Shown piece after piece: positions 1 to 64,000 of a stretch of DNA of 64,000 nt (position 1 is the first letter of the stretch; every line of letters begins with the position of its first letter). Source of the stretch: Planctomyces sp. (GTDB lineage Bacteria; Planctomycetota; Planctomycetia; Planctomycetales; Planctomycetaceae); NCBI GenBank assembly GCA_019636235.1, contig JAHBXW010000008.1:1-64000 (forward strand). Reading direction: 5' to 3'. A program made the translations under genes and the position numbers. The notes under the pieces are model-generated. The model saw nothing but the letters and a program-made list of their open reading frames with translations, was not told the origin of the DNA and searched no databases.

Positions 1-126
1 GCACCGCGTTTCAACGCCGCCACCGAACATCGGCGTTACCAACTCGATCTCGTAAACGCGAACGTTGTTCGATGTGCTCTGTACTGGAGCCTGAGGACAA
101 TCTGGAATGCTTTTTCGGTTTGCCAT
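1..126 (-). CDS. cmr1: Type III-B CRISPR RAMP protein Cmr1, N-terminal 42 codons (partial)
   Basis: The minus strand opens an ATG at 126 and reads without a stop to the window edge. The visible 42 residues contain VYEIELVTPMFGGGVETR, which matches the first beta strand and glycine-rich loop at the start of Cmr1-family RAMP proteins. Cmr1 is a subunit of the type III-B (Cmr) effector complex, which binds crRNA and destroys matching phage RNA/DNA. The start lies only 5 nt after the stop of the DUF499 fragment (132-974), so it is probably co-transcribed with it. No repeat array or other cmr gene is visible; these would lie beyond the left edge. The call rests on a short stretch, so it is good but not certain. 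Confidence 0.72.
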   Translation of the reverse strand, partial: MANRKSIPDCPQAPVQSTSNNVRVYEIELVTPMFGGGVETRC

Positions 127-131
127 GGATG

Positions 132-974
132 TCACTCCCACGCTTTCGTCTTGAACCCTAGCGCCGAGGCATTCTCGGAGACGGCACGCTTGATTTGGTC
201 TGAGGCTCCGGAGGGAAACTCGGCGTTGATTTCGAGAGTGATGTTTAGAGATGCGTTGGGGTCGCCGGCGAGGAGGGCGATGATCTCGTCGGCGACTTGG
301 ACCAGGTGCATCTTCGCAGCAGATGGCTTGATCTGAATCGATCCGTGGAAGGACTTGGGTTTGGTCGCGGTGGTCGTGCCGGTGCCTGTGGTACCCGTGC
401 CTCCGGTGCCAGTCGTACCCTGGCCATCGGTAGAAGTCCCGGTTCCGGTATCGCCACCACCAGACGTGCCTCCATCCGTCGATGTGCCTCCGCCAGTGGC
501 TGTTGAGCCGGTCTTTGCGGCTTCTTCGGCCTTCTTAAGCTGGGCCAGGTACTCCGTGGCGGCGCTGGGCTCGATCAACAGGAGCGTGTCGTCGAATTGG
601 ACGTTCCCTTCGCCGATGTGGAATCCGGTGTACTTGTCGCCTTCCTGGCCGTAGGCAGTGCCGAAGAAGTCTGTTGACGCTGCACCGGTGCGAATGGCCT
701 GTGTCAGCGAATCGCGACTCTTGAGCCTGGGCAGGTACAGGTAGCGGAGCGTATCTTCCCAGAATGCCATCGCTCCGGCTGCGGCCTTGCCGTCCTTCCA
801 GTACAGTTCCTTGAGCTTTGTGCGGAGGTGGATCGGAGACCAGGTTGTGATGACCAGCTCGTTATCGATGCAGACTCGCTCGATCTCATTGCCCGCGGAA
901 CCGCCGGTGGTGTTGAGGGGGAAGGCTTCGACGGTGGGCTTGGGATCGGTGGGCGTGTTCTGAACGGGGCACAT
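132..974 (-). CDS. DUF499 defence ATPase, C-terminal fragment downstream of an in-frame stop
   Basis: This 280-residue frame is the continuation of the reading frame at 987-1964: between them lies only a TGA (989-987) and four sense codons (YKWL), and no frame change. The sequence after the stop (MCPVQN..., then RLKSRDSLTQAIRTG, and the end region SLNITLEINAEFPSG) follows the order expected in the C-terminal third of DUF499 proteins, large AAA ATPases found in DUF1156/DUF499/helicase anti-phage islands. Residues about 155-205 are a Gly/Thr/Ser-rich linker. The ATG at 974 may not be a real start; unless the UGA is read through, this is a pseudogene half. The gene ends 5 nt before cmr1. Confidence 0.7.
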   Translation of the reverse strand: MCPVQNTPTDPKPTVEAFPLNTTGGSAGNEIERVCIDNELVITTWSPIHLRTKLKELYWKDGKAAAGAMAFWEDTLRYLYLPRLKSRDSLTQAIRTGAASTDFFGTAYGQEGDKYTGFHIGEGNVQFDDTLLLIEPSAATEYLAQLKKAEEAAKTGSTATGGGTSTDGGTSGGGDTGTGTSTDGQGTTGTGGTGTTGTGTTTATKPKSFHGSIQIKPSAAKMHLVQVADEIIALLAGDPNASLNITLEINAEFPSGASDQIKRAVSENASALGFKTKAWE

Positions 975-986
975 CAGCCACTTGTA

Positions 987-1964
987 TCACTCGCGTGCAG
1001 CACGTGGCACGACCTCTTCGGCGCTTTGCAGCTCCTTCTCGGCTTGCTTCTTCTGAAGGAGGTCGATGTTAAGGCGTCCCTCCTTCACGTCTTCGACGAT
1101 CGAGTTCCACGCCAGGGCGACGCGAGCGACATCACGCAGGCGATTCAGAACGGCCATGTCGGGTGCGAGAAAGACCAGTCGATTGCCTCGGTATCGCGGC
1201 TTGGTGCCGTTGTTGCGCACGTAATCAATCACGGCCTGCTCGGCGGGCTGTTTGAGATCGCGTGAGTGACAGAATTCCGGAGCGAGAACAACAAGGCGGA
1301 GGGCGCTGTCGTCGGGTACGTCTCCATGCGGCGTGAAGATGTGGACGCCGTCGAAGAATGTCGCGCTACCCACCATCTTCTTGAGGGCTTCGCCAATCTT
1401 GCCGCGCACGTCGGTGTTGTCATCGAAACGCCGCTTGCGATCCTCCATTTCGCGGCGCAGGTTGGCGCGAGTATCGAACCAGAAGCGAGTCGCTTCCTGG
1501 GCCTTGTCCCCGGAGCTGTTCAGGTAGTGGAGGCGATCTGCCAACCGGTTCAAGGCATCGATGTAGGTTGCAGAGGTTTGCCCTGGTTGCAAACAACCGA
1601 GCAGGACTCGGGCGCGATCGAGGCCGCGAATGCCAGACTTTCCGGCGACGGACGACGGCGCACTGCCAAGGAACAGCGTACGGGCTACGCGGCGAAACGC
1701 CAGATCGATCCGCTTGGCTTCGCAGGTCAGCTGGAAGGCTTCGCCATCGCCATCAAAGGACCAGGGGCGCTCAACGGTGGCGACGCTCAGGTTCGCTTCA
1801 TCGGCTCGACCCAAGAGCCGCTCTTTGGTGGTCCCGTCGGGTGTGCGGTAGAAGACCTGAACCGAACCTTCCCCAATGGGCACGACGGCAGCGATGGTGG
1901 CAACCGAAGTTGGTTCCAGCCCGACAAGCGGCATTCCAGGTTGTAGGTCTTCGAGTTTGAGCAT
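987..1964 (-). CDS. Chimera: SNF2-type defence helicase N-terminus fused to DUF499 C-terminal region
   Basis: The first ~90 of 325 residues (LEDLQPGMPLVGLEP, then ERPWSFDGDGEAFQLTCEAK) resemble the N-terminal domain of the large SNF2/DUF3883 helicases of phage-defence islands, which normally continues into helicase motifs. Instead, from about residue 91 (RRVARTLFLGSAPS) the protein follows the post-ATPase part of DUF499 proteins (RVLLGCLQPG, RFWFDTRANL, DVPDDSALRLVVLAPE). No Walker A or helicase motif is present, so neither enzyme can work. The simplest reading is a large in-frame deletion that fused the first gene of the operon to the last. The frame ends at a TGA at 989-987, after which DUF499 homology continues. 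Family assignment is from remembered family sequences. Confidence 0.68.
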   Translation of the reverse strand: MLKLEDLQPGMPLVGLEPTSVATIAAVVPIGEGSVQVFYRTPDGTTKERLLGRADEANLSVATVERPWSFDGDGEAFQLTCEAKRIDLAFRRVARTLFLGSAPSSVAGKSGIRGLDRARVLLGCLQPGQTSATYIDALNRLADRLHYLNSSGDKAQEATRFWFDTRANLRREMEDRKRRFDDNTDVRGKIGEALKKMVGSATFFDGVHIFTPHGDVPDDSALRLVVLAPEFCHSRDLKQPAEQAVIDYVRNNGTKPRYRGNRLVFLAPDMAVLNRLRDVARVALAWNSIVEDVKEGRLNIDLLQKKQAEKELQSAEEVVPRAARE

Positions 1965-1976
1965 TGTCGTTGTAAC

Positions 1977-2189
1977 TCAGCCCTTCGGTTTCTTTTGGGA
2001 CGACACAGGCCGCGCCACGGTCTTCAGGAACTTCTCCAAATCATCTCTCCGGAACAGCCGGTAGCCGTTCGCGGGGTTTTTGTGCATGGGAATCTTCCCC
2101 GCTTCAGCCCAGGTTCGGACGGTGCCTTGCGACACCCCCAGAATCTCGGCAGCCTCAGCAACCTTCACGTACTCGCTCAGCTTGGCCAT
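1977..2189 (-). CDS. Small MerR/excisionase-type helix-turn-helix protein
   Basis: This 70-residue protein starts at MAKLSEYVKVAEAAEILGVS and contains a winged-HTH typical of MerR/excisionase-like DNA-binding modules: AAEILGVSQGTVRTWAEAG is the recognition helix region and NGYRLFRRDDLEKFL the wing and following helix. Almost the whole protein is this domain. The frame is open further upstream, but the ATG at 2189 gives the exact family start. It sits 12 nt upstream of the helicase/DUF499 chimera in the same direction, a place where similar small HTH genes precede DUF499-type defence operons, so it likely regulates that operon and perhaps its own promoter. It looks intact although the gene behind it is broken. 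Confidence 0.82.
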   Translation of the reverse strand: MAKLSEYVKVAEAAEILGVSQGTVRTWAEAGKIPMHKNPANGYRLFRRDDLEKFLKTVARPVSSQKKPKG

Positions 2190-2369
2190 TTGGCACGACC
2201 TCGTCCGAATGCCTGATCCGCAACCCGGCGTAAGTCTATCAAACTCTACAGGCGAATGATAGCAACCCAGTGCTGTCACTGCTGCCTCGCCTCCCGACGC
2301 GAAAGCCACCCCAGATAACCCAGATTCGCGACTTTCGGACGGTCGTATTGAGCCAGCATCGACTGTGCT

Positions 2370-2388
2370 CGTGACACCTTTGGTCACG
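2370..2388. repeat. Palindrome CGTGAC-N7-GTCACG upstream of the HTH gene
   Basis: The arms CGTGAC (2370-2375) and GTCACG (2383-2388) are perfect inverted repeats with a 7-nt spacer. The element lies about 180 bp upstream of the HTH gene start, in the gap between that gene and the glycosyltransferase fragment. Its size and symmetry suit an operator for a dimeric regulator, but a weak terminator hairpin is equally possible. Confidence 0.3.
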
Positions 2389-2435
2389 CGGGGAAAGAAA
2401 ATCCCGGACAAAACTAGGCAGATCCGAATCTCTGA

Positions 2436-2957
2436 TCAGCAGGTGACGGCTCGAAGTCCGTCCAATGCACCGATCACGCCCCGGACGATCGCATCCGAGC
2501 TGAACTGCTGCTCAGCGGCCGCTCGGACGGCATGGCGGTCCAGATTCTGGGCTCGGGTGATGGCGTCGAGATAGACCCCAAGGGCCAATTGGTCCCCATC
2601 GTTCTCGACGCATTGCCGACCGGGAGGGAGCCGATCGACCACGAAACCGGTCACACCATCTCGGACGAATGATGCCCCAGTTCTGACGCCAACTGTCGGA
2701 CAACCCGCGAGGAGAATCTCCTGGAGCGCCAGCGGGCCGTGGTCGTCGTCCGCGAGGTAGGCACACGCTCGGGACCGGCGAGCCGCCTCGAAAAGCTCCT
2801 CGCGTCGATACCGACCGTAGTGGATCTGGATGTGCCGCGGGTACAGTTCCGCCAAATGCTCGAGCAGTTGGGGCCGGTGTCCGTTCTTGGCGTAGATCAA
2901 CAAGTCGTATTCGTCGGACAGCGGTTCCCGCTGCGAGGATCGATGCGACGTCGACAA
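2436..2957 (-). pseudogene. Truncated GT-B glycosyltransferase (C-terminal half only)
   Basis: The 173-residue frame matches only the nucleotide-sugar-binding C-terminal half of group-1 (GT4-like) glycosyltransferases: YDLLIYAKNGHRP, REELFEAARRSRACAYL, then LALQEILLAGCPTVGV and DGVTGFVV. Full-length relatives are about 350-400 residues, so the N-terminal acceptor-binding domain is absent. Homology seems to begin near residue 15 (about 2915); upstream sequence in this and the other minus frames shows no recognisable N-terminal half. The ATG at 2957 is therefore only the first available codon. The remnant lies between the broken defence operon and an intact restriction gene and is best read as island debris. 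Confidence 0.6.
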
Positions 2958-3165
2958 GTCGCTGCTCGTCGGGCCCGCGCGCAGCTTCAGCGCAGTTGGT
3001 CATGGTCAAAATCTCCGCAAGAGAATGGCCACCGATCGCGGCGATGGCTGGGGCAGGTTCGTGGCCGAGCACGGCCTCTATTGTTTACCTACCGGGCGGA
3101 GGCGAGAATTGGCGGGGAAAAATCGTGAAACCGAGGCTTCGTGCGAACGAGAGGAACACTGCAGA

Positions 3166-4860
3166 ATGGCCAAGTCGGAAGCAACTGTCGAGGAACTGGT
3201 CGGTAAGATTGAACGAGGCGAACTGCGCCTGCCAGAAATGCAGCGGCAATACGTGTGGCGTTCGCCTCGTGTGCGCGACCTCCTCGACTCTCTCTATCGT
3301 GGATATCCTTCCGGCGCTATTCTGCTTTGGGAAACAGATGAAGTAGTTCCACTTCAAGATTTCGCGGTTAGCCAACAAGCCAATCCATACAAGACCACGC
3401 TCCTCTTGCTGGATGGACAGCAAAGGTTGACGTCCCTTTCCGCGGTCATTCGCGGTGAACCCATTTCTGTTCGGGGAAGGAAGAAGCCGATTGAGCTGCT
3501 CTTCAACCTCGAGCATCCTGATGAGCTAAGCATCGTCACTGAGGTCAACGAAGATGGCGACGACGAGGACGAAAATGAACCGGACACGGTCGACTCGACG
3601 GAAGACGAGCTTCAGCAACGATTCGAGAAGATGACATTTGTTGTTGGCACGAAGAAACTCGAACAGCTACCGCAATGGGTGAAAGTCACCGATGTTTTCA
3701 AGACAGACAACGATGCCATTTTTCTCAAGCGGGCTGGCGTGTCCGGCTTCGATGCCCCCCGCTACGAGAAATACAGTCAGCGACTTTCTCGAGTCCGAGG
3801 AATACGAAAGTACGTCTATCGCATGGATGTCCTGGAACGAAAGCTCTCTTACGACGAGGTCACAGAGATCTTCGTTCGGGTCAACTCACTTGGTGCCAAG
3901 CTGCGAAGTTCGGATCTTGCACTGGCTCAGATAACGGCGAAGTGGCGAGGTGCGTTAAAGACGTTTCAAGCCTTTCAGGAACAGTGTGCAAAGCGCGGTT
4001 TCGACCTTGATCTCGGATTGCATGTAAAGAATCTCATCGCGCTTGCAACTAACCAGTCGCGATTCCTGACGGTGAACACATTGACCGTCGAACGCCTACA
4101 GGAAGCCTGGAAGCATGCGGTCAAAGGAATGGAGTTTGCGACCAATTTCCTTCGCAACAATGTCGGAATTGACAGCACGGCGTTGCTTTCTTCTCCGTAT
4201 CTTCTGGTTTCACTGGGGTACTTTGGCCACAGGAAGGATTACCAGATCCCATCGAGCGATGAGACGAAACTGCGTTACTGGGTGTTGGCCGCGAATGCCA
4301 AGGGCCGCTATTCTCGTGGCTCGAGCGAAACGCTACTAGATCAGGATCTTGCGACAGTTCGCGATGGAGGCGGCACCGACCAACTGATCGAACGACTTCG
4401 ACTGCAGGTTGGTGTTTTAGAAATTCTCCCCGAAGAGCTTGAAGGTCGTAACCAGCGAAGCTCGCTCTTCAAAACCATGTTCCTGGCGTTTCGCGACGCC
4501 GGTGCCAAAGACTGGCGTTCGAATCTGGCGATCGCTCTTGATCATTCAGGCTCGCAGCATCGGCTTCAATTTCATCACATCTTCCCCAAGGCCTTGTTAA
4601 AGGGTAGTTACTCTCGTAGGGAGTTGGATGACATTGCGAACCTGGCCTTCATTGGCGGCAAGACGAATCGGGCCATAAGCGACAAGTCGCCGGAGAAGTA
4701 CTTTCCGGGACTTATCGAAAAGGCGGGGCAGAAGTCCTTCGACGCTCAGTGCATACCTACCGCTTCCGACTTGCTCTCCGTAGACCAATACAGAGCCTTT
4801 CTAGCCGAGCGACGACGCCTCATTGCCAAGTGCCTGAACGACTTCCTGAACAGAGGATAA
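3166..4860 (+). CDS. Single-chain GmrSD/DUF262-HNH type IV restriction-like protein
   Basis: The 564-residue protein has an N-terminal DUF262 domain (LPEMQRQYVW at 22-31 and DGQQR at 83-87, the nucleotide-binding motif of GmrS/DndB-like proteins) and a C-terminal DUF1524-type HNH nuclease (HHIFPK from residue 470, with asparagines at 492 and 501). In GmrSD, SspE and BrxU-like systems these domains use NTP hydrolysis and cut modified phage DNA, or phage DNA in modified hosts. Residues 129-148 form a very acidic insert rich in Asp and Glu. The ATG at 3166 is preceded by GAGGAAC at 3151 and gives the normal family start, although the frame is open earlier. The base composition is visibly less GC-rich than core genes. 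It stands alone; no modification genes are visible next to it. Confidence 0.85.
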   Translation: MAKSEATVEELVGKIERGELRLPEMQRQYVWRSPRVRDLLDSLYRGYPSGAILLWETDEVVPLQDFAVSQQANPYKTTLLLLDGQQRLTSLSAVIRGEPISVRGRKKPIELLFNLEHPDELSIVTEVNEDGDDEDENEPDTVDSTEDELQQRFEKMTFVVGTKKLEQLPQWVKVTDVFKTDNDAIFLKRAGVSGFDAPRYEKYSQRLSRVRGIRKYVYRMDVLERKLSYDEVTEIFVRVNSLGAKLRSSDLALAQITAKWRGALKTFQAFQEQCAKRGFDLDLGLHVKNLIALATNQSRFLTVNTLTVERLQEAWKHAVKGMEFATNFLRNNVGIDSTALLSSPYLLVSLGYFGHRKDYQIPSSDETKLRYWVLAANAKGRYSRGSSETLLDQDLATVRDGGGTDQLIERLRLQVGVLEILPEELEGRNQRSSLFKTMFLAFRDAGAKDWRSNLAIALDHSGSQHRLQFHHIFPKALLKGSYSRRELDDIANLAFIGGKTNRAISDKSPEKYFPGLIEKAGQKSFDAQCIPTASDLLSVDQYRAFLAERRRLIAKCLNDFLNRG

Positions 4861-4903
4861 CCTGGTTTGATTGCTACCTGCCGGGGCAGTCTTCCGCAAC
4901 TCT

Positions 4904-4920
4904 CTCTCGGGGTCCGAGAG
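4904..4920. repeat. Perfect 7-bp hairpin CTCTCGG-GGT-CCGAGAG
   Basis: The arms CTCTCGG (4904-4910) and CCGAGAG (4914-4920) pair perfectly across a 3-nt loop, 44 bp after the stop of the GmrSD-like gene. It is followed by CAACCGGG rather than a T-run, so it is a weak terminator candidate. The right arm overlaps the nonamer GAGAGCAAC (4916-4924), which recurs at 5026 and, inverted, at 5051. Confidence 0.4.
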
Positions 4921-5025
4921 CAACCGGGTTGTTAAGGAACAACGCTTGTTAACGAGAGAGTCAGAGAGTTCGACAGCGTTGCTCCCGGGGTGCGAGGCCA
5001 ACCTCCATGGTTGCTTGCGGACCCT

Positions 5026-5059
5026 GAGAGCAACCCGTTCGGAACTGAAAGTTGCTCTC
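5026..5059. repeat. Inverted repeat GAGAGCAAC ... GTTGCTCTC
   Basis: The arms GAGAGCAAC (5026-5034) and GTTGCTCTC (5051-5059) are perfect 9-bp inverted repeats around a 16-nt centre that holds a small GTTC-G-GAAC palindrome. The same nonamer occurs at 4916-4924. Four GTTAAC hexamers (4948, 5140, 5148, and 5215 inside the tRNA) and an 8-bp tandem TTAACTGG (5141-5156) lie in the same stretch. This cluster between an island and a tRNA resembles recombinase arm-type sites, which is inference only. The stretch 4861-5180 has no gene. Confidence 0.4.
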
Positions 5060-5106
5060 CGCGTTGGGACTCGCCGCAAACCCTTGGAAAACCGGCCTTT
5101 AACGCG

Positions 5107-5134
5107 AAAAGCCGAGAGCGTTGGCCCTCGGCTT
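5107..5134 (-). terminator. Rho-independent terminator of tRNA-Asn
   Basis: Read on the minus strand, AAGCCGAG (5134-5127) pairs with CTCGGCTT (5116-5109) across a 10-nt loop, and a TTTT (5110-5107) overlaps and follows the stem. It lies about 47 nt past the 3' end of the minus-strand tRNA-Asn, where its terminator is expected. Confidence 0.6.
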
Positions 5135-5180
5135 CGTGCGTTAACTGGTTAACTGGCCAGTTTCGAGGCCAAAAAATCAG

Positions 5181-5253
5181 CTCCCGGACTAGGACTCGAA
5201 CCTAGAACCTAGCGGTTAACAGCCGCTCGCTCTACCGATTGAGCTATCCGGGA
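5181..5253 (-). tRNA. tRNA-Asn (anticodon GTT)
   Basis: The minus strand folds into a complete 73-nt cloverleaf. Acceptor arms are TCCCGGA and TCCGGGA with discriminator G; the D stem is GCTC/GAGC; the anticodon stem AGCGG/CCGCT holds the loop CTGTTAA with anticodon GTT; the T arm is CTAGG-TTCGAGT-CCTAG. The 3' CCA is not encoded. The 3' end points toward the lower-GC island at 1-5180, the side on which tRNA-targeting integrases insert DNA. Confidence 0.97.
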
Positions 5254-5719
5254 AGAGAATCCAAGGCCGGCACAGAATGCGCAATGCATCCTCGGCCGGC
5301 CTCGATCGGCAAGCCGGCAGTATGGCCGATCCAGCCGTTGCCTGCAAGGGGTCCTCGGCGCCTTTTGGTTGATGGCCCGCGGGCGCGCGGAGTGTAGCCG
5401 CAAATCCGTGGTGGTGCGGATGTCCAGAGAGGCGGCCTCCTTGCTGTGGAACTGCGTTCCCAGCGTTTGGAACCGGGTAACCGTTCACCTCTGAGGGGCG
5501 AGTTGGGGCTGGGGTTGTCCGGTGCGGTGAGCGGGCGGGAAGTGCGGGAGAGGCGTCAGGTACGCCCGCGGAGCGCGAGGAGCAGATCCGTGGCTGCGTG
5601 CGGCATGTGGGCCGGCGCCTGCCCCAGGCGGCCCTCACGGAAGTCGCGAAGTTGGTCCGATCCCCCTGCTGTGCGTGAACCCTGATCCGTCCCTATTGTC
5701 TACGGCGGCTCGGCGCGCT
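5254..5719. other. Gene-free spacer between tRNA-Asn and the sigma operon
   Basis: About 466 bp with no convincing gene on either strand. It must hold the tRNA-Asn promoter, reading leftward, but no good -35/-10 pair is visible at a sensible distance. GC content rises here to core level, so the border between island and core lies at or near the tRNA. Confidence 0.5.
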
Positions 5720-7159
5720 CTATGGGTCGGCTGCCGCTGGCGGGTGCGACACGCCCCAGATGTACCAGTCTGGCGCCACGTAGACCCAGTGCCCCGCGGG
5801 CAGCCCCGTCCGCCCCGCGTATTCCGTCCCTTCCCAGCGGCCGTACTCGAAGAACTCGCCAAACCGTTCCGCGTCCGTGGGGACGGTCAGCTTTTCCAGC
5901 AGTTCGGAATACCGTCCGTCGCATTGCGCCCGCTCGCGCGCCACGTGCGACGGCAACGCCTGTTGCGCCGATTTCGACAGCACTCCCAAAGCACTGGTGT
6001 CGTCCAGCGTCGCCAGCTTCCCGCCCCGCTGCGAGAGCGACTCGTTCAACGCCCGCGGCAGCAAGGTCGTGTTGACCCCCGCTCCGAGAAAGCGCGTCTC
6101 ATTCGTCACGAGCAATTGAGGCAGACTGTCGACATGGCGCCCCAACCGCTGCATGTCCTCGGAGTCGCTCGCCCGATTCTCAAGTTCATGTTCGGGAACG
6201 CCCGCCGCGCCGTCCGACCAGCGGTCCAGCGTTTCGATCTCGGGACCGGATCTGCGGATCAGCTTGGCGCCGAGCAGGACCTCCGACGTATTCACCGGCG
6301 CCGCGCCTTCGGCGCCCGCCGACGCTGCGCCCGCCGACGGAACCTCTGGCCCGTTGGAGACGCCCTGCGGCATCAGGATCACGCCGAATCGGGAACTCCG
6401 GCGGAGATCCACGATTCCCCGCTGCTCCAGTTCGTGTTGAGCTTCGCTTCTCGGTTTGACCTCCGGCGCCGCGTCCTTCTGAAAACTCAATGACTCCGGT
6501 CGGTCCGACACTTCGCCCTGCCCCTGCTGCGGGCCCTCGGCGTCCTGCACGACGCCGTCATCTCCGGCGGGCGGCGAATCGGTCCCCGGCAATAAGAACA
6601 GGTGCAGCCCGTCGGCGTCCGACTCGTACAGTCGCCGCCAGAAAATCGCTTCCGCAGGCTGATCGCCGAGGTTGCCATTCAGGATCCCGTTGGACTGTCC
6701 ATCGCCGTCCGTGTCCCGATTGAGAAAATCGGCTTCGCTGAAGTGCCACGCCCGGCCGTGTCGTGGCAACGTGTCATACGCGAGGTAGTTGTTTGCGATG
6801 ATCCGGGAGCTCACGGGGGATGGCGCCAGTTGCGTGAACACCACCAACGCACAGGCCAGGGCGGCGGCGCAGGGCGCGAGCGCCCCCCAACTGGAGCGCG
6901 CACGCGACAGCGCCGCTGGACCGGCCGACACGATCGGCAGCGGCGCGGCCTGAAGCGCCTGCCCGGCAGGCGCTGGCGCCTCCGCGACGAGGGCTGACTT
7001 CAACAGCGCGCAGAACTCCCGCAGACGCTCCGCCTCCGCGGCGAGTTCCCGGGACGCCGCGACGGCCCGCTCGATCTCGGCGCGCTCGCCGGGCGACAGC
7101 TCGCCCAGCACATAGGCGGTCAGCCGAGGATCGTCGGTGGTCAGCGGTTTCTGGGACAT
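5720..7159 (-). CDS. Membrane protein with anti-sigma-like N-terminus, distal gene of ECF operon
   Basis: The 479-residue product starts with DDPRLTAYVLGELSPGERAEIE, the short helical motif found at the start of planctomycete anti-sigma factors and related proteins, without a zinc-binding HxxxCxxC. A single membrane segment lies at about 91-112 (APCAAALACALVVFTQ), followed by a ~370-residue low-complexity extracytoplasmic part that ends in aromatic GHWVYVAPDWYIWG. A stretch NRDTDGDGQSNG near residue 148 resembles a thrombospondin type-3/dockerin calcium loop. Its SD GAGG overlaps the stop of the upstream gene (4-nt gap), so it is co-translated in the order sigma factor, carboxypeptidase-regulatory protein, this protein. 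An anti-sigma role is inferred from context; the exported domain is unrecognised. Confidence 0.6.
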   Translation of the reverse strand: MSQKPLTTDDPRLTAYVLGELSPGERAEIERAVAASRELAAEAERLREFCALLKSALVAEAPAPAGQALQAAPLPIVSAGPAALSRARSSWGALAPCAAALACALVVFTQLAPSPVSSRIIANNYLAYDTLPRHGRAWHFSEADFLNRDTDGDGQSNGILNGNLGDQPAEAIFWRRLYESDADGLHLFLLPGTDSPPAGDDGVVQDAEGPQQGQGEVSDRPESLSFQKDAAPEVKPRSEAQHELEQRGIVDLRRSSRFGVILMPQGVSNGPEVPSAGAASAGAEGAAPVNTSEVLLGAKLIRRSGPEIETLDRWSDGAAGVPEHELENRASDSEDMQRLGRHVDSLPQLLVTNETRFLGAGVNTTLLPRALNESLSQRGGKLATLDDTSALGVLSKSAQQALPSHVARERAQCDGRYSELLEKLTVPTDAERFGEFFEYGRWEGTEYAGRTGLPAGHWVYVAPDWYIWGVSHPPAAADP

Positions 7160-7163
7160 TGCC

Positions 7164-8579
7164 TCACCGGGCCTGGAGCGTCACCTGGGCCGTCTCGCCG
7201 GCTTTGACCTCGGCGATCACCTCCCGCGTGCGGTCCGACTCGCTGCCGGGGTTAGGCCGCGCGGACAGCGTGTACCGACCGGGCGGCACGTTCGTAAAAG
7301 TATGACGGCCTTCGGGGTCCAGCTGCGCGCTGCCTCCCCAACTGCCGACGCGCGAACCACCCTCCGGCGCGACTTCGACGATATAGCTGCCACGCGGAGC
7401 GTCCGGGAGTTCCACCGTCACGGCGATCTCGCCCGCCGTCACGACGCGAACCGTGACGGGCTTCTCCGTCAGCTCGGCGACTTCGCCCAGCCCGACGAAG
7501 GTATGCCGCGGCGAGTAACCCCGAAACCTGCCATACCCTTCAGGAATCCCTTCCATCACGAACTGGCCCTGTTCGTCGCTCGTCGTCTGCGTGGAAGTCG
7601 TCGCCGGATAACCGCGGCCGTCCGGCCCCAGCAGATCGTCGATGCGAACCGTGGCGCCGGGCACCGGATCGCCGCGCTCGTCGACGATGACGCCCTCGAT
7701 CCGCTGGGACTTCGCCAGCCGGACGTCGAACTGCCGCCAGCGCGGCTCATTGCCCCTCAGATGCGTCACAATCCGGGAGGCGAACCCCGGCGCGCGGACG
7801 AATGCTTGCCGCCAATCCTCCAGGACGCCCTGATGGACCATGCGCCCGGAGTCATCCGCCGCGACGACAGCCAGCTCGCGATGCGCGTAACCGCCCGTCG
7901 GCTGCGGTTCGATGGATTCGATCACCAGCTCCGCGCCGGCGATGGGGCCGAGCGTCGCCATGTCCCAGGCCCGGACCTCGAGGACGGCGCCGTCTTCGAG
8001 CACATAGCCATGCGACTCCAGCCGCTGGTCGGCGATTTCAATGCCGTCGGGCACGACGACACGGTTCCAGTCGATCAGGCCGCCGACGTAGACGATCAGC
8101 TCCGGGGTCGGGACTTCGCCGCGATAGTGTTCGCTCCCCGATAGAAACGTGCGACCGGGGGAGCCGAACAGGCGATAAAAGCTGGCCGGCTGCCAGACGA
8201 CGAACTCCCAGTCCATCGCGTCATCTCCGCCCGGCTTCCGACTGGAGTCCAGCCAGAAACTCCGGCCCCGGCCGTCGAGGATCGTCAGCCGGCGTTCCGG
8301 CGCCTGGATCCGGGCCAGCGCGTCGAGGGCCGCCTGGAAGGCCGCCGTGTCTCCGCGAAATTCGAAATGCCATTCTCCGCCGCCAAAGGGAGGACCCTCC
8401 CACCAGGCGATGCGGGACTTGAGATTCGCGACTTCGGCGGCGCCCGTCGGCCAGCCGGGATCGCGGACCGGATCGTTCCCCTCGCCTCCCAGAATCAAGG
8501 CCCACGCCCCTTTCGGCTGGCTGAGTCCGGCGAACAGCATCAGGCCGAGCAGGGCCGATGTCAGCAGGCGACGATTCAT
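7164..8579 (-). CDS. Exported protein with carboxypeptidase-regulatory-like domains
   Basis: The 471-residue protein opens with a signal peptide (MNRRLLTSALLGLMLFAGLS). From about residue 290 it carries a carboxypeptidase D regulatory-like beta-sandwich (IEGVIVDERGDPVPGATVRI then TTSDEQGQFVMEGIPEG), and a second similar module near the C-terminus ends in VPPGRYTLSARP. Such transthyretin-like folds mediate binding or anchoring rather than catalysis. It sits 15 nt downstream of the ECF sigma gene and 4 nt upstream of the anti-sigma-like membrane gene. That suggests it is a secreted target or sensor of the same regulatory unit; its ligand is unknown. Confidence 0.75.
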   Translation of the reverse strand: MNRRLLTSALLGLMLFAGLSQPKGAWALILGGEGNDPVRDPGWPTGAAEVANLKSRIAWWEGPPFGGGEWHFEFRGDTAAFQAALDALARIQAPERRLTILDGRGRSFWLDSSRKPGGDDAMDWEFVVWQPASFYRLFGSPGRTFLSGSEHYRGEVPTPELIVYVGGLIDWNRVVVPDGIEIADQRLESHGYVLEDGAVLEVRAWDMATLGPIAGAELVIESIEPQPTGGYAHRELAVVAADDSGRMVHQGVLEDWRQAFVRAPGFASRIVTHLRGNEPRWRQFDVRLAKSQRIEGVIVDERGDPVPGATVRIDDLLGPDGRGYPATTSTQTTSDEQGQFVMEGIPEGYGRFRGYSPRHTFVGLGEVAELTEKPVTVRVVTAGEIAVTVELPDAPRGSYIVEVAPEGGSRVGSWGGSAQLDPEGRHTFTNVPPGRYTLSARPNPGSESDRTREVIAEVKAGETAQVTLQAR

Positions 8580-8594
8580 GAGGTGCTCCCTGCG

Positions 8595-9155
8595 TCAGGC
8601 GCTCGGAGGCCGATCGGGGAATTCATCCCGCTGCGATCGGCGCAAGCGCTCGCGCACTGCTTTCAAACCGGTATGGATCAGGAATCCGACGTTGGAGGAA
8701 CTGAGTCCGGTGATGGCGCTGATTTCCGAGTAGGACAGCTCATCGTCGAATTTCAGCCGGATGCACTCCTGCTGGTTCTCGGTGAGTCGTGCGAGTTCGC
8801 GGCGGATGACGGTCAGGGCATCGCCGCGAGCCGCAGGTTCGGACGGGGCCGGCTCCCGGCTGATCCGAAACGCCCCATCGAGCGGATCATCACCTCCGAC
8901 GGCCCGCTGCTGTGTCCGCTGCCGCCGGATGTCGACGGCCCGGTTCCGGCAGACGGTGTACAACCATTGGGCGAGGCGTCCGTTGAGCGTCGCCGGATCT
9001 TCCCGGCAAAGCCGCAGGAACGTCTCCTGCACGACGTCGCGAGCCTCGTCCTCTTCGCCGACGATCCGCCGCGCGTAGCGCAGCAGCCGCTGCTCGAACT
9101 GTTCGAGTGCGGACGACACCCAGTCCGATGTCCGGGTTTCGGGCGCGGAGTCCAT
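8595..9155 (-). CDS. ECF RNA polymerase sigma factor
   Basis: The 186-residue protein has sigma region 2 (LLRYARRIVGEEDEARDVVQ, followed by ETFLRLCR) and region 4 (LTENQQECIRLKFDDELSYS followed by EISAITGLSSSNVGFLIHTG). These bind the -10 and -35 elements of dedicated promoters. It has only regions 2 and 4, the ECF layout, and is of normal length. It is first in a three-gene minus-strand operon with an exported regulatory-domain protein and an anti-sigma-like membrane protein. It is divergent from a second ECF gene at 9385, separated by 229 bp. No ECF-type motif was seen reading leftward in that gap, so its own control is unclear. Confidence 0.93.
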   Translation of the reverse strand: MDSAPETRTSDWVSSALEQFEQRLLRYARRIVGEEDEARDVVQETFLRLCREDPATLNGRLAQWLYTVCRNRAVDIRRQRTQQRAVGGDDPLDGAFRISREPAPSEPAARGDALTVIRRELARLTENQQECIRLKFDDELSYSEISAITGLSSSNVGFLIHTGLKAVRERLRRSQRDEFPDRPPSA

Positions 9156-9342
9156 TGTCTCGCCGGCAGGTCACTCAGTGCAGAGGATGACGCGGCAGTG
9201 ACGGGCATCTTAGAGTCCGGTCGGTCGACGCGACGCGGAATCTCGGAATCCCGGGGGGGCCGGCCGCGCCGGCGAAACCGGCAGAACCGGCGCGGGAACG
9301 TTGGCGGACCGGGGGACCCGTCCGTAAACTCCCGGAATGGCG

Positions 9343-9368
9343 GGAACTTGCGTGGCCGCGAGACCGTC
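9343..9368 (+). promoter_or_regulatory. ECF-type promoter GGAAC-N17-CGTC in front of the second sigma gene
   Basis: GGAAC (9343-9347, in context GGGAACTT) and CGTC (9365-9368, in context CCGTCGAAAC) are separated by exactly 17 nt, the arrangement recognised by RpoE-like ECF sigma factors. The sigma gene starts at 9385, about 16 nt past the -10 element, so the transcript would have an almost absent leader. The position points to positive autoregulation by the ECF factor encoded immediately downstream. Confidence 0.65.
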
Positions 9369-9384
9369 GAAACTCTGAAATCAC

Positions 9385-9951
9385 GTGCACTCCGACCAAG
9401 CCCTCATCGATCGGTGCCTGGCCGGCGAGACCGAAGCGTTCGGCGAACTGGTGCAAAAACACCAGGATCGCTTGTTCGGTACGCTGGCGCATCTCTTGGG
9501 GTCCGTTCATGATGCGGCGGATGTCGCGCAGGATGCTTTTGTGCTCGCGTACCGGAACCTGTCCAAGTTCCGGGGTCAGTCGGCCTTTTATTCGTGGCTG
9601 TTTCGGATCGCCTACAACGCCGCGGTGAACCATCGGAGACGAACACGGAAGCACCCCTCGCTCGACGGCCGGGAACAGCCCGGATTCGAGCCGGTCGACG
9701 GTCGCACTGCCACCGACCCCGGATCGGGAATGCAGTCCGACGAGCGGGTCCGACTGGTGCGCAGCGCCCTGGATGAACTCGCGGAAGAATACCGCAACGC
9801 ACTTGTGCTTAAGGAGATTGAAGGACTCGCCTACGAGGAGATTGCGAGCGTCATGGACTGCCCCGTGGGGACCGTGCGGAGCCGGATTCACCGCGCCCGG
9901 CACGACCTCCGCGAAAAACTCAGCCGCTCGCTGAAGCCTTCGGATTTGTGA
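9385..9951 (+). CDS. RpoE-like ECF RNA polymerase sigma factor
   Basis: The 188-residue protein contains region 2 (DRLFGTLAHLLGSVHDAADV followed by AQDAFVLAYRNLSKFRG and the aromatic SAFYSWLFRIAYNAA) and region 4 (EEYRNALVLKEIEGLAYEEI followed by ASVMDCPVGTVRSRIHRAR), a classic RpoE/SigW-type ECF factor. It starts at a GTG (9385) with no clear Shine-Dalgarno, close behind an ECF-type promoter at 9343-9368. The next gene, a membrane anti-sigma factor, begins at or within its stop codon, so the pair is translationally coupled. The signal sensed is unknown. Confidence 0.95.
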   Translation: MHSDQALIDRCLAGETEAFGELVQKHQDRLFGTLAHLLGSVHDAADVAQDAFVLAYRNLSKFRGQSAFYSWLFRIAYNAAVNHRRRTRKHPSLDGREQPGFEPVDGRTATDPGSGMQSDERVRLVRSALDELAEEYRNALVLKEIEGLAYEEIASVMDCPVGTVRSRIHRARHDLREKLSRSLKPSDL

Positions 9952-9953
9952 TC

Positions 9954-11492
9954 ATGTCCCAGCCCCCGTTTGACGAACTGTTGTCCGCCTACCTCGACGG
10001 AGAGGTCTCCGCGGAGGAACGCGCGCTCGTCGAACAGCAGCTCGAGCGTTCGCCCGCGGATCGCGAACTGCTGGACGAGCTTTCGGAAGTCAGCGAGTCG
10101 GTGCGGGCGCTGCCCCGTCCGGCGGCGCCGCCGGAACTGGCGGCCGCCGTGCTACGGAAGGTGCGGACGCAGACGGCGCTGCCGTTGGCGTCAAGCGGCG
10201 CGGCTGCGTCTCCCTCGGCCGCTCCGGAAGGGGGCCGCCGGCGGCGGTTTCGCATGGCCGGCTTCGTAGCCGCCGTGGCGCTGGTGGGCATTGTGCTGTG
10301 GATGCGGGAGCCGAATGGCCCCGGGGACGGGCGGGATGTGGCGATGGATTTCGGCATGCCTGCGGCGTCGCCGCCGCCGCCGCGCGTCGCCTCGGAAGCC
10401 TCCCCGAAGATGAAGGACGCGGCGGACGGGCGGATCGATCCGCAGCAGGAAGGCGAATCCCTGCAGGATCTGCTGGCGATGCGCGAGCAGCCGCTGCAGC
10501 GGGGCGAGGTGCTGCGGACGATCTATCAGAACGCCGGCGACACGCGGGTCTTGATGTACACCGTGGTGGACGTCGACCGCTTCAACGGGAGCACGCAGAC
10601 GCTTCTGGCCCGGAACGGAATCGAACCGGTCATCGTGGAGACGGCTGCCGAAGCGCTGACCGGTCGCGACCGGGCCTTCACGGGGCAGAATTCCAGCGGG
10701 TTGCAGACGGCCGTCGTGTACCTCGAAGGCGATGAAGTTCAGCTCAATCAGGCGCTTGACGAGCTGGAGTCGGATCCCTCGATCGTAGAGGTCGGAGATT
10801 TCGGGACGCTGGCCGAAGTGCCCGGCGACTATCTGGCGGGGAACGCGGCTGGCGTGGCGGGGGCGGCCGTCGCCCCGTTGTCGACGTCCGTCGTCGCCGA
10901 TCCGCAGCCGTCAGACGACCTCAAGGCGCTGTCCACCGAAGCGGCGTCGCGACTTGACGCGTATCGGGATCCCGAGGAAAGCGCCGAGGAGGACGTTGCC
11001 GAGGAACCTGCGAAACACAACGTTCCTGCTCCGGCGCCCGCGTTCGCTGGAGGCACGGAAGTTTCGGAGACTCAGCAGGCAGACGGCGATAGTCCGGGGG
11101 CTGTGCGGAGCCGCATGCAGATTCCCGTGCCTCCGGAGACCCAGCCCGCTGAGCGCGCGATCACCCGCGCCTCCCGGTCGGGCGCTGCCCCCGCGAACAT
11201 GAACAACAGCTACCAGGTCATCGTGCCCGAAGGGGACGCGGAAGCCGTGGTGCAGCAGTTGCGAAACATGACGCCCCGGCAGTCCTACCAGCAGAACTAT
11301 CGGCGGAACTTGCGGAGCGCGGCCCCGCCTCCAGCAGTTCGCGAGCCGGCGATTCCCGAGGCGGCCCCTGCCGAGGCCGATCAGCGCAAGTCGGACGCGG
11401 CCGGGCGGGTGCGGGTGCTGATCATCCTGCAGCAGCCGCAGGCCGGCGGGAACTCATCTCAGTTCGCTGCTCCCGGGCAGTCGCCCGACTGA
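9954..11492 (+). CDS. Membrane anti-sigma factor for the RpoE-like ECF sigma
   Basis: The N-terminal ~55 residues (FDELLSAYLDGEVSAEERAL) are the helical sigma-binding domain of RseA-like anti-sigma factors, but without the zinc motif. An Arg-rich stop-transfer patch is followed by one membrane helix at about 101-117 (MAGFVAAVALVGIVLWM). The remaining ~390 residues are extracytoplasmic, Pro/Ala-rich and contain two related regions (around EVLRTIYQNAGDTRVLMYTV and NNSYQVIVPEGDAEAVV), perhaps repeated small alpha/beta folds. It follows the sigma gene directly: a GTG at 9948 overlaps the sigma stop, and the ATG at 9954 is 3 nt after it; either may be used. Release of the sigma factor probably needs regulated proteolysis. 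Confidence 0.82.
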   Translation: MSQPPFDELLSAYLDGEVSAEERALVEQQLERSPADRELLDELSEVSESVRALPRPAAPPELAAAVLRKVRTQTALPLASSGAAASPSAAPEGGRRRRFRMAGFVAAVALVGIVLWMREPNGPGDGRDVAMDFGMPAASPPPPRVASEASPKMKDAADGRIDPQQEGESLQDLLAMREQPLQRGEVLRTIYQNAGDTRVLMYTVVDVDRFNGSTQTLLARNGIEPVIVETAAEALTGRDRAFTGQNSSGLQTAVVYLEGDEVQLNQALDELESDPSIVEVGDFGTLAEVPGDYLAGNAAGVAGAAVAPLSTSVVADPQPSDDLKALSTEAASRLDAYRDPEESAEEDVAEEPAKHNVPAPAPAFAGGTEVSETQQADGDSPGAVRSRMQIPVPPETQPAERAITRASRSGAAPANMNNSYQVIVPEGDAEAVVQQLRNMTPRQSYQQNYRRNLRSAAPPPAVREPAIPEAAPAEADQRKSDAAGRVRVLIILQQPQAGGNSSQFAAPGQSPD

Positions 11493-11583
11493 AGCGATCA
11501 GGCCCGGCGGCGAGCTTCGGGATGCCGGCGTCCGCCTGCTACTCTGCGGCGTCTCTCGACTTCGACGCGCCGCCGAACCGCCC

Positions 11584-13113
11584 ATGCCGCCCGCATCCGA
11601 TCGCCTGTCCACGGCGCTGCTGATCGTCGCGGTGCTGTCCGCCGTGGGCCTGTCGCTGCCGGCGCTGCAGGGACAGCCGCTGGCTCTCGACGAACATGTG
11701 TCGTATTTCGCTGCCGCCGCGCCCGATGGAATCGAACTTGCGCGGCGCAGCCTGGAGGTGATGGCCACGCCGCCGCTGTCGCATGTGCTCGAGCGATTTA
11801 GCCTGAGCCTGTTCGGCCATTCGGAGACGGCGCTGCGGCTGCCGTCGCTGGCGGCGTACGTGGCGGGGGTCGGGCTGACGTTTCTGTTCGCGCGGCGGCT
11901 GTGCGGTCCGCTGGCGGGGGGGCTGGCGGCCGTGCTGATGGCCTGGCATCCCGACGTGCTTCACGAGGTCCGCATCGCCCGCTGTTATGGACTCGTCGTC
12001 GCGCTGTCTGCGGCTTCGCTGTGGCTGTGGGCGCGGTGGCGGGCACGCCCCGCGTGGGCGGATGCCCTGGGTTGGGCGGCAGCGTCAGTGGCGCTGCTGT
12101 GGACGCACTACCTGGCCGCGCCGCTGGTGCTGACACAGGGACTCCTTGCGCTGGCGACGGCGTTTGGGAGCCCGAGGACGGAACGCCGCGAGCGACTGAC
12201 GCAATGCGTCTCTGTCGCGCTGCTGGTGTGTGTGTTGTGCGTCCCGCTGATCGCCTCCGTGCTGCGTCTGTCGGAATGGAGCGAAGCGCTGGGATTCCAG
12301 GCCCAATCGGCCGAGTGGCGGGACTTTTTTCCATGGCCATGGCAGGTGTTGATCCTGACGGCGCTGCCGCTGACGGCGGCGCTGCAACTGGTCGGGGTCA
12401 TCGGGGGGCCGCGCGTGCCGAACGCGGGAGCGACGCGAGCCGCGGCGTGTTTGGCGTTTGTGTTATGGCTGGCGCCGCTGGGCATTCTGGCTCTGGGGAC
12501 GCAGGAGAATCCGACGCTGGCGAGCCCCCGTTACCGCACGCCAATGGCGCCGGCCAGCGCCGCGGCGGTGGCGGGACTGGCCGCCGTCGCCCTGCGTCCC
12601 GGCGCGGCCTGCTTCGTGATGGCCGTCAGCCTGGCGGCCGGGTGGTCGGCGGCGTCGACGCCGGCGCATCGCGCGGGGCGGCTGGGGGACCGCGGCGATG
12701 AGAAGTGGCGCGCGGCGGCATTGATCATCGCCGACGACCTGCAGCGGCCGGACGTCCTGACATTCACGCTGACGGGTCTCGCTGAGAGCCTGCTGGTCCC
12801 GGCCATTCGCGGCGACGAGCGGTTTGATCGCTACGTGTCATCGCGGCTGGGAGCGTTCTACACCAACGTCGAACGCGGTATTCCACTGCCGATGATCTGG
12901 TCGGGAGGCGGCTTCCTGGAGCAGAAGTTTCGCGAGCGACTGGCGGATCCGGGAATCCGGGAAGTGCTGATTGTCGCGGCGGTGGACACCGATCTGAATG
13001 TCCGTTCGATGAGCGAATTCGAGCGGCTGCTCGCATCCGCGGGGTACGTTGCGGACGGGCCATTGCAGGTGGGTCCGGAAGCGCTGGTCGTGCGTTACCG
13101 CCGCCGCGAGTGA
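11584..13113 (+). CDS. GT39-like polytopic membrane glycosyltransferase
   Basis: The 509-residue protein has roughly ten hydrophobic helices and the N-terminal acidic loop LALDEHVSYF, which corresponds to the catalytic Asp-Glu loop after the first helix in GT39/ArnT/PMT-type transferases that use polyprenyl-phosphate sugars. A second loop with WHPDVLHEVRIARCYGL fits the conserved HPxxxxxxRxARxY motif of planctomycete and cyanobacterial relatives. The C-terminal ~130 residues are soluble and probably periplasmic. It stands alone on the plus strand and converges on the gene at 13225-14460, with a strong hairpin between them. The sugar and acceptor cannot be told from sequence. Confidence 0.78.
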   Translation: MPPASDRLSTALLIVAVLSAVGLSLPALQGQPLALDEHVSYFAAAAPDGIELARRSLEVMATPPLSHVLERFSLSLFGHSETALRLPSLAAYVAGVGLTFLFARRLCGPLAGGLAAVLMAWHPDVLHEVRIARCYGLVVALSAASLWLWARWRARPAWADALGWAAASVALLWTHYLAAPLVLTQGLLALATAFGSPRTERRERLTQCVSVALLVCVLCVPLIASVLRLSEWSEALGFQAQSAEWRDFFPWPWQVLILTALPLTAALQLVGVIGGPRVPNAGATRAAACLAFVLWLAPLGILALGTQENPTLASPRYRTPMAPASAAAVAGLAAVALRPGAACFVMAVSLAAGWSAASTPAHRAGRLGDRGDEKWRAAALIIADDLQRPDVLTFTLTGLAESLLVPAIRGDERFDRYVSSRLGAFYTNVERGIPLPMIWSGGGFLEQKFRERLADPGIREVLIVAAVDTDLNVRSMSEFERLLASAGYVADGPLQVGPEALVVRYRRRE

Positions 13114-13141
13114 GCTGGCGGCGCTGGCTCTCAAAACGCAA

Positions 13142-13177
13142 CCAGCCGCCCGCGTCCTGGTGAGACGGGGCGGCTGG
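13142..13177. terminator. Strong hairpin between convergent genes
   Basis: CCAGCCGCCC (13142-13151) pairs perfectly with GGGCGGCTGG (13168-13177) across a 16-nt loop. It lies between two convergent genes ending at 13113 and 13225. Read on the minus strand it is followed by TTGCGTTTTG, a fair T-rich tail, so it probably terminates the minus-strand gene and perhaps both. Confidence 0.55.
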
Positions 13178-13224
13178 CGGGTTCATTCAACAACTCTTCA
13201 TCCCCAGGGGTCATCCCCGGGGGC

Positions 13225-14460
13225 TCACTGGGCGGCCAGCATCGCCTGGTCGGCAGGCAGCATCAGGAACGGCAACTGGTGTGCCACCGAGCCATCCGCC
13301 CGGACGATCGCCAGGTCCGACCGTGCCGCCTCGTTGAGTACGATGTAGGGCAACTGCACGACGACCGAGTTGGCGTCCCACTGCAGAACCTCGACCGTCA
13401 TGCCGATCCCGCGAACATCCACTCCAGCGCCCCCCTGATTCGGGCCGAGTCCGGCGATGTCCAGCCGGAACGTGGCGCCAGCGGGGATTTCCGGAAGGGC
13501 CTGCCCCACGACCGGCATCGGGATGACGTCGATCTGGTTGAAGTACAGCGGCTGCGTGCAGGGGGTCCAGCATCCGTTGACGAACACGGTGTGGCAGCGG
13601 GGCGTCGGGTAGAAGATCGGGACCGGGTACGGCAGCGGCCAATGCCAGTGATCGTGCCCGTGGTGAGGCGGATGGTGGCCGCCGTGTCCGGGATCGACCG
13701 GCGGCTGGCCGTTGCCATTTCCCGGATCGATCGGGGGCTGGCCATTGCCGGGGTCTGCCGGGGGCTGGCCATTGCCGTTGCCGGGGTCGGCCGGAGGATT
13801 TCCGTTGCCGTTGCCTGGATTGCCCGGGTTGTACGGGGGGCCTTTGTCCAGGATGCCGGGGATACCGGGGATGCCGTCGCGATGGGGCGCGAGGCGATCG
13901 CGGAGCCGCTCTTCCTTCGTCACTGTTTCCAGAATGGTCCCCCGCCCCGGATTGACTGGCGTCAGACCGCCGACATCAATCGGCTTCCGGCCAGGATTGA
14001 GGCCCGGCAGCGTGTTGCCGTCGATCGGCAGTCGTGAGCCCGGCTTGGCGACAATTCCCTCTCCCTTGACGGGCAACGGCAGGCGTCCTGTCGAGGGCAG
14101 TTTCGTCGCCGGCGAGGCGTCGATCTTTCCCTTCACCGGGAATCGCTGACCGCCCGTCAGCGGCTTCTGCACGGCGGGCAGCCTGGTCGTTCCGGCGCCG
14201 AGGCGTCCGGTTTGCGGCGTCCCTTTGTGAGCGTTCTGGACGGCGCCCTGGCCGGCGAACGACTTGAACGCCGTCCCCTGGCTCTGCGTCGACCGCTGGG
14301 TCGGCGTCTTCATGGCCGTCGAACGGCTGCTGGCCTGCGCCGATCCGAGCGACTTCGAAAAACCGCCGCGGCTTCCGCCGTCGGCCATTGCGGTTCCCCC
14401 GCCCCCCGCCATCATCAGGACAGCGGCCGCGGCCCACAGTTTCCGTGTCATTCGCGTCAT
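13225..14460 (-). CDS. Exported Pro/Gly/Asn-repeat protein with C-terminal IPT/TIG-like domain
   Basis: The 411-residue protein has a signal peptide (RKLWAAAAVLMMAGGGGTAM), a Ser/Thr/Lys-rich region, then at about 205-265 tandem repeats built from PGNGNGQPPADPGN and PGNGQPPIDPGN, followed by a His-rich patch (HGGHHPPHHGHDHWHW). Four cysteines lie around CHTVFVNGCWTPC. The last ~110 residues (IPAGATFRLDIAGLG, MTVEVLQWDANSVVVQLPYI) look like an immunoglobulin-like IPT/TIG domain. It is likely a surface or periplasmic structural protein; the His-rich patch could bind metal. No enzyme motif was seen. An SD GGAG precedes the ATG at 14460. Confidence 0.7.
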   Translation of the reverse strand: MTRMTRKLWAAAAVLMMAGGGGTAMADGGSRGGFSKSLGSAQASSRSTAMKTPTQRSTQSQGTAFKSFAGQGAVQNAHKGTPQTGRLGAGTTRLPAVQKPLTGGQRFPVKGKIDASPATKLPSTGRLPLPVKGEGIVAKPGSRLPIDGNTLPGLNPGRKPIDVGGLTPVNPGRGTILETVTKEERLRDRLAPHRDGIPGIPGILDKGPPYNPGNPGNGNGNPPADPGNGNGQPPADPGNGQPPIDPGNGNGQPPVDPGHGGHHPPHHGHDHWHWPLPYPVPIFYPTPRCHTVFVNGCWTPCTQPLYFNQIDVIPMPVVGQALPEIPAGATFRLDIAGLGPNQGGAGVDVRGIGMTVEVLQWDANSVVVQLPYIVLNEAARSDLAIVRADGSVAHQLPFLMLPADQAMLAAQ

Positions 14461-14472
14461 GGCTCTTGCTCC

Positions 14473-14525
14473 CGAACCTCTTGGTTCGATTGGGTTTGTT
14501 TGTTCGGTGAGGCGTTGTTCCTCAC
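14473..14525. repeat. Two small palindromes in the divergent promoter region
   Basis: CGAACC-TCTT-GGTTCG (14473-14488) and GTGAGG-CGTTGTT-CCTCAC (14507-14525) are both perfect 6-bp inverted repeats. They lie in the 116-bp gap between the divergent genes at 13225-14460 (minus) and 14577-15638 (plus), so they may be operators or leader hairpins. No promoter consensus was clear. Confidence 0.35.
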
Positions 14526-14576
14526 TGACCAGCCGGGCGGAGACGCGGGAAAAGCGTTACAGGGGTTTTCGGAAAA

Positions 14577-15638
14577 ATGGTCTCGGAGATGCCGGATCGC
14601 GAGTTTTCCGCGTCATCGACGTCCGCGGGCAGCGATGCGCCGTCCTCGCCGACGTCCGGTCCGCCGCCCACTCGCGGGCTCCGGCCGAACGGGCGTCGAT
14701 GGGGCGTTCGAAGTATGCTCCGCGTCTTGATCTGGCCGCTGTTGGGAATCGGGATGGGGGTCCTGGTGCTGGCGGGATTGCAGCGATCGCTGATGTATTT
14801 TCCGATGCGGGAGGCGCCCTCCGCGTCGCGTGCGACTCAGGTGCTGCAGTCGCGGGTCGAACCGGTGGCGGTCGACGCAGGAGATGGTCCGCGACTGCAC
14901 GGCTGGCTGGTCCCCGCAGCGGCGGCCGCGAAGGTCGATGATCCCGGAGCCCTGCTGGACGATGGCCGGTGGCTGGCGATCTGGTTCAACGGCAATGCGG
15001 GGCATCGCGGTCACCGCCTGGCGGATCTCCGCCTGCTGCGGGACCTCGGCTGCCATGCGCTGATCTTTGATTACCGCGGCTACGCGGAGAACGAGGGTTC
15101 GCCGTCCGAGCAGGCGTTTGTCGCCGATGCGGGGCGGGTCGTCGCGTACGCGACCGACGTGCTCCGTGTGCAGCCGGAACGAATCGTGTTGTTTGGCGAG
15201 TCGCTGGGGGGCGGCGTGGCGATTCCCCTGGCGGCGGAGATGTGTCGACGGGGGGCGGCGCCGGGGGGACTGGTGCTGCGCGCGTCGTTTTCCTCCATGG
15301 TCGACGCGGCCGCGTGGCACTACCCGTTCCTGCCGGTCCGCTGGGTGCTCATCGACCGGTATGATTCGGTGGGGCGACTGCCGGCCGTGACATGCCCGAT
15401 TCTGGTCGCCCACGGAGACCAGGACGGGATTGTCCCCTATGCTCAGGGGCAACGGCTGTTTGATGCGGCCGCCGCGAACTCCGCGGAGGGCGTGCCGAAG
15501 CGATTCGTGACGCTGCCCGGCGCCGGCCACAACGATATTCTCGATGCGGCCGGCCAGACCTGGGTGGAGGCGGTCGACGGATTCCTGAAGTCGATTCGCG
15601 CGACGACCGATCGCCACGGGCCGCCCCCGGGCGGCTGA
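14577..15638 (+). CDS. Membrane-anchored alpha/beta hydrolase (S33/ABHD-like)
   Basis: The 353-residue protein has one N-terminal membrane helix (VLIWPLLGIGMGVLVLAGL) followed by an alpha/beta hydrolase fold of the serine aminopeptidase/BEM46-ABHD13 type. Visible are the oxyanion region WFNGNAGHRGHR, the nucleophile elbow GESLGG, the acid in HGDQDGIVP and the histidine in GAGHND, so the triad is complete. Relatives are esterases or thioesterases of poorly known substrate facing the periplasm. Internal starts at 14589 and 14715 (MLRVLIW) are alternatives, since the first 46 residues are low complexity. It is followed at 15726 by a sulfatase-fold gene on the same strand. Confidence 0.85.
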   Translation: MVSEMPDREFSASSTSAGSDAPSSPTSGPPPTRGLRPNGRRWGVRSMLRVLIWPLLGIGMGVLVLAGLQRSLMYFPMREAPSASRATQVLQSRVEPVAVDAGDGPRLHGWLVPAAAAAKVDDPGALLDDGRWLAIWFNGNAGHRGHRLADLRLLRDLGCHALIFDYRGYAENEGSPSEQAFVADAGRVVAYATDVLRVQPERIVLFGESLGGGVAIPLAAEMCRRGAAPGGLVLRASFSSMVDAAAWHYPFLPVRWVLIDRYDSVGRLPAVTCPILVAHGDQDGIVPYAQGQRLFDAAAANSAEGVPKRFVTLPGAGHNDILDAAGQTWVEAVDGFLKSIRATTDRHGPPPGG

Positions 15639-15725
15639 CGACCCTGCGGAACGACTTCCTCCCAGCACTGGACCTCTGCGCTCAACCCCGGGCGCCGCCT
15701 GGCCACTTCGGAAAGCTATTCGGAA

Positions 15726-16784
15726 ATGCGCGTGCTTCTGCTGACGTTCAACTGTCTCCCCCGTCGCTGGCTGGGGTGTTACGGATCGATGGACCGTTCG
15801 ACGCCGGGATTGGACCGGCTGGCGTCGCAGGGGGCGGTGTTCGACGAATGCATCACGGCCTCCGTCGAGAGCGGCGTCGGAGAGGCCTGCGGATTGCGGA
15901 CTCCGGGACGGGGCGAACATGCGATTCGCACGCTCGATGGCCGCCTGCTGGGCGGGGCGCACCGCACGTTCCGGGTCGCTCCCGCGGCGAAGAAGCGGCA
16001 CGACCGCCCGCTATTGTCGTCGGCCGTGCACGAGACGTGCGTCTGGTTTCGGGGCGATGCGCCGCAGCAGGCCTGCGCCTGGCTGCGGCATCCGGGGATC
16101 GTCCTGGCCGAGCCGCCGTTCTATGGCGAGCGGGATGAGCGCGTCGTCGCACGGCAGCTGGAACAGCTCGACGCGGGGATCGGCGACCTGCTGGACCGCT
16201 GGCAAGTCGTGGCGGAACCGGACTGGCGGCTGGTGATTGTGGCCGGGCGGGGGGCGATTCCCGCGCCGCCTCCGAGGACGGACGCTGATGCCCGGGCGGC
16301 CGAGGTCCCCCCGGAACCGGTGCTGTGCGACGACTGGATTCACGTGCCGCTGCTGATGCTGGCCGGCGGGGGAGAATCGTTCGGCGCCCGCAGTCGGTCG
16401 CTCCTGTCGACCGCCTGCGTCGGGGCCACGCTGGAGCGCTGGCTGGGTGTGGAGTCGCCCGCGCTGGAACCGGTCTGCGATCTGGATGCGGCGCTGACGG
16501 AAAATGCGGGGCTGCCGCGGGTCGTGACCCGTGGACCGGGGCTGTTCCGTTCCGTCCGCACGCCCGAGTGGTTCCTGCGGGCGAATCCCTTCCCCCGGGT
16601 CGACGAGCCGCCGGGGGCCCTGTTCCGCAAGCCGGAAGACGTCTGGGACGTGTTTGACATTGCGACGCAGCACCCCGAAACGGCCGCGGACCTCGCCACC
16701 TACTGCGAGCCCGTCCCGACGATCGGAGCGGCGGCCGGTCTGGAAGAGACGCCGGAAGCGTCGCCGGACGCCGATTCCGCTTGA
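15726..16784 (+). CDS. Degenerate sulfatase/alkaline phosphatase-superfamily protein
   Basis: The opening MRVLLLTFNCLPRRWLGCYG followed by TPGLDRLASQGAVFDECI clearly follows the sulfatase N-terminal pattern, where the first strand normally ends in metal-binding Asp-Asp and the HLGCYG helix follows. Here the two aspartates are replaced by Asn-Cys, and the formylglycine motif CxPSR after the first helix is missing. At 352 residues it is also shorter than most sulfatases (450-550), and the C-terminal DDWIHVPLLM-like segment lacks the usual metal ligands. It is probably a catalytically dead pseudoenzyme with a structural or binding role. It has no signal peptide. The SD is weak, with the ATG at 15726. 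Confidence 0.7.
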   Translation: MRVLLLTFNCLPRRWLGCYGSMDRSTPGLDRLASQGAVFDECITASVESGVGEACGLRTPGRGEHAIRTLDGRLLGGAHRTFRVAPAAKKRHDRPLLSSAVHETCVWFRGDAPQQACAWLRHPGIVLAEPPFYGERDERVVARQLEQLDAGIGDLLDRWQVVAEPDWRLVIVAGRGAIPAPPPRTDADARAAEVPPEPVLCDDWIHVPLLMLAGGGESFGARSRSLLSTACVGATLERWLGVESPALEPVCDLDAALTENAGLPRVVTRGPGLFRSVRTPEWFLRANPFPRVDEPPGALFRKPEDVWDVFDIATQHPETAADLATYCEPVPTIGAAAGLEETPEASPDADSA

Positions 16785-16906
16785 GTCCGCGCCCGCGTTG
16801 TGTGACGATGTTTTCAGCCGGCGGTCGCCGGCACGATGTCCGGGCCGCGCGTCCGGGCCGTCCGCATTGGCCCCCCGGGGTTCTTCGCAGTTTCGAGGAG
16901 TCTCGC

Positions 16907-17686
16907 ATGCCGCAGTCCATTGGAAGCCGCGCCGCGGCGGCGGTCCTGACCGTGCTGATCCTCACCGCCGGGGGGGCCTTCGCACAGAACCCGCTGGACG
17001 CGCTGCGTTCGGCGTTCCGGTCGCTGGAAGACGACCTGGAGGATGAGAACATCGGCGCCCAGTCGCCGGAAGAGGCGGCGAACGCGCCGGGGCCGCTCAA
17101 GCCGGGCGTCGTCAACGCGGCGATCCTCACCTACGGCGCGGGAAAGACGTCCCGCTGCTTCAGCAACGAGTTCCTGTCGCTGATCAGCCGCGAATCGCAC
17201 ATTCAGTGCAACCCGAAGTTCGTCTCGACGAACCTTGAATCCTCAGAGCTGTTCGAGTGCCCGTTCGCCGTGATGACGGGCGAGGGACACTTCGACCTCA
17301 CTGAGGCGCAGCGTCTCAACATGCGCAATTACCTGGAGAACGGCGGATTCATCATCGCCTCCGCCGGCTGCAGCAGCGAGGAATGGAAGTCCAGCTTCCG
17401 GCAGGAGATTCAGCGGGTGTTCCCCGAGCTCCCGCTGACGCGGCTGGAGTTCAACCATCCCGTGTTTCACACGGTGTACGACATTCCCGAACTGAAGTGC
17501 AAAGGGACGCATCGGGCGCACCTCGAAGGGCTGGAGCTGGACGGCAAGATCGTGCTGATCTTTTCGCCGGACGGCTTGAACGATACGGGCAAGGCGGGGC
17601 CGCGCTGCTGCTGCTGCGGCGGCAACGAGATCCAGAACGCCCGCCAGATGAACGTGAATCTGCTGGCCTACACGCTGACGCATTGA
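16907..17686 (+). CDS. Exported DUF4159 domain protein
   Basis: After a signal peptide (RAAAAVLTVLILTAGGAFAQ) the 259-residue protein is a DUF4159 domain, a Rossmann-like fold related to class I glutamine amidotransferase-like modules: VNAAILTYGAGKTSRCFSNE, MTGEGHFDLTEAQRLNMRNY, LENGGFIIASAGCSS. Near the end it has four consecutive cysteines (RCCCCGG), an unusual potential metal or redox site. The ATG at 16907 has an ideal SD (GAGGAG, 16895-16900); the frame is open further upstream but that part is not protein-like. The next gene, an exported thioredoxin-fold protein, starts 11 nt later, hinting that the cysteines are its redox client. Confidence 0.82.
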   Translation: MPQSIGSRAAAAVLTVLILTAGGAFAQNPLDALRSAFRSLEDDLEDENIGAQSPEEAANAPGPLKPGVVNAAILTYGAGKTSRCFSNEFLSLISRESHIQCNPKFVSTNLESSELFECPFAVMTGEGHFDLTEAQRLNMRNYLENGGFIIASAGCSSEEWKSSFRQEIQRVFPELPLTRLEFNHPVFHTVYDIPELKCKGTHRAHLEGLELDGKIVLIFSPDGLNDTGKAGPRCCCCGGNEIQNARQMNVNLLAYTLTH

Positions 17687-17696
17687 GGACGAGCCG

Positions 17697-18581
17697 GTGA
17701 GATCGCCCGGGGCGCTGAGGAATCGCAGGCGAGCGGGTAGGCCCGTCGGGGCGCTGGCCGTCGCCGCGGCGCTGTGCCTGACCTGCCTGCCGCAACTGGG
17801 CGCGATCGACTTCCATCCTGATCTGCGTTCGCTGCGGGAGCGTCACCCCGACGATCCGCGGCCGCGAGTCATCGTCTTCGGCAGTCAGAGCTGCGGATGG
17901 TGCCGCAAGCTGGCCGCCGACACGCTGGCCAGTCCGCTGGTGGAGGCGATCGCTGACCAATGCCTGTGGCTGAAGGTGGACGTCGACGAGCAGGAGGCGC
18001 TGGCGGCGCAATATGGCGTCCGCGGTCTGCCGCACATCGTCATCGCCGACGCCAACGGCCACGTGATGGCGGAACGACCGGGATACCTGCCCGCCGCCGA
18101 GTTCGTCACGTTCCTGACCGAGGCGCTGCAGAATCCCGCGCCCACCGCCGCGAGGTTGCATGAGTTGCTGGCACAGGTCGCCTCAACGGGCGACCTGGCT
18201 CAGCGGAGGACCGCGGTTCGCGACCTGCTCGATCAGATCGCCCGCGTCGACGCGACTGGACGCGATCAGGCGATCGCCGCCATGGAACAGCTCGACGCCG
18301 GCGGCTGGGCGGAGTTCGTGCCGTACCTGTCCCATCCCCGACTGTCGATGCGGGCCGCGGCGCATGGGCTGCTGATGCGCGGCTCGCCGGCCGCGCTGCC
18401 GTTCGATCCGTTCGCTTCCGTGGAGGAACGCGCGCCGCAGGCGCTGGCCTGGAGCGACTGGATGACTGAGCGCGGAGCCGACGTCCCGTCGCTCGAACTG
18501 CCGCCGCCCCCAGTGGAAAGCAGCGAGTGGACGCCAGATTCGACGGACCGCCCCCCGCCGCCTCCGCTCCCCATTCTGTGA
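17697..18581 (+). CDS. Exported thioredoxin-fold protein with CGWC active site
   Basis: A basic N-terminus and hydrophobic segment (VGALAVAAALCLTCLPQLG) suggest export. Residues about 55-145 are a thioredoxin fold with GSQSCGWCRKLAADTL carrying the CGWC redox pair and the cis-proline loop VRGLPHIVIAD. The C-terminal half is helical with a Pro-rich tail and may be a HEAT-like partner-binding part. The start is a GTG at 17697, 11 nt after the DUF4159 gene, so the two form an operon. A likely role is disulfide reduction or exchange in the periplasm, perhaps on the Cys-rich DUF4159 protein; this is inferred from adjacency. Confidence 0.82.
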   Translation: MRSPGALRNRRRAGRPVGALAVAAALCLTCLPQLGAIDFHPDLRSLRERHPDDPRPRVIVFGSQSCGWCRKLAADTLASPLVEAIADQCLWLKVDVDEQEALAAQYGVRGLPHIVIADANGHVMAERPGYLPAAEFVTFLTEALQNPAPTAARLHELLAQVASTGDLAQRRTAVRDLLDQIARVDATGRDQAIAAMEQLDAGGWAEFVPYLSHPRLSMRAAAHGLLMRGSPAALPFDPFASVEERAPQALAWSDWMTERGADVPSLELPPPPVESSEWTPDSTDRPPPPPLPIL

Positions 18582-18617
18582 CGCGGAATCGTCGAACAAA
18601 CTTCCCGTCCCGCTGCC

Positions 18618-19022
18618 GTGGGCATCGCCCTGGCGGATTCCGTCCGCCGCGACCCCTGGCCCCGCCTTCACCCGCTCCCCAACGTCGACGTGTCTGACCG
18701 CCCCCCGCTGGTGAATCGCCCGCTCGTCCTCGCGCTGGCGATCGCCTGCACCGTCGGCGGAGTGTTGTCGGTCGCGCTGGGTGGGTTCGAGAACCCCTGG
18801 GCTGGCAGCCTGATCCGGGTGGGCGTCGTGCTGTGGGTCGTGTGGCTGGCGCTGCCGACGTCGACTCGTCCGGCGGCCTGGACGGGCATCTCTCCGTGGG
18901 CGACGGTCCTTGTCGTCGGCATCCTGCTGTTCGCAGTTCGCCGGCCGATCGTGTTCTTTCCGCTCGCGATCGCGGTCATCAGCGCCGTGCTGATCCTCAA
19001 GCCGAAACGCAAACGTCCCTGA
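18618..19022 (+). CDS. Small hypothetical membrane protein
   Basis: The 134-residue product has four likely membrane helices (PLVLALAIACTVGGVLSVAL, IRVGVVLWVVWLALP, WATVLVVGILLFAVRRP, VFFPLAIAVISAVLILKP) and ends in a basic KPKRKRP tail. I do not recognise a family beyond short planctomycete membrane proteins. It starts at a GTG (18618), 36 nt after the thioredoxin gene, so it may be part of that operon; a GTG at 18711 (VNRPLVLAL) is an alternative start that would drop the unlikely first residues. It converges on the O-antigen ligase-like gene. Confidence 0.6.
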   Translation: MGIALADSVRRDPWPRLHPLPNVDVSDRPPLVNRPLVLALAIACTVGGVLSVALGGFENPWAGSLIRVGVVLWVVWLALPTSTRPAAWTGISPWATVLVVGILLFAVRRPIVFFPLAIAVISAVLILKPKRKRP

Positions 19023-19043
19023 CTTGCCCGGGGTCGGTCGGAT

Positions 19044-21302
19044 TCAATCGGCTGCGGCGCCCAGCGCCTGCAGATCGTCGACGGTGGCCTGCGGCAGCAG
19101 CCGGTCGCTGTGGCCCAGGCGTCGATTGAGCGCGTCCAGTTCCAAAGCCCGCGCGGCGGCGTCGCGCGCAGCGTCCCGATCCCCCGCCGCGGCCAGCGCC
19201 CGGGCTTGAACGGCCAGCGTGAACGAGTGTTGCGGATAGGCGTCGAGCGCGCGCTGCGACCAGCGAAGCGCCTCCTCGGCGTCGGCCTCGGCTCCCGTGC
19301 GTTCAAATCGTTCCAGGTACAGGCTGGCCAGGCTGCGGGCATCATGTGGGTTCCGCGGATCGCGATCGATGGCGGCGCGATGTTCAGCGACGGCTTCCTC
19401 GAAGGCGGCCGGAGCACGAAGCGTCCGCCAGTTGGCGATGGCGATCTGAGCGAGCCGCCGCCGGGGCTCCGGGTCGAGCGGGTCCATGTCGGCCGCTTCC
19501 CGGGCGAGCCGCCCAGCCGCGCGGAGGTCGCCGCGCACCGAGGCGTCATAGTCGGCCGCCGCCAACAGCGCCCGAGCGGTCAGAACCGGGCGCGTCGTCG
19601 TCAGCAACTGCGCCGCGGCGAGGGCCAGCAGCGTTCCCGCAGCGACGACCGGCAGCCGCCCGGCGAATCCGACATCGCGAACGCCGACCTCACGCGGCAG
19701 CGGGATCGCCATCGCCGCCAACGCGATCCAGAGCTGCGAGATGGCCGGCATGCCGATGCCCCCCGCGCCGAGGAGATGCACGGTCAGCCCGCACCAGGCC
19801 GCGCCGATGGCCGCCGGCGCCAGGGTCGACGTCGTCGTGCGTTGCAGAATCAGGGCCACGACCGCCGTCGCCGCGCCCAGTCCGGCCGCCTGCAGATCGA
19901 ACTCGCCCAGAAACACCCAACCATGGACCGCGACGAGCAACCCAGCCGCGATCAGTGCAGACGGCGCGAGCCGTCCCGCGACCGACGCCCCTTCCGAACC
20001 CGGATCCCGTTGATGGCCTCGCAGCACGCTCAACAGCGTCAGCACGGTCAGGCCCAGCGCGCCGGCCAGCGCCAGCAGGCCGCCATTCGCCCACGCGTCG
20101 AGGTACAGGTTGTGCGGGTCGAGAATCTCTTCGCTCGAACCGGCCAGCTTCTTCCCCAGGTAATGTTGCCGGAAGTTTCCGGTTCCGACTCCCAGCCAGG
20201 GATGTTCGGCGATCACTCCCCAGGTTCCCCGCCAGTATTCCAGCCGGTATTGCAGCGACTTGGGGGCCTCGGAGAACACGAGTCGGTCGATGCCGCCGGT
20301 CGACCACGCCAGGGCGATGATCGCCGCCGCCGCGACCAGCCCCGCGAACATCCGGCGGCGCAGTCGCTGGGACCGACGCGCGGACTCCGCCGATTCGGTC
20401 GACGCGGACTCTTCCCGGCGCCCCCGGAACCACTGGAGTCCGCCGACGACCAGTCCGGCCAGCGTGCCGACCCAGGCCGTGCGGCTCTTCGTCAGCAGCA
20501 GCACGCAGGCGATCGCCCCCTGCACGCTCCAATGGACGATCCGCGCCCCCGTTCCGGGCTGCGCCTGCAGGCCGAACCCGATCAGCCACGCCGCCGCGAG
20601 GAGCGCCGCGAAGGTGTTCGTCAGCGCGAACCGCCCCAGCGGCTCGGTGCTGTCGATCAACCGCTGCCGAAGCGACATCCGCCCGTTGGCGTCGAGCGCA
20701 AGGTACTCGGGGCCGATTTCAGCCCGCAGTTCCCGCAGCCGGGATTGGGCGCGGCGCGCCTCGGCGCCCGAGAGCCCGGGGACGTCGCGCTCGAGTTGGT
20801 CGAACTCCAGCACCGCCGCGGCCACTCGCGGCTGCCAGACATAGCGCTGCCACAGCCCCAGGCCGCACAGCGCCGCAGTCGCGGAGACCAGCAGGATGGA
20901 GAACGCGCGGCGAAAGCCGGCGTCCCGGCCCCGCGCCGACAGCCACGCCGCCGTCACAGCCAGCGACGTCCACTCCCACAGGCCGTTGAGCGCCGCGCGC
21001 TTCTGTCCGTCGGTCGCCAGGACCACCGCGGCGGAAACGATATGACCGCCGATCAGCAGCGCCAGCGATCCGGAAAACGGCGTCCAGCGAACGCGCCAGG
21101 CGACCCCGTTGCGAACCGCTGACCACGCGGCAAGGAAGCCCCACACCAGCCAGGCCTGCGCGAGCCACAACGTTTCTCCCCGCGCGACGCCCTCCGCGGG
21201 AGTCAACCAGCGCGCGGCGACCAGCGCCAGGGCCGCCGCCTCCAGCAGCCCCGGCCCCGTCGAACGCTCGACCGTCTCCGCGGATGGGGGTGAACGTCGC
21301 AC
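19044..21302 (-). CDS. O-antigen ligase (Wzy_C) family membrane protein with TPR tail
   Basis: The 752-residue protein has ~12 membrane helices with the O-antigen ligase core: TKSRTAWVGTLAGLVVGG, the large periplasmic loop, and HPWLGVGTGNFRQHYLG with DPHNLYLDAWANGG, the conserved H-N-x-x-L motif of WaaL/Wzy_C proteins. The last ~180 residues (AGRLAREAADMDPLDPEPRR onward) are TPR-like helical repeats that probably face the periplasm. Such proteins ligate or polymerise lipid-linked glycans. It starts 15 nt after the stop of the WecA-like gene upstream on the same strand, so the two form an operon for assembling a surface polysaccharide. Confidence 0.85.
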   Translation of the reverse strand: MRRSPPSAETVERSTGPGLLEAAALALVAARWLTPAEGVARGETLWLAQAWLVWGFLAAWSAVRNGVAWRVRWTPFSGSLALLIGGHIVSAAVVLATDGQKRAALNGLWEWTSLAVTAAWLSARGRDAGFRRAFSILLVSATAALCGLGLWQRYVWQPRVAAAVLEFDQLERDVPGLSGAEARRAQSRLRELRAEIGPEYLALDANGRMSLRQRLIDSTEPLGRFALTNTFAALLAAAWLIGFGLQAQPGTGARIVHWSVQGAIACVLLLTKSRTAWVGTLAGLVVGGLQWFRGRREESASTESAESARRSQRLRRRMFAGLVAAAAIIALAWSTGGIDRLVFSEAPKSLQYRLEYWRGTWGVIAEHPWLGVGTGNFRQHYLGKKLAGSSEEILDPHNLYLDAWANGGLLALAGALGLTVLTLLSVLRGHQRDPGSEGASVAGRLAPSALIAAGLLVAVHGWVFLGEFDLQAAGLGAATAVVALILQRTTTSTLAPAAIGAAWCGLTVHLLGAGGIGMPAISQLWIALAAMAIPLPREVGVRDVGFAGRLPVVAAGTLLALAAAQLLTTTRPVLTARALLAAADYDASVRGDLRAAGRLAREAADMDPLDPEPRRRLAQIAIANWRTLRAPAAFEEAVAEHRAAIDRDPRNPHDARSLASLYLERFERTGAEADAEEALRWSQRALDAYPQHSFTLAVQARALAAAGDRDAARDAAARALELDALNRRLGHSDRLLPQATVDDLQALGAAAD

Positions 21303-21317
21303 GGCGGAGTCCGGACC

Positions 21318-22463
21318 TCAGTCAGCAGCAGGTTGGGGTTCGGTTCGCGACGACTGGGACTTCTGCACGGTCGAGCGGCCGACGGACTCCAGAATGGCCA
21401 CGATCGCCAGCAGGCACAAGACGAGCGCCACGATCAACAGCGCCGAGGTCCAGTCCTCCACCCGATACAGCAGCAGTCCGCCGATGCCGGTCGTCAGCGT
21501 CGCCAGGTGCACGGTCAGGACGGCCCGCGGCTTGGACAGGCCCAGCTCGACGAGGCGATGCGAAAAGTGCTTCTTGTCGGCCTCGAACGGGCTGCGCCCC
21601 TCGCGGAGCCGGATCAGGACGACGGACGTGATGTCGTACAGCGGCACGGCGAGGATGCACAGCGGCGCGAGCATCACGTGCGGCCGGCTGAATCGCGGAT
21701 CGTAAAACGTGCCGAGCACCGTCAGGCAGGCCAGCATCAGCCCCAGGAACGTCGATCCGGCGTCGCCCATGAAGATTCGCGCGGGAGGCGCGTTATGCCA
21801 CAGGAATCCGGCCAGGGCCCCCGACAGCGCGAACAACGCGCCTCCCACGAACCAGCGCGGCTCCGGAACCATCAGCGTCATCACCACCGCGAACATCAGC
21901 GACGCGATCAGGCCGATGCCCCCCGACAGCGCATCCATGTTGTCCAGGAAGTTGAAGGCGTTGATCAGCACCACGATCCACAGCGCCGTCACGACCTGGC
22001 CGACGAGCGGGTGTTCGACGAACAGCGTCGCATGAATGCCCCCGGCGACGACCGCCGCCGCCAACCCGAAATGCACCGCCAGCCGCGCCTTCCAGGAAAC
22101 GCCCCGGGCGTCGTCCAGAAGTCCCAGCACGGCCAGCAGCAGCCCGGCGCCAATGAGCATCCACAACTGCGAGGCCCGGGCCATCGCCCCCGGCAGATGC
22201 GCCGCGATGTCCGGCGGCAGCCAGCCCGGCGGGCTCGACCGCGACGACAGCCACGCGACCCCCAGATACGCGGCGGCCATCGTCCCCACAAAGCCCGAGA
22301 CGATGCCCAGCCCGCCCCCCAGCGGCGTCGGCGTCGTATGCACCTTCCGCGCGGCCGGACGGTCGATCAGCCCCCAGCGGGGCGCCCAGCGACGCATCAG
22401 TCCCGTCATCGCCAGCGAGATCAGACAGGCCGGCGCCAGACACGCCACGGCGAAGATCAGCAT
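21318..22463 (-). CDS. WecA/MraY-family polyprenyl-phosphate sugar-1-phosphate transferase
   Basis: The 381-residue polytopic protein carries the family hallmarks: RKVHTTPTPLGGG after the first helix, LGLLDD, the catalytic NAFNFLDNMDALSGG, the IFMGDAGSTFLG loop and KKHFSHRLVELGL (the WecA-type HIHH-like motif). It would transfer a sugar-1-phosphate, typically GlcNAc-1-P, from UDP-sugar to undecaprenyl phosphate and so start glycan synthesis. It is more WecA/TagO-like than MraY because of the last motif. It precedes the O-antigen ligase-like gene by 15 nt, a logical initiation-plus-ligation pair. Confidence 0.88.
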   Translation of the reverse strand: MLIFAVACLAPACLISLAMTGLMRRWAPRWGLIDRPAARKVHTTPTPLGGGLGIVSGFVGTMAAAYLGVAWLSSRSSPPGWLPPDIAAHLPGAMARASQLWMLIGAGLLLAVLGLLDDARGVSWKARLAVHFGLAAAVVAGGIHATLFVEHPLVGQVVTALWIVVLINAFNFLDNMDALSGGIGLIASLMFAVVMTLMVPEPRWFVGGALFALSGALAGFLWHNAPPARIFMGDAGSTFLGLMLACLTVLGTFYDPRFSRPHVMLAPLCILAVPLYDITSVVLIRLREGRSPFEADKKHFSHRLVELGLSKPRAVLTVHLATLTTGIGGLLLYRVEDWTSALLIVALVLCLLAIVAILESVGRSTVQKSQSSRTEPQPAAD

Positions 22464-22558
22464 GGGTGCGGCGTGCGGTCGGGAGAGGTGGTCAGGTCAC
22501 ACAACGTGTTCTACCGCCGCCGGCGGGCAGTCGGTAGGATCGCGGCGGGGAGAATCTG

Positions 22559-22828
22559 ATGTCGCTTGTCGATGACGCCTACGACCGGGCCGTGGATGCG
22601 ATGACGGTCGCAGAACGGATTCAGCGCATGGTGGAGCTGACTGCCTGGAGCCGCGAGGTTCTCGCGCAGCGGATTCAGGAGGAGTTGGGGCCGTTGACGC
22701 CGGAGCAGCTGAAGTGGCAGCTCCTGCTGCGGCTGTACGGAGACAGCCCTCAACTGCGCCCGTTGATCGAAGAGGCGATCTCGAACCTGTCGCCTCAGCC
22801 GTCTCCCGGCTCCTCCAGATACGTGTAG
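22559..22828 (+). CDS. Small acidic helical hypothetical protein
   Basis: The 89-residue product (MSLVDDAYDRAVDAMTVAER, then ...SREVLAQRIQEELGPLTPEQ) is predicted largely helical and acidic, without membrane or signal segments. I do not recognise it. Its charged, non-repetitive composition looks like a real protein rather than a shadow of the opposite strand. Its last 34 nt overlap the 3' end of speA on the other strand (22795-22828), a tail-to-tail overlap. It is divergent from the WecA-like gene by 95 bp. Confidence 0.6.
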   Translation: MSLVDDAYDRAVDAMTVAERIQRMVELTAWSREVLAQRIQEELGPLTPEQLKWQLLLRLYGDSPQLRPLIEEAISNLSPQPSPGSSRYV

Positions 22829-24714
22829 CCGTTGAGGCCGTCCTCGTAGAACTTCACGAACCGGCCGGCCTGCTGGTGGTCGATCCGTCCCTCGCGAACC
22901 GCGGCCTCGACCGCCGTCTGCAGGCGGTTGATCAGATCGCGGCCCTTGAACTGCACGTAGTCCAGCACCTCGCTGACAGTGTCCCCCTTGATGATCGTCT
23001 CCAGCAGAACTTCGCCGTTCTCGCCCAGGTCGACGTGCACCGCGTTCGTGTCGCCGAACAGGTTGTGCAGGTCGCCCAGAATTTCCTGGTAGGCGCCGAT
23101 CAGAAACGCGCCCATGTAGTACGGCTGCCCGTCGAACTGGTGGAGCTGCAGCGTGCGGCGCACGTCCCGGCGGTCGATGAACTGATCGACCTTGCCGTCG
23201 GAATCGCAGGTGATGTCGCACAGCACGGCGTGCCGCGTCGGCCGTTCGTCGAGTCGGTGGATCGGCATGATCGGGAACAGCTGGTTGATGGCCCAGCTGT
23301 CCGGCATCGACTGGAACAGCGAGAAGTTGCAGAAGAACGTGTCGGCCAGCATGCGGTCGAGGCCGGACAGGTCGTCCGGAACGTCCTCCATGTCCTTGAC
23401 CAGCCGGCGGATCTTGTGGCAGATCGCGAAGAACAGATTCTCGGCGACGACCCGCTGATCGAGCGGCATGTACCCGCCGCTGAACAGGCTCGTCGACATG
23501 TCGAGCGCCTGCTGCGCGTCGTGGTAGGCCTCCAGCAGGTTGCGGGCGTTGACTTCGTTGTGCGTGAGCATCAGGTCGTGGACCGGCTGCTCGTACTCGT
23601 TGGGGATCGACTTGGGAATTTCCAGCAGGTCCCCCTGCTCGGCGACGCCCAGCGTGCCGAACACAAGCGCGCTGTGATACGCGGCGACGGCCCGGCCGCT
23701 CTCCGAAATGATGTTCGGATGCGGCACGGACGCTTCGTCGCAGCACGTCTGGATCTGGTAGACGATGTCGTTCGCGTACTCCTGCAGCGTGTAGTTGATG
23801 CTGGATTCGAAATTCGTCTGCGAGCCGTCGTAGTCGACGCCCAGGCCGCCGCCGACGTCCAGATACTCCAGCCCCGCGCCGCGCTTGTGCAGGTCGACGT
23901 ACACCCGCACCGCCTCGTTGATGGCGGCCTTCACCTGCCGGATGTTGGTGATCTGGCTGCCGAGGTGGAAATGCAGCAGCTTGAAGCAGTCCTGCATGCC
24001 GCGGGCGGCCAGCTCGTTGAGCGCCTTGAGGATCTCGCCGACCGTCAGACCGAACTTGGACCGATACCCGCCGGACGCCTGCCATCGCCCCGAGCCCTTG
24101 GCCGCCAGTTTGACGCGCATGCCGATCAACGGACGCACGCCGACCCGTTCCGCGTAGCGCAGCACCAGGTCCAGTTCGGTGTACTTCTCGACAACGGGGA
24201 TGACGGTGCGGCCGATCTTCTGCGTCAGCAGCGCCATCTCGATGAACTCGGCGTCCTTGAAGCCGTTGCAGATGATCGGCATCTCGGGTTCGGTCATGGC
24301 GATGACGGCCAGCAGTTCGGGCTTGCTGCCGGCCTCCAGGCCGAACCCGTACTGCCGCCCGTACTCGACGATCTTCTCGATCACCTCGCGCTGCTGGTTG
24401 ACCTTGATCGGGTAGACGCAGGCGTAGCGCCCCTTGTAGTCGTGCTCGCGGATGGCCTGCCCGAAAACATCATGCAGCGTCCGCAGACGATCCTTGAGGA
24501 TGCCGTTGAACCGGACCAGGATCGGCAGGTCCAGGCCACGAAGCTGCAGGCGGTCGATGAGGGCCTTGAGGTCCAGGAACTGGCTGCGGTTCCGCTCGGG
24601 GTGCACCCGGAGGTTGCCGTTGTCGCCGATGGAGAAATAGCCCTGTCCCCAGCGGGGGACCTCGTACAGGTCGCTGGCGTCCTGAGTGGACCAGCGCTTC
24701 AGCTCATCGATCAT
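22795..24714 (-). CDS. speA: Biosynthetic arginine decarboxylase
   Basis: This 639-residue PLP enzyme of the alanine racemase-fold (group IV) family converts arginine to agmatine, the first step of polyamine synthesis via agmatine. The N-terminal WSTQDASDLYEVPRWGQGYF is diagnostic of SpeA. The PLP lysine is K104 in CVYPIKVNQQREV; FHLGSQITNI and YLDVGGGLGVDYDG are the next conserved blocks, and the end has YLEEPGDG. Length is normal (~630-660). The start at 24714 (MIDELKRW) fits the family; an ATG at 24750 adds 12 atypical residues. No speB or agmatinase is adjacent; an M20 deacylase is divergent. Confidence 0.96.
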   Translation of the reverse strand: MIDELKRWSTQDASDLYEVPRWGQGYFSIGDNGNLRVHPERNRSQFLDLKALIDRLQLRGLDLPILVRFNGILKDRLRTLHDVFGQAIREHDYKGRYACVYPIKVNQQREVIEKIVEYGRQYGFGLEAGSKPELLAVIAMTEPEMPIICNGFKDAEFIEMALLTQKIGRTVIPVVEKYTELDLVLRYAERVGVRPLIGMRVKLAAKGSGRWQASGGYRSKFGLTVGEILKALNELAARGMQDCFKLLHFHLGSQITNIRQVKAAINEAVRVYVDLHKRGAGLEYLDVGGGLGVDYDGSQTNFESSINYTLQEYANDIVYQIQTCCDEASVPHPNIISESGRAVAAYHSALVFGTLGVAEQGDLLEIPKSIPNEYEQPVHDLMLTHNEVNARNLLEAYHDAQQALDMSTSLFSGGYMPLDQRVVAENLFFAICHKIRRLVKDMEDVPDDLSGLDRMLADTFFCNFSLFQSMPDSWAINQLFPIMPIHRLDERPTRHAVLCDITCDSDGKVDQFIDRRDVRRTLQLHQFDGQPYYMGAFLIGAYQEILGDLHNLFGDTNAVHVDLGENGEVLLETIIKGDTVSEVLDYVQFKGRDLINRLQTAVEAAVREGRIDHQQAGRFVKFYEDGLNGYTYLEEPGDG

Positions 24715-24947
24715 GCCAGTTCCATTTCGACCGGAGCGATTCCGGCCCACTCGCTCACTTCACCGTGTTCCCGGAAAGCTGTACGGACGCGGCCGTTGGA
24801 GGTGCGGTCGGCCGCCGGGGCGGCTGCAATCGTGCGCGGATTGCAGGCCGAGTATTGTGCAATCCGCCGGTGCAAATTGAAGTCCCTTCACGTACCGTTT
24901 CTCGAATTTTCATCGACGATCGTCCCCCGCCCTCCGGTTCGCAGCCC

Positions 24948-26123
24948 ATGCCGACTCCGCTTGAACTCGCCTCGCTGCTCGTCGCGATTCCCAGCGTCAA
25001 CCCGATGGGGGGGCAGGGCGAGGGGCCTGAGTTCTTCGAGGAACGGCTGACGGACGCCCTGATCGGGCTGTTGCGAGATTGGGGCATTCCGCACGAAGTC
25101 CATTCCGTCGCGCCGCGTCGCGCGAACGTTCTCGCCCGGTTCGAGGCGGACCCCGGCCGGCCGACGCTGTTGTGGGAAGTCCATCAGGACACCGTTCCGA
25201 CCGAGGGCATGACGATCGCTCCGTTCAGGCCGGAGGTGCGGGACGGACGCTTGTTCGGCCGCGGCGCGTGCGACGTCAAGGGGGGCATGGCGGCCATGCT
25301 CAGTGCGTTCGAGCGGCTGGCCCGGGAGCGACCGGCCCGGGCCGCGAACGTCGTCCTGGCCTGCACGTGCGACGAGGAGGCCACGCAATTGGGCGTCCGC
25401 GACCTCGTCCGGCTGTGGGGCGATGACCGCGGACGGTCGCGGCTGCTGGCGGACCCGCCGGCGGCGGCCCTCATCGCCGAGCCAACAAATCTGGACGTCG
25501 TCGTCGCTCACAAGGGCGCCACCCGCTGGGCGATTCGCACCACGGGCCGGGCCTGCCACAGCTCGGATCCCTCCCGGGGAATCAACGCGATCTACCGGAT
25601 GGCGAAAGTTCTCGCGGCGCTCGAGGCCTGCGCCGCGAAGCTGCCGTCGTCGCGTCCAGCGCATCCCCTGTGCGGTCCCGCGACGCTCAGCGTGGGCCGC
25701 ATTCGTGGCGGCCAGAGCGTGAACATCGTCCCCGACGAATGCGAGATCGAAGTCGACCGCCGATCGATTCCGGGGGAGGACCCCGCACAGGTCCGCGACG
25801 AACTCATGGCGGCCGTTCGCGACAGCGTCGACTTCGAAGTCGAGGCCGGCGCCCCCTGGATCGCCGCCAGCCCCCTGGGGGACGAACAGAACGGTCCGCT
25901 CGCCGAGCGGTTGCTGGCCGCCATTCAGCCGATCGCCGGGGTCCGCCGCAAGCTGGGCGTCGCGTATGGCACGGATGCCTCGACGATTGCGGCCGCTGGC
26001 GTGCCGAGCGTCGTGTTCGGGCCCGGTTCAATCGCGCAGGCGCACACGGTTGACGAATGGCTGCCGATCGCGGAACTCGACGCCGCCGCGGAGATCTTGT
26101 TCCACTTGGCTGCGGATCGGTGA
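24948..26123 (+). CDS. M20 family ArgE/DapE-like metallo-deacylase
   Basis: The 391-residue protein has the complete di-zinc M20 site: LLWEVHQDTVP (His and the Asp two residues later), GRGACDVKGGMAAM (bridging Asp), CTCDEEATQLG (general-base Glu and ligand), IAEPT (Asp/Glu ligand) and the final HTVDEWLP (His). The dimerisation lid lies between residues ~180 and 290. Family members hydrolyse N-acetylornithine, N-succinyl-diaminopimelate or related N-acyl amino acids; which one cannot be told. The frame is open upstream, but the ATG at 24948 starts the family homology. Its divergence from speA hints at arginine/ornithine metabolism. Confidence 0.85.
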   Translation: MPTPLELASLLVAIPSVNPMGGQGEGPEFFEERLTDALIGLLRDWGIPHEVHSVAPRRANVLARFEADPGRPTLLWEVHQDTVPTEGMTIAPFRPEVRDGRLFGRGACDVKGGMAAMLSAFERLARERPARAANVVLACTCDEEATQLGVRDLVRLWGDDRGRSRLLADPPAAALIAEPTNLDVVVAHKGATRWAIRTTGRACHSSDPSRGINAIYRMAKVLAALEACAAKLPSSRPAHPLCGPATLSVGRIRGGQSVNIVPDECEIEVDRRSIPGEDPAQVRDELMAAVRDSVDFEVEAGAPWIAASPLGDEQNGPLAERLLAAIQPIAGVRRKLGVAYGTDASTIAAAGVPSVVFGPGSIAQAHTVDEWLPIAELDAAAEILFHLAADR

Positions 26124-26161
26124 ATGCGGACTGGTGACGCGACCGGACGCTCTCGTTCCGC

Positions 26162-27985
26162 TCAAACTGCTTTCAGCGCCGCCTGCCGCTCGGCGACCTG
26201 CCGCCGCACCGCCGCGACGGCGTCCGCAACTGGAACCTTCTCCGCCTCCGGCTGATCCCGCCATTTCAGTTCGACCACGCCGTCCTGCAGCCCCTTGCCG
26301 CCGATCACCAGACGCAGCGGGAAACCCACCAGGTCGGCGTCCTTGAATTTCGCCCCGGCCCGCAGATCGCGGTCGTCCAGCAGCACATCCACCCCCGCGT
26401 CCTGCAGCTCCCGGTAGTACCGTTCGGCCAGTTCCATGACGGGCGGATCCTGCACGTTCAGCGGCACGACGACCACTTCATAAGGCGCGACGCTGATCGG
26501 CCAGATGATTCCGTCGGCGTCGTGGCGGGTCTCCACCAGACCGGCCAGGATGCGGTTCACACCAATGCCATAGCAGCCCATGATGATCGGATGGGACTGT
26601 TCCTTTTCGTCGACGAATGTGGCAGCCAGCGAGACGCTGTACTTGGCGCCCAGTTTGAAGACGTGCCCGACTTCGATGCCGTGCACGAGTTCGAGCGTGC
26701 CGTCCCCCTTCGGGCTGGGATCGCCGGGCGCGGCGTTCCGGAGATCGAACGTGGTGCGATCGTCGGCGTTCCCCTCAATCTTGAAACTGACAGCCTGCAG
26801 CTCGCCGACGGTGCTGGGCAGCCAGTCGCGTCCGATCCGCACGCCGACGAGATGCGCGTCCGCGGCGTTCGCCCCGACGACGGCCTTCTCCATCAGGGGG
26901 ATGTCGTGGTCGACGATGACCGGGCAGCGGATGCCGACGGGACCGGCGAAGCCGACCGGCGCGCCGGTGACCTTCTGAATCGTCTCCTCATCGGCGAGTT
27001 CCAGCGACTCGGCGCCGAGCACCCGGCGGATCTTGTTCTCGTTCGCCTCGTGGTCGCCGCGAATGAGGACCGCGACCGGCTGGGGACGTCCTCCGCGAAA
27101 TTCATTGATCGCCAGATAGATCAGCGTCTTGATCATCTGGTGCGGCTTGCACTTCAGCAGCTTCGACACCTGTTCGATGCTGGTCGTGCCGGGGGTGTCG
27201 AGCGACTTCATGGGCGGCGCGTCGGCGGGCGCCTCGGCGGGAACGGGGGACGGCCGCCGGCCCGTGACGGCCCGCTCGATGTTCGCGGCATAGCCCGACT
27301 TAGTATCGCGGAGGATGCGGTCCTCGCCGTTCGGCGCGGGAACCATGAACTCATGAGACGCATCCCCGCCGATCGGACCGCTCTCGGCCTCCACCGGCAC
27401 GTACTCCAGTCCGCAGCGGGAGAAGATCCGGCAATAGGCATCGTACATCGCCTGATACGCCTGATCGAGCTGCTCGACCGAGGCGCTGAAGCTGTACGCG
27501 TCCTTCATCAGGAATTCGCTGGTCCGCAGGATGCCGAACCGAGGGCGTTCCTCGTTCCGGAACTTGGTCTGAATCTGGTACAGCGTGAAGGGCAGCTGAC
27601 GGTAGCTGCTGACGTGCCGGGAGATCAGGTCGGTGATGACCTCTTCATGAGTCGGTCCCAGGGCCAGGCGGACCTTCTGGCCGCGGCGGGCGACATCGAA
27701 GTGGATCAGCACGTTGCCGAAGGAGTGGATCCGGCCGGTCCGCTCGAACAGCTCGATCGGCTGAATGGCCGGCATGTGGATTTCAACGGCGCCGGCCCGG
27801 TCCATTTCCTCGCGGACGATGGCTTCGGCCTTGCGGAGGGCGCGATAGCCCAGCGGCAGATAGGTGTAGGCCCCCGCCATCAACTGGCGGATGAGTCCGG
27901 CGCGGAGCATCAGCCGGTGGCTGGGGACCTCGGCGTCGGAGGGCTCTTCCTTGAGGGTGGGAATGAACGACTGCGACCAGCGCAT
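26162..27985 (-). CDS. proS: Prolyl-tRNA synthetase, bacterial type
   Basis: The 607-residue class II synthetase charges tRNA-Pro with proline in the cytoplasm. Class II motif 2 lies in [20 protein letters not shown], and motif 3 in [17 protein letters not shown]. Between the motifs is the ~180-residue YbaK-like editing insertion that removes mischarged Ala ([20 protein letters not shown] onward), and the C-terminal anticodon-binding domain has [20 protein letters not shown]. Length and layout match the bacterial (E. coli-like) form. It is monocistronic here, with the M20 gene converging from the left. Confidence 0.97.
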
Positions 27986-28107
27986 GGGGCATCCTTGGAA
28001 ACGGCCTGAAACCTGGCGAGACGGTAGTGAGCGTCCGCCGTCCCGCCAAGTTCAAGGGGCGCGAGTCGGCTCGCGCCCGCCCCGATCGCGCCTCCGCCTC
28101 CCGGCGA

Positions 28108-28788
28108 TCAGTCGCTCCGCCGGCCGCCGAAGTGCGAGATGTAGTACAGCAGCGTCAGGAACGCTTGCAGCGTGCCGGCGACGTACGTCCAGGCCGCGGC
28201 GTTCAGCACCCCATTGACTGCGCCAGCCCCCTCCGCATCCACGATCCCCATGTCGGTCAGTATCCGCTTCGCCCGCCGGCTGGCGTCGAACTCCACCGGC
28301 AGGTTCACGAGCTGGAACAGCACCACGCCGCCGAAGGCGAAAATGCCCATCCAGATCAGCCCCAGGGAATTGAACATCATTCCCAGCACCAGCAGGATCA
28401 TGAAGGCGGTCGGGCCGAACTGGGCCGCGGGGACGGCCGCGTTGCGGAACACGAGGGGCGCATAGTTGTGCGCGTCCTGCAGGGCATGCCCGGCTTCATG
28501 GGCGGCGATGCCCACGGCGGTCGCGGTGCGGCTGTGGTAGACCTCCGGGCTGAGGCGGAGCACCTTCTGCCGGGGATCGTAGTGGTCGGAAAGATGTCCC
28601 TGCGTGATTTCGATGGCGACGCCGTTGAGCCCCTCGGCGTCGAGGATGTGCTGGGCCGCGGCGGCGCCGGACAGGCGCGCGGGGACCTGCATGCCCTGGG
28701 CATAGGTCGAGCGAATCCGGAACTGCGCCCAGAGCATGAGGATCATGGCCGGCGCGATCCAGAGGAAATACTCCAGCGAAAAGATCAT
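28108..28788 (-). CDS. Membrane zinc metallopeptidase (Zn_peptidase_2/YugP family)
   Basis: The 226-residue protein has an N-terminal membrane helix, the zinc motif HEAGH at residues 97-101 (AVGIAAHEAGHALQDAHNY), two further hydrophobic helices (PTAFMILLVLGMMFN, IFAFGGVVLFQLVNL), and the downstream acidic ligand region PVEFDASRRAKRIL, ending in another helix. This is the layout of the YugP-like neutral metallopeptidases, which presumably act in membrane protein quality control; substrates are unknown. The SD GAGAGGA abuts the ATG at 28788 unusually closely. It stands alone, divergent from the DUF1571 gene. Confidence 0.88.
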   Translation of the reverse strand: MIFSLEYFLWIAPAMILMLWAQFRIRSTYAQGMQVPARLSGAAAAQHILDAEGLNGVAIEITQGHLSDHYDPRQKVLRLSPEVYHSRTATAVGIAAHEAGHALQDAHNYAPLVFRNAAVPAAQFGPTAFMILLVLGMMFNSLGLIWMGIFAFGGVVLFQLVNLPVEFDASRRAKRILTDMGIVDAEGAGAVNGVLNAAAWTYVAGTLQAFLTLLYYISHFGGRRSD

Positions 28789-29239
28789 TCCTTCCTCTCA
28801 GGGTCTTGGAAGTCAGTCTCGGGAAGAACTCCGACGCGCGAGACAGGTCCACGCGCGAAATTCATGGATCATCTTATGCCTGAAAACGCGGGCCGCACAG
28901 ATTCGGTTCACGAAAGCCGCAGCGGATTTTCGGGGCGGCGACGACGGACGCAAATTCCACCCCCGCACAGCGTTCCGCCGGGCGTCAATAGGGGCGGCCG
29001 AGGGCAGCGCCCGGCGGGGCCGCCCGGCGGACTGGGCAATTGGCGAAGAGACGTCCGCTGGCGCCTGCTGGCGCTCTGAAATCAGTTGGGCGACGCGACT
29101 TGGAAATCATCGCTGCCGGGGCAGCGGCGGGACGATCAACCCCTCGTCGGAGACACTGCGCGATCGGGCGACCGGCTCGCGTTTTCCGCTGGACGGCGCC
29201 TGTCGCCATCGATCCCGTCAGGGTCCAGAGGCCGCTCGC
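28789..29239. other. Divergent intergenic region without a gene
   Basis: About 450 bp between the zinc peptidase (minus) and the DUF1571 gene (plus). The plus frame of the latter stays open through it, but the translation is Arg/Gly-rich and not protein-like. A GC-rich stretch around 28980-29035 could fold into hairpins. No convincing promoter pair was found on either strand. Confidence 0.45.
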
Positions 29240-30283
29240 ATGATGCGTCGCATTCGGTCGTTGTTCGGACAGGGAGTTCGGCATCCGAACTTCCAGGCAA
29301 TGAGCGTGGCCCTGGCCGCGGCCGGCGCCGTCGTGTTGAACACCGACCCGCTGCCGGCCGGCTCCGATCCGCTGGGGATCGTCGAAACCGAGCTGGCCGT
29401 CGCCACGGGGTCTCTCTGCCCGCAGATCGTCGTGCCCCCCGCGCCGCCGCTGGCCCAGTTGCCGCTCGGGGACGGCCTCGACCCGATCGCCGAAGCGGCC
29501 CTCGCCGACTCCGCCGCCCAGTCCGCACCCGCATCGGTTAACCCCGCCGCCGCCGAGTCCCCGGTCCTGACCGGCAAATGGGCCATGCAGATGACGGTCG
29601 TCCTCCTCCAGAAGGGGGTCGCTCAGTTCTCGACCATCCCCGACTACACCTCGACGTTCGTCAAACGCGAACGGATCGGCGGCGACCTGACCGCCGAACA
29701 GCAGATCCAGCTCAAGGTCCGGCACGCTCCGTTCAGCGTGTACATGAAGTGGCGGTCCGGCGAGACTGGCCAGCAGGTGATCTACGTCAACGGCCAGAAC
29801 GAAGGCAAGATGCTGGTCAAGCCGGGCGGCCTCAAGGGGCGCGTCGCCGGCACGCTGTCGGTTGATCCCGACAGCTCGCTGGCCCGCTCGCAGGCCCGGT
29901 ACCCGGTGACGATGATCGGCCTGACGGCGCTCGCCGAGACGATCCTGAAGTTCCAGGAGACGCAGATCGCCCGGGGCACCGGGTTCGAATGCGAACTCCG
30001 GGATGATGCGCTGTTCGATGAGCGCCCCTGCTACCGGTATCTCGTGACGTACGCGGGCCGGGAATTCAGCCCGGACTACCGCAAGTCAGAGATCCTCATC
30101 GACAAGGAGTGGTCGATGCCGGTCTACGTCCGGAACTACACCTGGGCCAAGGACGCGAATCCGGAAACGCTGGACGACGACACGCTCGTCGAAATGTACG
30201 CCTACACGGAAGTGCAGGTGCGGCAGCAACTGGCGGACATGGAGTTCGACCGGACGAACCAGTCGTACCGGATGACGCGCTGA
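29240..30283 (+). CDS. DUF1571 domain exported protein
   Basis: The 347-residue protein starts MMRRIRSLFGQGVRHPNFQA with a hydrophobic segment (MSVALAAAGAVVLN) consistent with export, then an Ala/Pro-rich linker. From about residue 115 it carries a DUF1571 domain: IPDYTSTFVKRERIGGDL, LKVRHAPFSVYMKW, GQQVIYVNGQNEGKMLVKPG, and a C-terminal strand-rich part with EWSMPVYVRNYTWA. The fold resembles LolA/outer-membrane lipoprotein-sorting proteins, so a lipid- or lipoprotein-binding role is plausible but unproven. The ATG at 29240 (MM) is chosen because upstream sequence in frame is not protein-like. Confidence 0.82.
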   Translation: MMRRIRSLFGQGVRHPNFQAMSVALAAAGAVVLNTDPLPAGSDPLGIVETELAVATGSLCPQIVVPPAPPLAQLPLGDGLDPIAEAALADSAAQSAPASVNPAAAESPVLTGKWAMQMTVVLLQKGVAQFSTIPDYTSTFVKRERIGGDLTAEQQIQLKVRHAPFSVYMKWRSGETGQQVIYVNGQNEGKMLVKPGGLKGRVAGTLSVDPDSSLARSQARYPVTMIGLTALAETILKFQETQIARGTGFECELRDDALFDERPCYRYLVTYAGREFSPDYRKSEILIDKEWSMPVYVRNYTWAKDANPETLDDDTLVEMYAYTEVQVRQQLADMEFDRTNQSYRMTR

Positions 30284-30396
30284 TCGGCGACCCGGCGGCT
30301 GGATTCCCCTCTTGACGTGGCGCTGGGCGTCGCGGCGACTACACTGTCGGCGGGCGGAATCGCCGCCGCCCGAAGCAGCTGCCGGCCGCGGGCGCG

Positions 30397-31125
30397 ATGC
30401 CGCGCGGATCGCAGCGAAGCGGGGTCGCACTGTTCGCGGCCGCCCCTCCGCCGGCGAGTCCATTCATCGTGCCGTCGACCACGCAACCTGCCGCACCTCC
30501 GGCGCCTTCCGCCCGGGACGCGAACCTGGCGATCGATCGCCGTTCGCTCAACCTGCCGAACCTCATCACGCTGTTCCGGTTCGTGCTGGCGATCGTGCTG
30601 TTCGTCCTGATGGACCTCGAGGGCTTCTGGCGGATTTCGGCGCTGGTGTTCGTGGTGGCGGCGCTGTCGGACGTGCTGGACGGCTGGATCGCCCGCAAGT
30701 ACGGCCTGGTGACGACGCTGGGCCGGATCATGGACCCCTTCGTCGATAAGCTGATCATCTGCGGCGCGTTCCTGTTTCTGCTGGGCAAACCGGAAAGCGG
30801 CATCTCCCCCTGGATCGCGTTCATCGTCATGGCCCGGGAGATGTACATCACCAGCCTCAGGGCGTTCCTGGAGCAGCACGGCCGGGACTTCTCTGCGAAG
30901 TTCTGGGGCAAGCTGAAGATGGCGCTGCAGTGCGCCGCGGTGCCGCTGTGCCTGCTGTCGCTGAGCCCGGTGTTTCAGAACTGGATCGGACAATACGTGG
31001 ACTTTCAGCACTACCTGTGGCTGCGGGACGCGGTCATCTACGCGATGACGGCCGTCACGGTGTACAGCGGCATCGAGTACAGCTGGCGGGCGTTTCTCGC
31101 GCTCCGGAACCCCGCGGCCGCCTAA
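30397..31125 (+). CDS. pgsA: CDP-diacylglycerol--glycerol-3-phosphate 3-phosphatidyltransferase
   Basis: The protein carries the CDP-alcohol phosphotransferase signature D-x2-DG-x2-AR-x8-G-x3-D-x3-D (DVLDGWIARKYG then GRIMDPFVDK) in a context of about five membrane helices, and begins its core with NLPNLITLFRFVLAI, typical of PgsA. It would make phosphatidylglycerol phosphate from CDP-diacylglycerol and glycerol-3-phosphate at the cytoplasmic membrane. The ATG at 30397 adds ~45 low-complexity residues before the core; a GTG at 30469 is a likely alternative start. It follows the DUF1571 gene by 113 bp and converges on coaX. Confidence 0.9.
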   Translation: MPRGSQRSGVALFAAAPPPASPFIVPSTTQPAAPPAPSARDANLAIDRRSLNLPNLITLFRFVLAIVLFVLMDLEGFWRISALVFVVAALSDVLDGWIARKYGLVTTLGRIMDPFVDKLIICGAFLFLLGKPESGISPWIAFIVMAREMYITSLRAFLEQHGRDFSAKFWGKLKMALQCAAVPLCLLSLSPVFQNWIGQYVDFQHYLWLRDAVIYAMTAVTVYSGIEYSWRAFLALRNPAAA

Positions 31126-31168
31126 GCATCGGCCCGGCGGACGGGCGGCCGCAGACGGCGTCGACGCC

Positions 31169-31963
31169 TCACTCCGCGCCGGCCAGCCGGTCGCTGCTTA
31201 AGACGAGTCCCTGCAGCGGCAGATGCGGATAGGCCTGTGCCTGATCCAGAAACGGCACTAGCGCTCCTCCCGCGCCGCCCGTAATCAGCACCAGCGCCGG
31301 TGACGGGCTGCGGCTGAGCATCTGCCGGACCAGTTCGCGGACGCCCCCCAGGCAGCCCCAGAACAAACCGCTCCGCATGGCCGCCTCGGTGTTTCTGCCG
31401 ATGACATCCGGCACGGAGGCCGTCACATCGGGGGCGGGAATCAGCGGCAGGACGGCGGTGTACCGGTGCAGCGCCCGGGCGCTCATGCCGATGCCCGGCA
31501 GAATGGCGCCCCCCCGGAACGCGCCCGACTCGTCGACGTAATCCACCGTCGTCGCCGTGCCGCAGTCGACAATCACCGCCCGCTGCCCCGCCGCGCGCAG
31601 CCGCTGCGCGGCGACGGCATTCAACAGCCGGTCGGGGCCGACCCGGTCCGGGAAATCGACGTCGATCGTCAGCGGCAGCCGCGTTCGGTCGCGGAGGACG
31701 AACAGCGGCGGCCAGTCGCCAGGCCAGTCGCGGACAATCCGGTCCATCTCCGGCGGATTCGATCCGCTGAGCAGAGCGCGCAGTCCCGGCGCGGCGCGGA
31801 ATTCCTCAGCCAATCGGGGCGGGAACGGGTCGCCGCAGGGGACAAAGCCCGCAGAACGGCAGACGGGCAGGGCCTCGCCCGCCAGGGGCTCAAACACCCC
31901 GAACTTGATGCGGGTGTTGCCGACATCGATCGCGAAAGATCGCGCGGGAGCCTCGACGGACAC
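31169..31963 (-). CDS. coaX: Type III pantothenate kinase
   Basis: The 264-residue protein belongs to the ASKHA-fold type III pantothenate kinases, which phosphorylate pantothenate in the first step of CoA synthesis. Visible are the phosphate-1 motif FAIDVGNTRIKFGVF, GPDRLLNAVAA, the catalytic VDCGTATTVDYVDESG with AFRGGAILPGI, and the adenosine motif LITGGAGGAL. The start is a GTG at 31963. Length is normal (~255-270). It is followed upstream, on the same strand, by a small hypothetical gene 44 nt away and thpR beyond; no other CoA gene is nearby. Confidence 0.93.
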   Translation of the reverse strand: MSVEAPARSFAIDVGNTRIKFGVFEPLAGEALPVCRSAGFVPCGDPFPPRLAEEFRAAPGLRALLSGSNPPEMDRIVRDWPGDWPPLFVLRDRTRLPLTIDVDFPDRVGPDRLLNAVAAQRLRAAGQRAVIVDCGTATTVDYVDESGAFRGGAILPGIGMSARALHRYTAVLPLIPAPDVTASVPDVIGRNTEAAMRSGLFWGCLGGVRELVRQMLSRSPSPALVLITGGAGGALVPFLDQAQAYPHLPLQGLVLSSDRLAGAE

Positions 31964-32007
31964 GGGTTGCTCGCTCGACGGGAGACAGCCGCCGCCGACA
32001 GAAAGAG

Positions 32008-32229
32008 TCAGGCCGATTCGCGGAACAGCGACGACGGCCGCTCTTCCGCCTGCAGCCGCCGCACCTTCTGGCTCAACACGGCCGCATCATACCAGCTGAA
32101 GCTGAGTTCGGGATCGGCGGCGTAGCGGCCCAGCGTCTGCAACAGTTGAGACAGACTCTGGTCGTCGTACAGGAAGACGTAGCGTTCGCCATCCTTGACG
32201 AGTGCCAGCACGTTCACGCGACGATCCAT
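32008..32229 (-). CDS. Small conserved-looking hypothetical protein
   Basis: The 73-residue product starts MDRRVNVLALVKDGERYVFL and continues with a YDDQSLSQLLQTLGRYAADP stretch and a C-terminal KVRRLQAEER helix. I do not recognise a named family, but alternating strand/helix character and an ordinary amino acid mix support a real gene. The ATG at 32229 is chosen because the frame upstream is Arg/Pro-rich and not protein-like. It lies between thpR and coaX on the same strand (44 nt before coaX) and may be co-transcribed with coaX. Confidence 0.65.
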   Translation of the reverse strand: MDRRVNVLALVKDGERYVFLYDDQSLSQLLQTLGRYAADPELSFSWYDAAVLSQKVRRLQAEERPSSLFRESA

Positions 32230-32478
32230 AGCCGCTCCGGAAGTGGCCGCCAAGGGCAAACGGCCCCGAATCCTGCGGCTGTGCGTGTTATCGGCAGCGA
32301 AGCGGGCGTTTCGGTGGCGTTTCGGAAAGAGTTCGGGCTGGCGCGGCGGCTTCACGCGCCGCGCGTCCCTGAGGACGGGCGGACGGAACGGAATTCCCGT
32401 GGCCTCGGCACGGACCGGCGAATTCGGCCGGTCGTTCGCCTTGGGCAACCGCCCCTGGCGACGCGGGTCGGTTCCGGA

Positions 32479-33042
32479 TCATTCGCCGCGAAACTCGAAC
32501 CGCGCCAGCGACGTATAGCGCGAACCGGACGGCCCCGGTTCCGACTGGAACAGCTCGATCTCGCGAATGTCGGCCGGGCCAAAGTCGACTTCGGCCGACG
32601 CCTGCAGAATCGCCGCCAACTCCCGGGGAGGTCGGCCCTGTACTCTCGCCAGCGTCACGTGCGGATGATACGTCCGCCCCTCCGTCGCGAATCCCCAGGG
32701 GGCCAGCCGATCGTCCAGCTCCCGCGCCAGCCGCGGCAGCTCCTCGGAAAACTCGACGCCCACCCAGATCACGCGCGGCCGCGCAGGACCGGGAAAGGCG
32801 CCCAGGCCGCGCAGCCGTCCCGACAACGGCCCCCGTCCGTCCGCGGCGGCCTCCAGTTGGCCGGCAATGTCGCCGACCTGGTCGACTGGCGTGTCCCCCA
32901 GAAACTTGAACGTCAGGTGCAGGTCGTCCGGCGCCGCTGTGCGCAAGGCGTCCCCCAGGCGGCGCAGGTTCGACAGCACCGGGAGGAGTTTCGGCGGACA
33001 CGGAATCCGGACGCCAATAAAGGTCCGCAGCGTGGACGGCAT
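32479..33042 (-). CDS. thpR: RNA 2',3'-cyclic phosphodiesterase (2'-5' RNA ligase family)
   Basis: The 187-residue protein has the 2H phosphoesterase fold with both HxT motifs: H42-L-T44 in DDLHLTFKFLGD and H128-V-T130 in YHPHVTLARVQG. It starts RTFIGVRIP, typical of ThpR/LigT. Family members hydrolyse 2',3'-cyclic phosphate ends of RNA and can reversibly join 2'-5' linkages in vitro; the cellular role is unclear. The ATG at 33042 (MPSTLRTF) is the family start; the longer open frame upstream overlaps hemB. It is divergent from hemB by 126 bp. Confidence 0.9.
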   Translation of the reverse strand: MPSTLRTFIGVRIPCPPKLLPVLSNLRRLGDALRTAAPDDLHLTFKFLGDTPVDQVGDIAGQLEAAADGRGPLSGRLRGLGAFPGPARPRVIWVGVEFSEELPRLARELDDRLAPWGFATEGRTYHPHVTLARVQGRPPRELAAILQASAEVDFGPADIREIELFQSEPGPSGSRYTSLARFEFRGE

Positions 33043-33168
33043 GCGACGAGTCGAAGATGCTGATGTCGGCCGCGCGAGCCCTGGTGGCCGGCGCGGACTC
33101 TGGCTGTCGCCGCTCGGGACCCCCTCCCTGCCGGTCGACAGCCGCCTGGCCCCGGGAATTTTGGCGAC

Positions 33169-34158
33169 ATGGAACTGCGGACGCGACCTCGACGGCTTCG
33201 GATGCACCCCCGACTGCGGGACCTGGTCCGCGAAACGCGGCTGTCGCCGGATGACTTCCTGCTGCCGCTGTTCGTCCGGCATGGCCGCGACCAGCGCGTG
33301 CCGATCTCATCGATGCCCGGGCACGCGCAGTTGTCCGTCGATCGGCTGTTGCCGGAAATTCGGGAAATCGAATCGCTGGGCATCCCGGGAGTGATCCTGT
33401 TCGGCATCCCCGAGCATAAGGACGCCACGGGCAGCGACGCCTGGGCCGACAACGGGATCGTGCAGCAGGCGCTCGGGGCGATCCGCGAAGCCGGGACCAC
33501 GCTGCTGTTGGCGGCCGATGTCTGCCTGTGCGAGTTCACCGACCATGGCCACTGCGGCGTGGTGCGGGAAATCGGCGGCCGGACTGACGTCGACAACGAC
33601 TCCACCCTGGAACTGCTGGTCCGCGAGTCGGTCAGCTTCGCCCGCGCGGGGGCCGATCTGGTCGCCCCCAGCGGCATGATGGACGGCATGATCGCGGCGA
33701 TCCGCGACGGGCTGGATCAGGCCGGCTTCAGCCATCTGCCGATCATGAGCTACGCGGCGAAATACGCGTCGGGGTTCTACGGGCCGTTCCGCGAGGCGGC
33801 CGAAAGCACGCCGCAATTCGGCGACCGCCGCTCGTACCAGATGGACCCCGCCAACGCGAACGAAGCCCTGCGGGAAACGGCGCTGGATGTCGCCGAAGGG
33901 GCCGATGTGCTGATGGTCAAGCCGGCGATCAGCTACCTGGACGTCATCCGCCGGGTCAAGCAGGCGCATCCGGACGTGCCGCTGGCGGCGTACAACGTCA
34001 GCGGCGAATATGCGATGGTCAAGGCGGCCGCCGAGCGCGGCTGGATCGACGAACAACGCGTGACGCTGGAGATCCTGACGAGCCTCAAGCGGGCCGGCGC
34101 GGACCTCCTGATCACCTACCATGCAAAGGACGCCTGCCGCTGGCTGGCGACGGATTAG
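33169..34158 (+). CDS. hemB: Delta-aminolevulinic acid dehydratase (porphobilinogen synthase)
   Basis: The 329-residue enzyme condenses two 5-aminolevulinates to porphobilinogen in heme/tetrapyrrole synthesis. The two Schiff-base lysines are K198 ([16 protein letters not shown]) and K251 ([15 protein letters not shown]). The metal site [14 protein letters not shown] keeps all three cysteines (C119, C121, C129), so this is the zinc-dependent type rather than the Asp-rich magnesium type. The start [20 protein letters not shown] is normal. It is monocistronic or leads the short plus-strand run that follows; no other hem genes are in the window. Confidence 0.97.
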
Positions 34159-34257
34159 CAGCGACGCCGGTGCAACGGCCCGGGCCGCGAAGACGCCGTT
34201 TCGACGCCCGATGACAATCACGAAGCCGCGAGCGAGCCGACAGCAGAAGGACATGCC

Positions 34258-35025
34258 GTGCGGGGACTGATGGGACTCACAATCGCCGCGGCGCTGGGGC
34301 TCGCGGGGGCGGTCTGCAACTGGCTGTATCTGGACAGCCTGGCGCGTTCCGAGGCGCGGCTGGCGTTCATCGGCGTCCGTCCCGACGTCCGGCTGAACAT
34401 TGGCGAGCAGTTCAAGGCCGACCATTTCGAGCCGGTGGAAATCCCCCGCACCCGGACCGGCAACCTGCAGGACGCGGCCCCGCTGTGGTCGGCCCGGGAT
34501 GCCGTGATCGGCCTCCGCGCGAACCGCCCCTACGCGGGAGGCGAACTGATTCTCCGTCAGGATCTGACGACGCCCGCGCAGGAGGACGTCGCCGCGCTGC
34601 TGGCCGATGACGAGGCGGCCCGCTGGGTGCCGATCGATCCGCGGGCCGTGATTCCTGAACAGATCAACCCGGGAGACCTCGTCTCGTTCGAGGTGCCGCG
34701 GCTGCCGCGCTCCACCGCGGATGGCCCCCCGGCCGAATCTCCGACGACGCCTCCCACGGTCATCCTGCCCGACTCCGCCAATCCCGCCGCCCGCGACGTC
34801 GAGATCATCGGCCCCTTTCGCGTCCTGGCCGTCGGCGCCCGCCGAGAACGTCCCAACATCCAGCAGGCCCGCGGCCGGCTCGCCAGCAATGAGAACACGA
34901 TCACCATCGCCGTACGGGTGCAGAAGGATGCCGTCGAGCCGCGTGCTGCGCGGCTGTTTGATGCGGTCCGCGCCTCCGGCTCGCAGGGCGTTTATGTGCT
35001 CCTGCATTCCGCAAAAATGAACTGA
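34258..35025 (+). CDS. CpaB/RcpC-like SAF domain protein
   Basis: The 255-residue protein has one N-terminal membrane helix (LTIAAALGLAGAVCNWLYLD) and then a SAF-like region (FIGVRPDVRLNIGEQFKADH, ALRANRPYAGGELILRQDL context), followed by a beta-rich domain with ENTITIAVRVQKDAVE near the end. That layout resembles CpaB/RcpC of tight-adherence (Flp) pili, which assembles at the outer-membrane secretin. No tad/cpa genes (ATPase, secretin, pilin) are nearby, so the call is structural and its role open. The start is a GTG at 34258, about 100 bp after hemB. Confidence 0.65.
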   Translation: MRGLMGLTIAAALGLAGAVCNWLYLDSLARSEARLAFIGVRPDVRLNIGEQFKADHFEPVEIPRTRTGNLQDAAPLWSARDAVIGLRANRPYAGGELILRQDLTTPAQEDVAALLADDEAARWVPIDPRAVIPEQINPGDLVSFEVPRLPRSTADGPPAESPTTPPTVILPDSANPAARDVEIIGPFRVLAVGARRERPNIQQARGRLASNENTITIAVRVQKDAVEPRAARLFDAVRASGSQGVYVLLHSAKMN

Positions 35026-35120
35026 CGCGGGCTCGCCTTCGACGATCCGCGGACCATTGCCAGGCTCCGCGACCGCGGCCGATTCCCATGTCCTCCCCTT
35101 CGCGAATGGAAGCAAGTCCC

Positions 35121-36473
35121 ATGAATTGTCGACGGCTGGCAGCCGGTTTGAGCGTGGTCCTGGTCCTGTCCTGGGCGGACTTCGCCCTGTCGGACGACTG
35201 GCCGCAGTGGGCCGGCCCCCGGCGCGACGCCGAGTGGCGCGAAACAGGGCTGGTCGAGCGGTTTCCCGAGGGGGGCCCCCCCGTACGGTGGCGAACCCCC
35301 GTGGGGGGCGGCTACGCCGGTCCGGCCGTCGCCGCGGGTCGCGTGTACGTCACTGACCGGCAGGTGAAGGCCGGTGGGGCCGATCCGGACAACCCCTTCA
35401 CGCGCGGCGCGACGCCCGCCATCGAACGCGTCCTGTGCCTCAACGAGGCGGATGGATCGGTGCTGTGGACGCACGAGCACGACTGCCCCTACACGGTCAG
35501 CTATCCGGCCGGTCCGCGCTGCACGCCCGCCGTCGATGGCGACCGCGTGTACACGCTGGGCGCCGAGGGGCACCTGTTCTGCCTGAATGTCGCGAACGGG
35601 GATGTCGTCTGGTCAGCCCAGCTCCGCGAGCTGTCCGGCATGAACGCTTCGCCCGTCTGGGGGTTCTCGGCGCATCCGCTGGTGGACGGCGACCGGCTGA
35701 TCTGCATGGTTGGCGGCGAGGGCTCCGCTGTCGTGGCGTTCAACAAGCACACGGGCGAGGTGGCCTGGCGGTCGCTGGATGCGTTTGGCGGCCATGGTCC
35801 CGGGTACTGCCCGCCGGTCATCATCGAACCGGCCGGCCGGCGACAGTTGTTGATCTGGACGCCGCACGCGGTATCCGGACTGGAGCCGGAAACCGGGAAG
35901 GCCATCTGGACGCAGGAGTGGGAAATTCAGAACGGCCTGTCAGTGCCGATGCCGCGGCTCGAAGGGAACCGGTTGTTCCTGACGGCCTTCTACGACGGCT
36001 CGCTGATGCTCGAATTCAACGACGCCGGGACGGCCGTGCGGGAAGCGTGGAAGCGGAAGGGGCGCAGCGAGCGCAACACCGACGCCCTGCACTCGATCAT
36101 GCCCACGCCCTGGTTCGAAGACGGCCTGATCTTCGGAGTCGACAGTTACGGCGAGCTGCGGGGCCTCGACGCCTCGAACGGCGACCGGCTGTGGGAGACC
36201 TATGCGGCGACGGGGGGCGAATCGGCCCGCTGGGCGAACACATTCCTTGTGAAGCAGGGGGATCGATTCATCCTGCCGAACGAGCAGGGGGATCTGATCC
36301 TCGCGCGGCTGACGCGCGAGGGCTACGAGGAACTCAGCCGGGCGCACGTCATCGAACCGACCGGCGCGGCGCAGGGGCGAGAGATCGTCTGGTCGCACCC
36401 GGCGTTCGCCAACCGCTGCGTGTACCTGCGGAACGACAAGGAGATTGTGTGTGTGTCGCTGGCGAAGGACTGA
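35121..36473 (+). CDS. Exported PQQ-like beta-propeller protein (copy 1)
   Basis: After a signal peptide (CRRLAAGLSVVLVLSWADFA) the ~450-residue protein is built from PQQ-like propeller blades with repeated AxDxxTGxxxW-type strands: FCLNVANGDVVWSAQL, VAFNKHTGEVAWRSL, GLEPETGKAIWTQEWE. The mature start DDWPQWAGPRRDAEWRETGL is typical of planctomycete outer-membrane/periplasmic propellers related to BamB-like proteins. No PQQ-dependent dehydrogenase signature is present, so it is probably a scaffold or binding protein. The ATG at 35121 places the signal peptide at the start; ATGs at 35088 and 35106 are possible. A paralog lies at 40833-42110. Confidence 0.83.
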   Translation: MNCRRLAAGLSVVLVLSWADFALSDDWPQWAGPRRDAEWRETGLVERFPEGGPPVRWRTPVGGGYAGPAVAAGRVYVTDRQVKAGGADPDNPFTRGATPAIERVLCLNEADGSVLWTHEHDCPYTVSYPAGPRCTPAVDGDRVYTLGAEGHLFCLNVANGDVVWSAQLRELSGMNASPVWGFSAHPLVDGDRLICMVGGEGSAVVAFNKHTGEVAWRSLDAFGGHGPGYCPPVIIEPAGRRQLLIWTPHAVSGLEPETGKAIWTQEWEIQNGLSVPMPRLEGNRLFLTAFYDGSLMLEFNDAGTAVREAWKRKGRSERNTDALHSIMPTPWFEDGLIFGVDSYGELRGLDASNGDRLWETYAATGGESARWANTFLVKQGDRFILPNEQGDLILARLTREGYEELSRAHVIEPTGAAQGREIVWSHPAFANRCVYLRNDKEIVCVSLAKD

Positions 36474-36523
36474 ACGACGCCCGCGGCCCTGTCGCCGTCA
36501 CACCCGATTCAAAGGCCCCGCCG

Positions 36524-37285
36524 ATGCAAACCAACCCGCTGTCCGGCACGCGGATCGACGAGGTCGCCGATGGGATCTACCGCATCAACACGCCCCTGCG
36601 GGTCGACGCCATCCCCGGCGGGTTCAACCTCAGCCAGTACCTCATCGTCGACGACGAGCCCATGATCTTTCACGCCGGCTGGCGACGCTGGTTCCCGTAC
36701 GTCTCTGAGGCGGTCGCGAAGGTCATTCCGCTGTCGCGACTCCGACACATTGGCTATTCGCACTTCGAGGGGGATGAAGCCGGTGCGATGAACGAGTTCC
36801 TGGCCGCCGCGCCGCACGCCGTCCCATTTGCCAGCCGGATCAGCGTGATGACGTCGCTGGACGATTTCGCGGATCGCCCCGGCCGGGGACTGGCGGACGG
36901 CGAGACATTCTCGACCGGCCGGAAGACCTGGCAGTGGATCGACACGCCGCACGTCCCCCACGGCTGGGACTGCGGCGTGCTGTTCGATCAGTCGACCGGG
37001 ACGCTGCTGTGCGGCGACCTGTTCACGCAGCCGGGCGCGGAGACGCCGCCCGTCACGGAATCGGAGATTCTGACGGCCAGCGAAGCCCTGCGCCGGCCGA
37101 TGGAGTACTACGCGCATGCGACGAGCACCGGCGCGATTCTGGAGCGTCTGGCCTCGCTGAACCCGACGACGCTGGCCTGCCAGCACGGCAGCGCGTATCG
37201 CGGGGACGGCGCCGCCCTGTTGCGGCAACTGGCGTCGATTCTCGACGGGGAACTGCGGGCGGAGCTGCGCTCGCCCGGACGCTGA
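36524..37285 (+). CDS. MBL-fold protein of the ODP/flavodiiron type
   Basis: The 253-residue protein is a metallo-beta-lactamase fold of the ODP (oxygen-binding di-iron) class: the first metal motif is H-x-E-x-D (SHFEGDEAGAMNEF) as in flavodiiron proteins and not HxHxDH, followed by TPHVPHGWDCG, LLCGDLFTQPG and LACQHGSAYRG as the remaining ligand loops. No flavodoxin domain is attached. Such proteins may bind Fe or reduce O2/NO or act as sensors; the substrate is unknown. The ATG at 36524 is 50 bp after the propeller gene and fits the family start. Confidence 0.85.
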   Translation: MQTNPLSGTRIDEVADGIYRINTPLRVDAIPGGFNLSQYLIVDDEPMIFHAGWRRWFPYVSEAVAKVIPLSRLRHIGYSHFEGDEAGAMNEFLAAAPHAVPFASRISVMTSLDDFADRPGRGLADGETFSTGRKTWQWIDTPHVPHGWDCGVLFDQSTGTLLCGDLFTQPGAETPPVTESEILTASEALRRPMEYYAHATSTGAILERLASLNPTTLACQHGSAYRGDGAALLRQLASILDGELRAELRSPGR

Positions 37286-37431
37286 GCGGGATTGAAGAGC
37301 CCTGCTGACGTCGACGGATGGACGGGAATGCGGTCTTTGACCTCGCCTCGTCATGCATGAGCCGTTGGTCGGCCAGGACCGCTGCTTCCCGGCAAGGAGT
37401 GGGAGCCAGCCGCATGCGCCCCAACGCGGAA

Positions 37432-38305
37432 TCAACCGTCTTGTCCGGGACGTCGGATCATGTTCCAGGCTGTGTTGTGCGTCACTCCGCAGAGTCGCAC
37501 CAGCAGGGCGGCCGAATACTGCTCATCGCCGTGGACCAGTGCCAGTTCCCGGGACAGTTCAGCGGCCTCCTCCGCGCTCAGTTCGCGCCAATCCGGGCGA
37601 TCGCGGCGGGTGGGCTCCGCCACGGAGTCGAACTGCTCGAACTGATCCAGCGCCCGCTTCAGTCGCGGCGTGACAACACGGCCATGTCCGCTGTTCCAGC
37701 AGATCCGCAGAACGGACGGGCCGACGAACCAGATCGGATAGGGGCTCTGTTCGCGCGGCTGGTTCCGGGACTTTGGGCCGGCCGCCGACGGGCTGCGAAG
37801 CGAAAGCAGCATTGCCTGCAGATTGTCGCGATGTGCGTCGTGCAGGCGGATTTCGAGGAATTCGTCCCGCCATACAACGGATCCTCCGGAAGCCTTGTGA
37901 GCTGTGGATGCGCTGCTGGTCTTCGAGGGGGTGGAATAGGCCTCGATGTGCCGGCCGACCGTCGCAATCTCTGAAGACCTGAGATGCAGCACCTTGCCCG
38001 GCGTCCCGCGTGCGGTCGCGATACGACCGCAGGTTGATCCACACCCCATCCCGTCCGATTTGGAGAATCCAGTTGGAATGCCGGAACAGAGCCGCCAAAT
38101 CCAGCAGCAGAACCGGCGCCACCAGGAGTGCGCCCGCCGCGCCCAGCCATGCCAGCCATTGCAAACCAGTGCGATTTGCCACGACCAGCGGAATGGCCAG
38201 TACGCCGCAGCAGACCAGCAACCTCACAACGCCGGCCAGCCGCGATTGGCGGCACGTCAGATAGCGCGAATCATTGGGGACATCCTGCTTGCTGCAGATC
38301 TGCAT
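37432..38305 (-). pseudogene. Membrane/helical hypothetical protein disrupted by a frameshift near 38005
   Basis: The minus strand codes for a protein in two frames. From the ATG at 38305 the first frame gives two membrane helices (LVCCGVLAIPLVVANR, LAWLGAAGALLVAPVLLLDL) and SNWILQIGRDGVWINLRSY. Protein-like sequence then continues in the other frame from about 38010 (GKVLHLRSSEIATVGRHIEA, then WRDEFLEIRLHDAHRDN) to the stop at 37432. Joined, they give ~290 residues; the first frame alone becomes Arg/Pro-rich after the switch. A single-base indel in the stretch 37997-38012 would restore one frame. It is either a true pseudogene or a sequencing error. No function is recognised. The TlpA-like gene lies 16 nt upstream. 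Confidence 0.65.
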
Positions 38306-38320
38306 CGCGTATTAGGGGCC

Positions 38321-39232
38321 TCAAAAGGCTTTGCTCAAGTCGCGAGTCAGCAACTCATGCACATCGGCCGCCAGTTCGGGGTCCCCGGCATGATGATACC
38401 GCCGGACGACGCGCCCCCCCTGATCGATCAGGATCACGGCGGGCACCGCATAGATGCCGTAGGCTTCGAACACGCCGGCTTGCTCGGAACCGTCCAAGGC
38501 CATCTGGAACGGCGGAGGGGCTCCGCCGAACGCACGCCGCAGTGCGGGCTCCATCCTGGCGTTCATCTCTTCGAGCGTCGCCAGGCTGGCATCGTGAATG
38601 GCCAGCACCACCAGCCCTTCGCCTTCGTACTGATCCCTGAGCCGGATCAGATCGGGCTTGTGGGCATGGCAGATGGAGCAGGTATAGGCGAAGAAATCGA
38701 GGACAATCACTCGTCCCCTCAGCGCCTTGACCAGCAGCGGCGATGTCCCCTGCCAGGCTATGATGCCGTCGAGTTCCGGAGCCTGCCTGCCGTAGAGGCC
38801 CGTTGTCTTGCTGATGGGCAGATCGACCTCGTCCATCGGAATCCGGTCTACATCATCGGCCACGGTCAACTCGCGGCTTTCCACTTCAAAGGTGGCGCCG
38901 CGGGAACCGTTCGCACTGAAGATCAGGCGATACTGACCGGGCGGCAGACGAATCTGGAACTCCTCCCCGGTCCCATAGGCCTCTTCGACCAACTCGTGCT
39001 CCGGAATTCTCCAGGCGCGAACGATGCCCCGCTCAATGCCGCCCCTTTTGTCGCTCCACGCCTTGCTGACGATCCGCCCCGATACGAGACAGCTGTCTGA
39101 CTCCGGCTCCGCGACCTGGACAGGCGCCGCCGGGAACGCCGGGGGACGATCGCAACCGGCCAGAGGGACCAGCAACAAGGCGGCCGCCGCCGCCGGGATG
39201 CGACGTCCGATGGGAGTCCTGCGTCTGTCCAT
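38321..39232 (-). CDS. TlpA/Redoxin-family thioredoxin-like lipoprotein
   Basis: The 303-residue protein has a lipoprotein signal with lipobox LAGC (AAAAALLLVPLAGCDRPPAF), a ~130-residue beta-rich domain in the middle (DDVDRIPMDEVDLPISKT ends it), and a C-terminal thioredoxin fold with DFFAYTCSICHAHKPDLIRL carrying a CxxC pair (CSIC) and a cis-proline region AVPAVILID. It is probably membrane-anchored and faces the periplasm, acting in thiol-disulfide exchange or cytochrome maturation-like reduction. Planctomycetes carry many paralogs of such TlpA-like lipoproteins. It precedes the frameshifted gene by 16 nt. Confidence 0.87.
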   Translation of the reverse strand: MDRRRTPIGRRIPAAAAALLLVPLAGCDRPPAFPAAPVQVAEPESDSCLVSGRIVSKAWSDKRGGIERGIVRAWRIPEHELVEEAYGTGEEFQIRLPPGQYRLIFSANGSRGATFEVESRELTVADDVDRIPMDEVDLPISKTTGLYGRQAPELDGIIAWQGTSPLLVKALRGRVIVLDFFAYTCSICHAHKPDLIRLRDQYEGEGLVVLAIHDASLATLEEMNARMEPALRRAFGGAPPPFQMALDGSEQAGVFEAYGIYAVPAVILIDQGGRVVRRYHHAGDPELAADVHELLTRDLSKAF

Positions 39233-39320
39233 GGAGTTGCTCCAATCCGATCACCCACTTTCAAACGGATGGCCGAGCCGACGGATCAAGAAATCTTCTG
39301 CGTGCTCTTGGGTTCGCGCT

Positions 39321-40445
39321 TCACACGTTCGGCGTTCTGCCCGCTTCCGTCCGGTAGTGCAGATAAACGTCGTCATCCAGCCACTCGACGCCGTCGAGCC
39401 GGAACGTCGCCGCCTCCGCCAGCCGATCCCGCCCCCGTCCGCTGACCGGACCCGGGGCGGCCGCGCTGCCGATCACCCGCGGCCCCAGAAACACATGCGC
39501 TTCGTCGACCTGGCCGGCGTCAAAGAACGAGCCGAGCAACTGGCCGCCCCCCTCGACGAGCACGTTCGTCATCCGCCGGGCTCCCAGTTCCTCCAGCACG
39601 GACCGCACCATTCCGGCGCCGGACCGCCCATCGCCGCAGCGGAGGACTTCGACGCCCGCCGACTCCAGCGCGGAGACGCGTTCGGACGGGGCCTCGGACC
39701 CGGTCGCGACGATCAGCGGAAAGGCCTGCGCCGATTTGACGAGCTGGCATTCGACGGGCAGCCGCGCGGTCCGATCGAAGACAATCCGCGTGGCGGTGCG
39801 CGGCCCCGAGGGACGCGCCGTCAGCAGGGGGTCGTCGTGCAGGGCCGTGCTGATCCCGACGACCACGGCGTCGACGCGTCCCCGCAACTCGTGGACGATC
39901 GCCCGCGAGCGGGTCGAGGAGATCCACTGCGAGTCGCCGGATGCCGTTGCGATGCGGCCGTCGATCGTCATGGCCCATTTGGCGTGCACCCAGGGAATGC
40001 CAGCCGTCGTCAGCTTGAGATAGGGCGCGAGCAGCCGCCGCCCCTCGGGCTCCAGGAGGCCCAAATGCACCTCGATTCCGGCCTCGCGCAAAATCTCGAA
40101 GCCGCGACCGGCGACGACGGGGAAGGGATCGGCGACGGCGACGTAGACCCGCCGGACGCCCGCCCGCACGACTTCCGGGGCGCAGGGCGGGGTTTTCCCG
40201 AAGTGGGCGCAGGGCTCAAGCGTGACAAACAGGGTCCCGCCGCGGGCGTTGGGGCCGGCCTGACGCAGGGCGACGATTTCGGCGTGCGGGCCGCCAAAAC
40301 GCTCGTGAAAACCCTCGCCGACGAGGTTTCCGTCGGCGTCGAGCACGACCGCGCCGACCATCGGGTTGGGTTCGACGCGGCCCTGTCCCAGGGCGGCGGC
40401 CGCAAGGGCGTGGCGCATCGCGGCTTCCGGCGTGGCGAATTGCAT
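39321..40445 (-). CDS. ribD: Bifunctional riboflavin biosynthesis deaminase/reductase
   Basis: The 374-residue enzyme carries an N-terminal cytidine deaminase-like domain with zinc ligands H54-A-E56 and C79/C88 (LEPCAHFGKTPPC), and from about residue 150 a dihydrofolate reductase-like RibG C-terminal domain (VHAKWAMTIDGRIATASGDS, GRVDAVVVGISTALHDDP, NVLVEGGGQLLGSFF). It performs the second and third steps of riboflavin synthesis: deamination and then reduction of the pyrimidine. Length is normal. No rib operon is nearby, and the 5' region lacks an FMN riboswitch consensus. Confidence 0.96.
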   Translation of the reverse strand: MQFATPEAAMRHALAAAALGQGRVEPNPMVGAVVLDADGNLVGEGFHERFGGPHAEIVALRQAGPNARGGTLFVTLEPCAHFGKTPPCAPEVVRAGVRRVYVAVADPFPVVAGRGFEILREAGIEVHLGLLEPEGRRLLAPYLKLTTAGIPWVHAKWAMTIDGRIATASGDSQWISSTRSRAIVHELRGRVDAVVVGISTALHDDPLLTARPSGPRTATRIVFDRTARLPVECQLVKSAQAFPLIVATGSEAPSERVSALESAGVEVLRCGDGRSGAGMVRSVLEELGARRMTNVLVEGGGQLLGSFFDAGQVDEAHVFLGPRVIGSAAAPGPVSGRGRDRLAEAATFRLDGVEWLDDDVYLHYRTEAGRTPNV

Positions 40446-40658
40446 GGAACGAGTCGACCGTTCGTGTTAGAGTTCGCAGTTCGCTGCCGGCGCCCCCGGT
40501 GGGGCGTTCTGCGCCCGGGTCGGGATGCTGGCGGCCGCCTTCGGATCGGAACGGGTTCGCCGTGCGCCCTGACGCCGGTCCCGTTTCCCAGTGTGTGTTG
40601 CAGCCGGCCAGTCCGGCGAGTCTGATTCCCGGCCCCAGGCCGGAACTGGAAGTTTACC

Positions 40659-40823
40659 ATGAGCGATCCCAAGCATCTCGCCGAAGTGAAGCGGGCCCTG
40701 TCGGCGAAGTACGAAAACCTGGCGCGGCTGGCGGGCAGCACCCCCAAGCGCAAGCAGTTTCAGACGCGCGCCGACAAGCACCGTCGGCAGGCGGAGCAGT
40801 TCGAGCGGATGGCGAAGCAGTAA
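40659..40823 (+). CDS. Small basic 54-residue protein
   Basis: The sequence ATG at 40659 to TAA at 40823 encodes 54 residues: MSDPKHLAEVKRALSAKYEN, followed by LARLAGSTPKRKQFQTRADK and a HRRQAEQFERMAKQ end. It is strongly basic and helical, and its codon usage looks coding. An SD (GGAAG at 40645-40652 area) is well spaced. It has no recognised domain; it might bind nucleic acid. The stop lies 9 nt before the next gene, a PQQ-like propeller, suggesting an operon. It is short enough to be missed by gene callers, but the organised sequence and SD support it. Confidence 0.68.
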   Translation: MSDPKHLAEVKRALSAKYENLARLAGSTPKRKQFQTRADKHRRQAEQFERMAKQ

Positions 40824-40832
40824 CGCCAGCTC

Positions 40833-42110
40833 ATGCTGTGCCGCGACCGCGCTGAGCCGTTTGTCGGGCCGCCGGGAGGGATCGCCCGCATCACGTTGAT
40901 GCTGGCGCTGATTCTGGCTGCGCGCGGCGTCCGGGCGGACTGGCCCGAATGGCGCGGACCGGACGGCTCGGGACGCGTCCCGGATGCCGGCTTCGCGGAG
41001 GCGTGGCCGGAAGGGCTCAACACCGTCTGGCGGCGGCCAATCGGCGGCGGATACGCCGGGATCGCTGCGGTTGACGACAAAATCCTGACGCTGGACCGGC
41101 AGACCGAGCCCCGCGAAATCGAGCGGGTGCTGTGCGTCGCGGCCGACTCGGGCGAGCCGCTGTGGACCGACGAGTACGACGTCGCCTATGGCGACCTCGA
41201 CTACGGCAATGGGCCGCGCGCCTGTCCGACGATCGTCAATGGCCGCGTCTACACGCTCGGAGCGCTGGGCCATCTGCGCTGCCTGGACCTCGAGACCGGA
41301 AAGCTCCTATGGCGGGCGCATCTCGTCGACGACCTGCGCGGCCGGCGACCCACGTGGGGCTATTCCGCGTCCCCCCGGCTGGTCGACGGCCGGCTGATCG
41401 TCCAGCCCGGCGGCGAGGACGGAAACAGCGTCGTGGCGCTCGATGCGGCCACCGGGGCCGTGCATTGGAAATGCCTGTCCGACGAGGCGGGTTACACCTG
41501 GCCGATCGTCGTCGAGAGCGGGGGCGTGCGGCAGCTCGTCTGCTGGACGCCGTCGCACATTCGAGGCGTGGATCTGGAGTCCGGCCGGCCGTTGTGGGAC
41601 GTGCCGTATGAGATTCAATACGGCGTCGCGATCGCCACGCCGATCGAAGTCGACGGCCTGGTGCTGGTGTGCGGCTATTGGGCCGGTTCGAAGGCGATCC
41701 GGCTGGGGCCTGGCCCCGAGGACGCCACGCTGGAATGGGAGGAGAACCGCTATCTGCGGGGGCTGATGTCGCAGCCGCTGGTGCGGGACGGCCTGGCCTA
41801 TCTGCTGGACAAGCAATACGGGATCACCTGTTTCGACCCGGCGACAGGGACGAAGTTGTGGGACGACCGCAACACGCTGACGCGTCGTGACCGCAACCCG
41901 CAGGCGTCGCTGGTGTGGATCGGGGACAGCGACCGCGTGCTGGCGCTCAACGCGGAGGGGGAACTCGTCCAGGCGCGGTTCACGCGCGAGGGGCTGACGG
42001 AACTGGGCCGCGCGAAAGTTCTTGGCGAGACCTGGGCGCATCCGGCCTATTCCGGCCGCCGCGTGTTCGCCCGCAGCGATTCGGAACTCGTGTGCGTGGA
42101 GCTGCCGTGA
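40833..42110 (+). CDS. Exported PQQ-like beta-propeller protein (copy 2)
   Basis: The 425-residue protein is a paralog of 35121-36473: the mature start DWPEWRGPDGSGRVPDAGFA, the NTVWRRPIGGGYAGIAAVDD block, and propeller strands such as CLDLETGKLLWRAHLV, VALDAATGAVHWKCL and GVDLESGRPLWDVPYE. The N-terminal ~30 residues hold a hydrophobic stretch (ITLMLALILAARGVRA) as a signal peptide; the ATG at 40833 may be slightly early, and an ATG at 40899 (MLALILAA) is possible. No metal/PQQ dehydrogenase motif is present. The GTG of the following ABC ATPase overlaps its stop by four bases, so the two genes are translationally coupled. Confidence 0.82.
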   Translation: MLCRDRAEPFVGPPGGIARITLMLALILAARGVRADWPEWRGPDGSGRVPDAGFAEAWPEGLNTVWRRPIGGGYAGIAAVDDKILTLDRQTEPREIERVLCVAADSGEPLWTDEYDVAYGDLDYGNGPRACPTIVNGRVYTLGALGHLRCLDLETGKLLWRAHLVDDLRGRRPTWGYSASPRLVDGRLIVQPGGEDGNSVVALDAATGAVHWKCLSDEAGYTWPIVVESGGVRQLVCWTPSHIRGVDLESGRPLWDVPYEIQYGVAIATPIEVDGLVLVCGYWAGSKAIRLGPGPEDATLEWEENRYLRGLMSQPLVRDGLAYLLDKQYGITCFDPATGTKLWDDRNTLTRRDRNPQASLVWIGDSDRVLALNAEGELVQARFTREGLTELGRAKVLGETWAHPAYSGRRVFARSDSELVCVELP

Positions 42111-42817
42111 CCGCCGCTGGAAATCCCGCTTCGCCGGCCGACTCCGGACTGCAGGTGACGCGTCTGTCGAAGACCTACGCCGGACCGAGTGGCGAGCTGT
42201 CGATTCTCAGCGACGTCGATCTGTCGCTGGTTCCCGGGGAGGCGGTCGCGGTGACGGGGCCGTCCGGCGCGGGCAAGAGCACGCTGCTGTACATCCTGGG
42301 CCTGCTGGAATCGCCCACATCGGGGACGGTGCGGCTGGGGGATGTGGATCCCTTCGCGCTCGCCAAAGTCGATCAGGCGAAATACCGGAATCAGCGGGTC
42401 GGGTTCGTGTTTCAGGACCATCACCTGCTGCCGCAGTGCACGGTGCTGGAGAACGTGCTGGTCCCCACGCTGGCGTCGCCGGGAGAGACATCGGGGGCCG
42501 CGGAGCGGGCGGAGTCGCTGCTGGAACGGGTGGGGCTGAAGGACCGGATGGTGCACCGTCCGGCGGCGCTCTCGGGGGGCGAGCGGCAGCGGGTGGCGGT
42601 CTGCCGGGCCCTCATCAATCAGCCGCTGCTGCTGCTGGCGGACGAGCCGACGGGCAATCTCGACCGCAAAACTGCGGCAACGGTGGGAGCGCTGTTGCTG
42701 GAGCTGTCCGCCGAGCAGGGCACGATGCTGCTCTGCGTGACGCACAGCCAGGAGCTGGCGGGACGGTTCCCGCGGCGCTACGAATTGACGGACGGCCGGC
42801 TGGAGAATGCGAGCTGA
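42107..42817 (+). CDS. LolD-like ABC transporter ATP-binding protein without adjacent permease
   Basis: The 236-residue ATPase has Walker A GPSGAGKST (51-59), the Q-loop GFVFQDHHLLPQCTVLENV, signature LSGGERQR (155-162), Walker B LLLLADE (174-180) and the H-loop CVTHSQ. The NRVGFVFQDHHLLP region and TVLENVLVP are typical of the LolD/MacB-type family, which powers lipoprotein release or peptide/macrolide export with FtsX-like permeases. The GTG start at 42107 overlaps the stop of the propeller gene (GTGA). The neighbouring genes code for no FtsX-like permease; the partner must lie elsewhere. Confidence 0.88.
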   Translation: MTAAGNPASPADSGLQVTRLSKTYAGPSGELSILSDVDLSLVPGEAVAVTGPSGAGKSTLLYILGLLESPTSGTVRLGDVDPFALAKVDQAKYRNQRVGFVFQDHHLLPQCTVLENVLVPTLASPGETSGAAERAESLLERVGLKDRMVHRPAALSGGERQRVAVCRALINQPLLLLADEPTGNLDRKTAATVGALLLELSAEQGTMLLCVTHSQELAGRFPRRYELTDGRLENAS

Positions 42818-42832
42818 CGGCCGTTCGCGCGA

Positions 42833-43186
42833 TCAGGCGAGCGTGCCCCGGGCCGATGAGACGTCCGGCGCCGTGTTGAAATACGTCAGCAACTGGCTGG
42901 CCGACAGAATCTCCTCGACGGGCGGCTGCACGTCGGTCAGGACGAGCTGGCCTTCGGTGCGGCCCAGCCGGCGATGCAGCATGATCAGCTTGCCGATGAC
43001 GGAGCTGGTGACGTACTTCACCTGCCGCATGCAGACGATGATCTTGCGGTAGTTCTGCTTGTCGACGAGGGCCGCCAGTTCCTGCCCGAACTCCTCAATG
43101 TTGTCTTCTTCGGTCAGGCGCTCGCGCAACAAATCCACCGTCGCCACGTCGGCATCGACATCCAGACGGAAGAACCGCGATTGCAT
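42833..43186 (-). CDS. STAS domain protein (anti-anti-sigma-like)
   Basis: The 117-residue protein is a STAS domain: DVATVDLLRERLTEEDNIEE at the start, the strand KIIVCMRQVKYVTSSVIGKL with the Ser pair at the phosphorylation position of SpoIIAA-like proteins, and GQLVLTDVQPPVEEIL. Such domains bind anti-sigma kinases or other NTPases and switch by phosphorylation. No cognate kinase or phosphatase is adjacent, so the partner is unknown. The ATG at 43186 has an SD (GAGGGAAGG) and follows the stop of mtaB at 43201 by 14 nt, suggesting read-through transcription from mtaB. Confidence 0.85.
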   Translation of the reverse strand: MQSRFFRLDVDADVATVDLLRERLTEEDNIEEFGQELAALVDKQNYRKIIVCMRQVKYVTSSVIGKLIMLHRRLGRTEGQLVLTDVQPPVEEILSASQLLTYFNTAPDVSSARGTLA

Positions 43187-43200
43187 TCCGCCTTCCCTCG

Positions 43201-44526
43201 TTATCGGGTTGCCAGCAGACACTCGGACGTTGCGGCCTGACCGACGGCCGTCACGAATCGGCCGACGTCGTCGGGCGTCCCCGGACATTCCACGGGGATG
43301 TATCGACGGTCCGTGCCGCGCACCCGATCCGGCCGATCTTCGGACATTCGCTCGACGAGCACTTCAACCGGGCGTCCCAACCAGCGGCGATAATACCCGG
43401 TCGCCAGCTCCCGTTCCAGAAGCCCCAGCCGGCGGACCCGATCCTTGCGGACCTCGGGCGAGACCTGATCGGGAAACGAGGCCGCCGGCGTGCCCCGCCG
43501 CGGACTGAACGGAAAGACGTGAATCTTCATGAAGCCCGCCTCGCGGCAGGTCGCCAAAGTCTCCTGAAACTCAGCTTCCGTCTCGCCGGGAAAGCCCACG
43601 ATGACGTCCGTCGTCAGCGCGACGTCCGGAATGCGGTCGCGGAGCTGCCCGATCGTGTTCAGGAACTTCGACGTGCGATACCGGCGGCGCATCCGCACCA
43701 GGACGCTGTCGCTGCCGCTCTGCAGCGCGGGATGGAACTGCGGGCAGAGGTGCTCGCAGTCCGCGGCGGCGGCGATGAAATCGCCCCCGATCTCGTTGGC
43801 CTCAATGCTCGACAGCCGCATCCGCCAATCCCCCGGAATACGATCCAGCTGGCGGAACAAGTGCCACAGCCGGAAGGGGGGCAGGCCGCTCCGGCCGCGC
43901 GTCGTATCGACTCCGTAATGCCCGACGTGAATCCCGGCGATCACGATTTCCTTGTGGCCGTTGTCGATCAGCCGGCGGACCTCGTCCTCGATGTCCTGCG
44001 GCGCACGGCTCCGCAGCCCCGGCCGCACCGAAGGAATGATGCAGTACGTGCACTTCAAAATGCAGCCGTCCTGCACTTTGACGTAGGCTCGCTTGCGGCC
44101 GTCGAACGTGCTGATCCCCGACGGCATGTCGTGCACGCCCTCGCGAAGCAGCACGTCGGGCAGTTCGCGCTTGTCGGTGACGACGTCGAACACGCCGGGC
44201 AGCGAGCGGACGGCCTCGGGCTCGCGCGTCGCGTAGCAGCCCATGACGAGCGTCCGCGTGCCGGGATTCTCCCGCGCCAGTTGACGGATGATCTTCCGGG
44301 ACTTCGCATCCCCCTCGGCGGTGACGGTGCACGTGTTCACGACGCACAGGTCGGCGTTCTCGCCGTCCAGGGCCTCGCGATACCCGTGCTGCTCGAGCGC
44401 CTCCTTGACGAGTTGCGTCTCGTACTGGTTGACCTTGCAGCCCAGCGTGACGAGCCGGCAGGTGGGCGCTGGCTCCGCGAGGGGCGCGGGGGCGAGGGAT
44501 TCGGCGGCGGCGGTCAGCAGGGACAT
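43201..44526 (-). CDS. mtaB: tRNA t6A37 methylthiotransferase MtaB-like
   Basis: The 441-residue methylthiotransferase has UPF0004 with three cluster cysteines (C30 in TLGCKVNQYETQ, C66 in NTCTVTAEGD, C97 in VMGCYATREP), a radical SAM cluster C155-x3-C159-x2-C162 (DGCILKCTYCIIP), and a C-terminal TRAM-like domain. CKVNQYE in place of CQMN and the NTCTVT motif point to the MtaB/eMtaB branch, which converts t6A to ms2t6A at position 37 of tRNAs, rather than to MiaB. The ATG at 44526 is the family start; a longer open frame overlaps the next gene. It is followed by the STAS gene. Confidence 0.9.
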   Translation of the reverse strand: MSLLTAAAESLAPAPLAEPAPTCRLVTLGCKVNQYETQLVKEALEQHGYREALDGENADLCVVNTCTVTAEGDAKSRKIIRQLARENPGTRTLVMGCYATREPEAVRSLPGVFDVVTDKRELPDVLLREGVHDMPSGISTFDGRKRAYVKVQDGCILKCTYCIIPSVRPGLRSRAPQDIEDEVRRLIDNGHKEIVIAGIHVGHYGVDTTRGRSGLPPFRLWHLFRQLDRIPGDWRMRLSSIEANEIGGDFIAAAADCEHLCPQFHPALQSGSDSVLVRMRRRYRTSKFLNTIGQLRDRIPDVALTTDVIVGFPGETEAEFQETLATCREAGFMKIHVFPFSPRRGTPAASFPDQVSPEVRKDRVRRLGLLERELATGYYRRWLGRPVEVLVERMSEDRPDRVRGTDRRYIPVECPGTPDDVGRFVTAVGQAATSECLLATR

Positions 44527-44579
44527 CCGGGAAGCAGGAGCCCTTCCGGGCCGGTCAGGTTCAGGGGAACGGGATGGGT

Positions 44580-44960
44580 TCAGCAGGGGGACCGATGGAA
44601 GTGGACGTGCTTCCACTCGCCGGACTGCTTCTGCCAGACGCGGGTCTCCTCCATGGCGGCCGTCACCGGCTGCCCCTGGGCGTCCAGTTTCTGCACCAGC
44701 CGCACATAGCAGACCACGGCGACATCCCCCATCAGCCGGACGACGGGCGTGGCGATCGACGACTGCCGGGGCGTGCCGCTGGAGGGGAGATCGAAATAGT
44801 ACTTGTGGAAAGGCATGCCGGCGACGAGGTTGCCGCGGGCTTCCGGCTCGAAGCACGTGATTCCGGGGTCGCAGAGTTTCGCGTAAGCGTCCCAGTCGCC
44901 GGCGTCGATCGCTTTCAGGAGGCGTGCGCTGGCGTCGAGAACCTGAGACTGATCACTCAT
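44580..44960 (-). CDS. SnoaL-like/CaMKII-association-domain protein
   Basis: The 126-residue protein is an NTF2-like fold resembling the calcium/calmodulin-dependent kinase II association domain and SnoaL-like families: LLKAIDAGDWDAYAKLCDPG, ITCFEPEARGNLVAGMPFHK, YYF then VAVVCYVRLVQKLDAQG, and EETRVWQKQSGEWKHVHFHR at the end. Such proteins act as small ligand-binding or hydrolase-like modules; no catalytic residue is proven here. The ATG at 44960 is the family start. It lies 53 nt upstream of mtaB on the same strand. Confidence 0.85.
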   Translation of the reverse strand: MSDQSQVLDASARLLKAIDAGDWDAYAKLCDPGITCFEPEARGNLVAGMPFHKYYFDLPSSGTPRQSSIATPVVRLMGDVAVVCYVRLVQKLDAQGQPVTAAMEETRVWQKQSGEWKHVHFHRSPC

Positions 44961-45596
44961 CGGGGAAACTCCTGCCGGATCGGATTTTGGGGACAGGCAG
45001 TCTCCATGAGCGCGCCGTCTTCCTGCAAGCGTGCGGGGGCATTGCGTGTAGCACGCCCTGAGGCAGGAAGGGCGTGGTGCTGCCTCAGCCATGGAACGAT
45101 CCGCAAGCCGGCCACGCGCATGCGCTGCGCTTCTAAAGCGCGCTGCCCGCCGCCCGGCTCACCACTGAGCGATTCTGGAGCGCCGGCGATCAGCGTGCTC
45201 GACGAGCATTCAGCGATTTGACCGCTGTTCGAGCAGAGACTGGTTCATTTCCGCACACTGCCGGCAACTGGGAGGATTGGGGAAGGCGCCGCAGCCCGAG
45301 GCGCCAGGGTCGACTCCGTCCGATCGGAATGCCGCGCCGCGGCCCCGTGATTGAGAGACGCCGTTCCGCGATCTGAAAAATCCGCAAGGATTGGGAAAGC
45401 GGTCTTGAGAAATTGCAGCCACGCGGTTGAATACATTCCCGCAGGAGTCTGCAGGGAGATTCGTGAAGCCGAAGGGATGGGCCTCTGGCTGCGAATCGGG
45501 ACGCTGAGGCGAGACAGGCTCGCGCGGCGTCTGAATCGAGGGGAGGACTCCCGCGAAGTCAGTGAAGGTCCCTTGAAAGGACCATGGAGGTTTTCG
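44961..45596. other. Gene-free 636-bp region
   Basis: No convincing gene is seen on either strand between the SnoaL-like gene and the BON-domain gene. The translations are Arg/Pro-rich and codon use is not coding-like. It holds the divergent control regions. A TTGAGA (45405-45410) with later AT-rich TACATT (45432-45437) is 21 nt apart, too far for a standard promoter. An SD GGAGG (45586-45590) belongs to the following gene. Confidence 0.45.
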
Positions 45597-45965
45597 ATGG
45601 GTGCTCGCCATCGGTTTGATGCTCGTCTGCGGCCGCGTCAGGAAGTCCCGATTCCGGCGCCGTGCGGCTGGGACGATCCGGTTCCGTCCGAATGCGATTC
45701 GGTGATCGCGGCCGCGGAGGAAGCGGAAACGTCGCACGATCTGGAGCGCGAAGTTCAACGGCGTCTGTTGGATGAGCCGGGTCTGAAGTTCGCGTCGCTG
45801 GTGGTGCGGCGGATGCGGGACGGCGTGTGCATTCAGGGCGTGCTGGAGACGGAGACGGGTCTGCCGGATCTGTCGCTTCTGGCCCGCCAGGTGCGCGGCG
45901 TTGATCGGGTCGTGGACCAGGTCGTCGTGCGGCACGTGTCGACGCCGTCGCCCAGCTGCTGCTAA
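45597..45965 (+). CDS. BON domain protein
   Basis: The 122-residue protein begins with an SD GGAGG six bases before ATG 45597, which clearly marks the start although the frame is open earlier. The C-terminal ~70 residues form a BON domain: SHDLEREVQRRLLDEPGLKF, ASLVVRRMRDGVCIQGVLET, LLARQVRGVDRVVDQVVVRH. BON domains bind membranes or phospholipids (as in OsmY) and occur in secreted or membrane-linked proteins. No signal peptide is seen, so it is probably cytoplasmic or adaptor-like. It ends in two cysteines. It is followed 215 nt later by a ROK kinase; relation unknown. Confidence 0.8.
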   Translation: MGARHRFDARLRPRQEVPIPAPCGWDDPVPSECDSVIAAAEEAETSHDLEREVQRRLLDEPGLKFASLVVRRMRDGVCIQGVLETETGLPDLSLLARQVRGVDRVVDQVVVRHVSTPSPSCC

Positions 45966-46180
45966 GGGCGGCGGCTGCCCGTTCTCGGTGGCCGTGCGCG
46001 TGGTGAAGAACTGGGCGTTGCCTGCGCTCCCGGTTCGTCCGTATTCTCAACTGGGCGCCATCGCCCGGAGCAGTTCGCGCGGATCGCGGGCGATCTGCCG
46101 TCCGGGAGAGGCTCGCCTGCGGACGGCGGCCGGATCGCGGCCGCGCGCCATCGACAATTCGGAACACGTCTGATCGGCCG

Positions 46181-47170
46181 GTGCATTACCTCGGGATTGA
46201 TATCGGCGGATCGAGCATCAAGGCGGGCGTCCTCTCAGACCAGGGAGACGTGCTCGCCCGACGGCATGCGCCTTCGGCGCTGGAACAGGGGCTCGACGCG
46301 GGACTGACGAACCTCGAGCAGACCTGCCGCGAGGTGGTCGCCGAAGCCGGCGTCGACTGGTCGGAGATCCGGGCGGTGGGCGTCGCCGCACCGGGGACCA
46401 TGGACATTCCCGCGGGAGTCATTTTCCATCCGTTCAATCTGCCCGGGTGGGAGGACCTGCCGCTGCGGAAAATCGTCGCGGAGCGACTGGGCAAGCCGAC
46501 CGTGTTGCAGAACGACGCCAACGCCGCGGCGCTGGGCGAGTTCTGGCTGGGCGCGGCGAAGGACGCGCGGAGCCTGATGTTCTGGACGCTGGGCACGGGC
46601 GTCGGTGGGGGTCTGGTGCTGAACGGCCGAATCTGGGAAGGGGCGCACTCTCATGCCGGCGAGTGCGGCCACATCGTGATCCAGTCCGAGGGCGGTCCGC
46701 CGTCGCCGTTCAACATCCCTGGTTCCGTCGAGCTGTACGTGGGCGGGCTGGCGCTCGTCCGCCGCTGCCGCGAAGCGCTGGACGCGGGGCGGGGCTCACG
46801 CCTGCAGGGACTGCTGGCCGAAGGCGCCTCGCTGACGCCGCTGATGATCGCCCAGACGGCCGAGCAGGGCGATGAACTGGCCCGCGAACTTGTGCTCGAC
46901 TCCGCGCGGTACCTGGCGATCGGCAGCATCAACATCATCCACATTCTGAACCCGGAGATGATCCTGGTCGGCGGGGCGATGACGTTCGGACAGAACGGGA
47001 CGGCCCTGGGCCGGGAATTTTTGGAAACGCTGAGAACCGAAATCCGCGCCCGGACGTTTCCCATCCCCGCAGCCCGCACGGTCATCGACTACGCATCGCT
47101 CGGCGGGGATGCGGGGTTCATCGGCGCGGCGGCCTGTGCCCGGATCGAGTTTCCTTTGCCGCCCGGGTGA
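46181..47170 (+). CDS. ROK-family sugar kinase/glucokinase-like protein without the zinc motif
   Basis: The 329-residue protein has the ROK fold: phosphate motif LGIDIGGSSIKAGVL, VAAPGTMDIPAGVIFHPFNL, NDANAAALGEFWLG with catalytic Asp, and TLGTGVGGGLVLNGRI. It resembles bacterial ATP-dependent glucokinases. The ROK zinc motif CxCGxxGCxE, which should follow GECGHIVI, is replaced by QSEGGPPSPFNIPGSVELY, lacking all the cysteines except that in GECGH, so substrate specificity may differ. The start is a GTG at 46181. Its stop overlaps the GTG of the next membrane gene (GTGA). Confidence 0.88.
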   Translation: MHYLGIDIGGSSIKAGVLSDQGDVLARRHAPSALEQGLDAGLTNLEQTCREVVAEAGVDWSEIRAVGVAAPGTMDIPAGVIFHPFNLPGWEDLPLRKIVAERLGKPTVLQNDANAAALGEFWLGAAKDARSLMFWTLGTGVGGGLVLNGRIWEGAHSHAGECGHIVIQSEGGPPSPFNIPGSVELYVGGLALVRRCREALDAGRGSRLQGLLAEGASLTPLMIAQTAEQGDELARELVLDSARYLAIGSINIIHILNPEMILVGGAMTFGQNGTALGREFLETLRTEIRARTFPIPAARTVIDYASLGGDAGFIGAAACARIEFPLPPG

Positions 47171-48858
47171 CAGCGCGGCCGGCCGGTGCGGCCGCCAGGA
47201 CCGGTACGAGGGCCTCGCGCGTGCAACGTTCTTTCGCCCTCCTGGCTCAGTCGCTGCGGATGAGCGAACGCCGGATCGGCATCCATCTGGTCCGCGCGAT
47301 CCTGCTGCTGCCGCCGCTCGCGGCGCTGTTCATTGTGCTGCTGGAATCCCGGCTCGGTCGCGGATGGGGCCAGGGAGGCCTGGTCCTCGCCGAGTTCCTG
47401 CTCGTGGCCGCAGCCGTCCAGATCGGTCTCGCTGGCTCGTTCTTCATGGCAACGTGGCTGACGGACGAGAAGGAGCAGGGCACGCTGGGGCTGTTGCTGA
47501 TGACAGCCGCCTCGCCCGCGACGCTGCTGGCCGGCGCGCCGCTGGCGCGGGCCATTCAGACGGCCTGGCTGCTGGCGCTGACGGCGCCGTTGTGGCTGAT
47601 GGCGATTCCACTCGGGGGGGTGAGCGCGGAGCGCATCCTGGGCGCTCTGGTGCCGCTGGCATGCCTGCTGGCGTTCGCTTCGCAGGTCGGGACGTTCTTT
47701 TCCGTCGTCTGCTCGACGTCCGTTCGATCGTCGCTGGCGACGCTGGCGACGCTGCTGTTGACCCAGTTGTTCCCTGCGGGACTCGGCACGTTTTCGGCCG
47801 GCATGTTGGCCAGCGGAACGCAACATTCCGCATTCTTCCAGCGCTGCGTGGCGGTCTCGGAAGTCGTGCAGCCGTGGACGATTCCGTTTCAGGCGGAGCA
47901 ACGACTTCGGGGCCTCGCGCCGGGCGTCAGCCTGCTGGCGATCACAACCAGCTACCTGGCCGCGTCAGCACTATTGTTCGGCGCAGCCTGCTGGCTGTTC
48001 GAACGGCGGCTGACGCATGAACCGGCCAGTCGCGCTGGCAGGCTGTCACGTGCGAGCGTGCGCGGCTGGAACCTGTTCTCGACACGCGGGCGGGTCGTCG
48101 GCGAGGCGATCGCCTGGAAGGACTTTCAGCAGTTCTCGGGGGGGCCGCGGCTGCTGAGGATTCGATTCGCGATATTTGGAGCGCTGCCGTTCGTCACGCT
48201 GGCGATTCTGCTGGCGAAGAATCCGCAGGCATTCCAAACCGGCGAGGCGTGGCGGTTCGTGGGAAGCGCCATGTGCATCGCGGGCTGGTATTCCATCGTG
48301 CTGGAAACGCTGATCCAGTCGGTGCGGGTGTTTCAGTGCGAGGTCCGGGACGGGACGTGGGACACGCTGCGACTCGTTCCGCAGACGCTGGGGGAACTGT
48401 GCCGCCGCAAGCTGGCGGGGGCGTCGCGTGGGCTGGCGGCCGGGGCTTTATCGATCGCCGTGGGAGCGCTGGTCCTGTTGTACGGAGAACTGTTCGTGCT
48501 GCCCGGGGACCCCTGGGCGGAACTGCAGCGCGAGTTCACGCGCCTCAGAGCCCGGACGTCTGCGCCGGAGCTTGTCGGCTATGGCCTGATGGTCGTTCTG
48601 GGGGCGGCGAACCTTCTTCTGACGAGCTGTCTGCTGTCGCTGCGGATCAACCCCTGGCTGAGCCTGGTGATCGCGCAATATGCGTTCCTGCCGACGGTAT
48701 TGCCGGGTTGGGGATCGGTGGCCCTGGGGAGCCTGACGCGGTCCCTGCCGCTGCAGACGCTCGCGGCGACGGCTGGGGTGCTCATCACCGCGCTGTTTGC
48801 GCGGTTGCTGTTGCGGGACATTTCCGCCCGGCTGTCGGAGTCACAGCCGCCGAAGTGA
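47167..48858 (+). CDS. ABC-2-type permease-like membrane protein
   Basis: The 563-residue protein has about twelve membrane helices in two halves. Between the helices lie WLTDEKEQGTLGLLLMTAAS, the cytoplasmic signature of ABC-2/NodJ-type permeases (E-x-G-T-L), and EVRDGTWDTLRLVPQTLGEL, the same element in the second half, so the protein looks like two fused permease units. No ATPase is adjacent. The GTG at 47167 overlaps the ROK kinase stop, so they are translationally coupled. A glycan or lipid exporter function is possible; the cargo is unknown. Confidence 0.72.
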   Translation: MTARPAGAAARTGTRASRVQRSFALLAQSLRMSERRIGIHLVRAILLLPPLAALFIVLLESRLGRGWGQGGLVLAEFLLVAAAVQIGLAGSFFMATWLTDEKEQGTLGLLLMTAASPATLLAGAPLARAIQTAWLLALTAPLWLMAIPLGGVSAERILGALVPLACLLAFASQVGTFFSVVCSTSVRSSLATLATLLLTQLFPAGLGTFSAGMLASGTQHSAFFQRCVAVSEVVQPWTIPFQAEQRLRGLAPGVSLLAITTSYLAASALLFGAACWLFERRLTHEPASRAGRLSRASVRGWNLFSTRGRVVGEAIAWKDFQQFSGGPRLLRIRFAIFGALPFVTLAILLAKNPQAFQTGEAWRFVGSAMCIAGWYSIVLETLIQSVRVFQCEVRDGTWDTLRLVPQTLGELCRRKLAGASRGLAAGALSIAVGALVLLYGELFVLPGDPWAELQREFTRLRARTSAPELVGYGLMVVLGAANLLLTSCLLSLRINPWLSLVIAQYAFLPTVLPGWGSVALGSLTRSLPLQTLAATAGVLITALFARLLLRDISARLSESQPPK

Positions 48859-48891
48859 GTCGGGGCGCGGGGCCATTCGTCGCCGAACTCG

Positions 48892-49878
48892 TCACGCGGC
48901 CCGAGCGGCGGCGCTCGACTCCTGTGCAGGGGGCGGCAGAGGCACGCCATGCGGACGGCACGCGCCCCCGCGCGGCTGCCGCCACAGTTTGCGAAGCACC
49001 CGTCGCGGCTTCCGCCAGCGGATCAGGCACGTCTGGATGTGCTGCCAGGCGGTCAGCGGCCTCGCGATCCCTCCGCCGAAATAGCACTCGTACCAATAGC
49101 GAATCTCGTCGTGCGGGAACGCCAGCCGCTGCATGGAGAACCGCATGTGCTCCATGTCCTTCCACCAGAAGCTCCAGCGTCGCCAGCGCGGCGGCTGGGC
49201 GAGCCGCTGGACGTCGATCAACCGGGCGGAGAGTTCGCCCCGTTTGTCGGCGGGGAAGTACAGGTGATGCCAGTACAAGTCCTGGTGATAGGCGCCCGCG
49301 GCATGCATGCGCGAGATGGTTTCGGCGGCGAGTTCGATCATGCGTCGCCGCAGCTCCCGGCGGTCGGCCCGATCAAACGTCCCTTCCTGCCGCCAGCGTT
49401 GAATCAGCTCCGCGCAGGACGGCGCGGGGATGGCCTCGCTGACCAGAAACGATTCACAGACGACGCGTCCGGTCTTGGCGTCCCGCGTCGTCCGTCCGCC
49501 GGCGGCGATGACGTCGATCGACGCGATTCCCAAATCGGCGCATGTCGCCACGGACTGCGCCTCGCCGATGCCCGGAAACTGAGTTCCGATGGGCGCGACC
49601 GGCCGTTCCCAGCAGCGGTGCCGTTTCAGATACAGCGTCCGGTCCGCATTCGAGCCTCGGCCCGGAACGACGACGCGACGCACGTCGCGGCGGTCGCGAT
49701 CGCGCAGCACGTCACCGCCTGTCCACCGCATGATCGATTCGGCGTCCCGCCAGCCGAGCGCCTCAAAGGCCTCCCGCCAGTCCGCCGCCACCCGGCAGGC
49801 GCCTCTGTCCGTCGCCAGCTCGGGCTGGAGTTCCGATTCGGCCTGCGCAAGAAACGGGAGCTTCGAAGGCGACGTCAC
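48892..49878 (-). CDS. WaaP/InaA-like lipopolysaccharide kinase-family protein
   Basis: The 328-residue protein has a protein-kinase-like fold of the Kdo/WaaP family: a Lys in RTLYLKRHRCWERP, the catalytic loop GAYHQDLYWHHLYF (H-x-D-L-x3-H-L), and the metal loop SARLIDVQRLAQPP in place of DFG. Family members phosphorylate core LPS sugars. The C-terminal ~60 residues are basic and Pro-rich. Its GTG start at 49878 overlaps the stop of the GT4 gene (TGA 49877-49875), so the two are translationally coupled; the kinase may phosphorylate the glycan made by that transferase. Confidence 0.85.
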   Translation of the reverse strand: MTSPSKLPFLAQAESELQPELATDRGACRVAADWREAFEALGWRDAESIMRWTGGDVLRDRDRRDVRRVVVPGRGSNADRTLYLKRHRCWERPVAPIGTQFPGIGEAQSVATCADLGIASIDVIAAGGRTTRDAKTGRVVCESFLVSEAIPAPSCAELIQRWRQEGTFDRADRRELRRRMIELAAETISRMHAAGAYHQDLYWHHLYFPADKRGELSARLIDVQRLAQPPRWRRWSFWWKDMEHMRFSMQRLAFPHDEIRYWYECYFGGGIARPLTAWQHIQTCLIRWRKPRRVLRKLWRQPRGGACRPHGVPLPPPAQESSAAARAA

Positions 49879-51005
49879 GCGGCGGCTCGCAGGGTCGTGA
49901 GGTCCTGATACACGCGAATGGTCGCATCGAGCATGTTCTGCAGCGTGAACGGGTTCTCGGCGCCCACGACCGGGGGCCGGTCCAGCCAGGCCGCGGCCCG
50001 GGCGGCGGCGGCGCGCACGTTGCCCACCGGCACGGCGCCCTCGGGCAGCATCGCCGCCAACTGTTCGCTGACTCCGCCATGATCGTACGCGACGACCGGC
50101 CGGCCGAGGCACAGCGCCTCCAGCGCCGCGCGGCCGAACGCCTCCGGCTCGCGCGACAGCGACAGCACCACGTCGCTGACCGCCATGATCTCCTTCAAGT
50201 CGCCGCGGTGGCCGGTCAGCGTGATGCGGTCCTTGATGCCCATCACGACGGCCTTCTGCCGGATCTCGCTGACGAACGCCGCCCGGCGCGGATCGCACCC
50301 GCCGACGATCAGCCCGTGCACGTTCCGTCCCTGCGACTGCAGCTCGGCGATCACCTGCAGGAAGTCTTCCTGACCCTTCCAGCGCGTCACGCGGGCCGGC
50401 AGCGTCAGGAGCGATCGGCCGGCCAGCTCGGGGTATTCCGTGTGCCAGGCCTTCAACCAGGCCGCGTCAGGCCGGCAGCCCCGCGGGTATTCCGCCGGGT
50501 CGACGCCGCGGTGGATCAGCCGGATGCGATCGGAGGGCAGCCCCGGGTAATTGCGGTTCAGGTATTCGACGATGCTCCGCGAGATGGCGATGACGGTTTC
50601 GCCGCGGGTCATCACGCTGCTGTAGCGGTTCACGGAGTAGGGGCCGTGCACGGTCGAGATCAGGCGCGGGCGCTGGCCGGGCGGCATCTTGCTCCAGGCC
50701 AGCCAGCAGACCCAGGCCGGCATCCGGGAGCGCATGTGCAGGATGTCGACCTGCTCCTCCCGCAAGAGCCGTCGGAGTTGGGAGACGTAGCGGAACGTCC
50801 AGGGAGTCTTGGCGCCGATCGTCCAGGCGATGTGCTCGCTGCCCTCGCGGACGAGGCGGTCCACGAGCCGTCCGCCGGCGGAGATCACCAGGGAGCGGCA
50901 GCCGCGGCGGACAAGTTCGCGGCCGAGTTCGACCGTGCCCCGTTCGACGCCGCCGAAGTCGAGCGCGGGGAGCGCCTGTAAGACAGTGAGCTTGCGCTCG
51001 TGCAT
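49875..51005 (-). CDS. GT4-family glycosyltransferase
   Basis: The protein is a GT-B fold group-1 transferase: N-terminal LPALDFGGVERGTVELGREL (acceptor domain), ILHMRSRMPAWVCWLAW, RLIHRGVDPAEYPRG at the domain hinge, and the donor-binding motif SREPEAFGRAALEALCLGRP with E-x7-E plus VVAYDHGGVSEQLA. It would add a sugar from a nucleotide donor to a lipid or glycan acceptor on the cytoplasmic face. The ATG at 51005 (MHERKLTVLQ) is preferred over 51020. It is translationally coupled to the WaaP-like kinase behind it. Confidence 0.9.
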   Translation of the reverse strand: MHERKLTVLQALPALDFGGVERGTVELGRELVRRGCRSLVISAGGRLVDRLVREGSEHIAWTIGAKTPWTFRYVSQLRRLLREEQVDILHMRSRMPAWVCWLAWSKMPPGQRPRLISTVHGPYSVNRYSSVMTRGETVIAISRSIVEYLNRNYPGLPSDRIRLIHRGVDPAEYPRGCRPDAAWLKAWHTEYPELAGRSLLTLPARVTRWKGQEDFLQVIAELQSQGRNVHGLIVGGCDPRRAAFVSEIRQKAVVMGIKDRITLTGHRGDLKEIMAVSDVVLSLSREPEAFGRAALEALCLGRPVVAYDHGGVSEQLAAMLPEGAVPVGNVRAAAARAAAWLDRPPVVGAENPFTLQNMLDATIRVYQDLTTLRAAA

Positions 51006-51080
51006 GAAGGTTCCATCCATTCTGCCAGAGGCGGATCATCCGCCGTCATGCTCATCCGCGAAGGCGGCGCCGGCGCGCCG

Positions 51081-51815
51081 TCAGCGCCAGTGCTCGCTGA
51101 CCCAGCGGGCGGGGCGGACCTGTTTGTACAACCGCTTGTACCAGGGGGCGGGCCACCGGCCGGCGGCGGCGTCGGGAGGGTTCGGCAGCCCCGGGAAGGC
51201 GACGATCCGCGTCCCCTCCGGAAGCGCCGGTTCGACGAAGTACCGCTTCAGCCCCTTCGGAATGCAGTGCACCTTGAAACTCCTGCACCACTCGTCGGGC
51301 CAGAACGTCATTTCGTTGATCGACTCGGAAATGTACGTCTGCGAATTCGGAAACTTCGCGAAGACCTCGGGATGGTTGGCGATCAGGTTCGACAGCAGGT
51401 AGGGGTGGCTGCCGACCCGGAAGCGGTACACGGACGTGTTGCCGATCCGCTTGTCCGGCTGGGTCCAGTTGCGAATGACGACGAACGAGCGTTCCGGCTC
51501 GTACTCGAAGAACGGATCGATCGACCCGGTGATCACGACGTCCAGGTCGATGAACAGCGCGTTGCCCCGCTCGAGGCCCGAGAGCTGTTCCCCCCACAGC
51601 GTGACCTTCCGCCACGGCCGGTTGCAGCGGGGCGGCGGGACCGGCAGCTCGGGGCAGGCATAGCAATCGACCTCGTCCCGGATGCCGGACGCGCGATCGG
51701 TGAGGCAGACGAAACGGAACGGCGGCGTGATGTTCCGCGCCACCATCGAGTACAGCCGATTGACGTACTCGGCGCCGTACGCCGGCCCCCAGCTCATGCA
51801 GACAATCTGTTTCAT
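51081..51815 (-). CDS. Glycosyltransferase-fold protein with LDLD-type motif
   Basis: The 244-residue protein begins MKQIVCMSWGPAYGAEYVNR, then RFVCLTDRASGIRDEVDCYA and FIDLDVVITGSIDPFF, where DLD sits at the metal-nucleotide position of GT-A folds such as GT8/GT24-like transferases. WRKVTLWGEQL and PDEWCRSFKVHCIPKGLKR complete the pattern of proteins annotated as glycosyltransferase or nucleotide-diphospho-sugar transferase. The ATG at 51815 is the start, since the preceding open frame is low complexity. It lies 76 nt upstream of the GT4 gene on the same strand. Confidence 0.78.
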   Translation of the reverse strand: MKQIVCMSWGPAYGAEYVNRLYSMVARNITPPFRFVCLTDRASGIRDEVDCYACPELPVPPPRCNRPWRKVTLWGEQLSGLERGNALFIDLDVVITGSIDPFFEYEPERSFVVIRNWTQPDKRIGNTSVYRFRVGSHPYLLSNLIANHPEVFAKFPNSQTYISESINEMTFWPDEWCRSFKVHCIPKGLKRYFVEPALPEGTRIVAFPGLPNPPDAAAGRWPAPWYKRLYKQVRPARWVSEHWR

Positions 51816-52055
51816 GACGCGTCCTGGCAATCCTTTGCTGTCCGCGGGCGCGATCCCCCTCCCCGCGTTGGCTGAAGCGGAACGCAACGGGGGCGGTCGA
51901 TTCCGCGGCTCAGGAATCGTGGGGCGGAGACTAGGACTGGCTTTGCGTCATGTCCAGCCGAGATTTCGCAGCCGCAGATTCTGCGGGCGGCCGGAACCCG
52001 AGGGCTTCTGGTCTTGACCCATCCCGCGGGTTTGGATGATGAATCCTTTATCCTT

Positions 52056-53033
52056 ATGGCCAGCTCACTCTCCGTACTGATCCCGACTGCTGGCGACCGG
52101 CCGGACCTTTTGGCGCGGTCGCTGCGGTCGCTCTGCGAATGCGAGCGTCCGGCCGGCTACCACGAGACGGTCGTTGTCGAGAATGGCGGGCGGCACGGCA
52201 TCGAAGAGGCGATTCGCCCATTCGCCGACACGCTTCACGTGCGGCATCTGTTCGATCCCTGGGGCAACAAGAGCAACGCTCTCAACCGGGCGCTGGCCTC
52301 GATGCGCGACGGCCTGATCGTCCTGCTGGATGACGACGTCCGGCTTTCGAAAGATTGTCTGCGGGAGTATGCCCGGGCCGCCGATGGCAGTGAGTCGGGA
52401 TTTTTCTTCGGTGGTCCCACCGAAGTCGATTTCGAGGCGCCGCCGCCGCACTGGCTGGTGGGCTGCCTGCCGGCCTCGGCGCGGGGCTGGCGGCTGGGCG
52501 CCCGAGAATCGCTGGGAGACCGCTGCTTTCTGGGATTCAACTGGGCGGCCTTCCTGAGCGATCTGACCGAGGCGGGCGGCTTTGATCCGCAGCGCGGCCC
52601 CGGCGCCGCGTTCCCCGGCCAGGAAACAGAGATGCAGCAGCGGCTCCGCACTCGCGGCGTCAGGGCGCGGTACGTCCCCGGCGCCCTCGTGTGGCATTAC
52701 GTGCCCCGAGAGCGCTGCACGCCGGAGTGGGTTCTCAAGCGGCATTACCGGCGTTCGTTGAGCAACGCGGCGCTGATGCCGCCCGGCTTGCGGAAGCACT
52801 GCGTGACGCTCGTCAAAGCGTCAGGCCGACGACTGGCCGCGGGCCTGTTCCGCTGTGCGGCGCTGTTCGGGTCGGCTCCAATGGCCTTCCGCGCCGACCT
52901 GCAGCGGACGATCGCGGACGGCCTTCTGGCGGGCCTGCGAACCGCTCCGCTGAGCGCCTCCGAAACTCCGCTCGCAAACTTCGAGGGCGCGGAGGACTCG
53001 TACTGGCCAGCGCGTCCCGGAAAAGCGGCCTGA
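52056..53033 (+). CDS. GT2-family glycosyltransferase
   Basis: The protein has a GT-A fold: SVLIPTAGDRPDLLARSLRS at the start, then GNKSNALNRALASMRDGLIV with LLDDDVRLS (DDD metal motif), and QETEMQQRLRTRGVRARYVP (the E-x3-R element of GT2 enzymes), VLKRHYRRSLS. It would transfer sugars from nucleotide donors in polysaccharide synthesis. An ATG at 52014 adds a 14-residue extension that is not typical; 52056 fits the fold start. It is divergent from the GT-A gene on its left and convergent with the sulfotransferases on its right. It is probably part of the same surface-glycan locus. Confidence 0.88.
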   Translation: MASSLSVLIPTAGDRPDLLARSLRSLCECERPAGYHETVVVENGGRHGIEEAIRPFADTLHVRHLFDPWGNKSNALNRALASMRDGLIVLLDDDVRLSKDCLREYARAADGSESGFFFGGPTEVDFEAPPPHWLVGCLPASARGWRLGARESLGDRCFLGFNWAAFLSDLTEAGGFDPQRGPGAAFPGQETEMQQRLRTRGVRARYVPGALVWHYVPRERCTPEWVLKRHYRRSLSNAALMPPGLRKHCVTLVKASGRRLAAGLFRCAALFGSAPMAFRADLQRTIADGLLAGLRTAPLSASETPLANFEGAEDSYWPARPGKAA

Positions 53034-53035
53034 CG

Positions 53036-53069
53036 TCGCCTGAGCACGCGGATCGCCTGAGCACGCTGA
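53036..53069. repeat. Two tandem 17-bp direct repeats
   Basis: TCGCCTGAGCACGCGGA (53036-53052) is followed immediately by TCGCCTGAGCACGCTGA (53053-53069), 16 of 17 bases identical. The pair lies in the 68-bp gap between the convergent GT2 and sulfotransferase genes. It is most likely a slippage duplication; no function is proposed. Confidence 0.5.
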
Positions 53070-53101
53070 AAGGGGCCCGCCAACGCTGACGGGGTCGGGC
53101 C

Positions 53102-53962
53102 TCAGGCCGCCGCAGGAATTGAGCGGGCGTCCGGCAAAGCCGATTCGAACCGGCTGTAATCGTAGCCGAAGTCGTGCTGGAGATGCCGCGCGCAGGCGGC
53201 GATGAAGAACTCGCGGTCCGCCGGCGCGTACCAGTTCTCCGGATTCCTGGCGTTCAGGCGGATGATGGTTCCCGTCTTCGCGGCCCCGGGCTCTTTGGCC
53301 TTCATGCGGTCCTTCGTCGACGCTTCCGCCGCCGCCCGGAATTCGCTGCTGGCGACGTCCGGCAGTCCCAGGAACCGCCACACGCGTTCGGCCTCGCGGG
53401 CCGCATCGACCTGCATGTCTTCGTACCTCAGGACCGTCGCCAGGTCGGGGATTCTCCGCTGCATCGAGCTCCAGGAATTCAGGAAGGCGATCGCGTCCCA
53501 CAAGTCGTAATCAAACCGCTTCCCGCGCCGCCCGCCTCGCAGGTAGTCCGAGAACGGGACCTGGTAGATGTCCTTCCAGCGTTCGTAATGCGAGACGAGG
53601 ATGGCCCGCAGGTCGCGAACCAGAATCACGTACCGAGGGAACCTCAGCACGCGCCGAAATGCGACGTTGTGCACCAGCGGACTGCAGACTTTGTGCGACT
53701 GCACGATCCGTGGAATGCCGGCATGCACGCGTCGCGACTGCGGCTTGCCCACCAGTCGCGTCTCGCCGATGTGCGCCTGCTCCGGAAGCTCGTAACGGCG
53801 GGCGATGACCGTCCCCAGCAAATGCCGGATCCAGTGGTTTCCCGACTGTTTCGTGGAGGCGATGAAGCCGTCGGAGTCGCGGTATTTCAGGCACGAAAAG
53901 CCGAACAGGGACTGCGCCAATCTCAGGCGGACGCCAGCCTCAGCGAACAGGGATCGGTCCAT
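53102..53962 (-). CDS. PAPS-dependent sulfotransferase (paralog A)
   Basis: The 286-residue protein has the sulfotransferase 5'-phosphosulfate loop FIASTKQSGNHWIRHLLG (36-45 STKQSGNHWI corresponds to TxPKSGTxW) and the 3'-phosphate element YVILVRDLRAILVSHYERW with R and S. VLRYEDMQVDAAREAERVWR and ERVWRFLGLP follow in the normal order. It would transfer sulfate from PAPS to a glycan or lipid in the cytoplasm. It is a close paralog of 54032-54880, 69 nt away, and its C-terminus keeps the same GYDYSRF ending. Confidence 0.85.
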   Translation of the reverse strand: MDRSLFAEAGVRLRLAQSLFGFSCLKYRDSDGFIASTKQSGNHWIRHLLGTVIARRYELPEQAHIGETRLVGKPQSRRVHAGIPRIVQSHKVCSPLVHNVAFRRVLRFPRYVILVRDLRAILVSHYERWKDIYQVPFSDYLRGGRRGKRFDYDLWDAIAFLNSWSSMQRRIPDLATVLRYEDMQVDAAREAERVWRFLGLPDVASSEFRAAAEASTKDRMKAKEPGAAKTGTIIRLNARNPENWYAPADREFFIAACARHLQHDFGYDYSRFESALPDARSIPAAA

Positions 53963-54031
53963 GATGTCAGATCCGAAGTGGAGAACTCGGCGGGCCGACG
54001 GTCGCGAGCGGGGGAATCGCGGCGCCGCCGT

Positions 54032-54880
54032 TCAGGCGGCTTTCGACAGCGCCTGCTGGTCCGGGATGAGGCTGTAGTCGTAGCCGAAGTTGTGCTTCAA
54101 ATGTCGCCGGCAGACGTCCGCGACGAATCCAAGATCCTGCGGGCTGTACCAGGCGAGCGGATTGTCGCGGCTCATGCGGATGACTTCGGTCTGCCGCCGG
54201 GCGCCGCTTTCCTTGGGCTTCATCCGCTCTTTTGTGGATTCAGCCGCCGCGGCCCGGAACACGTCCGGCTCGACGGATGGCAGGCCGAAGAAGTTCCAGA
54301 TCCGCTCGGCCTCGCGCGCCGCATCGACCTGCATGTCCTCGTACTTCAGCACCGTCATGCGTTGCGGCATTCGCTGGCTGGCTCGCCCCCAGGCGTTCAT
54401 GAAGCGAATCGCGTCCCAGATGTCGTAGTCGAAGACATGCAGCGCGGTGTCCCCGCGCAGGTACTGCGAGAACGACACCTTGTACGTGGCCCGCCAGCGC
54501 TCGTAATGCGAAACCAGCAGCGACCGCAGGTCGCGCACCAGGATGACATACGGCGGAAACGACAGCAGCCGACGGGTGACGGCATTGTGCACCAGCGGAC
54601 TGGGAATCTTGTGAGACTGGACAATCCGGGGGATTCCGGGCGTGGTCGGCGGGGAATTCGGCTCGCCGATCAATCTGTGATCGGCGACGTGCTCCATGCC
54701 CGGCAGGCCATGCCGCATGGCGATCACAGTGCCCAGGATGTGTTTGATCCAGTGGTTGCCGGACTGTTTGGTCGAGGCGATGAACCCATCGAACTGCCGG
54801 TACCGGAGGCAGGACAGCCGCAGGATGTCCCGGGCCATCCGCAGGCGGACCCGCGTCATCGAGGGGGCGAGCGGTTGCAT
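54032..54880 (-). CDS. PAPS-dependent sulfotransferase (paralog B)
   Basis: The 282-residue protein shares long stretches with paralog A: GFIASTKQSGNHWIKHILGT, GIPRIVQSHKIPSPLVHN, YVILVRDLRSLLVSHYERWR and VLKYEDMQVDAAREAERIWN. The 5'-phosphosulfate loop and 3'-phosphate region are both intact, so it should bind PAPS. The two genes lie in tandem and probably arose by duplication; the different centre regions (AHIGETRLVG versus EHVADHRLIG) may give different acceptors. It is next to glycosyltransferases, suggesting sulfation of a surface glycan. Confidence 0.85.
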   Translation of the reverse strand: MQPLAPSMTRVRLRMARDILRLSCLRYRQFDGFIASTKQSGNHWIKHILGTVIAMRHGLPGMEHVADHRLIGEPNSPPTTPGIPRIVQSHKIPSPLVHNAVTRRLLSFPPYVILVRDLRSLLVSHYERWRATYKVSFSQYLRGDTALHVFDYDIWDAIRFMNAWGRASQRMPQRMTVLKYEDMQVDAAREAERIWNFFGLPSVEPDVFRAAAAESTKERMKPKESGARRQTEVIRMSRDNPLAWYSPQDLGFVADVCRRHLKHNFGYDYSLIPDQQALSKAA

Positions 54881-55057
54881 GCTGCGACTTTCCGCGGACC
54901 AGACGCACTCTCGCTGCCGACGACACGGGGGCAGCGAGTCGGCCGGTGTTTATCACGTCTCGCGGAAATTCGGCAACAGGAGTTGCGCCGCAGAACCGGC
55001 CCCTCGGCGCGGCTGCAGATGCGACGTTTCGCGGCCAGCCGCTTCAGGCGGACGTGC

Positions 55058-57298
55058 TCAGCCGAGGCCCTTCGAGGACCGCACGATGACCCGGTTGCCC
55101 TGCACCTGAACAATCTCCACCGGCGTTCCCGCCGGGATCATCTCCCCGTCGCTGACGACGTCCAGCAGCCGGCCGTCGATCTCCGCCTTGCCGGCCGGGC
55201 GCAGCATCGTTCGCGACTGCCCCTGCCGTCCGATCAGCGACTCGCCCCCGACCGTCGAGTCCGGCCGCAGCCGCGGCTCGTCCGGGCTCGTCAGCGAGGG
55301 CATGCCCGGAGGGCTGAGGATCATGTCCTTCAGGAATGGGATCCGCGGCAGGTACCGGCTGATGGCGACGGCGACGCCGGCCACCGCCACGATCGAGATG
55401 CCCAGCGTTCCGAGCGTCTTGGTCGCGTCGTCGAAGCTCCGCCCCTGGTCGACCAGGCTGAACGTCTGGCTGGCCATCACCAGCGAGGCCACCATCGCCA
55501 GGACGCCCGTCACCCCGAATACGCCGACCCCCGGGATCACGAAGATCTCCATCGCCAGGGCGAAGACTCCGAAGCCGAACAGCAGCAGTTCCAGGCCCCC
55601 CGCCGTGCCGCCCAGCCATTTGCTCCAGAAAAACAGGACGAAACACAACGCCGAGATCAGCCCCATGGCGCCGGTCATCGTGTGCAGTTCAATGTAGACG
55701 CACACGATCGCCAGGAAGAACAGCGCGCCGACGACCCACGGGCGATTCAGCCAGAACACCAGATCGTCCACCCAGATCCGCTTGGCGCGCACCGGGGTGA
55801 CCTCGGCCGGAACGCCCAGCCGCTGTTTCAGTTCCTCGAAATCGCTGACCGGCGGTTCGGCCAGCTTGAGTTCATTGGCCCGCTTGCCGTTGACGGTCAA
55901 AAGCAGGTTGCCCCGCGCCTCCGGGACGGGCCGGCCTTTGGACCACTCGTCTCCCGCATGATGGAATTCGTCCTCGGTCATGTACCAAACCGAACCCTTC
56001 GTCTTGTGGACGACCTCGTACACCTCCAGGTCCTTGTCGCACATCGCTTCCGCAAGCGCTGCCGGTCGCTGCTTGCGGTTGGCGAGCGTTCGCATCTCGT
56101 CCCTCAACAGACTGAGGATCTTCTCCGGCGCCCGCTCGAACACGCCCCCCTTGCCGACCTCGATCGGACCGGCGTCCCCCATCTTGGCGTTCGGCGTCAG
56201 GTAAATTTCATCGCAGCCCAGCGCAATGATGGCCGCCCCGCTGATCGCGGCGTTGGGAATGTAGGCCACCGTGCGGACGCCCCGCTTCTCCAGATCGGCG
56301 ATGGCGTTCGCCAGATCGAGGCTGTGCTGCAGATACCCGCCCGGGGACGTGATCTCGAAGATCAGCGTTTTCGCGCCGGCGTCGACGGAGCGTTCGATCT
56401 GCCGGTTCAGGAACGAGGCCAGGATCGGCTCGATCATGCCGTGGACTTCGATCAGCACGACCTGGTCGGCCGTTCCGCGAGACGTCCGGGGAGTCTCGCG
56501 CAACGTCTCCTCGGGCAGCCCGTAACCATCGGCGACTTCACGGCGGCTGGCGGCGGCGCGGGCGATCAGCATTTCATCGTGACGGGCCTGAGCGCCGGAA
56601 AACAGTCCGACGCTGCCCGGCTCCTTGATCGTCCGCGAATCGCGAATCGGCACCTGCGACTCGCGGAGGCGGCGGGCTTCATCCTCGGTGGCCAGCCTCT
56701 TTTCGACCTGCCCGGCCGCGGGCTCGAGCGTCAGCATCAACAGCGTGGACTGTGGATCCATCATCGCCGTGGCCAGCGCCTCGTTGACGCGGCCGTTGAC
56801 GCGCTTCGACACGACGCTGCGAACGATCGCCTGCTCCGAGGCGGGCAGCGCGCGGCCGCGCCCCAGGTCGCCGAGCTGGGCGTCCGGGTGCATGACAATC
56901 TCGTTGCAGGCCAGCGCGATCAGGACGTTCGGCCCGGTGACGGTCTGGGGCACCCAGGCCACCGTGGTCACTCCCTGCAGCGACTGCGACGTGAGCAGCT
57001 CGGCCATGCCGTAAACCAGGTGAAACTGGCTGACGCCGGTGGGGATCTCGAGAATCAGGAAAGCCTTGCGGTTCTGGCGCGCGGCTTCGGCCTGCAGTTC
57101 GGCGGCGCCGGCCCGAACCCATTCGCGAAGGTCCTCCGTGATGGGGGACTCGAGCGTCATGAACTTCGCGAGGGGCTGTTCGGCCGCCTGCGCCTGCCCG
57201 CGCGCCGTGGGAATGCAGGACAACACGGCCAGCGCCGCCGTCAGGGCGATGCCCGTCACGCCGCGCCAGGCCGATCGGAATTCCGCATCGCGAGTCAT
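55058..57298 (-). CDS. NfeD-type membrane protease with two ClpP-like domains
   Basis: The 746-residue protein has a signal peptide (MTRDAEFRSAWRGVTGIALT) and two ClpP/crotonase-like modules: the first (KAFLILEIPTGVS... PQTVTGPNVLIALACNEIVM) has T in place of the catalytic Ser, and the second (TLIFEITSPGGYLQHSLDLA and NAAISGAAIIALGCDEIYLT) keeps Ser in ISGA. After four membrane helices (ALFFLAIVCVYIELHT, ...ALCFVLFFWSKWL) the C-terminal NfeD OB-fold has GRQGQSRTMLRPAGKAEIDG and TPVEIVQVQGNRVIV. NfeD proteases cleave stomatin-like partners; no stomatin gene is adjacent. The ATG at 57298 is preferred over 57319. Confidence 0.88.
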   Translation of the reverse strand: MTRDAEFRSAWRGVTGIALTAALAVLSCIPTARGQAQAAEQPLAKFMTLESPITEDLREWVRAGAAELQAEAARQNRKAFLILEIPTGVSQFHLVYGMAELLTSQSLQGVTTVAWVPQTVTGPNVLIALACNEIVMHPDAQLGDLGRGRALPASEQAIVRSVVSKRVNGRVNEALATAMMDPQSTLLMLTLEPAAGQVEKRLATEDEARRLRESQVPIRDSRTIKEPGSVGLFSGAQARHDEMLIARAAASRREVADGYGLPEETLRETPRTSRGTADQVVLIEVHGMIEPILASFLNRQIERSVDAGAKTLIFEITSPGGYLQHSLDLANAIADLEKRGVRTVAYIPNAAISGAAIIALGCDEIYLTPNAKMGDAGPIEVGKGGVFERAPEKILSLLRDEMRTLANRKQRPAALAEAMCDKDLEVYEVVHKTKGSVWYMTEDEFHHAGDEWSKGRPVPEARGNLLLTVNGKRANELKLAEPPVSDFEELKQRLGVPAEVTPVRAKRIWVDDLVFWLNRPWVVGALFFLAIVCVYIELHTMTGAMGLISALCFVLFFWSKWLGGTAGGLELLLFGFGVFALAMEIFVIPGVGVFGVTGVLAMVASLVMASQTFSLVDQGRSFDDATKTLGTLGISIVAVAGVAVAISRYLPRIPFLKDMILSPPGMPSLTSPDEPRLRPDSTVGGESLIGRQGQSRTMLRPAGKAEIDGRLLDVVSDGEMIPAGTPVEIVQVQGNRVIVRSSKGLG

Positions 57299-57509
57299 GT
57301 CTGCACCGCACCTCGACAATGGGCTTCAGGCCGCCGATTATACGCACGGTTTCCGGCCGTTCTGAGTCTGGAGTGCAGAACGTCAGGAAAATCCCGGAAG
57401 GATCACAACTTCTTGCCGCAGTTGCCCACGGTTTCTACGATATAGACGTAAAGTCTTCTGCGGCGGGGCTGCGCCCGGCCGCGGGAGCGAGTTCCTGTGG
57501 AGGTTCGGC

Positions 57510-59162
57510 ATGGTCGGCTGTCCGCAATCGAAGAAGATGTTGGACCACGTGTGGTGGCGGCTGTTCGCGGCCCGCACGGCGGCGCGCTGGTTCCGGGCAT
57601 TCGTGGTCTGCGCGGCGGCCTATGGCGTGCTGCTGCTGATCAACCGGTTGACCGGCCTGCTGCCGAATGTGTTCGAGCCCTGGACGCTGGCGATTCCCCC
57701 GGCGGCGGGGTTGCTGCTGGCCCTGGTGTGGCCGGCGCGGCCGACCTCTCAGGACGCGGCGCGCAGCGTGGACCAGTCGCAGGCGACGCGCGATCTGTTT
57801 CTGACCCTGACGATGCTGGACACGACGGCGGGGGAATATCAGCCGCTTGTCTTGCGGGACGCGGAGCGCGTAGCGCCGCAGGTGCGTCCGCCGCAGGTGG
57901 TGCCGTTTCAATGGGGGCGGCGGGCCGGCGTGTCGGCGGCTCTGCTGGGCCTGTTGGCCGTGGGCACGCTGTTCCTGGGCCAGTTTGATCCCTTCGGCAA
58001 GGTCTCCGAGGCCAAAGAGCTCGCCACTCAGGAAAAGCGACTGGATGACCTCAAGAAGATCAACGAGATCCGCAAGGCCGATCTCAAGCAGCAGGACCTG
58101 GAGCAGGACGCGTCGCCGGACGTTGAGAAGGCGCTCGAAAAACTGAAGCTGGACCTGAACTCCATGCGCCGGAACCAGCCGCAGGAGAACCGGGAGAAGC
58201 TGGCCATCGACCAGAAGCTGCTGGGAGACAAATTCCGCGCGACGAACGAAGCCCTGAAGTCGCTGATGAACAAGACCGGCCTGCAGCAGCAGTTCGGCTC
58301 GCAGAACGCCTCGGAGTTCAAGAAGTGGCAGCAGGACCTGCAGCAGGGTTCGCCGGGCGAGATGTCGAAAGCTCTGGAGCAGTTGAAAGAGGACCTGGAG
58401 GCGCTGGCCCGCACCGACAACCCGGTCGACCGGACCGAAATGGAGCGCAAGATCGAGAAGCAGTTGAAGGCCCTGGCCGACTTCGCGAGCGAGCGCACGG
58501 GGTCGAAGTCGCTGTCGGCGGCGCTGGAACGCGCCAAAGAGCAGCTGGAAGCCGTCAAAGCCGGCAAAGAGCTGTCGATCGACGCCATGCAGGCGATGCA
58601 GGAATCGCTGGACGTCGCGCAGATGGAGCTGCAGCAACTGGCGCAGAGCGCGCGGGATCTGAAGGCGCTCGAGGAGGCGCTCGAGACCCTGACGATGGCC
58701 AAGCAGCTCAACCAGGGGGAACAACTCGACGGCGAGATGACCGACTCCGCGACGGCGATGGCCGACTACAAGGCGATGTATGCGGAGATGCTCGCGGAGA
58801 TGGGCCTTGGTGAAGGCGAAGGCGAAGGGGAGGGAGATGGCGAAGGCGATGGGGATGGCGACGGAACGGGCGGCGATGGCATGGGCCGCGGCGGCGACCC
58901 GGAAGAAGAAGACGACAGCGTCGAAACGGGCTTTGTCCCCGAACAGACCAAGACGCACGTCCAGCAGGGGAAGATCCTGATGTCGCTGAAACAGAAGGGT
59001 CTCAGCGAAAGCGGCGAGGCCCAGCAGGAATTCCGGAACCTGATTCAGAACGTCAGGCAGAGCTACGCCGAAGCGATCGAATCCGAGCAGATCCCGCCCG
59101 GCTATCACGAGGGCATCAAGACCTACTTCGATTCGCTGGGCCAGCAGACTCCGGCCCCGTGA
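57510..59162 (+). CDS. Coiled-coil membrane protein with Gly-Glu/Asp repeats
   Basis: The 550-residue protein has two to three N-terminal membrane helices (FVVCAAAYGVLLLINRLTG, LAIPPAAGLLLALVWPA, AALLGLLAVGTLFLGQF), then a ~300-residue charged coiled coil (ALEQLKEDLEALART, LERAKEQLEAVKAG). Near residue 432 it has an acidic repeat GEGEGEGEGDGEGDGDGDG, followed by a helical tail ending in KTYFDSLGQQTPAP. The SD GGAGG (57499-57503) lies six bases before the ATG. I do not recognise a named family with confidence; related planctomycete proteins occur near BatA/MoxR-type genes. It is divergent from nfeD and precedes cutA by 13 nt. Confidence 0.72.
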   Translation: MVGCPQSKKMLDHVWWRLFAARTAARWFRAFVVCAAAYGVLLLINRLTGLLPNVFEPWTLAIPPAAGLLLALVWPARPTSQDAARSVDQSQATRDLFLTLTMLDTTAGEYQPLVLRDAERVAPQVRPPQVVPFQWGRRAGVSAALLGLLAVGTLFLGQFDPFGKVSEAKELATQEKRLDDLKKINEIRKADLKQQDLEQDASPDVEKALEKLKLDLNSMRRNQPQENREKLAIDQKLLGDKFRATNEALKSLMNKTGLQQQFGSQNASEFKKWQQDLQQGSPGEMSKALEQLKEDLEALARTDNPVDRTEMERKIEKQLKALADFASERTGSKSLSAALERAKEQLEAVKAGKELSIDAMQAMQESLDVAQMELQQLAQSARDLKALEEALETLTMAKQLNQGEQLDGEMTDSATAMADYKAMYAEMLAEMGLGEGEGEGEGDGEGDGDGDGTGGDGMGRGGDPEEEDDSVETGFVPEQTKTHVQQGKILMSLKQKGLSESGEAQQEFRNLIQNVRQSYAEAIESEQIPPGYHEGIKTYFDSLGQQTPAP

Positions 59163-59175
59163 CGGCGCCTGTCCA

Positions 59176-59520
59176 ATGTCCGCCGCGGCGCTGATTTACT
59201 GCACCTGTCCGTCGCGCGCCGAGGCGCTGCGCATCGGCCAGGCGGTTGTGGAAGCGCGCCTCGCGGCGTGCGCGAACGTGCTGGACGGGATGACGTCCGT
59301 CTATCGCTGGCAGGGGCGGATCGAGCAGGCCTCGGAGGCCGTTCTGATCCTGAAGACGCGAAGCGAGCTGGCTTCCGCCGCGACGGAACGCGTGCGATCG
59401 CTGCACGCGTATGACGTGCCGGCGATCCTGGTGCTGCCTGTCACGGGCGGGCACGCGCCGTTTCTGAACTGGATCGCCGCGGAGACGGACTGCCCCCACG
59501 ACGACGCGGCGATGATCTGA
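59176..59520 (+). CDS. cutA: Divalent-cation tolerance protein CutA
   Basis: The 114-residue protein is a CutA1 homolog, a trimeric ferredoxin-like fold linked to copper tolerance: YCTCPSRAEALRIGQAVVEA, RLAACANVLDGMTSVYRWQG, EQASEAVLILKT and AYDVPAILVLPVTGGHAPFL with NWI. The conserved W52 region (YRWQGRIE) and the Cys in LAACANV are present. It is 13 nt after the coiled-coil gene and probably co-transcribed. Length is normal (~105-115). Confidence 0.94.
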   Translation: MSAAALIYCTCPSRAEALRIGQAVVEARLAACANVLDGMTSVYRWQGRIEQASEAVLILKTRSELASAATERVRSLHAYDVPAILVLPVTGGHAPFLNWIAAETDCPHDDAAMI

Positions 59521-59587
59521 CGCGGTCCGTCATTGGGCCGGCGGCCGCCGCCGCGGAACGCGTTCTGAGAAACAGAAGACCGCCGGA

Positions 59588-60823
59588 TCAGGCCTCGAGG
59601 ATCAGCCGCGTCGGATCCTCGACGACGTCCTTGATCCGCTTGAGGAACGAGACCGCCTCGCGGCCGTCGACCACCCGATGATCGTACGTCAGGGCCAGGT
59701 ACATCATCGGCCGGATCACGATCTGGCCGTCCACCACGATCGGGCGATCCTGCATGGCGTGCATGCCCAGCACGCCGCTCTGCGGGGGGTTGACGATCGG
59801 CGTCGACAACAGCGAACCGTACACGCCGCCGTTCGAAATCGTGAACGTGCCGCCTTCCAGCTCGTCCCGGCCCAGCTTGTTCTCCTGGGCCCGCTTGGCG
59901 AAGTCCGCGATGGCCAGCTCGATCTCCGCGAAGCTCATCCGTTCGGCGTTCCGCAGCACGGGCACGACCAGTCCCTTGCCCGCGCCGATGGCGATGCCGA
60001 TATCGCAGTAGTTGCGATAGACGAGGTCCGTGCCGTCGATTTCCGCGCCGATCTGGGGATAGACGTTGAGGGCGTCGACGACGGCCTTCACGAAGAACGA
60101 CATGAAGCCCAGCTTGATGCCGTTCCGTTTGGTGAACGCGTCCTGGTACTGCTCGCGGACGCGCTTGACGCCCGACATGTCGACTTCGTTGAAGGTCGTC
60201 AGCAGGGCGGCGTTGTGCTGAGCCTGCACGAGCCGCCGGGCGATGGTCTGGCGGATTGGCGACATTGGAACGCGGCGGATGTCGCGGGCGCCGGCCGGCG
60301 CGGGGACGGCCGTCGCGGAGGCGGCGGGAATGCGGGCGGGCGTCGCCGGCTTGGGCGGCGCGGCTTTCTGGGCGGCGGCCTTCGCGGCGTCTTCCTTGAG
60401 AACGCGTCCCCCCGGCCCCGTGCCCTGCACGTCGCCTGGCTGAAGCCCGGCTTCGGCCATGATCCGCTGTGCGGCCGGCATGACGTGCCCGTCGGATTTG
60501 CCCGCGGGCTTTGGTTCAGGGGCGGTTGCGGCGGCCTCGGGCTTCGGGCCGTCGGTCGCGGGAGCCGAGGCGGGCTTGGGCGCGGGTTCGAGCTGGGCGA
60601 TGACTTCGCCGACGGCGGCGGCCTGACCCGCGGGTTTGAGGATTTTCTTGAGGATCGCCTGCGTCGGCGATGGGACGTCGAAGGTGGCTTTCTCGGTTTC
60701 CAGCCCCACGACGTTCTGGTCGACGTCGACCCACTGCCCTTCCGGCGCGTACCACTCGCCGATGAACACCTCCGTCACCGACTCTCCGACGGAGGGAACC
60801 TTCAATTCAACGATCGATGCCAC
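59588..60823 (-). CDS. odhB: Dihydrolipoyllysine-residue succinyltransferase (2-oxoglutarate dehydrogenase E2)
   Basis: The 411-residue E2 component has a lipoyl domain ([14 protein letters not shown] with lipoylated K45), an E1/E3-binding domain ([20 protein letters not shown] then [11 protein letters not shown]), Ala/Pro-rich linkers and the catalytic acetyltransferase-like domain with [18 protein letters not shown] (H382, D386). [12 protein letters not shown] with a single lipoyl domain and the [15 protein letters not shown] start fit the succinyltransferase (SucB/OdhB) type. The enzyme feeds the TCA cycle. odhA and lpd are not nearby. It converges on cutA and is divergent from the protease gene. 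Confidence 0.92.
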
Positions 60824-61177
60824 GTTTCAGCTCCGCGCTGCGCGGCGCGCTGCCGCGCGCGAACGGCGGTTCAGGGGGAACAGTTGAGGCCGAAAACTCC
60901 TGCGATCCAGGACGGTTTCGGAGTGTGTCAGGAACGGAATCCACGGTCAATGCAGGTCGCCGGCGTCTCCGATCTCCAGACGCCGCGACAGTCGCCGCCC
61001 TGATCGAAGCGACACAGCAAACAGCCCGCTGCGTCGAGACACCCCGTGGGTCAATCGTTGGACGGCCGCGCGGCGCTCACGAAACTGCGCTCTCCCACTG
61101 TACGATGTGGAAGCCGTACCCCGTGGCGACAACCGGTCGGCGCCGCGAACCTCTTGAAACGTCGAAAGGCCCTGCTC
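60824..61177. other. Divergent intergenic region without a gene
   Basis: About 350 bp between odhB (minus) and the triple trypsin-like gene (plus). The plus frame is open through part of it but low-complexity. A fragment CGTCGAAA (about 61160) resembles an ECF -10 element, but no GGAAC lies at 16-18 bp upstream. No clear promoter was found. Confidence 0.4.
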
Positions 61178-63457
61178 ATGAGCCTTCCCGCGCCGCGATG
61201 GGAATTCCGGAGGCCCTGCCCGATTCCTTCAGCGGCGGCGATCATCGCGCTCCTTTTCGGGCCCGTCTGCAGCCTGACCGGCCCCGCGCCCGACTGTCGG
61301 GCCGACGAAGGCATCGAGTCCCGCGACGACCAAATCGAGCGGATTCCGGAAGTCTTTCGCCGCATCCGCCCGGCCATCGTCCGGATTCGCGAACGTAGCG
61401 GCGGCGGCGGCGGGGCGTTCGCCGGCGTCATCGTGTCGGCCGATGGCCACTTGCTGATGTCGACAAAACTGAATGCGAGCCGATTGTGGGTGACGCTCTC
61501 GGACGGGCGCGAGGTCCAGGCACGGCCGCTCGGCTGGTCCGGAGAATGGGGCGTTCGGCTGGGGCGGCTCGAAGGGGACGGCCCCTGGCCGCACACGCCG
61601 CTCGAGCCGGGACTGACCATCCGCGCGGGCCAGCCGCTGCTGACGGTCGCCTTCGCGCTCAACGAAGATCGCGCGGTTCCGGATCCGCTGGTCGATCTCG
61701 AGTGGGTGGACCGCGCGTCACAGGGGGTCTGGTTCGCGCGCCCCAACGGCGTGCGTTACGTGTGGCAGTCGATCGGCGGCCTGGCGTTCGATCTGGAGGG
61801 GCGACTGCTGGGAATCGAGAACTCGACGTTTCTGCAGCACGGCACGATCTACACGCCTCCGGACCGGGTGCTGGCGGCGTGGGACGAGTTGAAGGCTGGC
61901 GAGAACGTGGACCGGCTGCGGCTGTCGCCTGCGGGCGATGCCGCGGCGGACGTCGAACCCCGGCCGGCGCCTGTCGAGATTGCCGAGGCCGCGGAGACCG
62001 CCGCCATCGCGGCCAGCGTCCGGATCTCCAATCGGGCCGACAGGCGGCCACTGGGCGTCAGCGGAACGATCATCAGCCCCGACGGGCTGATCGCCACGTG
62101 CGCCCATCATTTCGCCATCCCAGGAACGCCGGTGGTGGTCGAACTGGCCGATGGCCGCGACCTGCCCGGGGAAGTGGTCGGCCTGACCTTTCCCACCGAC
62201 ATCGGCCTGGTGCGCATTACCGAGCCAGGGACCTACCCGGCGGTGAAGGCGGGCAGTTCGCACGGCATGCGTCCCGGCGCTCCATGCTTCTTTGTCGGAT
62301 ACGGGCCGGCGGGGAGCGACGCTCGCGCGCCGGTGCTGCGCCGCACGCAGGCGGTCGCGCCGCGCAACGGCGAATGGTCCTACCTGCTGAGCGTGGACTC
62401 ATCGCTGCAGTCAGTCGGCGGAGACAGCGGAGGCGGCCTGTTCAATGGCGACGGAGAACTGGTGGCGTTCAGCCCGGCGGGACTTGGATATCCGGACTGG
62501 CCGAAAGAGTTCGTGCGTGTCGAGGCGCTGGCGTCGCAGGATGCTGCGCTGCGAGCCCCGTTCGAATCGGCCGATGTCTGGCGCCTGCAGCCGCTGGAAG
62601 CGGAACTTCTCGCCGTCGCCGACCGCGGGCGGAGCAGCGTCATCGAGGTGCTGGACGGAGACGATGCGGTCGCGCTGGGAACGGTAGTCGGTTCCGACGG
62701 CCTGATCCTGACCAAGGCCAGTGCCCTGCCGGAAACTCCCCGCTGTCGCCTCGCGGATGGGCGGATTGTCGAGGCCGGGCTGGTGCGGACGGATCAGCCG
62801 CTGGACCTGGCTCTGCTCCGCGCGGACGTTGCGGATTTGTCTCCGGCCGTCTGGTCGGAGGAGCAAGTCCTGGCAGTGGGGCGCAACGTCGTCGTCGCGG
62901 GGCCGCACGCCTCACGCGGAACGGTGGCGCATCCGCTGGTCCGCTTTGAGGGAGACCGCGGCCTGCTGGGCGTCGACCTGGCCGACGGCGAACGGGGGCC
63001 GGCAATCACGGCGCTGCGATCGGAGAACTTTCTGCCGGAGGGTCCGGTGTTCGGCTTTGGCCGCAGTCCGCTGCGCGAAGGAGACATCATCCGTTCGGTC
63101 GCCGGGCATGAGGCGCTGATGATCGCCGACCTGCGGGCGCTGCTCGACCCGGGGGGAGCGCCGCCGGGATTCGCGGGCGATCGAGTCCGGATCGGAATTG
63201 AACGCGACGGTCAGGCGATGGAAGTGACGATGACGCTGCGGCCGGCGGATGACTTTCCGCTGGACGACCAGACGCCGCGGCGGTCGGGACTGGAGGCGTA
63301 CGGGATTCTGGCGGATCGCACCGATCCGCTGTTCGGCGGGCCGGTCGTGAACGCCCGCGGAGAGGTCGTCGGCATCGCCATCGCCTCGCGGCAGAAGGGC
63401 TGGACGCTGATGCTTCCCGCGAGCGCGGCGCGACAGTTCGTCGATGACGCGCGCTGA
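61178..63457 (+). CDS. Exported triple trypsin-like (HtrA-type) protein, one catalytic module
   Basis: The 759-residue protein begins with a signal-like segment (SAAAIIALLFGPVCSLTG). It contains three trypsin/DegP-like modules. The first (GGGGAFAGVIVSADGHLLMS) lacks the triad. The second has His310/311 (CAHHFAIPG), Asp341 (TDIGLVRI) and Ser417 (GGDSGGGL), a complete triad. The third (GTVVGSDGLILTKASAL, QPLDLALLRA) lacks Ser/His. The C-terminus has a PDZ-like block (FGRSPLREGDIIRSVAGHEA) and a further degenerate trypsin-like end (GGPVVNARGEVVGIAIASRQ). It may be a periplasmic protease or chaperone with regulatory modules. The ATG at 61178 is chosen because upstream sequence in frame is not protein-like. 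Confidence 0.83.
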   Translation: MSLPAPRWEFRRPCPIPSAAAIIALLFGPVCSLTGPAPDCRADEGIESRDDQIERIPEVFRRIRPAIVRIRERSGGGGGAFAGVIVSADGHLLMSTKLNASRLWVTLSDGREVQARPLGWSGEWGVRLGRLEGDGPWPHTPLEPGLTIRAGQPLLTVAFALNEDRAVPDPLVDLEWVDRASQGVWFARPNGVRYVWQSIGGLAFDLEGRLLGIENSTFLQHGTIYTPPDRVLAAWDELKAGENVDRLRLSPAGDAAADVEPRPAPVEIAEAAETAAIAASVRISNRADRRPLGVSGTIISPDGLIATCAHHFAIPGTPVVVELADGRDLPGEVVGLTFPTDIGLVRITEPGTYPAVKAGSSHGMRPGAPCFFVGYGPAGSDARAPVLRRTQAVAPRNGEWSYLLSVDSSLQSVGGDSGGGLFNGDGELVAFSPAGLGYPDWPKEFVRVEALASQDAALRAPFESADVWRLQPLEAELLAVADRGRSSVIEVLDGDDAVALGTVVGSDGLILTKASALPETPRCRLADGRIVEAGLVRTDQPLDLALLRADVADLSPAVWSEEQVLAVGRNVVVAGPHASRGTVAHPLVRFEGDRGLLGVDLADGERGPAITALRSENFLPEGPVFGFGRSPLREGDIIRSVAGHEALMIADLRALLDPGGAPPGFAGDRVRIGIERDGQAMEVTMTLRPADDFPLDDQTPRRSGLEAYGILADRTDPLFGGPVVNARGEVVGIAIASRQKGWTLMLPASAARQFVDDAR

Positions 63458-63586
63458 ACTTCCCGTTCGTCCGGGAACGTATCTCCGCAACGCGATCGGC
63501 GCGCGTCGGACGACCGCGTTGCACCGCATCCGGCAGCGCCGGATAATCAGTTCAGTTCCCCAGCACCAGATCCCGGGACATCCCTC

Positions 63587-64000
63587 GTGCGATTCGATTC
63601 CCTCGCCGTCCGCGTCGCGAGTTCCATCCCCTTGTCCGTAGCGGCGGCGCTGGCGCTGCCCGGATGTTCCCGCGAGTCGACGCCTCCCGCGGCATCATCG
63701 CAAGCGACGTCCGCGGATCCGCAGCCCGGTGCGACCGAGCCGGCCTCGCAGGCCGCGGCCCCGCCGCCCGTCGATCCCGCCCGCCCCGAGACGAAGTGGA
63801 TCGGCACGATCCCCTACGACGTCTTCTTCGATCAGCCGCTGCGCGTCGCGGCCAACGCCGCGCCCGTCGCGGGCGGCATCGCGCCACTGACAGCGGACGT
63901 CGCCCCGGGTCCGGACGCAGCCGTCCCGCCTGTGACGTCCGTCGCTCCGCCCATTGAGCCGTCCGCGCCGGTCGATGCCGCTCCGGAGGACGGCGACGGC
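63587..64000 (+). CDS. Lipoprotein, N-terminal 138 codons (partial)
   Basis: From the GTG at 63587 the plus strand encodes a lipoprotein signal with lipobox LPGC (SVAAALALPGCSRESTPPAA), a Pro/Ala-rich spacer, and then a short conserved-looking motif ETKWIGTIPYDVFFDQPLRV, which runs to the right edge still open. Motifs of the W-I/L-G-x-I-P-Y-D-V-F type occur in planctomycete lipoproteins of unknown function. The family and length cannot be told because the window ends. Confidence 0.7.
   Translation, partial: MRFDSLAVRVASSIPLSVAAALALPGCSRESTPPAASSQATSADPQPGATEPASQAAAPPPVDPARPETKWIGTIPYDVFFDQPLRVAANAAPVAGGIAPLTADVAPGPDAAVPPVTSVAPPIEPSAPVDAAPEDGDG

Follow-up and report, generated by a model that had tools for sequence, protein, structure and literature searches.

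The closest described system is Hma, a defence operon of a helicase, a methylase and an ATPase (PMC8565338). It has been renamed the DUF499-centred, BREX-related (BR) system in PMC12839542. According to that source, the helicase of BR systems carries an N-terminal TUDOR domain, and in the DUF499 protein winged-helix, alpha+beta and RRM-like parts come after an AAA+ domain. It assigns helicases with an N-terminal TUDOR domain to Type-1 and Type-3 and takes a DUF3780 gene as the criterion of Type-2 (PMC12839542).

A scan of 84,980 species genomes yielded 77 related loci. Pieces of both hmaA and hmaC were present in 24 of them, 7.5-9.9 kb apart, and the remaining loci carried one piece each, many at contig or locus ends. 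Our reference locus, L010, comes from a Planctomycetota MAG with Lac Pavin in its title and is complete, in the order HTH-hmaA-hmaB-hmaC, with hmaA, hmaB and hmaC ORFs of 1179, 975 and 961 aa. The original prediction had described the helicase and the DUF499 ATPase as separate genes of one operon, and in L010 hmaA and hmaC are indeed genes 1 and 3, with the DUF1156 methylase gene hmaB between them. A QatC/QueC-like gene lies shortly downstream of this intact operon (L010 12456-14579).

The window, by which we mean the whole 64,000-nucleotide stretch of Planctomyces sp. DNA analysed here, opens with what is very probably a young pseudogene, the remnant of a restriction-like defence operon of the Hma (DUF499-centred, BREX-related) kind. 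It consists of the following features:

1977..2189, minus strand: small excisionase/MerR-like HTH gene, 70 aa with the start codon chosen here, open
1695..1964, minus strand: hmaA codons 1-90, encoding the N-terminus of the SNF2 helicase (PADLOC HmaA 1-90)
1694..1695: deletion join hmaA/hmaC (located by a breakpoint scan with L010 and by comparison with other hmaA and hmaC genes)
990..1694, minus strand: hmaC codons equivalent to L010 HmaC 442-676, after the AAA+ part (PADLOC HmaC 437-665)
987..989, minus strand: in-frame TGA ending the fused ORF (Cys in 39/53 aligned sequences)
132..986, minus strand: remaining, C-terminal part of hmaC (ORF 132-974 in the list; PADLOC HmaC 671-940)
1..126, minus strand: first 42 codons of the next gene, possibly cmr1 (weak; one plasmid match)

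The fused ORF runs on the minus strand from 1964 down to 987 and encodes 325 aa between an ATG start and a TGA stop. Against the PADLOC profiles, its residues 1-90 match HmaA positions 1-90 of 1176 (E 9e-28) and its residues 89-325 match HmaC positions 437-665 of 941 (E 9e-90), the two matches meeting at residues 89-91. The two-part make-up, seen both in these profile matches and in the DNA alignment with L010 described below, is far beyond chance. Pfam gave no match above cut-off on the 325-aa ORF, and its sole NCBIfam match, to an anti-phage DUF499 protein over residues 89-314, lay far below cut-off. The original prediction had read residues 1-90 as the N-terminal domain of a defence helicase and residues 91-325 as the post-ATPase part of DUF499, and both assignments hold; no one family matched both parts, and the helicase match was present. 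It had also proposed a deletion with ends near 1694, which our breakpoint scan and DNA alignment against L010 place at 1694/1695. There, HmaA (SNF2 helicase) residues 1-90 run in frame into HmaC (DUF499 ATPase) from about residue 442. The optimal breakpoint lies 269 bases past the ATG, and the DNA alignment breaks cleanly, the hmaA side of the window aligning up to L010:2492 and the hmaC side from L010:10006. By the L010 map, about 7.5 kb between these points are gone, namely the helicase core, all of hmaB and the AAA+ half of HmaC. Comparison of the join with L010, two further hmaA and four further hmaC sequences shows at most about 2 shared bases.

What survives is close to L010. Residues 1-90 share 90% amino-acid identity with its HmaA (218/270 nucleotides), the middle of HmaC is identical at 225/235 residues (96%) from residue 442, and the end of HmaC after the TGA is identical at 243/283 residues (84% for ORF 132-974). 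The 5′ flank including the HTH gene also matches L010. This HTH gene sits 12 bases upstream of the fusion and is recognised by Pfam as HTH_17 (E 7.5e-14, for the longer ORF 1977-2411) and by PADLOC as a mad1-like HTH (E 1.2e-13). A homologue lies directly before hmaA in L010 (87% over 67 aa) and L099 (76% over 59 aa) and in no other locus in hand; it is probably the first gene of the operon.

HmaA and HmaC were sought throughout the assembly. Only positions 1-90 of HmaA are present at the locus, which lacks the helicase core, and no second match to HmaA 1-90 was found in the genome. The six other HmaA matches of the genome are to helicase cores elsewhere; an SNF2 protein on contig C34 matches HmaA only from position 99. 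No hmaB gene lies between the hmaA and hmaC parts at the locus. The genome contains a single HmaC match, covering positions 437-940 of 941, and the AAA+ part has no match anywhere in the assembly. An operon that has lost its methylase, its helicase core and its ATPase can neither restrict nor modify.

A further lesion, overlooked in the original prediction, ends the fused ORF. ORF 132-974 matches HmaC positions 671-940 (PADLOC, E 1.5e-75) and continues hmaC in the same frame past the TGA at 987-989. Among 53 aligned sequences, a count that includes the window and some records present under two names, this position holds Cys in 39, Thr in 7, Ala in 4, Ser in 2 and a stop in 1, the window itself; all seven aligned relatives (six distinct records) have Cys. 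The TGA is a premature stop inside hmaC that truncates the product. A plain ORF call here yields two seemingly novel proteins, a fusion and one of 280 aa, both of them pieces of one broken gene. A TGA where most relatives have Cys is also the usual mark of a selenoprotein, and its decoding as selenocysteine would give a fusion product of about 610 aa. However, the relatives also use Thr, Ala or Ser at this position, and neither selB (best score 170.1 against a cut-off of 242.25 bits) nor tRNA-Sec (44.4 against 47 bits) exceeded its cut-off in the window's own genome. As the tRNA score falls just short of its cut-off, that test is not decisive by itself. We rejected decoding as selenocysteine, which is largely excluded by the missing selB and has a negligible probability.

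We then asked what selection on the surviving codons says about the age of the lesions. Branch models were run on a FastTree topology with supports of 0.24 to 0.997, leaving out L087, apparently a duplicate of the L012 contig (equal length, zero distance). Before the stop, omega on the window branch was 0.026 versus a background of 0.031 (p 0.74; seven sequences), and after the stop, with the linker excluded, it was 0.043 versus 0.052 (p 0.69). Pooling the two, again without the linker, gave 0.032 versus 0.045 (p 0.31). The upper limits of omega from the likelihood profile (a drop of about 1.9 log units) were near 0.06 before the stop and 0.11 after it. Codon differences from L010 were 39 silent and 9 not in hmaA 1-90, 96 silent and 10 not in the middle of HmaC, and 70 silent and 16 not after the stop without the linker. 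No relaxation was measurable on the window branch, and as a dating tool relaxed selection gives an upper bound only. Since omega is not raised there, any loss of constraint must be confined to a short final stretch of the branch, and both lesions look recent by this sequence comparison. Constraint after the stop is not below that of the relatives and is therefore best interpreted as a legacy of the intact gene.

The predicted fold of the fused product was poor, with a mean pLDDT of 59.5; residues 1-90 had no aligned rows, which by itself lowers confidence there. Block means were 35-60 for residues 91-170, compared with 53-84 for the equivalent segment in a model of L010 HmaC 1-676 (mean 71.8), and 61-90 for residues 171-325. 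A predicted helix of L010 HmaC, 433-451, spans the breakpoint at 442. The deletion thus seems, in these models, to cut into a folded part of HmaC, and residues 171-325 of the product might fold.

The fusion was searched for in other genomes and collections. Among 59 near genomes, own genome included, 13 had a match, and only the own genome matched across both halves; G001, the only other genome of this set labelled as the same genus, had no match. In 392 phylum genomes, own genome included and partly the same as the near set, with at most 5 first-look candidates scored per genome, 45 had a match and residues 1-325 were covered in the own genome alone. Two weak matches of 24-25% identity overlap the join, in G086 (52-304, E 3e-6) and G108 (66-323, E 1e-3). 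The strong matches that start at query residues 62-88 are HmaC genes aligned slightly into HmaC upstream sequence, with open frames of 953-981 aa and one of 712 aa near a contig end (G026). The fusion was found in none of the 77 related loci. In the plasmid collection, 56 of 72,556 records matched in part and none covered 80% of the query at one place; no record of the phage collection matched at E 1e-5, and a 30-base exact pattern across the join was not found in viral contigs. These collection searches may have omitted records very near the window's own genome. Among the literature matches listed, no title was on an hmaA-hmaC fusion. We rejected the fusion as a known architecture because no strong match in genomes, loci, plasmids or phages spans both halves.

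Decay of the Hma operon is ordinary, as suggested by the 6 broken loci (L038, L040, L045, L051, L058 and L062) among 48 HmaA starts with at least 3.3 kb downstream; in the other 42, the frame extends for at least 1000 aa. Some of the six may be assembly errors. In a betaproteobacterial MAG (L040 10001-13158), hmaA codons 1 to about 420 lead to hmaB from residue 316, which by its sequence looks like an independent deletion within an Hma operon. There, hmaA runs into hmaB in another frame, whereas the window has an in-frame hmaA-hmaC join. L051 differs from the window in that its deletion lies inside hmaA, and L038, L045, L058 and L062 are truncated hmaA frames in recognisable loci; none of these is an in-frame hmaA-hmaC fusion. 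In addition, G411 (C1:282585-290950, part in L128) has only short frames of 75-283 aa that match HmaC pieces at 46-76% identity, and about 8 kb from them a match to HmaA residues 7-74. This locus is perhaps another decayed Hma operon, to judge from the pieces.

The remnant lies at the start of contig C44. The gene at 1-126 begins five bases past the hmaC stop and is cut by the contig end after 42 codons. It has one plasmid match annotated cmr1 (57% over 28 aa, E 0.1) and is matched by no profile of Pfam (to E 0.01), NCBIfam or PADLOC (both to E 10); on this weak match, it is possibly cmr1, a type III-B CRISPR RAMP gene. Neither Cmr1 nor Cmr2 has a match in the assembly, which suggests missing DNA at the start of C44. 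On the other side, a GmrSD-family restriction-like gene at 3025-4860 on the plus strand (PF03235, E 3e-29; PADLOC HEC-05, E 3e-49) has no match in G001. ORF 2436-2957 on the minus strand holds a partial glycosyltransferase group 1 domain below the Pfam cut-off and may be a gene fragment. A tRNA-Asn gene follows at 5180-5253 on the minus strand, with a G+C content of 52-61% on the remnant side and 65-70% beyond the tRNA. In G001, type I methylase, specificity and PDC-S11 genes occupy the same side of the same tRNA, its 3′ side (L138 5075-9966). Two genomes of the genus therefore carry defence genes 3′ of tRNA-Asn, in the window the Hma remnant and GmrSD, and the surroundings fit a defence island at a tRNA. 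A search for an att-site duplication at tRNA-Asn found only the tRNA itself. Nine window proteins were unmatched in the 19.9 kb around the shared tRNA-Asn of G001, and no empty site was readable there.

Three points count against a pseudogene: the deletion preserved the reading frame, the codons on either side of the stop still show amino-acid constraint, and residues 171-325 might fold. The first two are what a very recent event should leave behind, but they would also fit a retained protein or a sequencing or assembly error. Such an error is the main rival to the remnant reading and has a minor chance of being right. In that case, the genome would hold an intact operon, and the join, the TGA or both would be errors near a contig end. 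The assembly indeed breaks off at the start of C44, 1.7 kb from the join, and the very short overlap and the lack of relaxed constraint would fit an error; the cut gene after hmaC and the unmatched Cmr1/Cmr2 leave room for some missing DNA. However, assemblers seldom join on an overlap of about 2 bases, and two separate errors would be needed for both lesions. Moreover, in an assembly of 45 contigs with a listed completeness of 99.99%, the front half of HmaC is unmatched and HmaA 1-90 is matched only in the window.

It is less probable still, and unlikely in its own right, that the fusion is a retained protein, in which the old promoter of the operon would drive the HmaA N-terminal domain and the DUF499 fragment, downstream of the HTH gene, and the product would serve as a nucleic-acid-binding, decoy or regulatory protein. 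The frame kept over 325 codons, the open HTH gene, a start region that resembles that of L010 hmaA, low omega before the stop and the better-modelled residues 171-325 (block means 61-90) agree with it. Against it, the fusion was not found in 58 relatives, 391 other phylum genomes (overlapping sets), the 77 loci and the plasmid and phage collections, and constraint as strong after the stop as in relatives reflects the time before the lesions. Furthermore, the stop cuts off the end of HmaC, residues 91-170 are modelled at pLDDT 35-60 where L010 HmaC reaches 53-84, and helix 433-451 is cut by the join. The specific claim that the ORF is a 325-aa two-part nucleic-acid-binding protein, transcribed behind the HTH gene and now a regulator or decoy, we hold to be slightly more doubtful again. 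Thus, of the two alternatives left by the original prediction, the dead remnant is favoured by the TGA lesion, the occurrence of the fusion nowhere else and the poor model at the join, and a small protein kept under selection received no positive support.

Overall, we propose the following putative course for a recently disabled Hma operon. A single deletion, whose two ends have at most about 2 bases in common, would have taken out the helicase core and the remainder of HmaA, the entire methylase gene and the ATPase part of HmaC. The frame at the join would have been kept by chance, at about 1 in 3 for random ends; as about one third of random deletions join in frame, the frame alone is no sign of selection. 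A separate change, before or after the deletion, would have created the stop codon. If translated, the 325-aa product would join the N-terminal domain of HmaA to a damaged middle part of HmaC and would most likely be inert. The locus can thus be viewed as a snapshot of a large defence operon dying, in which one deletion removes three activities, a stop breaks the remainder and the mark of past selection is still present. The hmaA-hmaC remnant opens no new mechanism.

Compared with Hma as defined in PADLOC, the window differs in being without hmaB, the helicase core and the AAA+ part, and its leftover hmaC is split by a stop. A functional Hma/BR system, with a HmaA helicase core, HmaB in the operon and the AAA+ part of HmaC, therefore does not appear to be encoded here. 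The likeness lies in the two ORF halves, which score on the HmaA and HmaC profiles, and in the A-B-C order of L010. Homology of the surviving pieces, together with this operon order, argues for descent of the locus from the Hma family.
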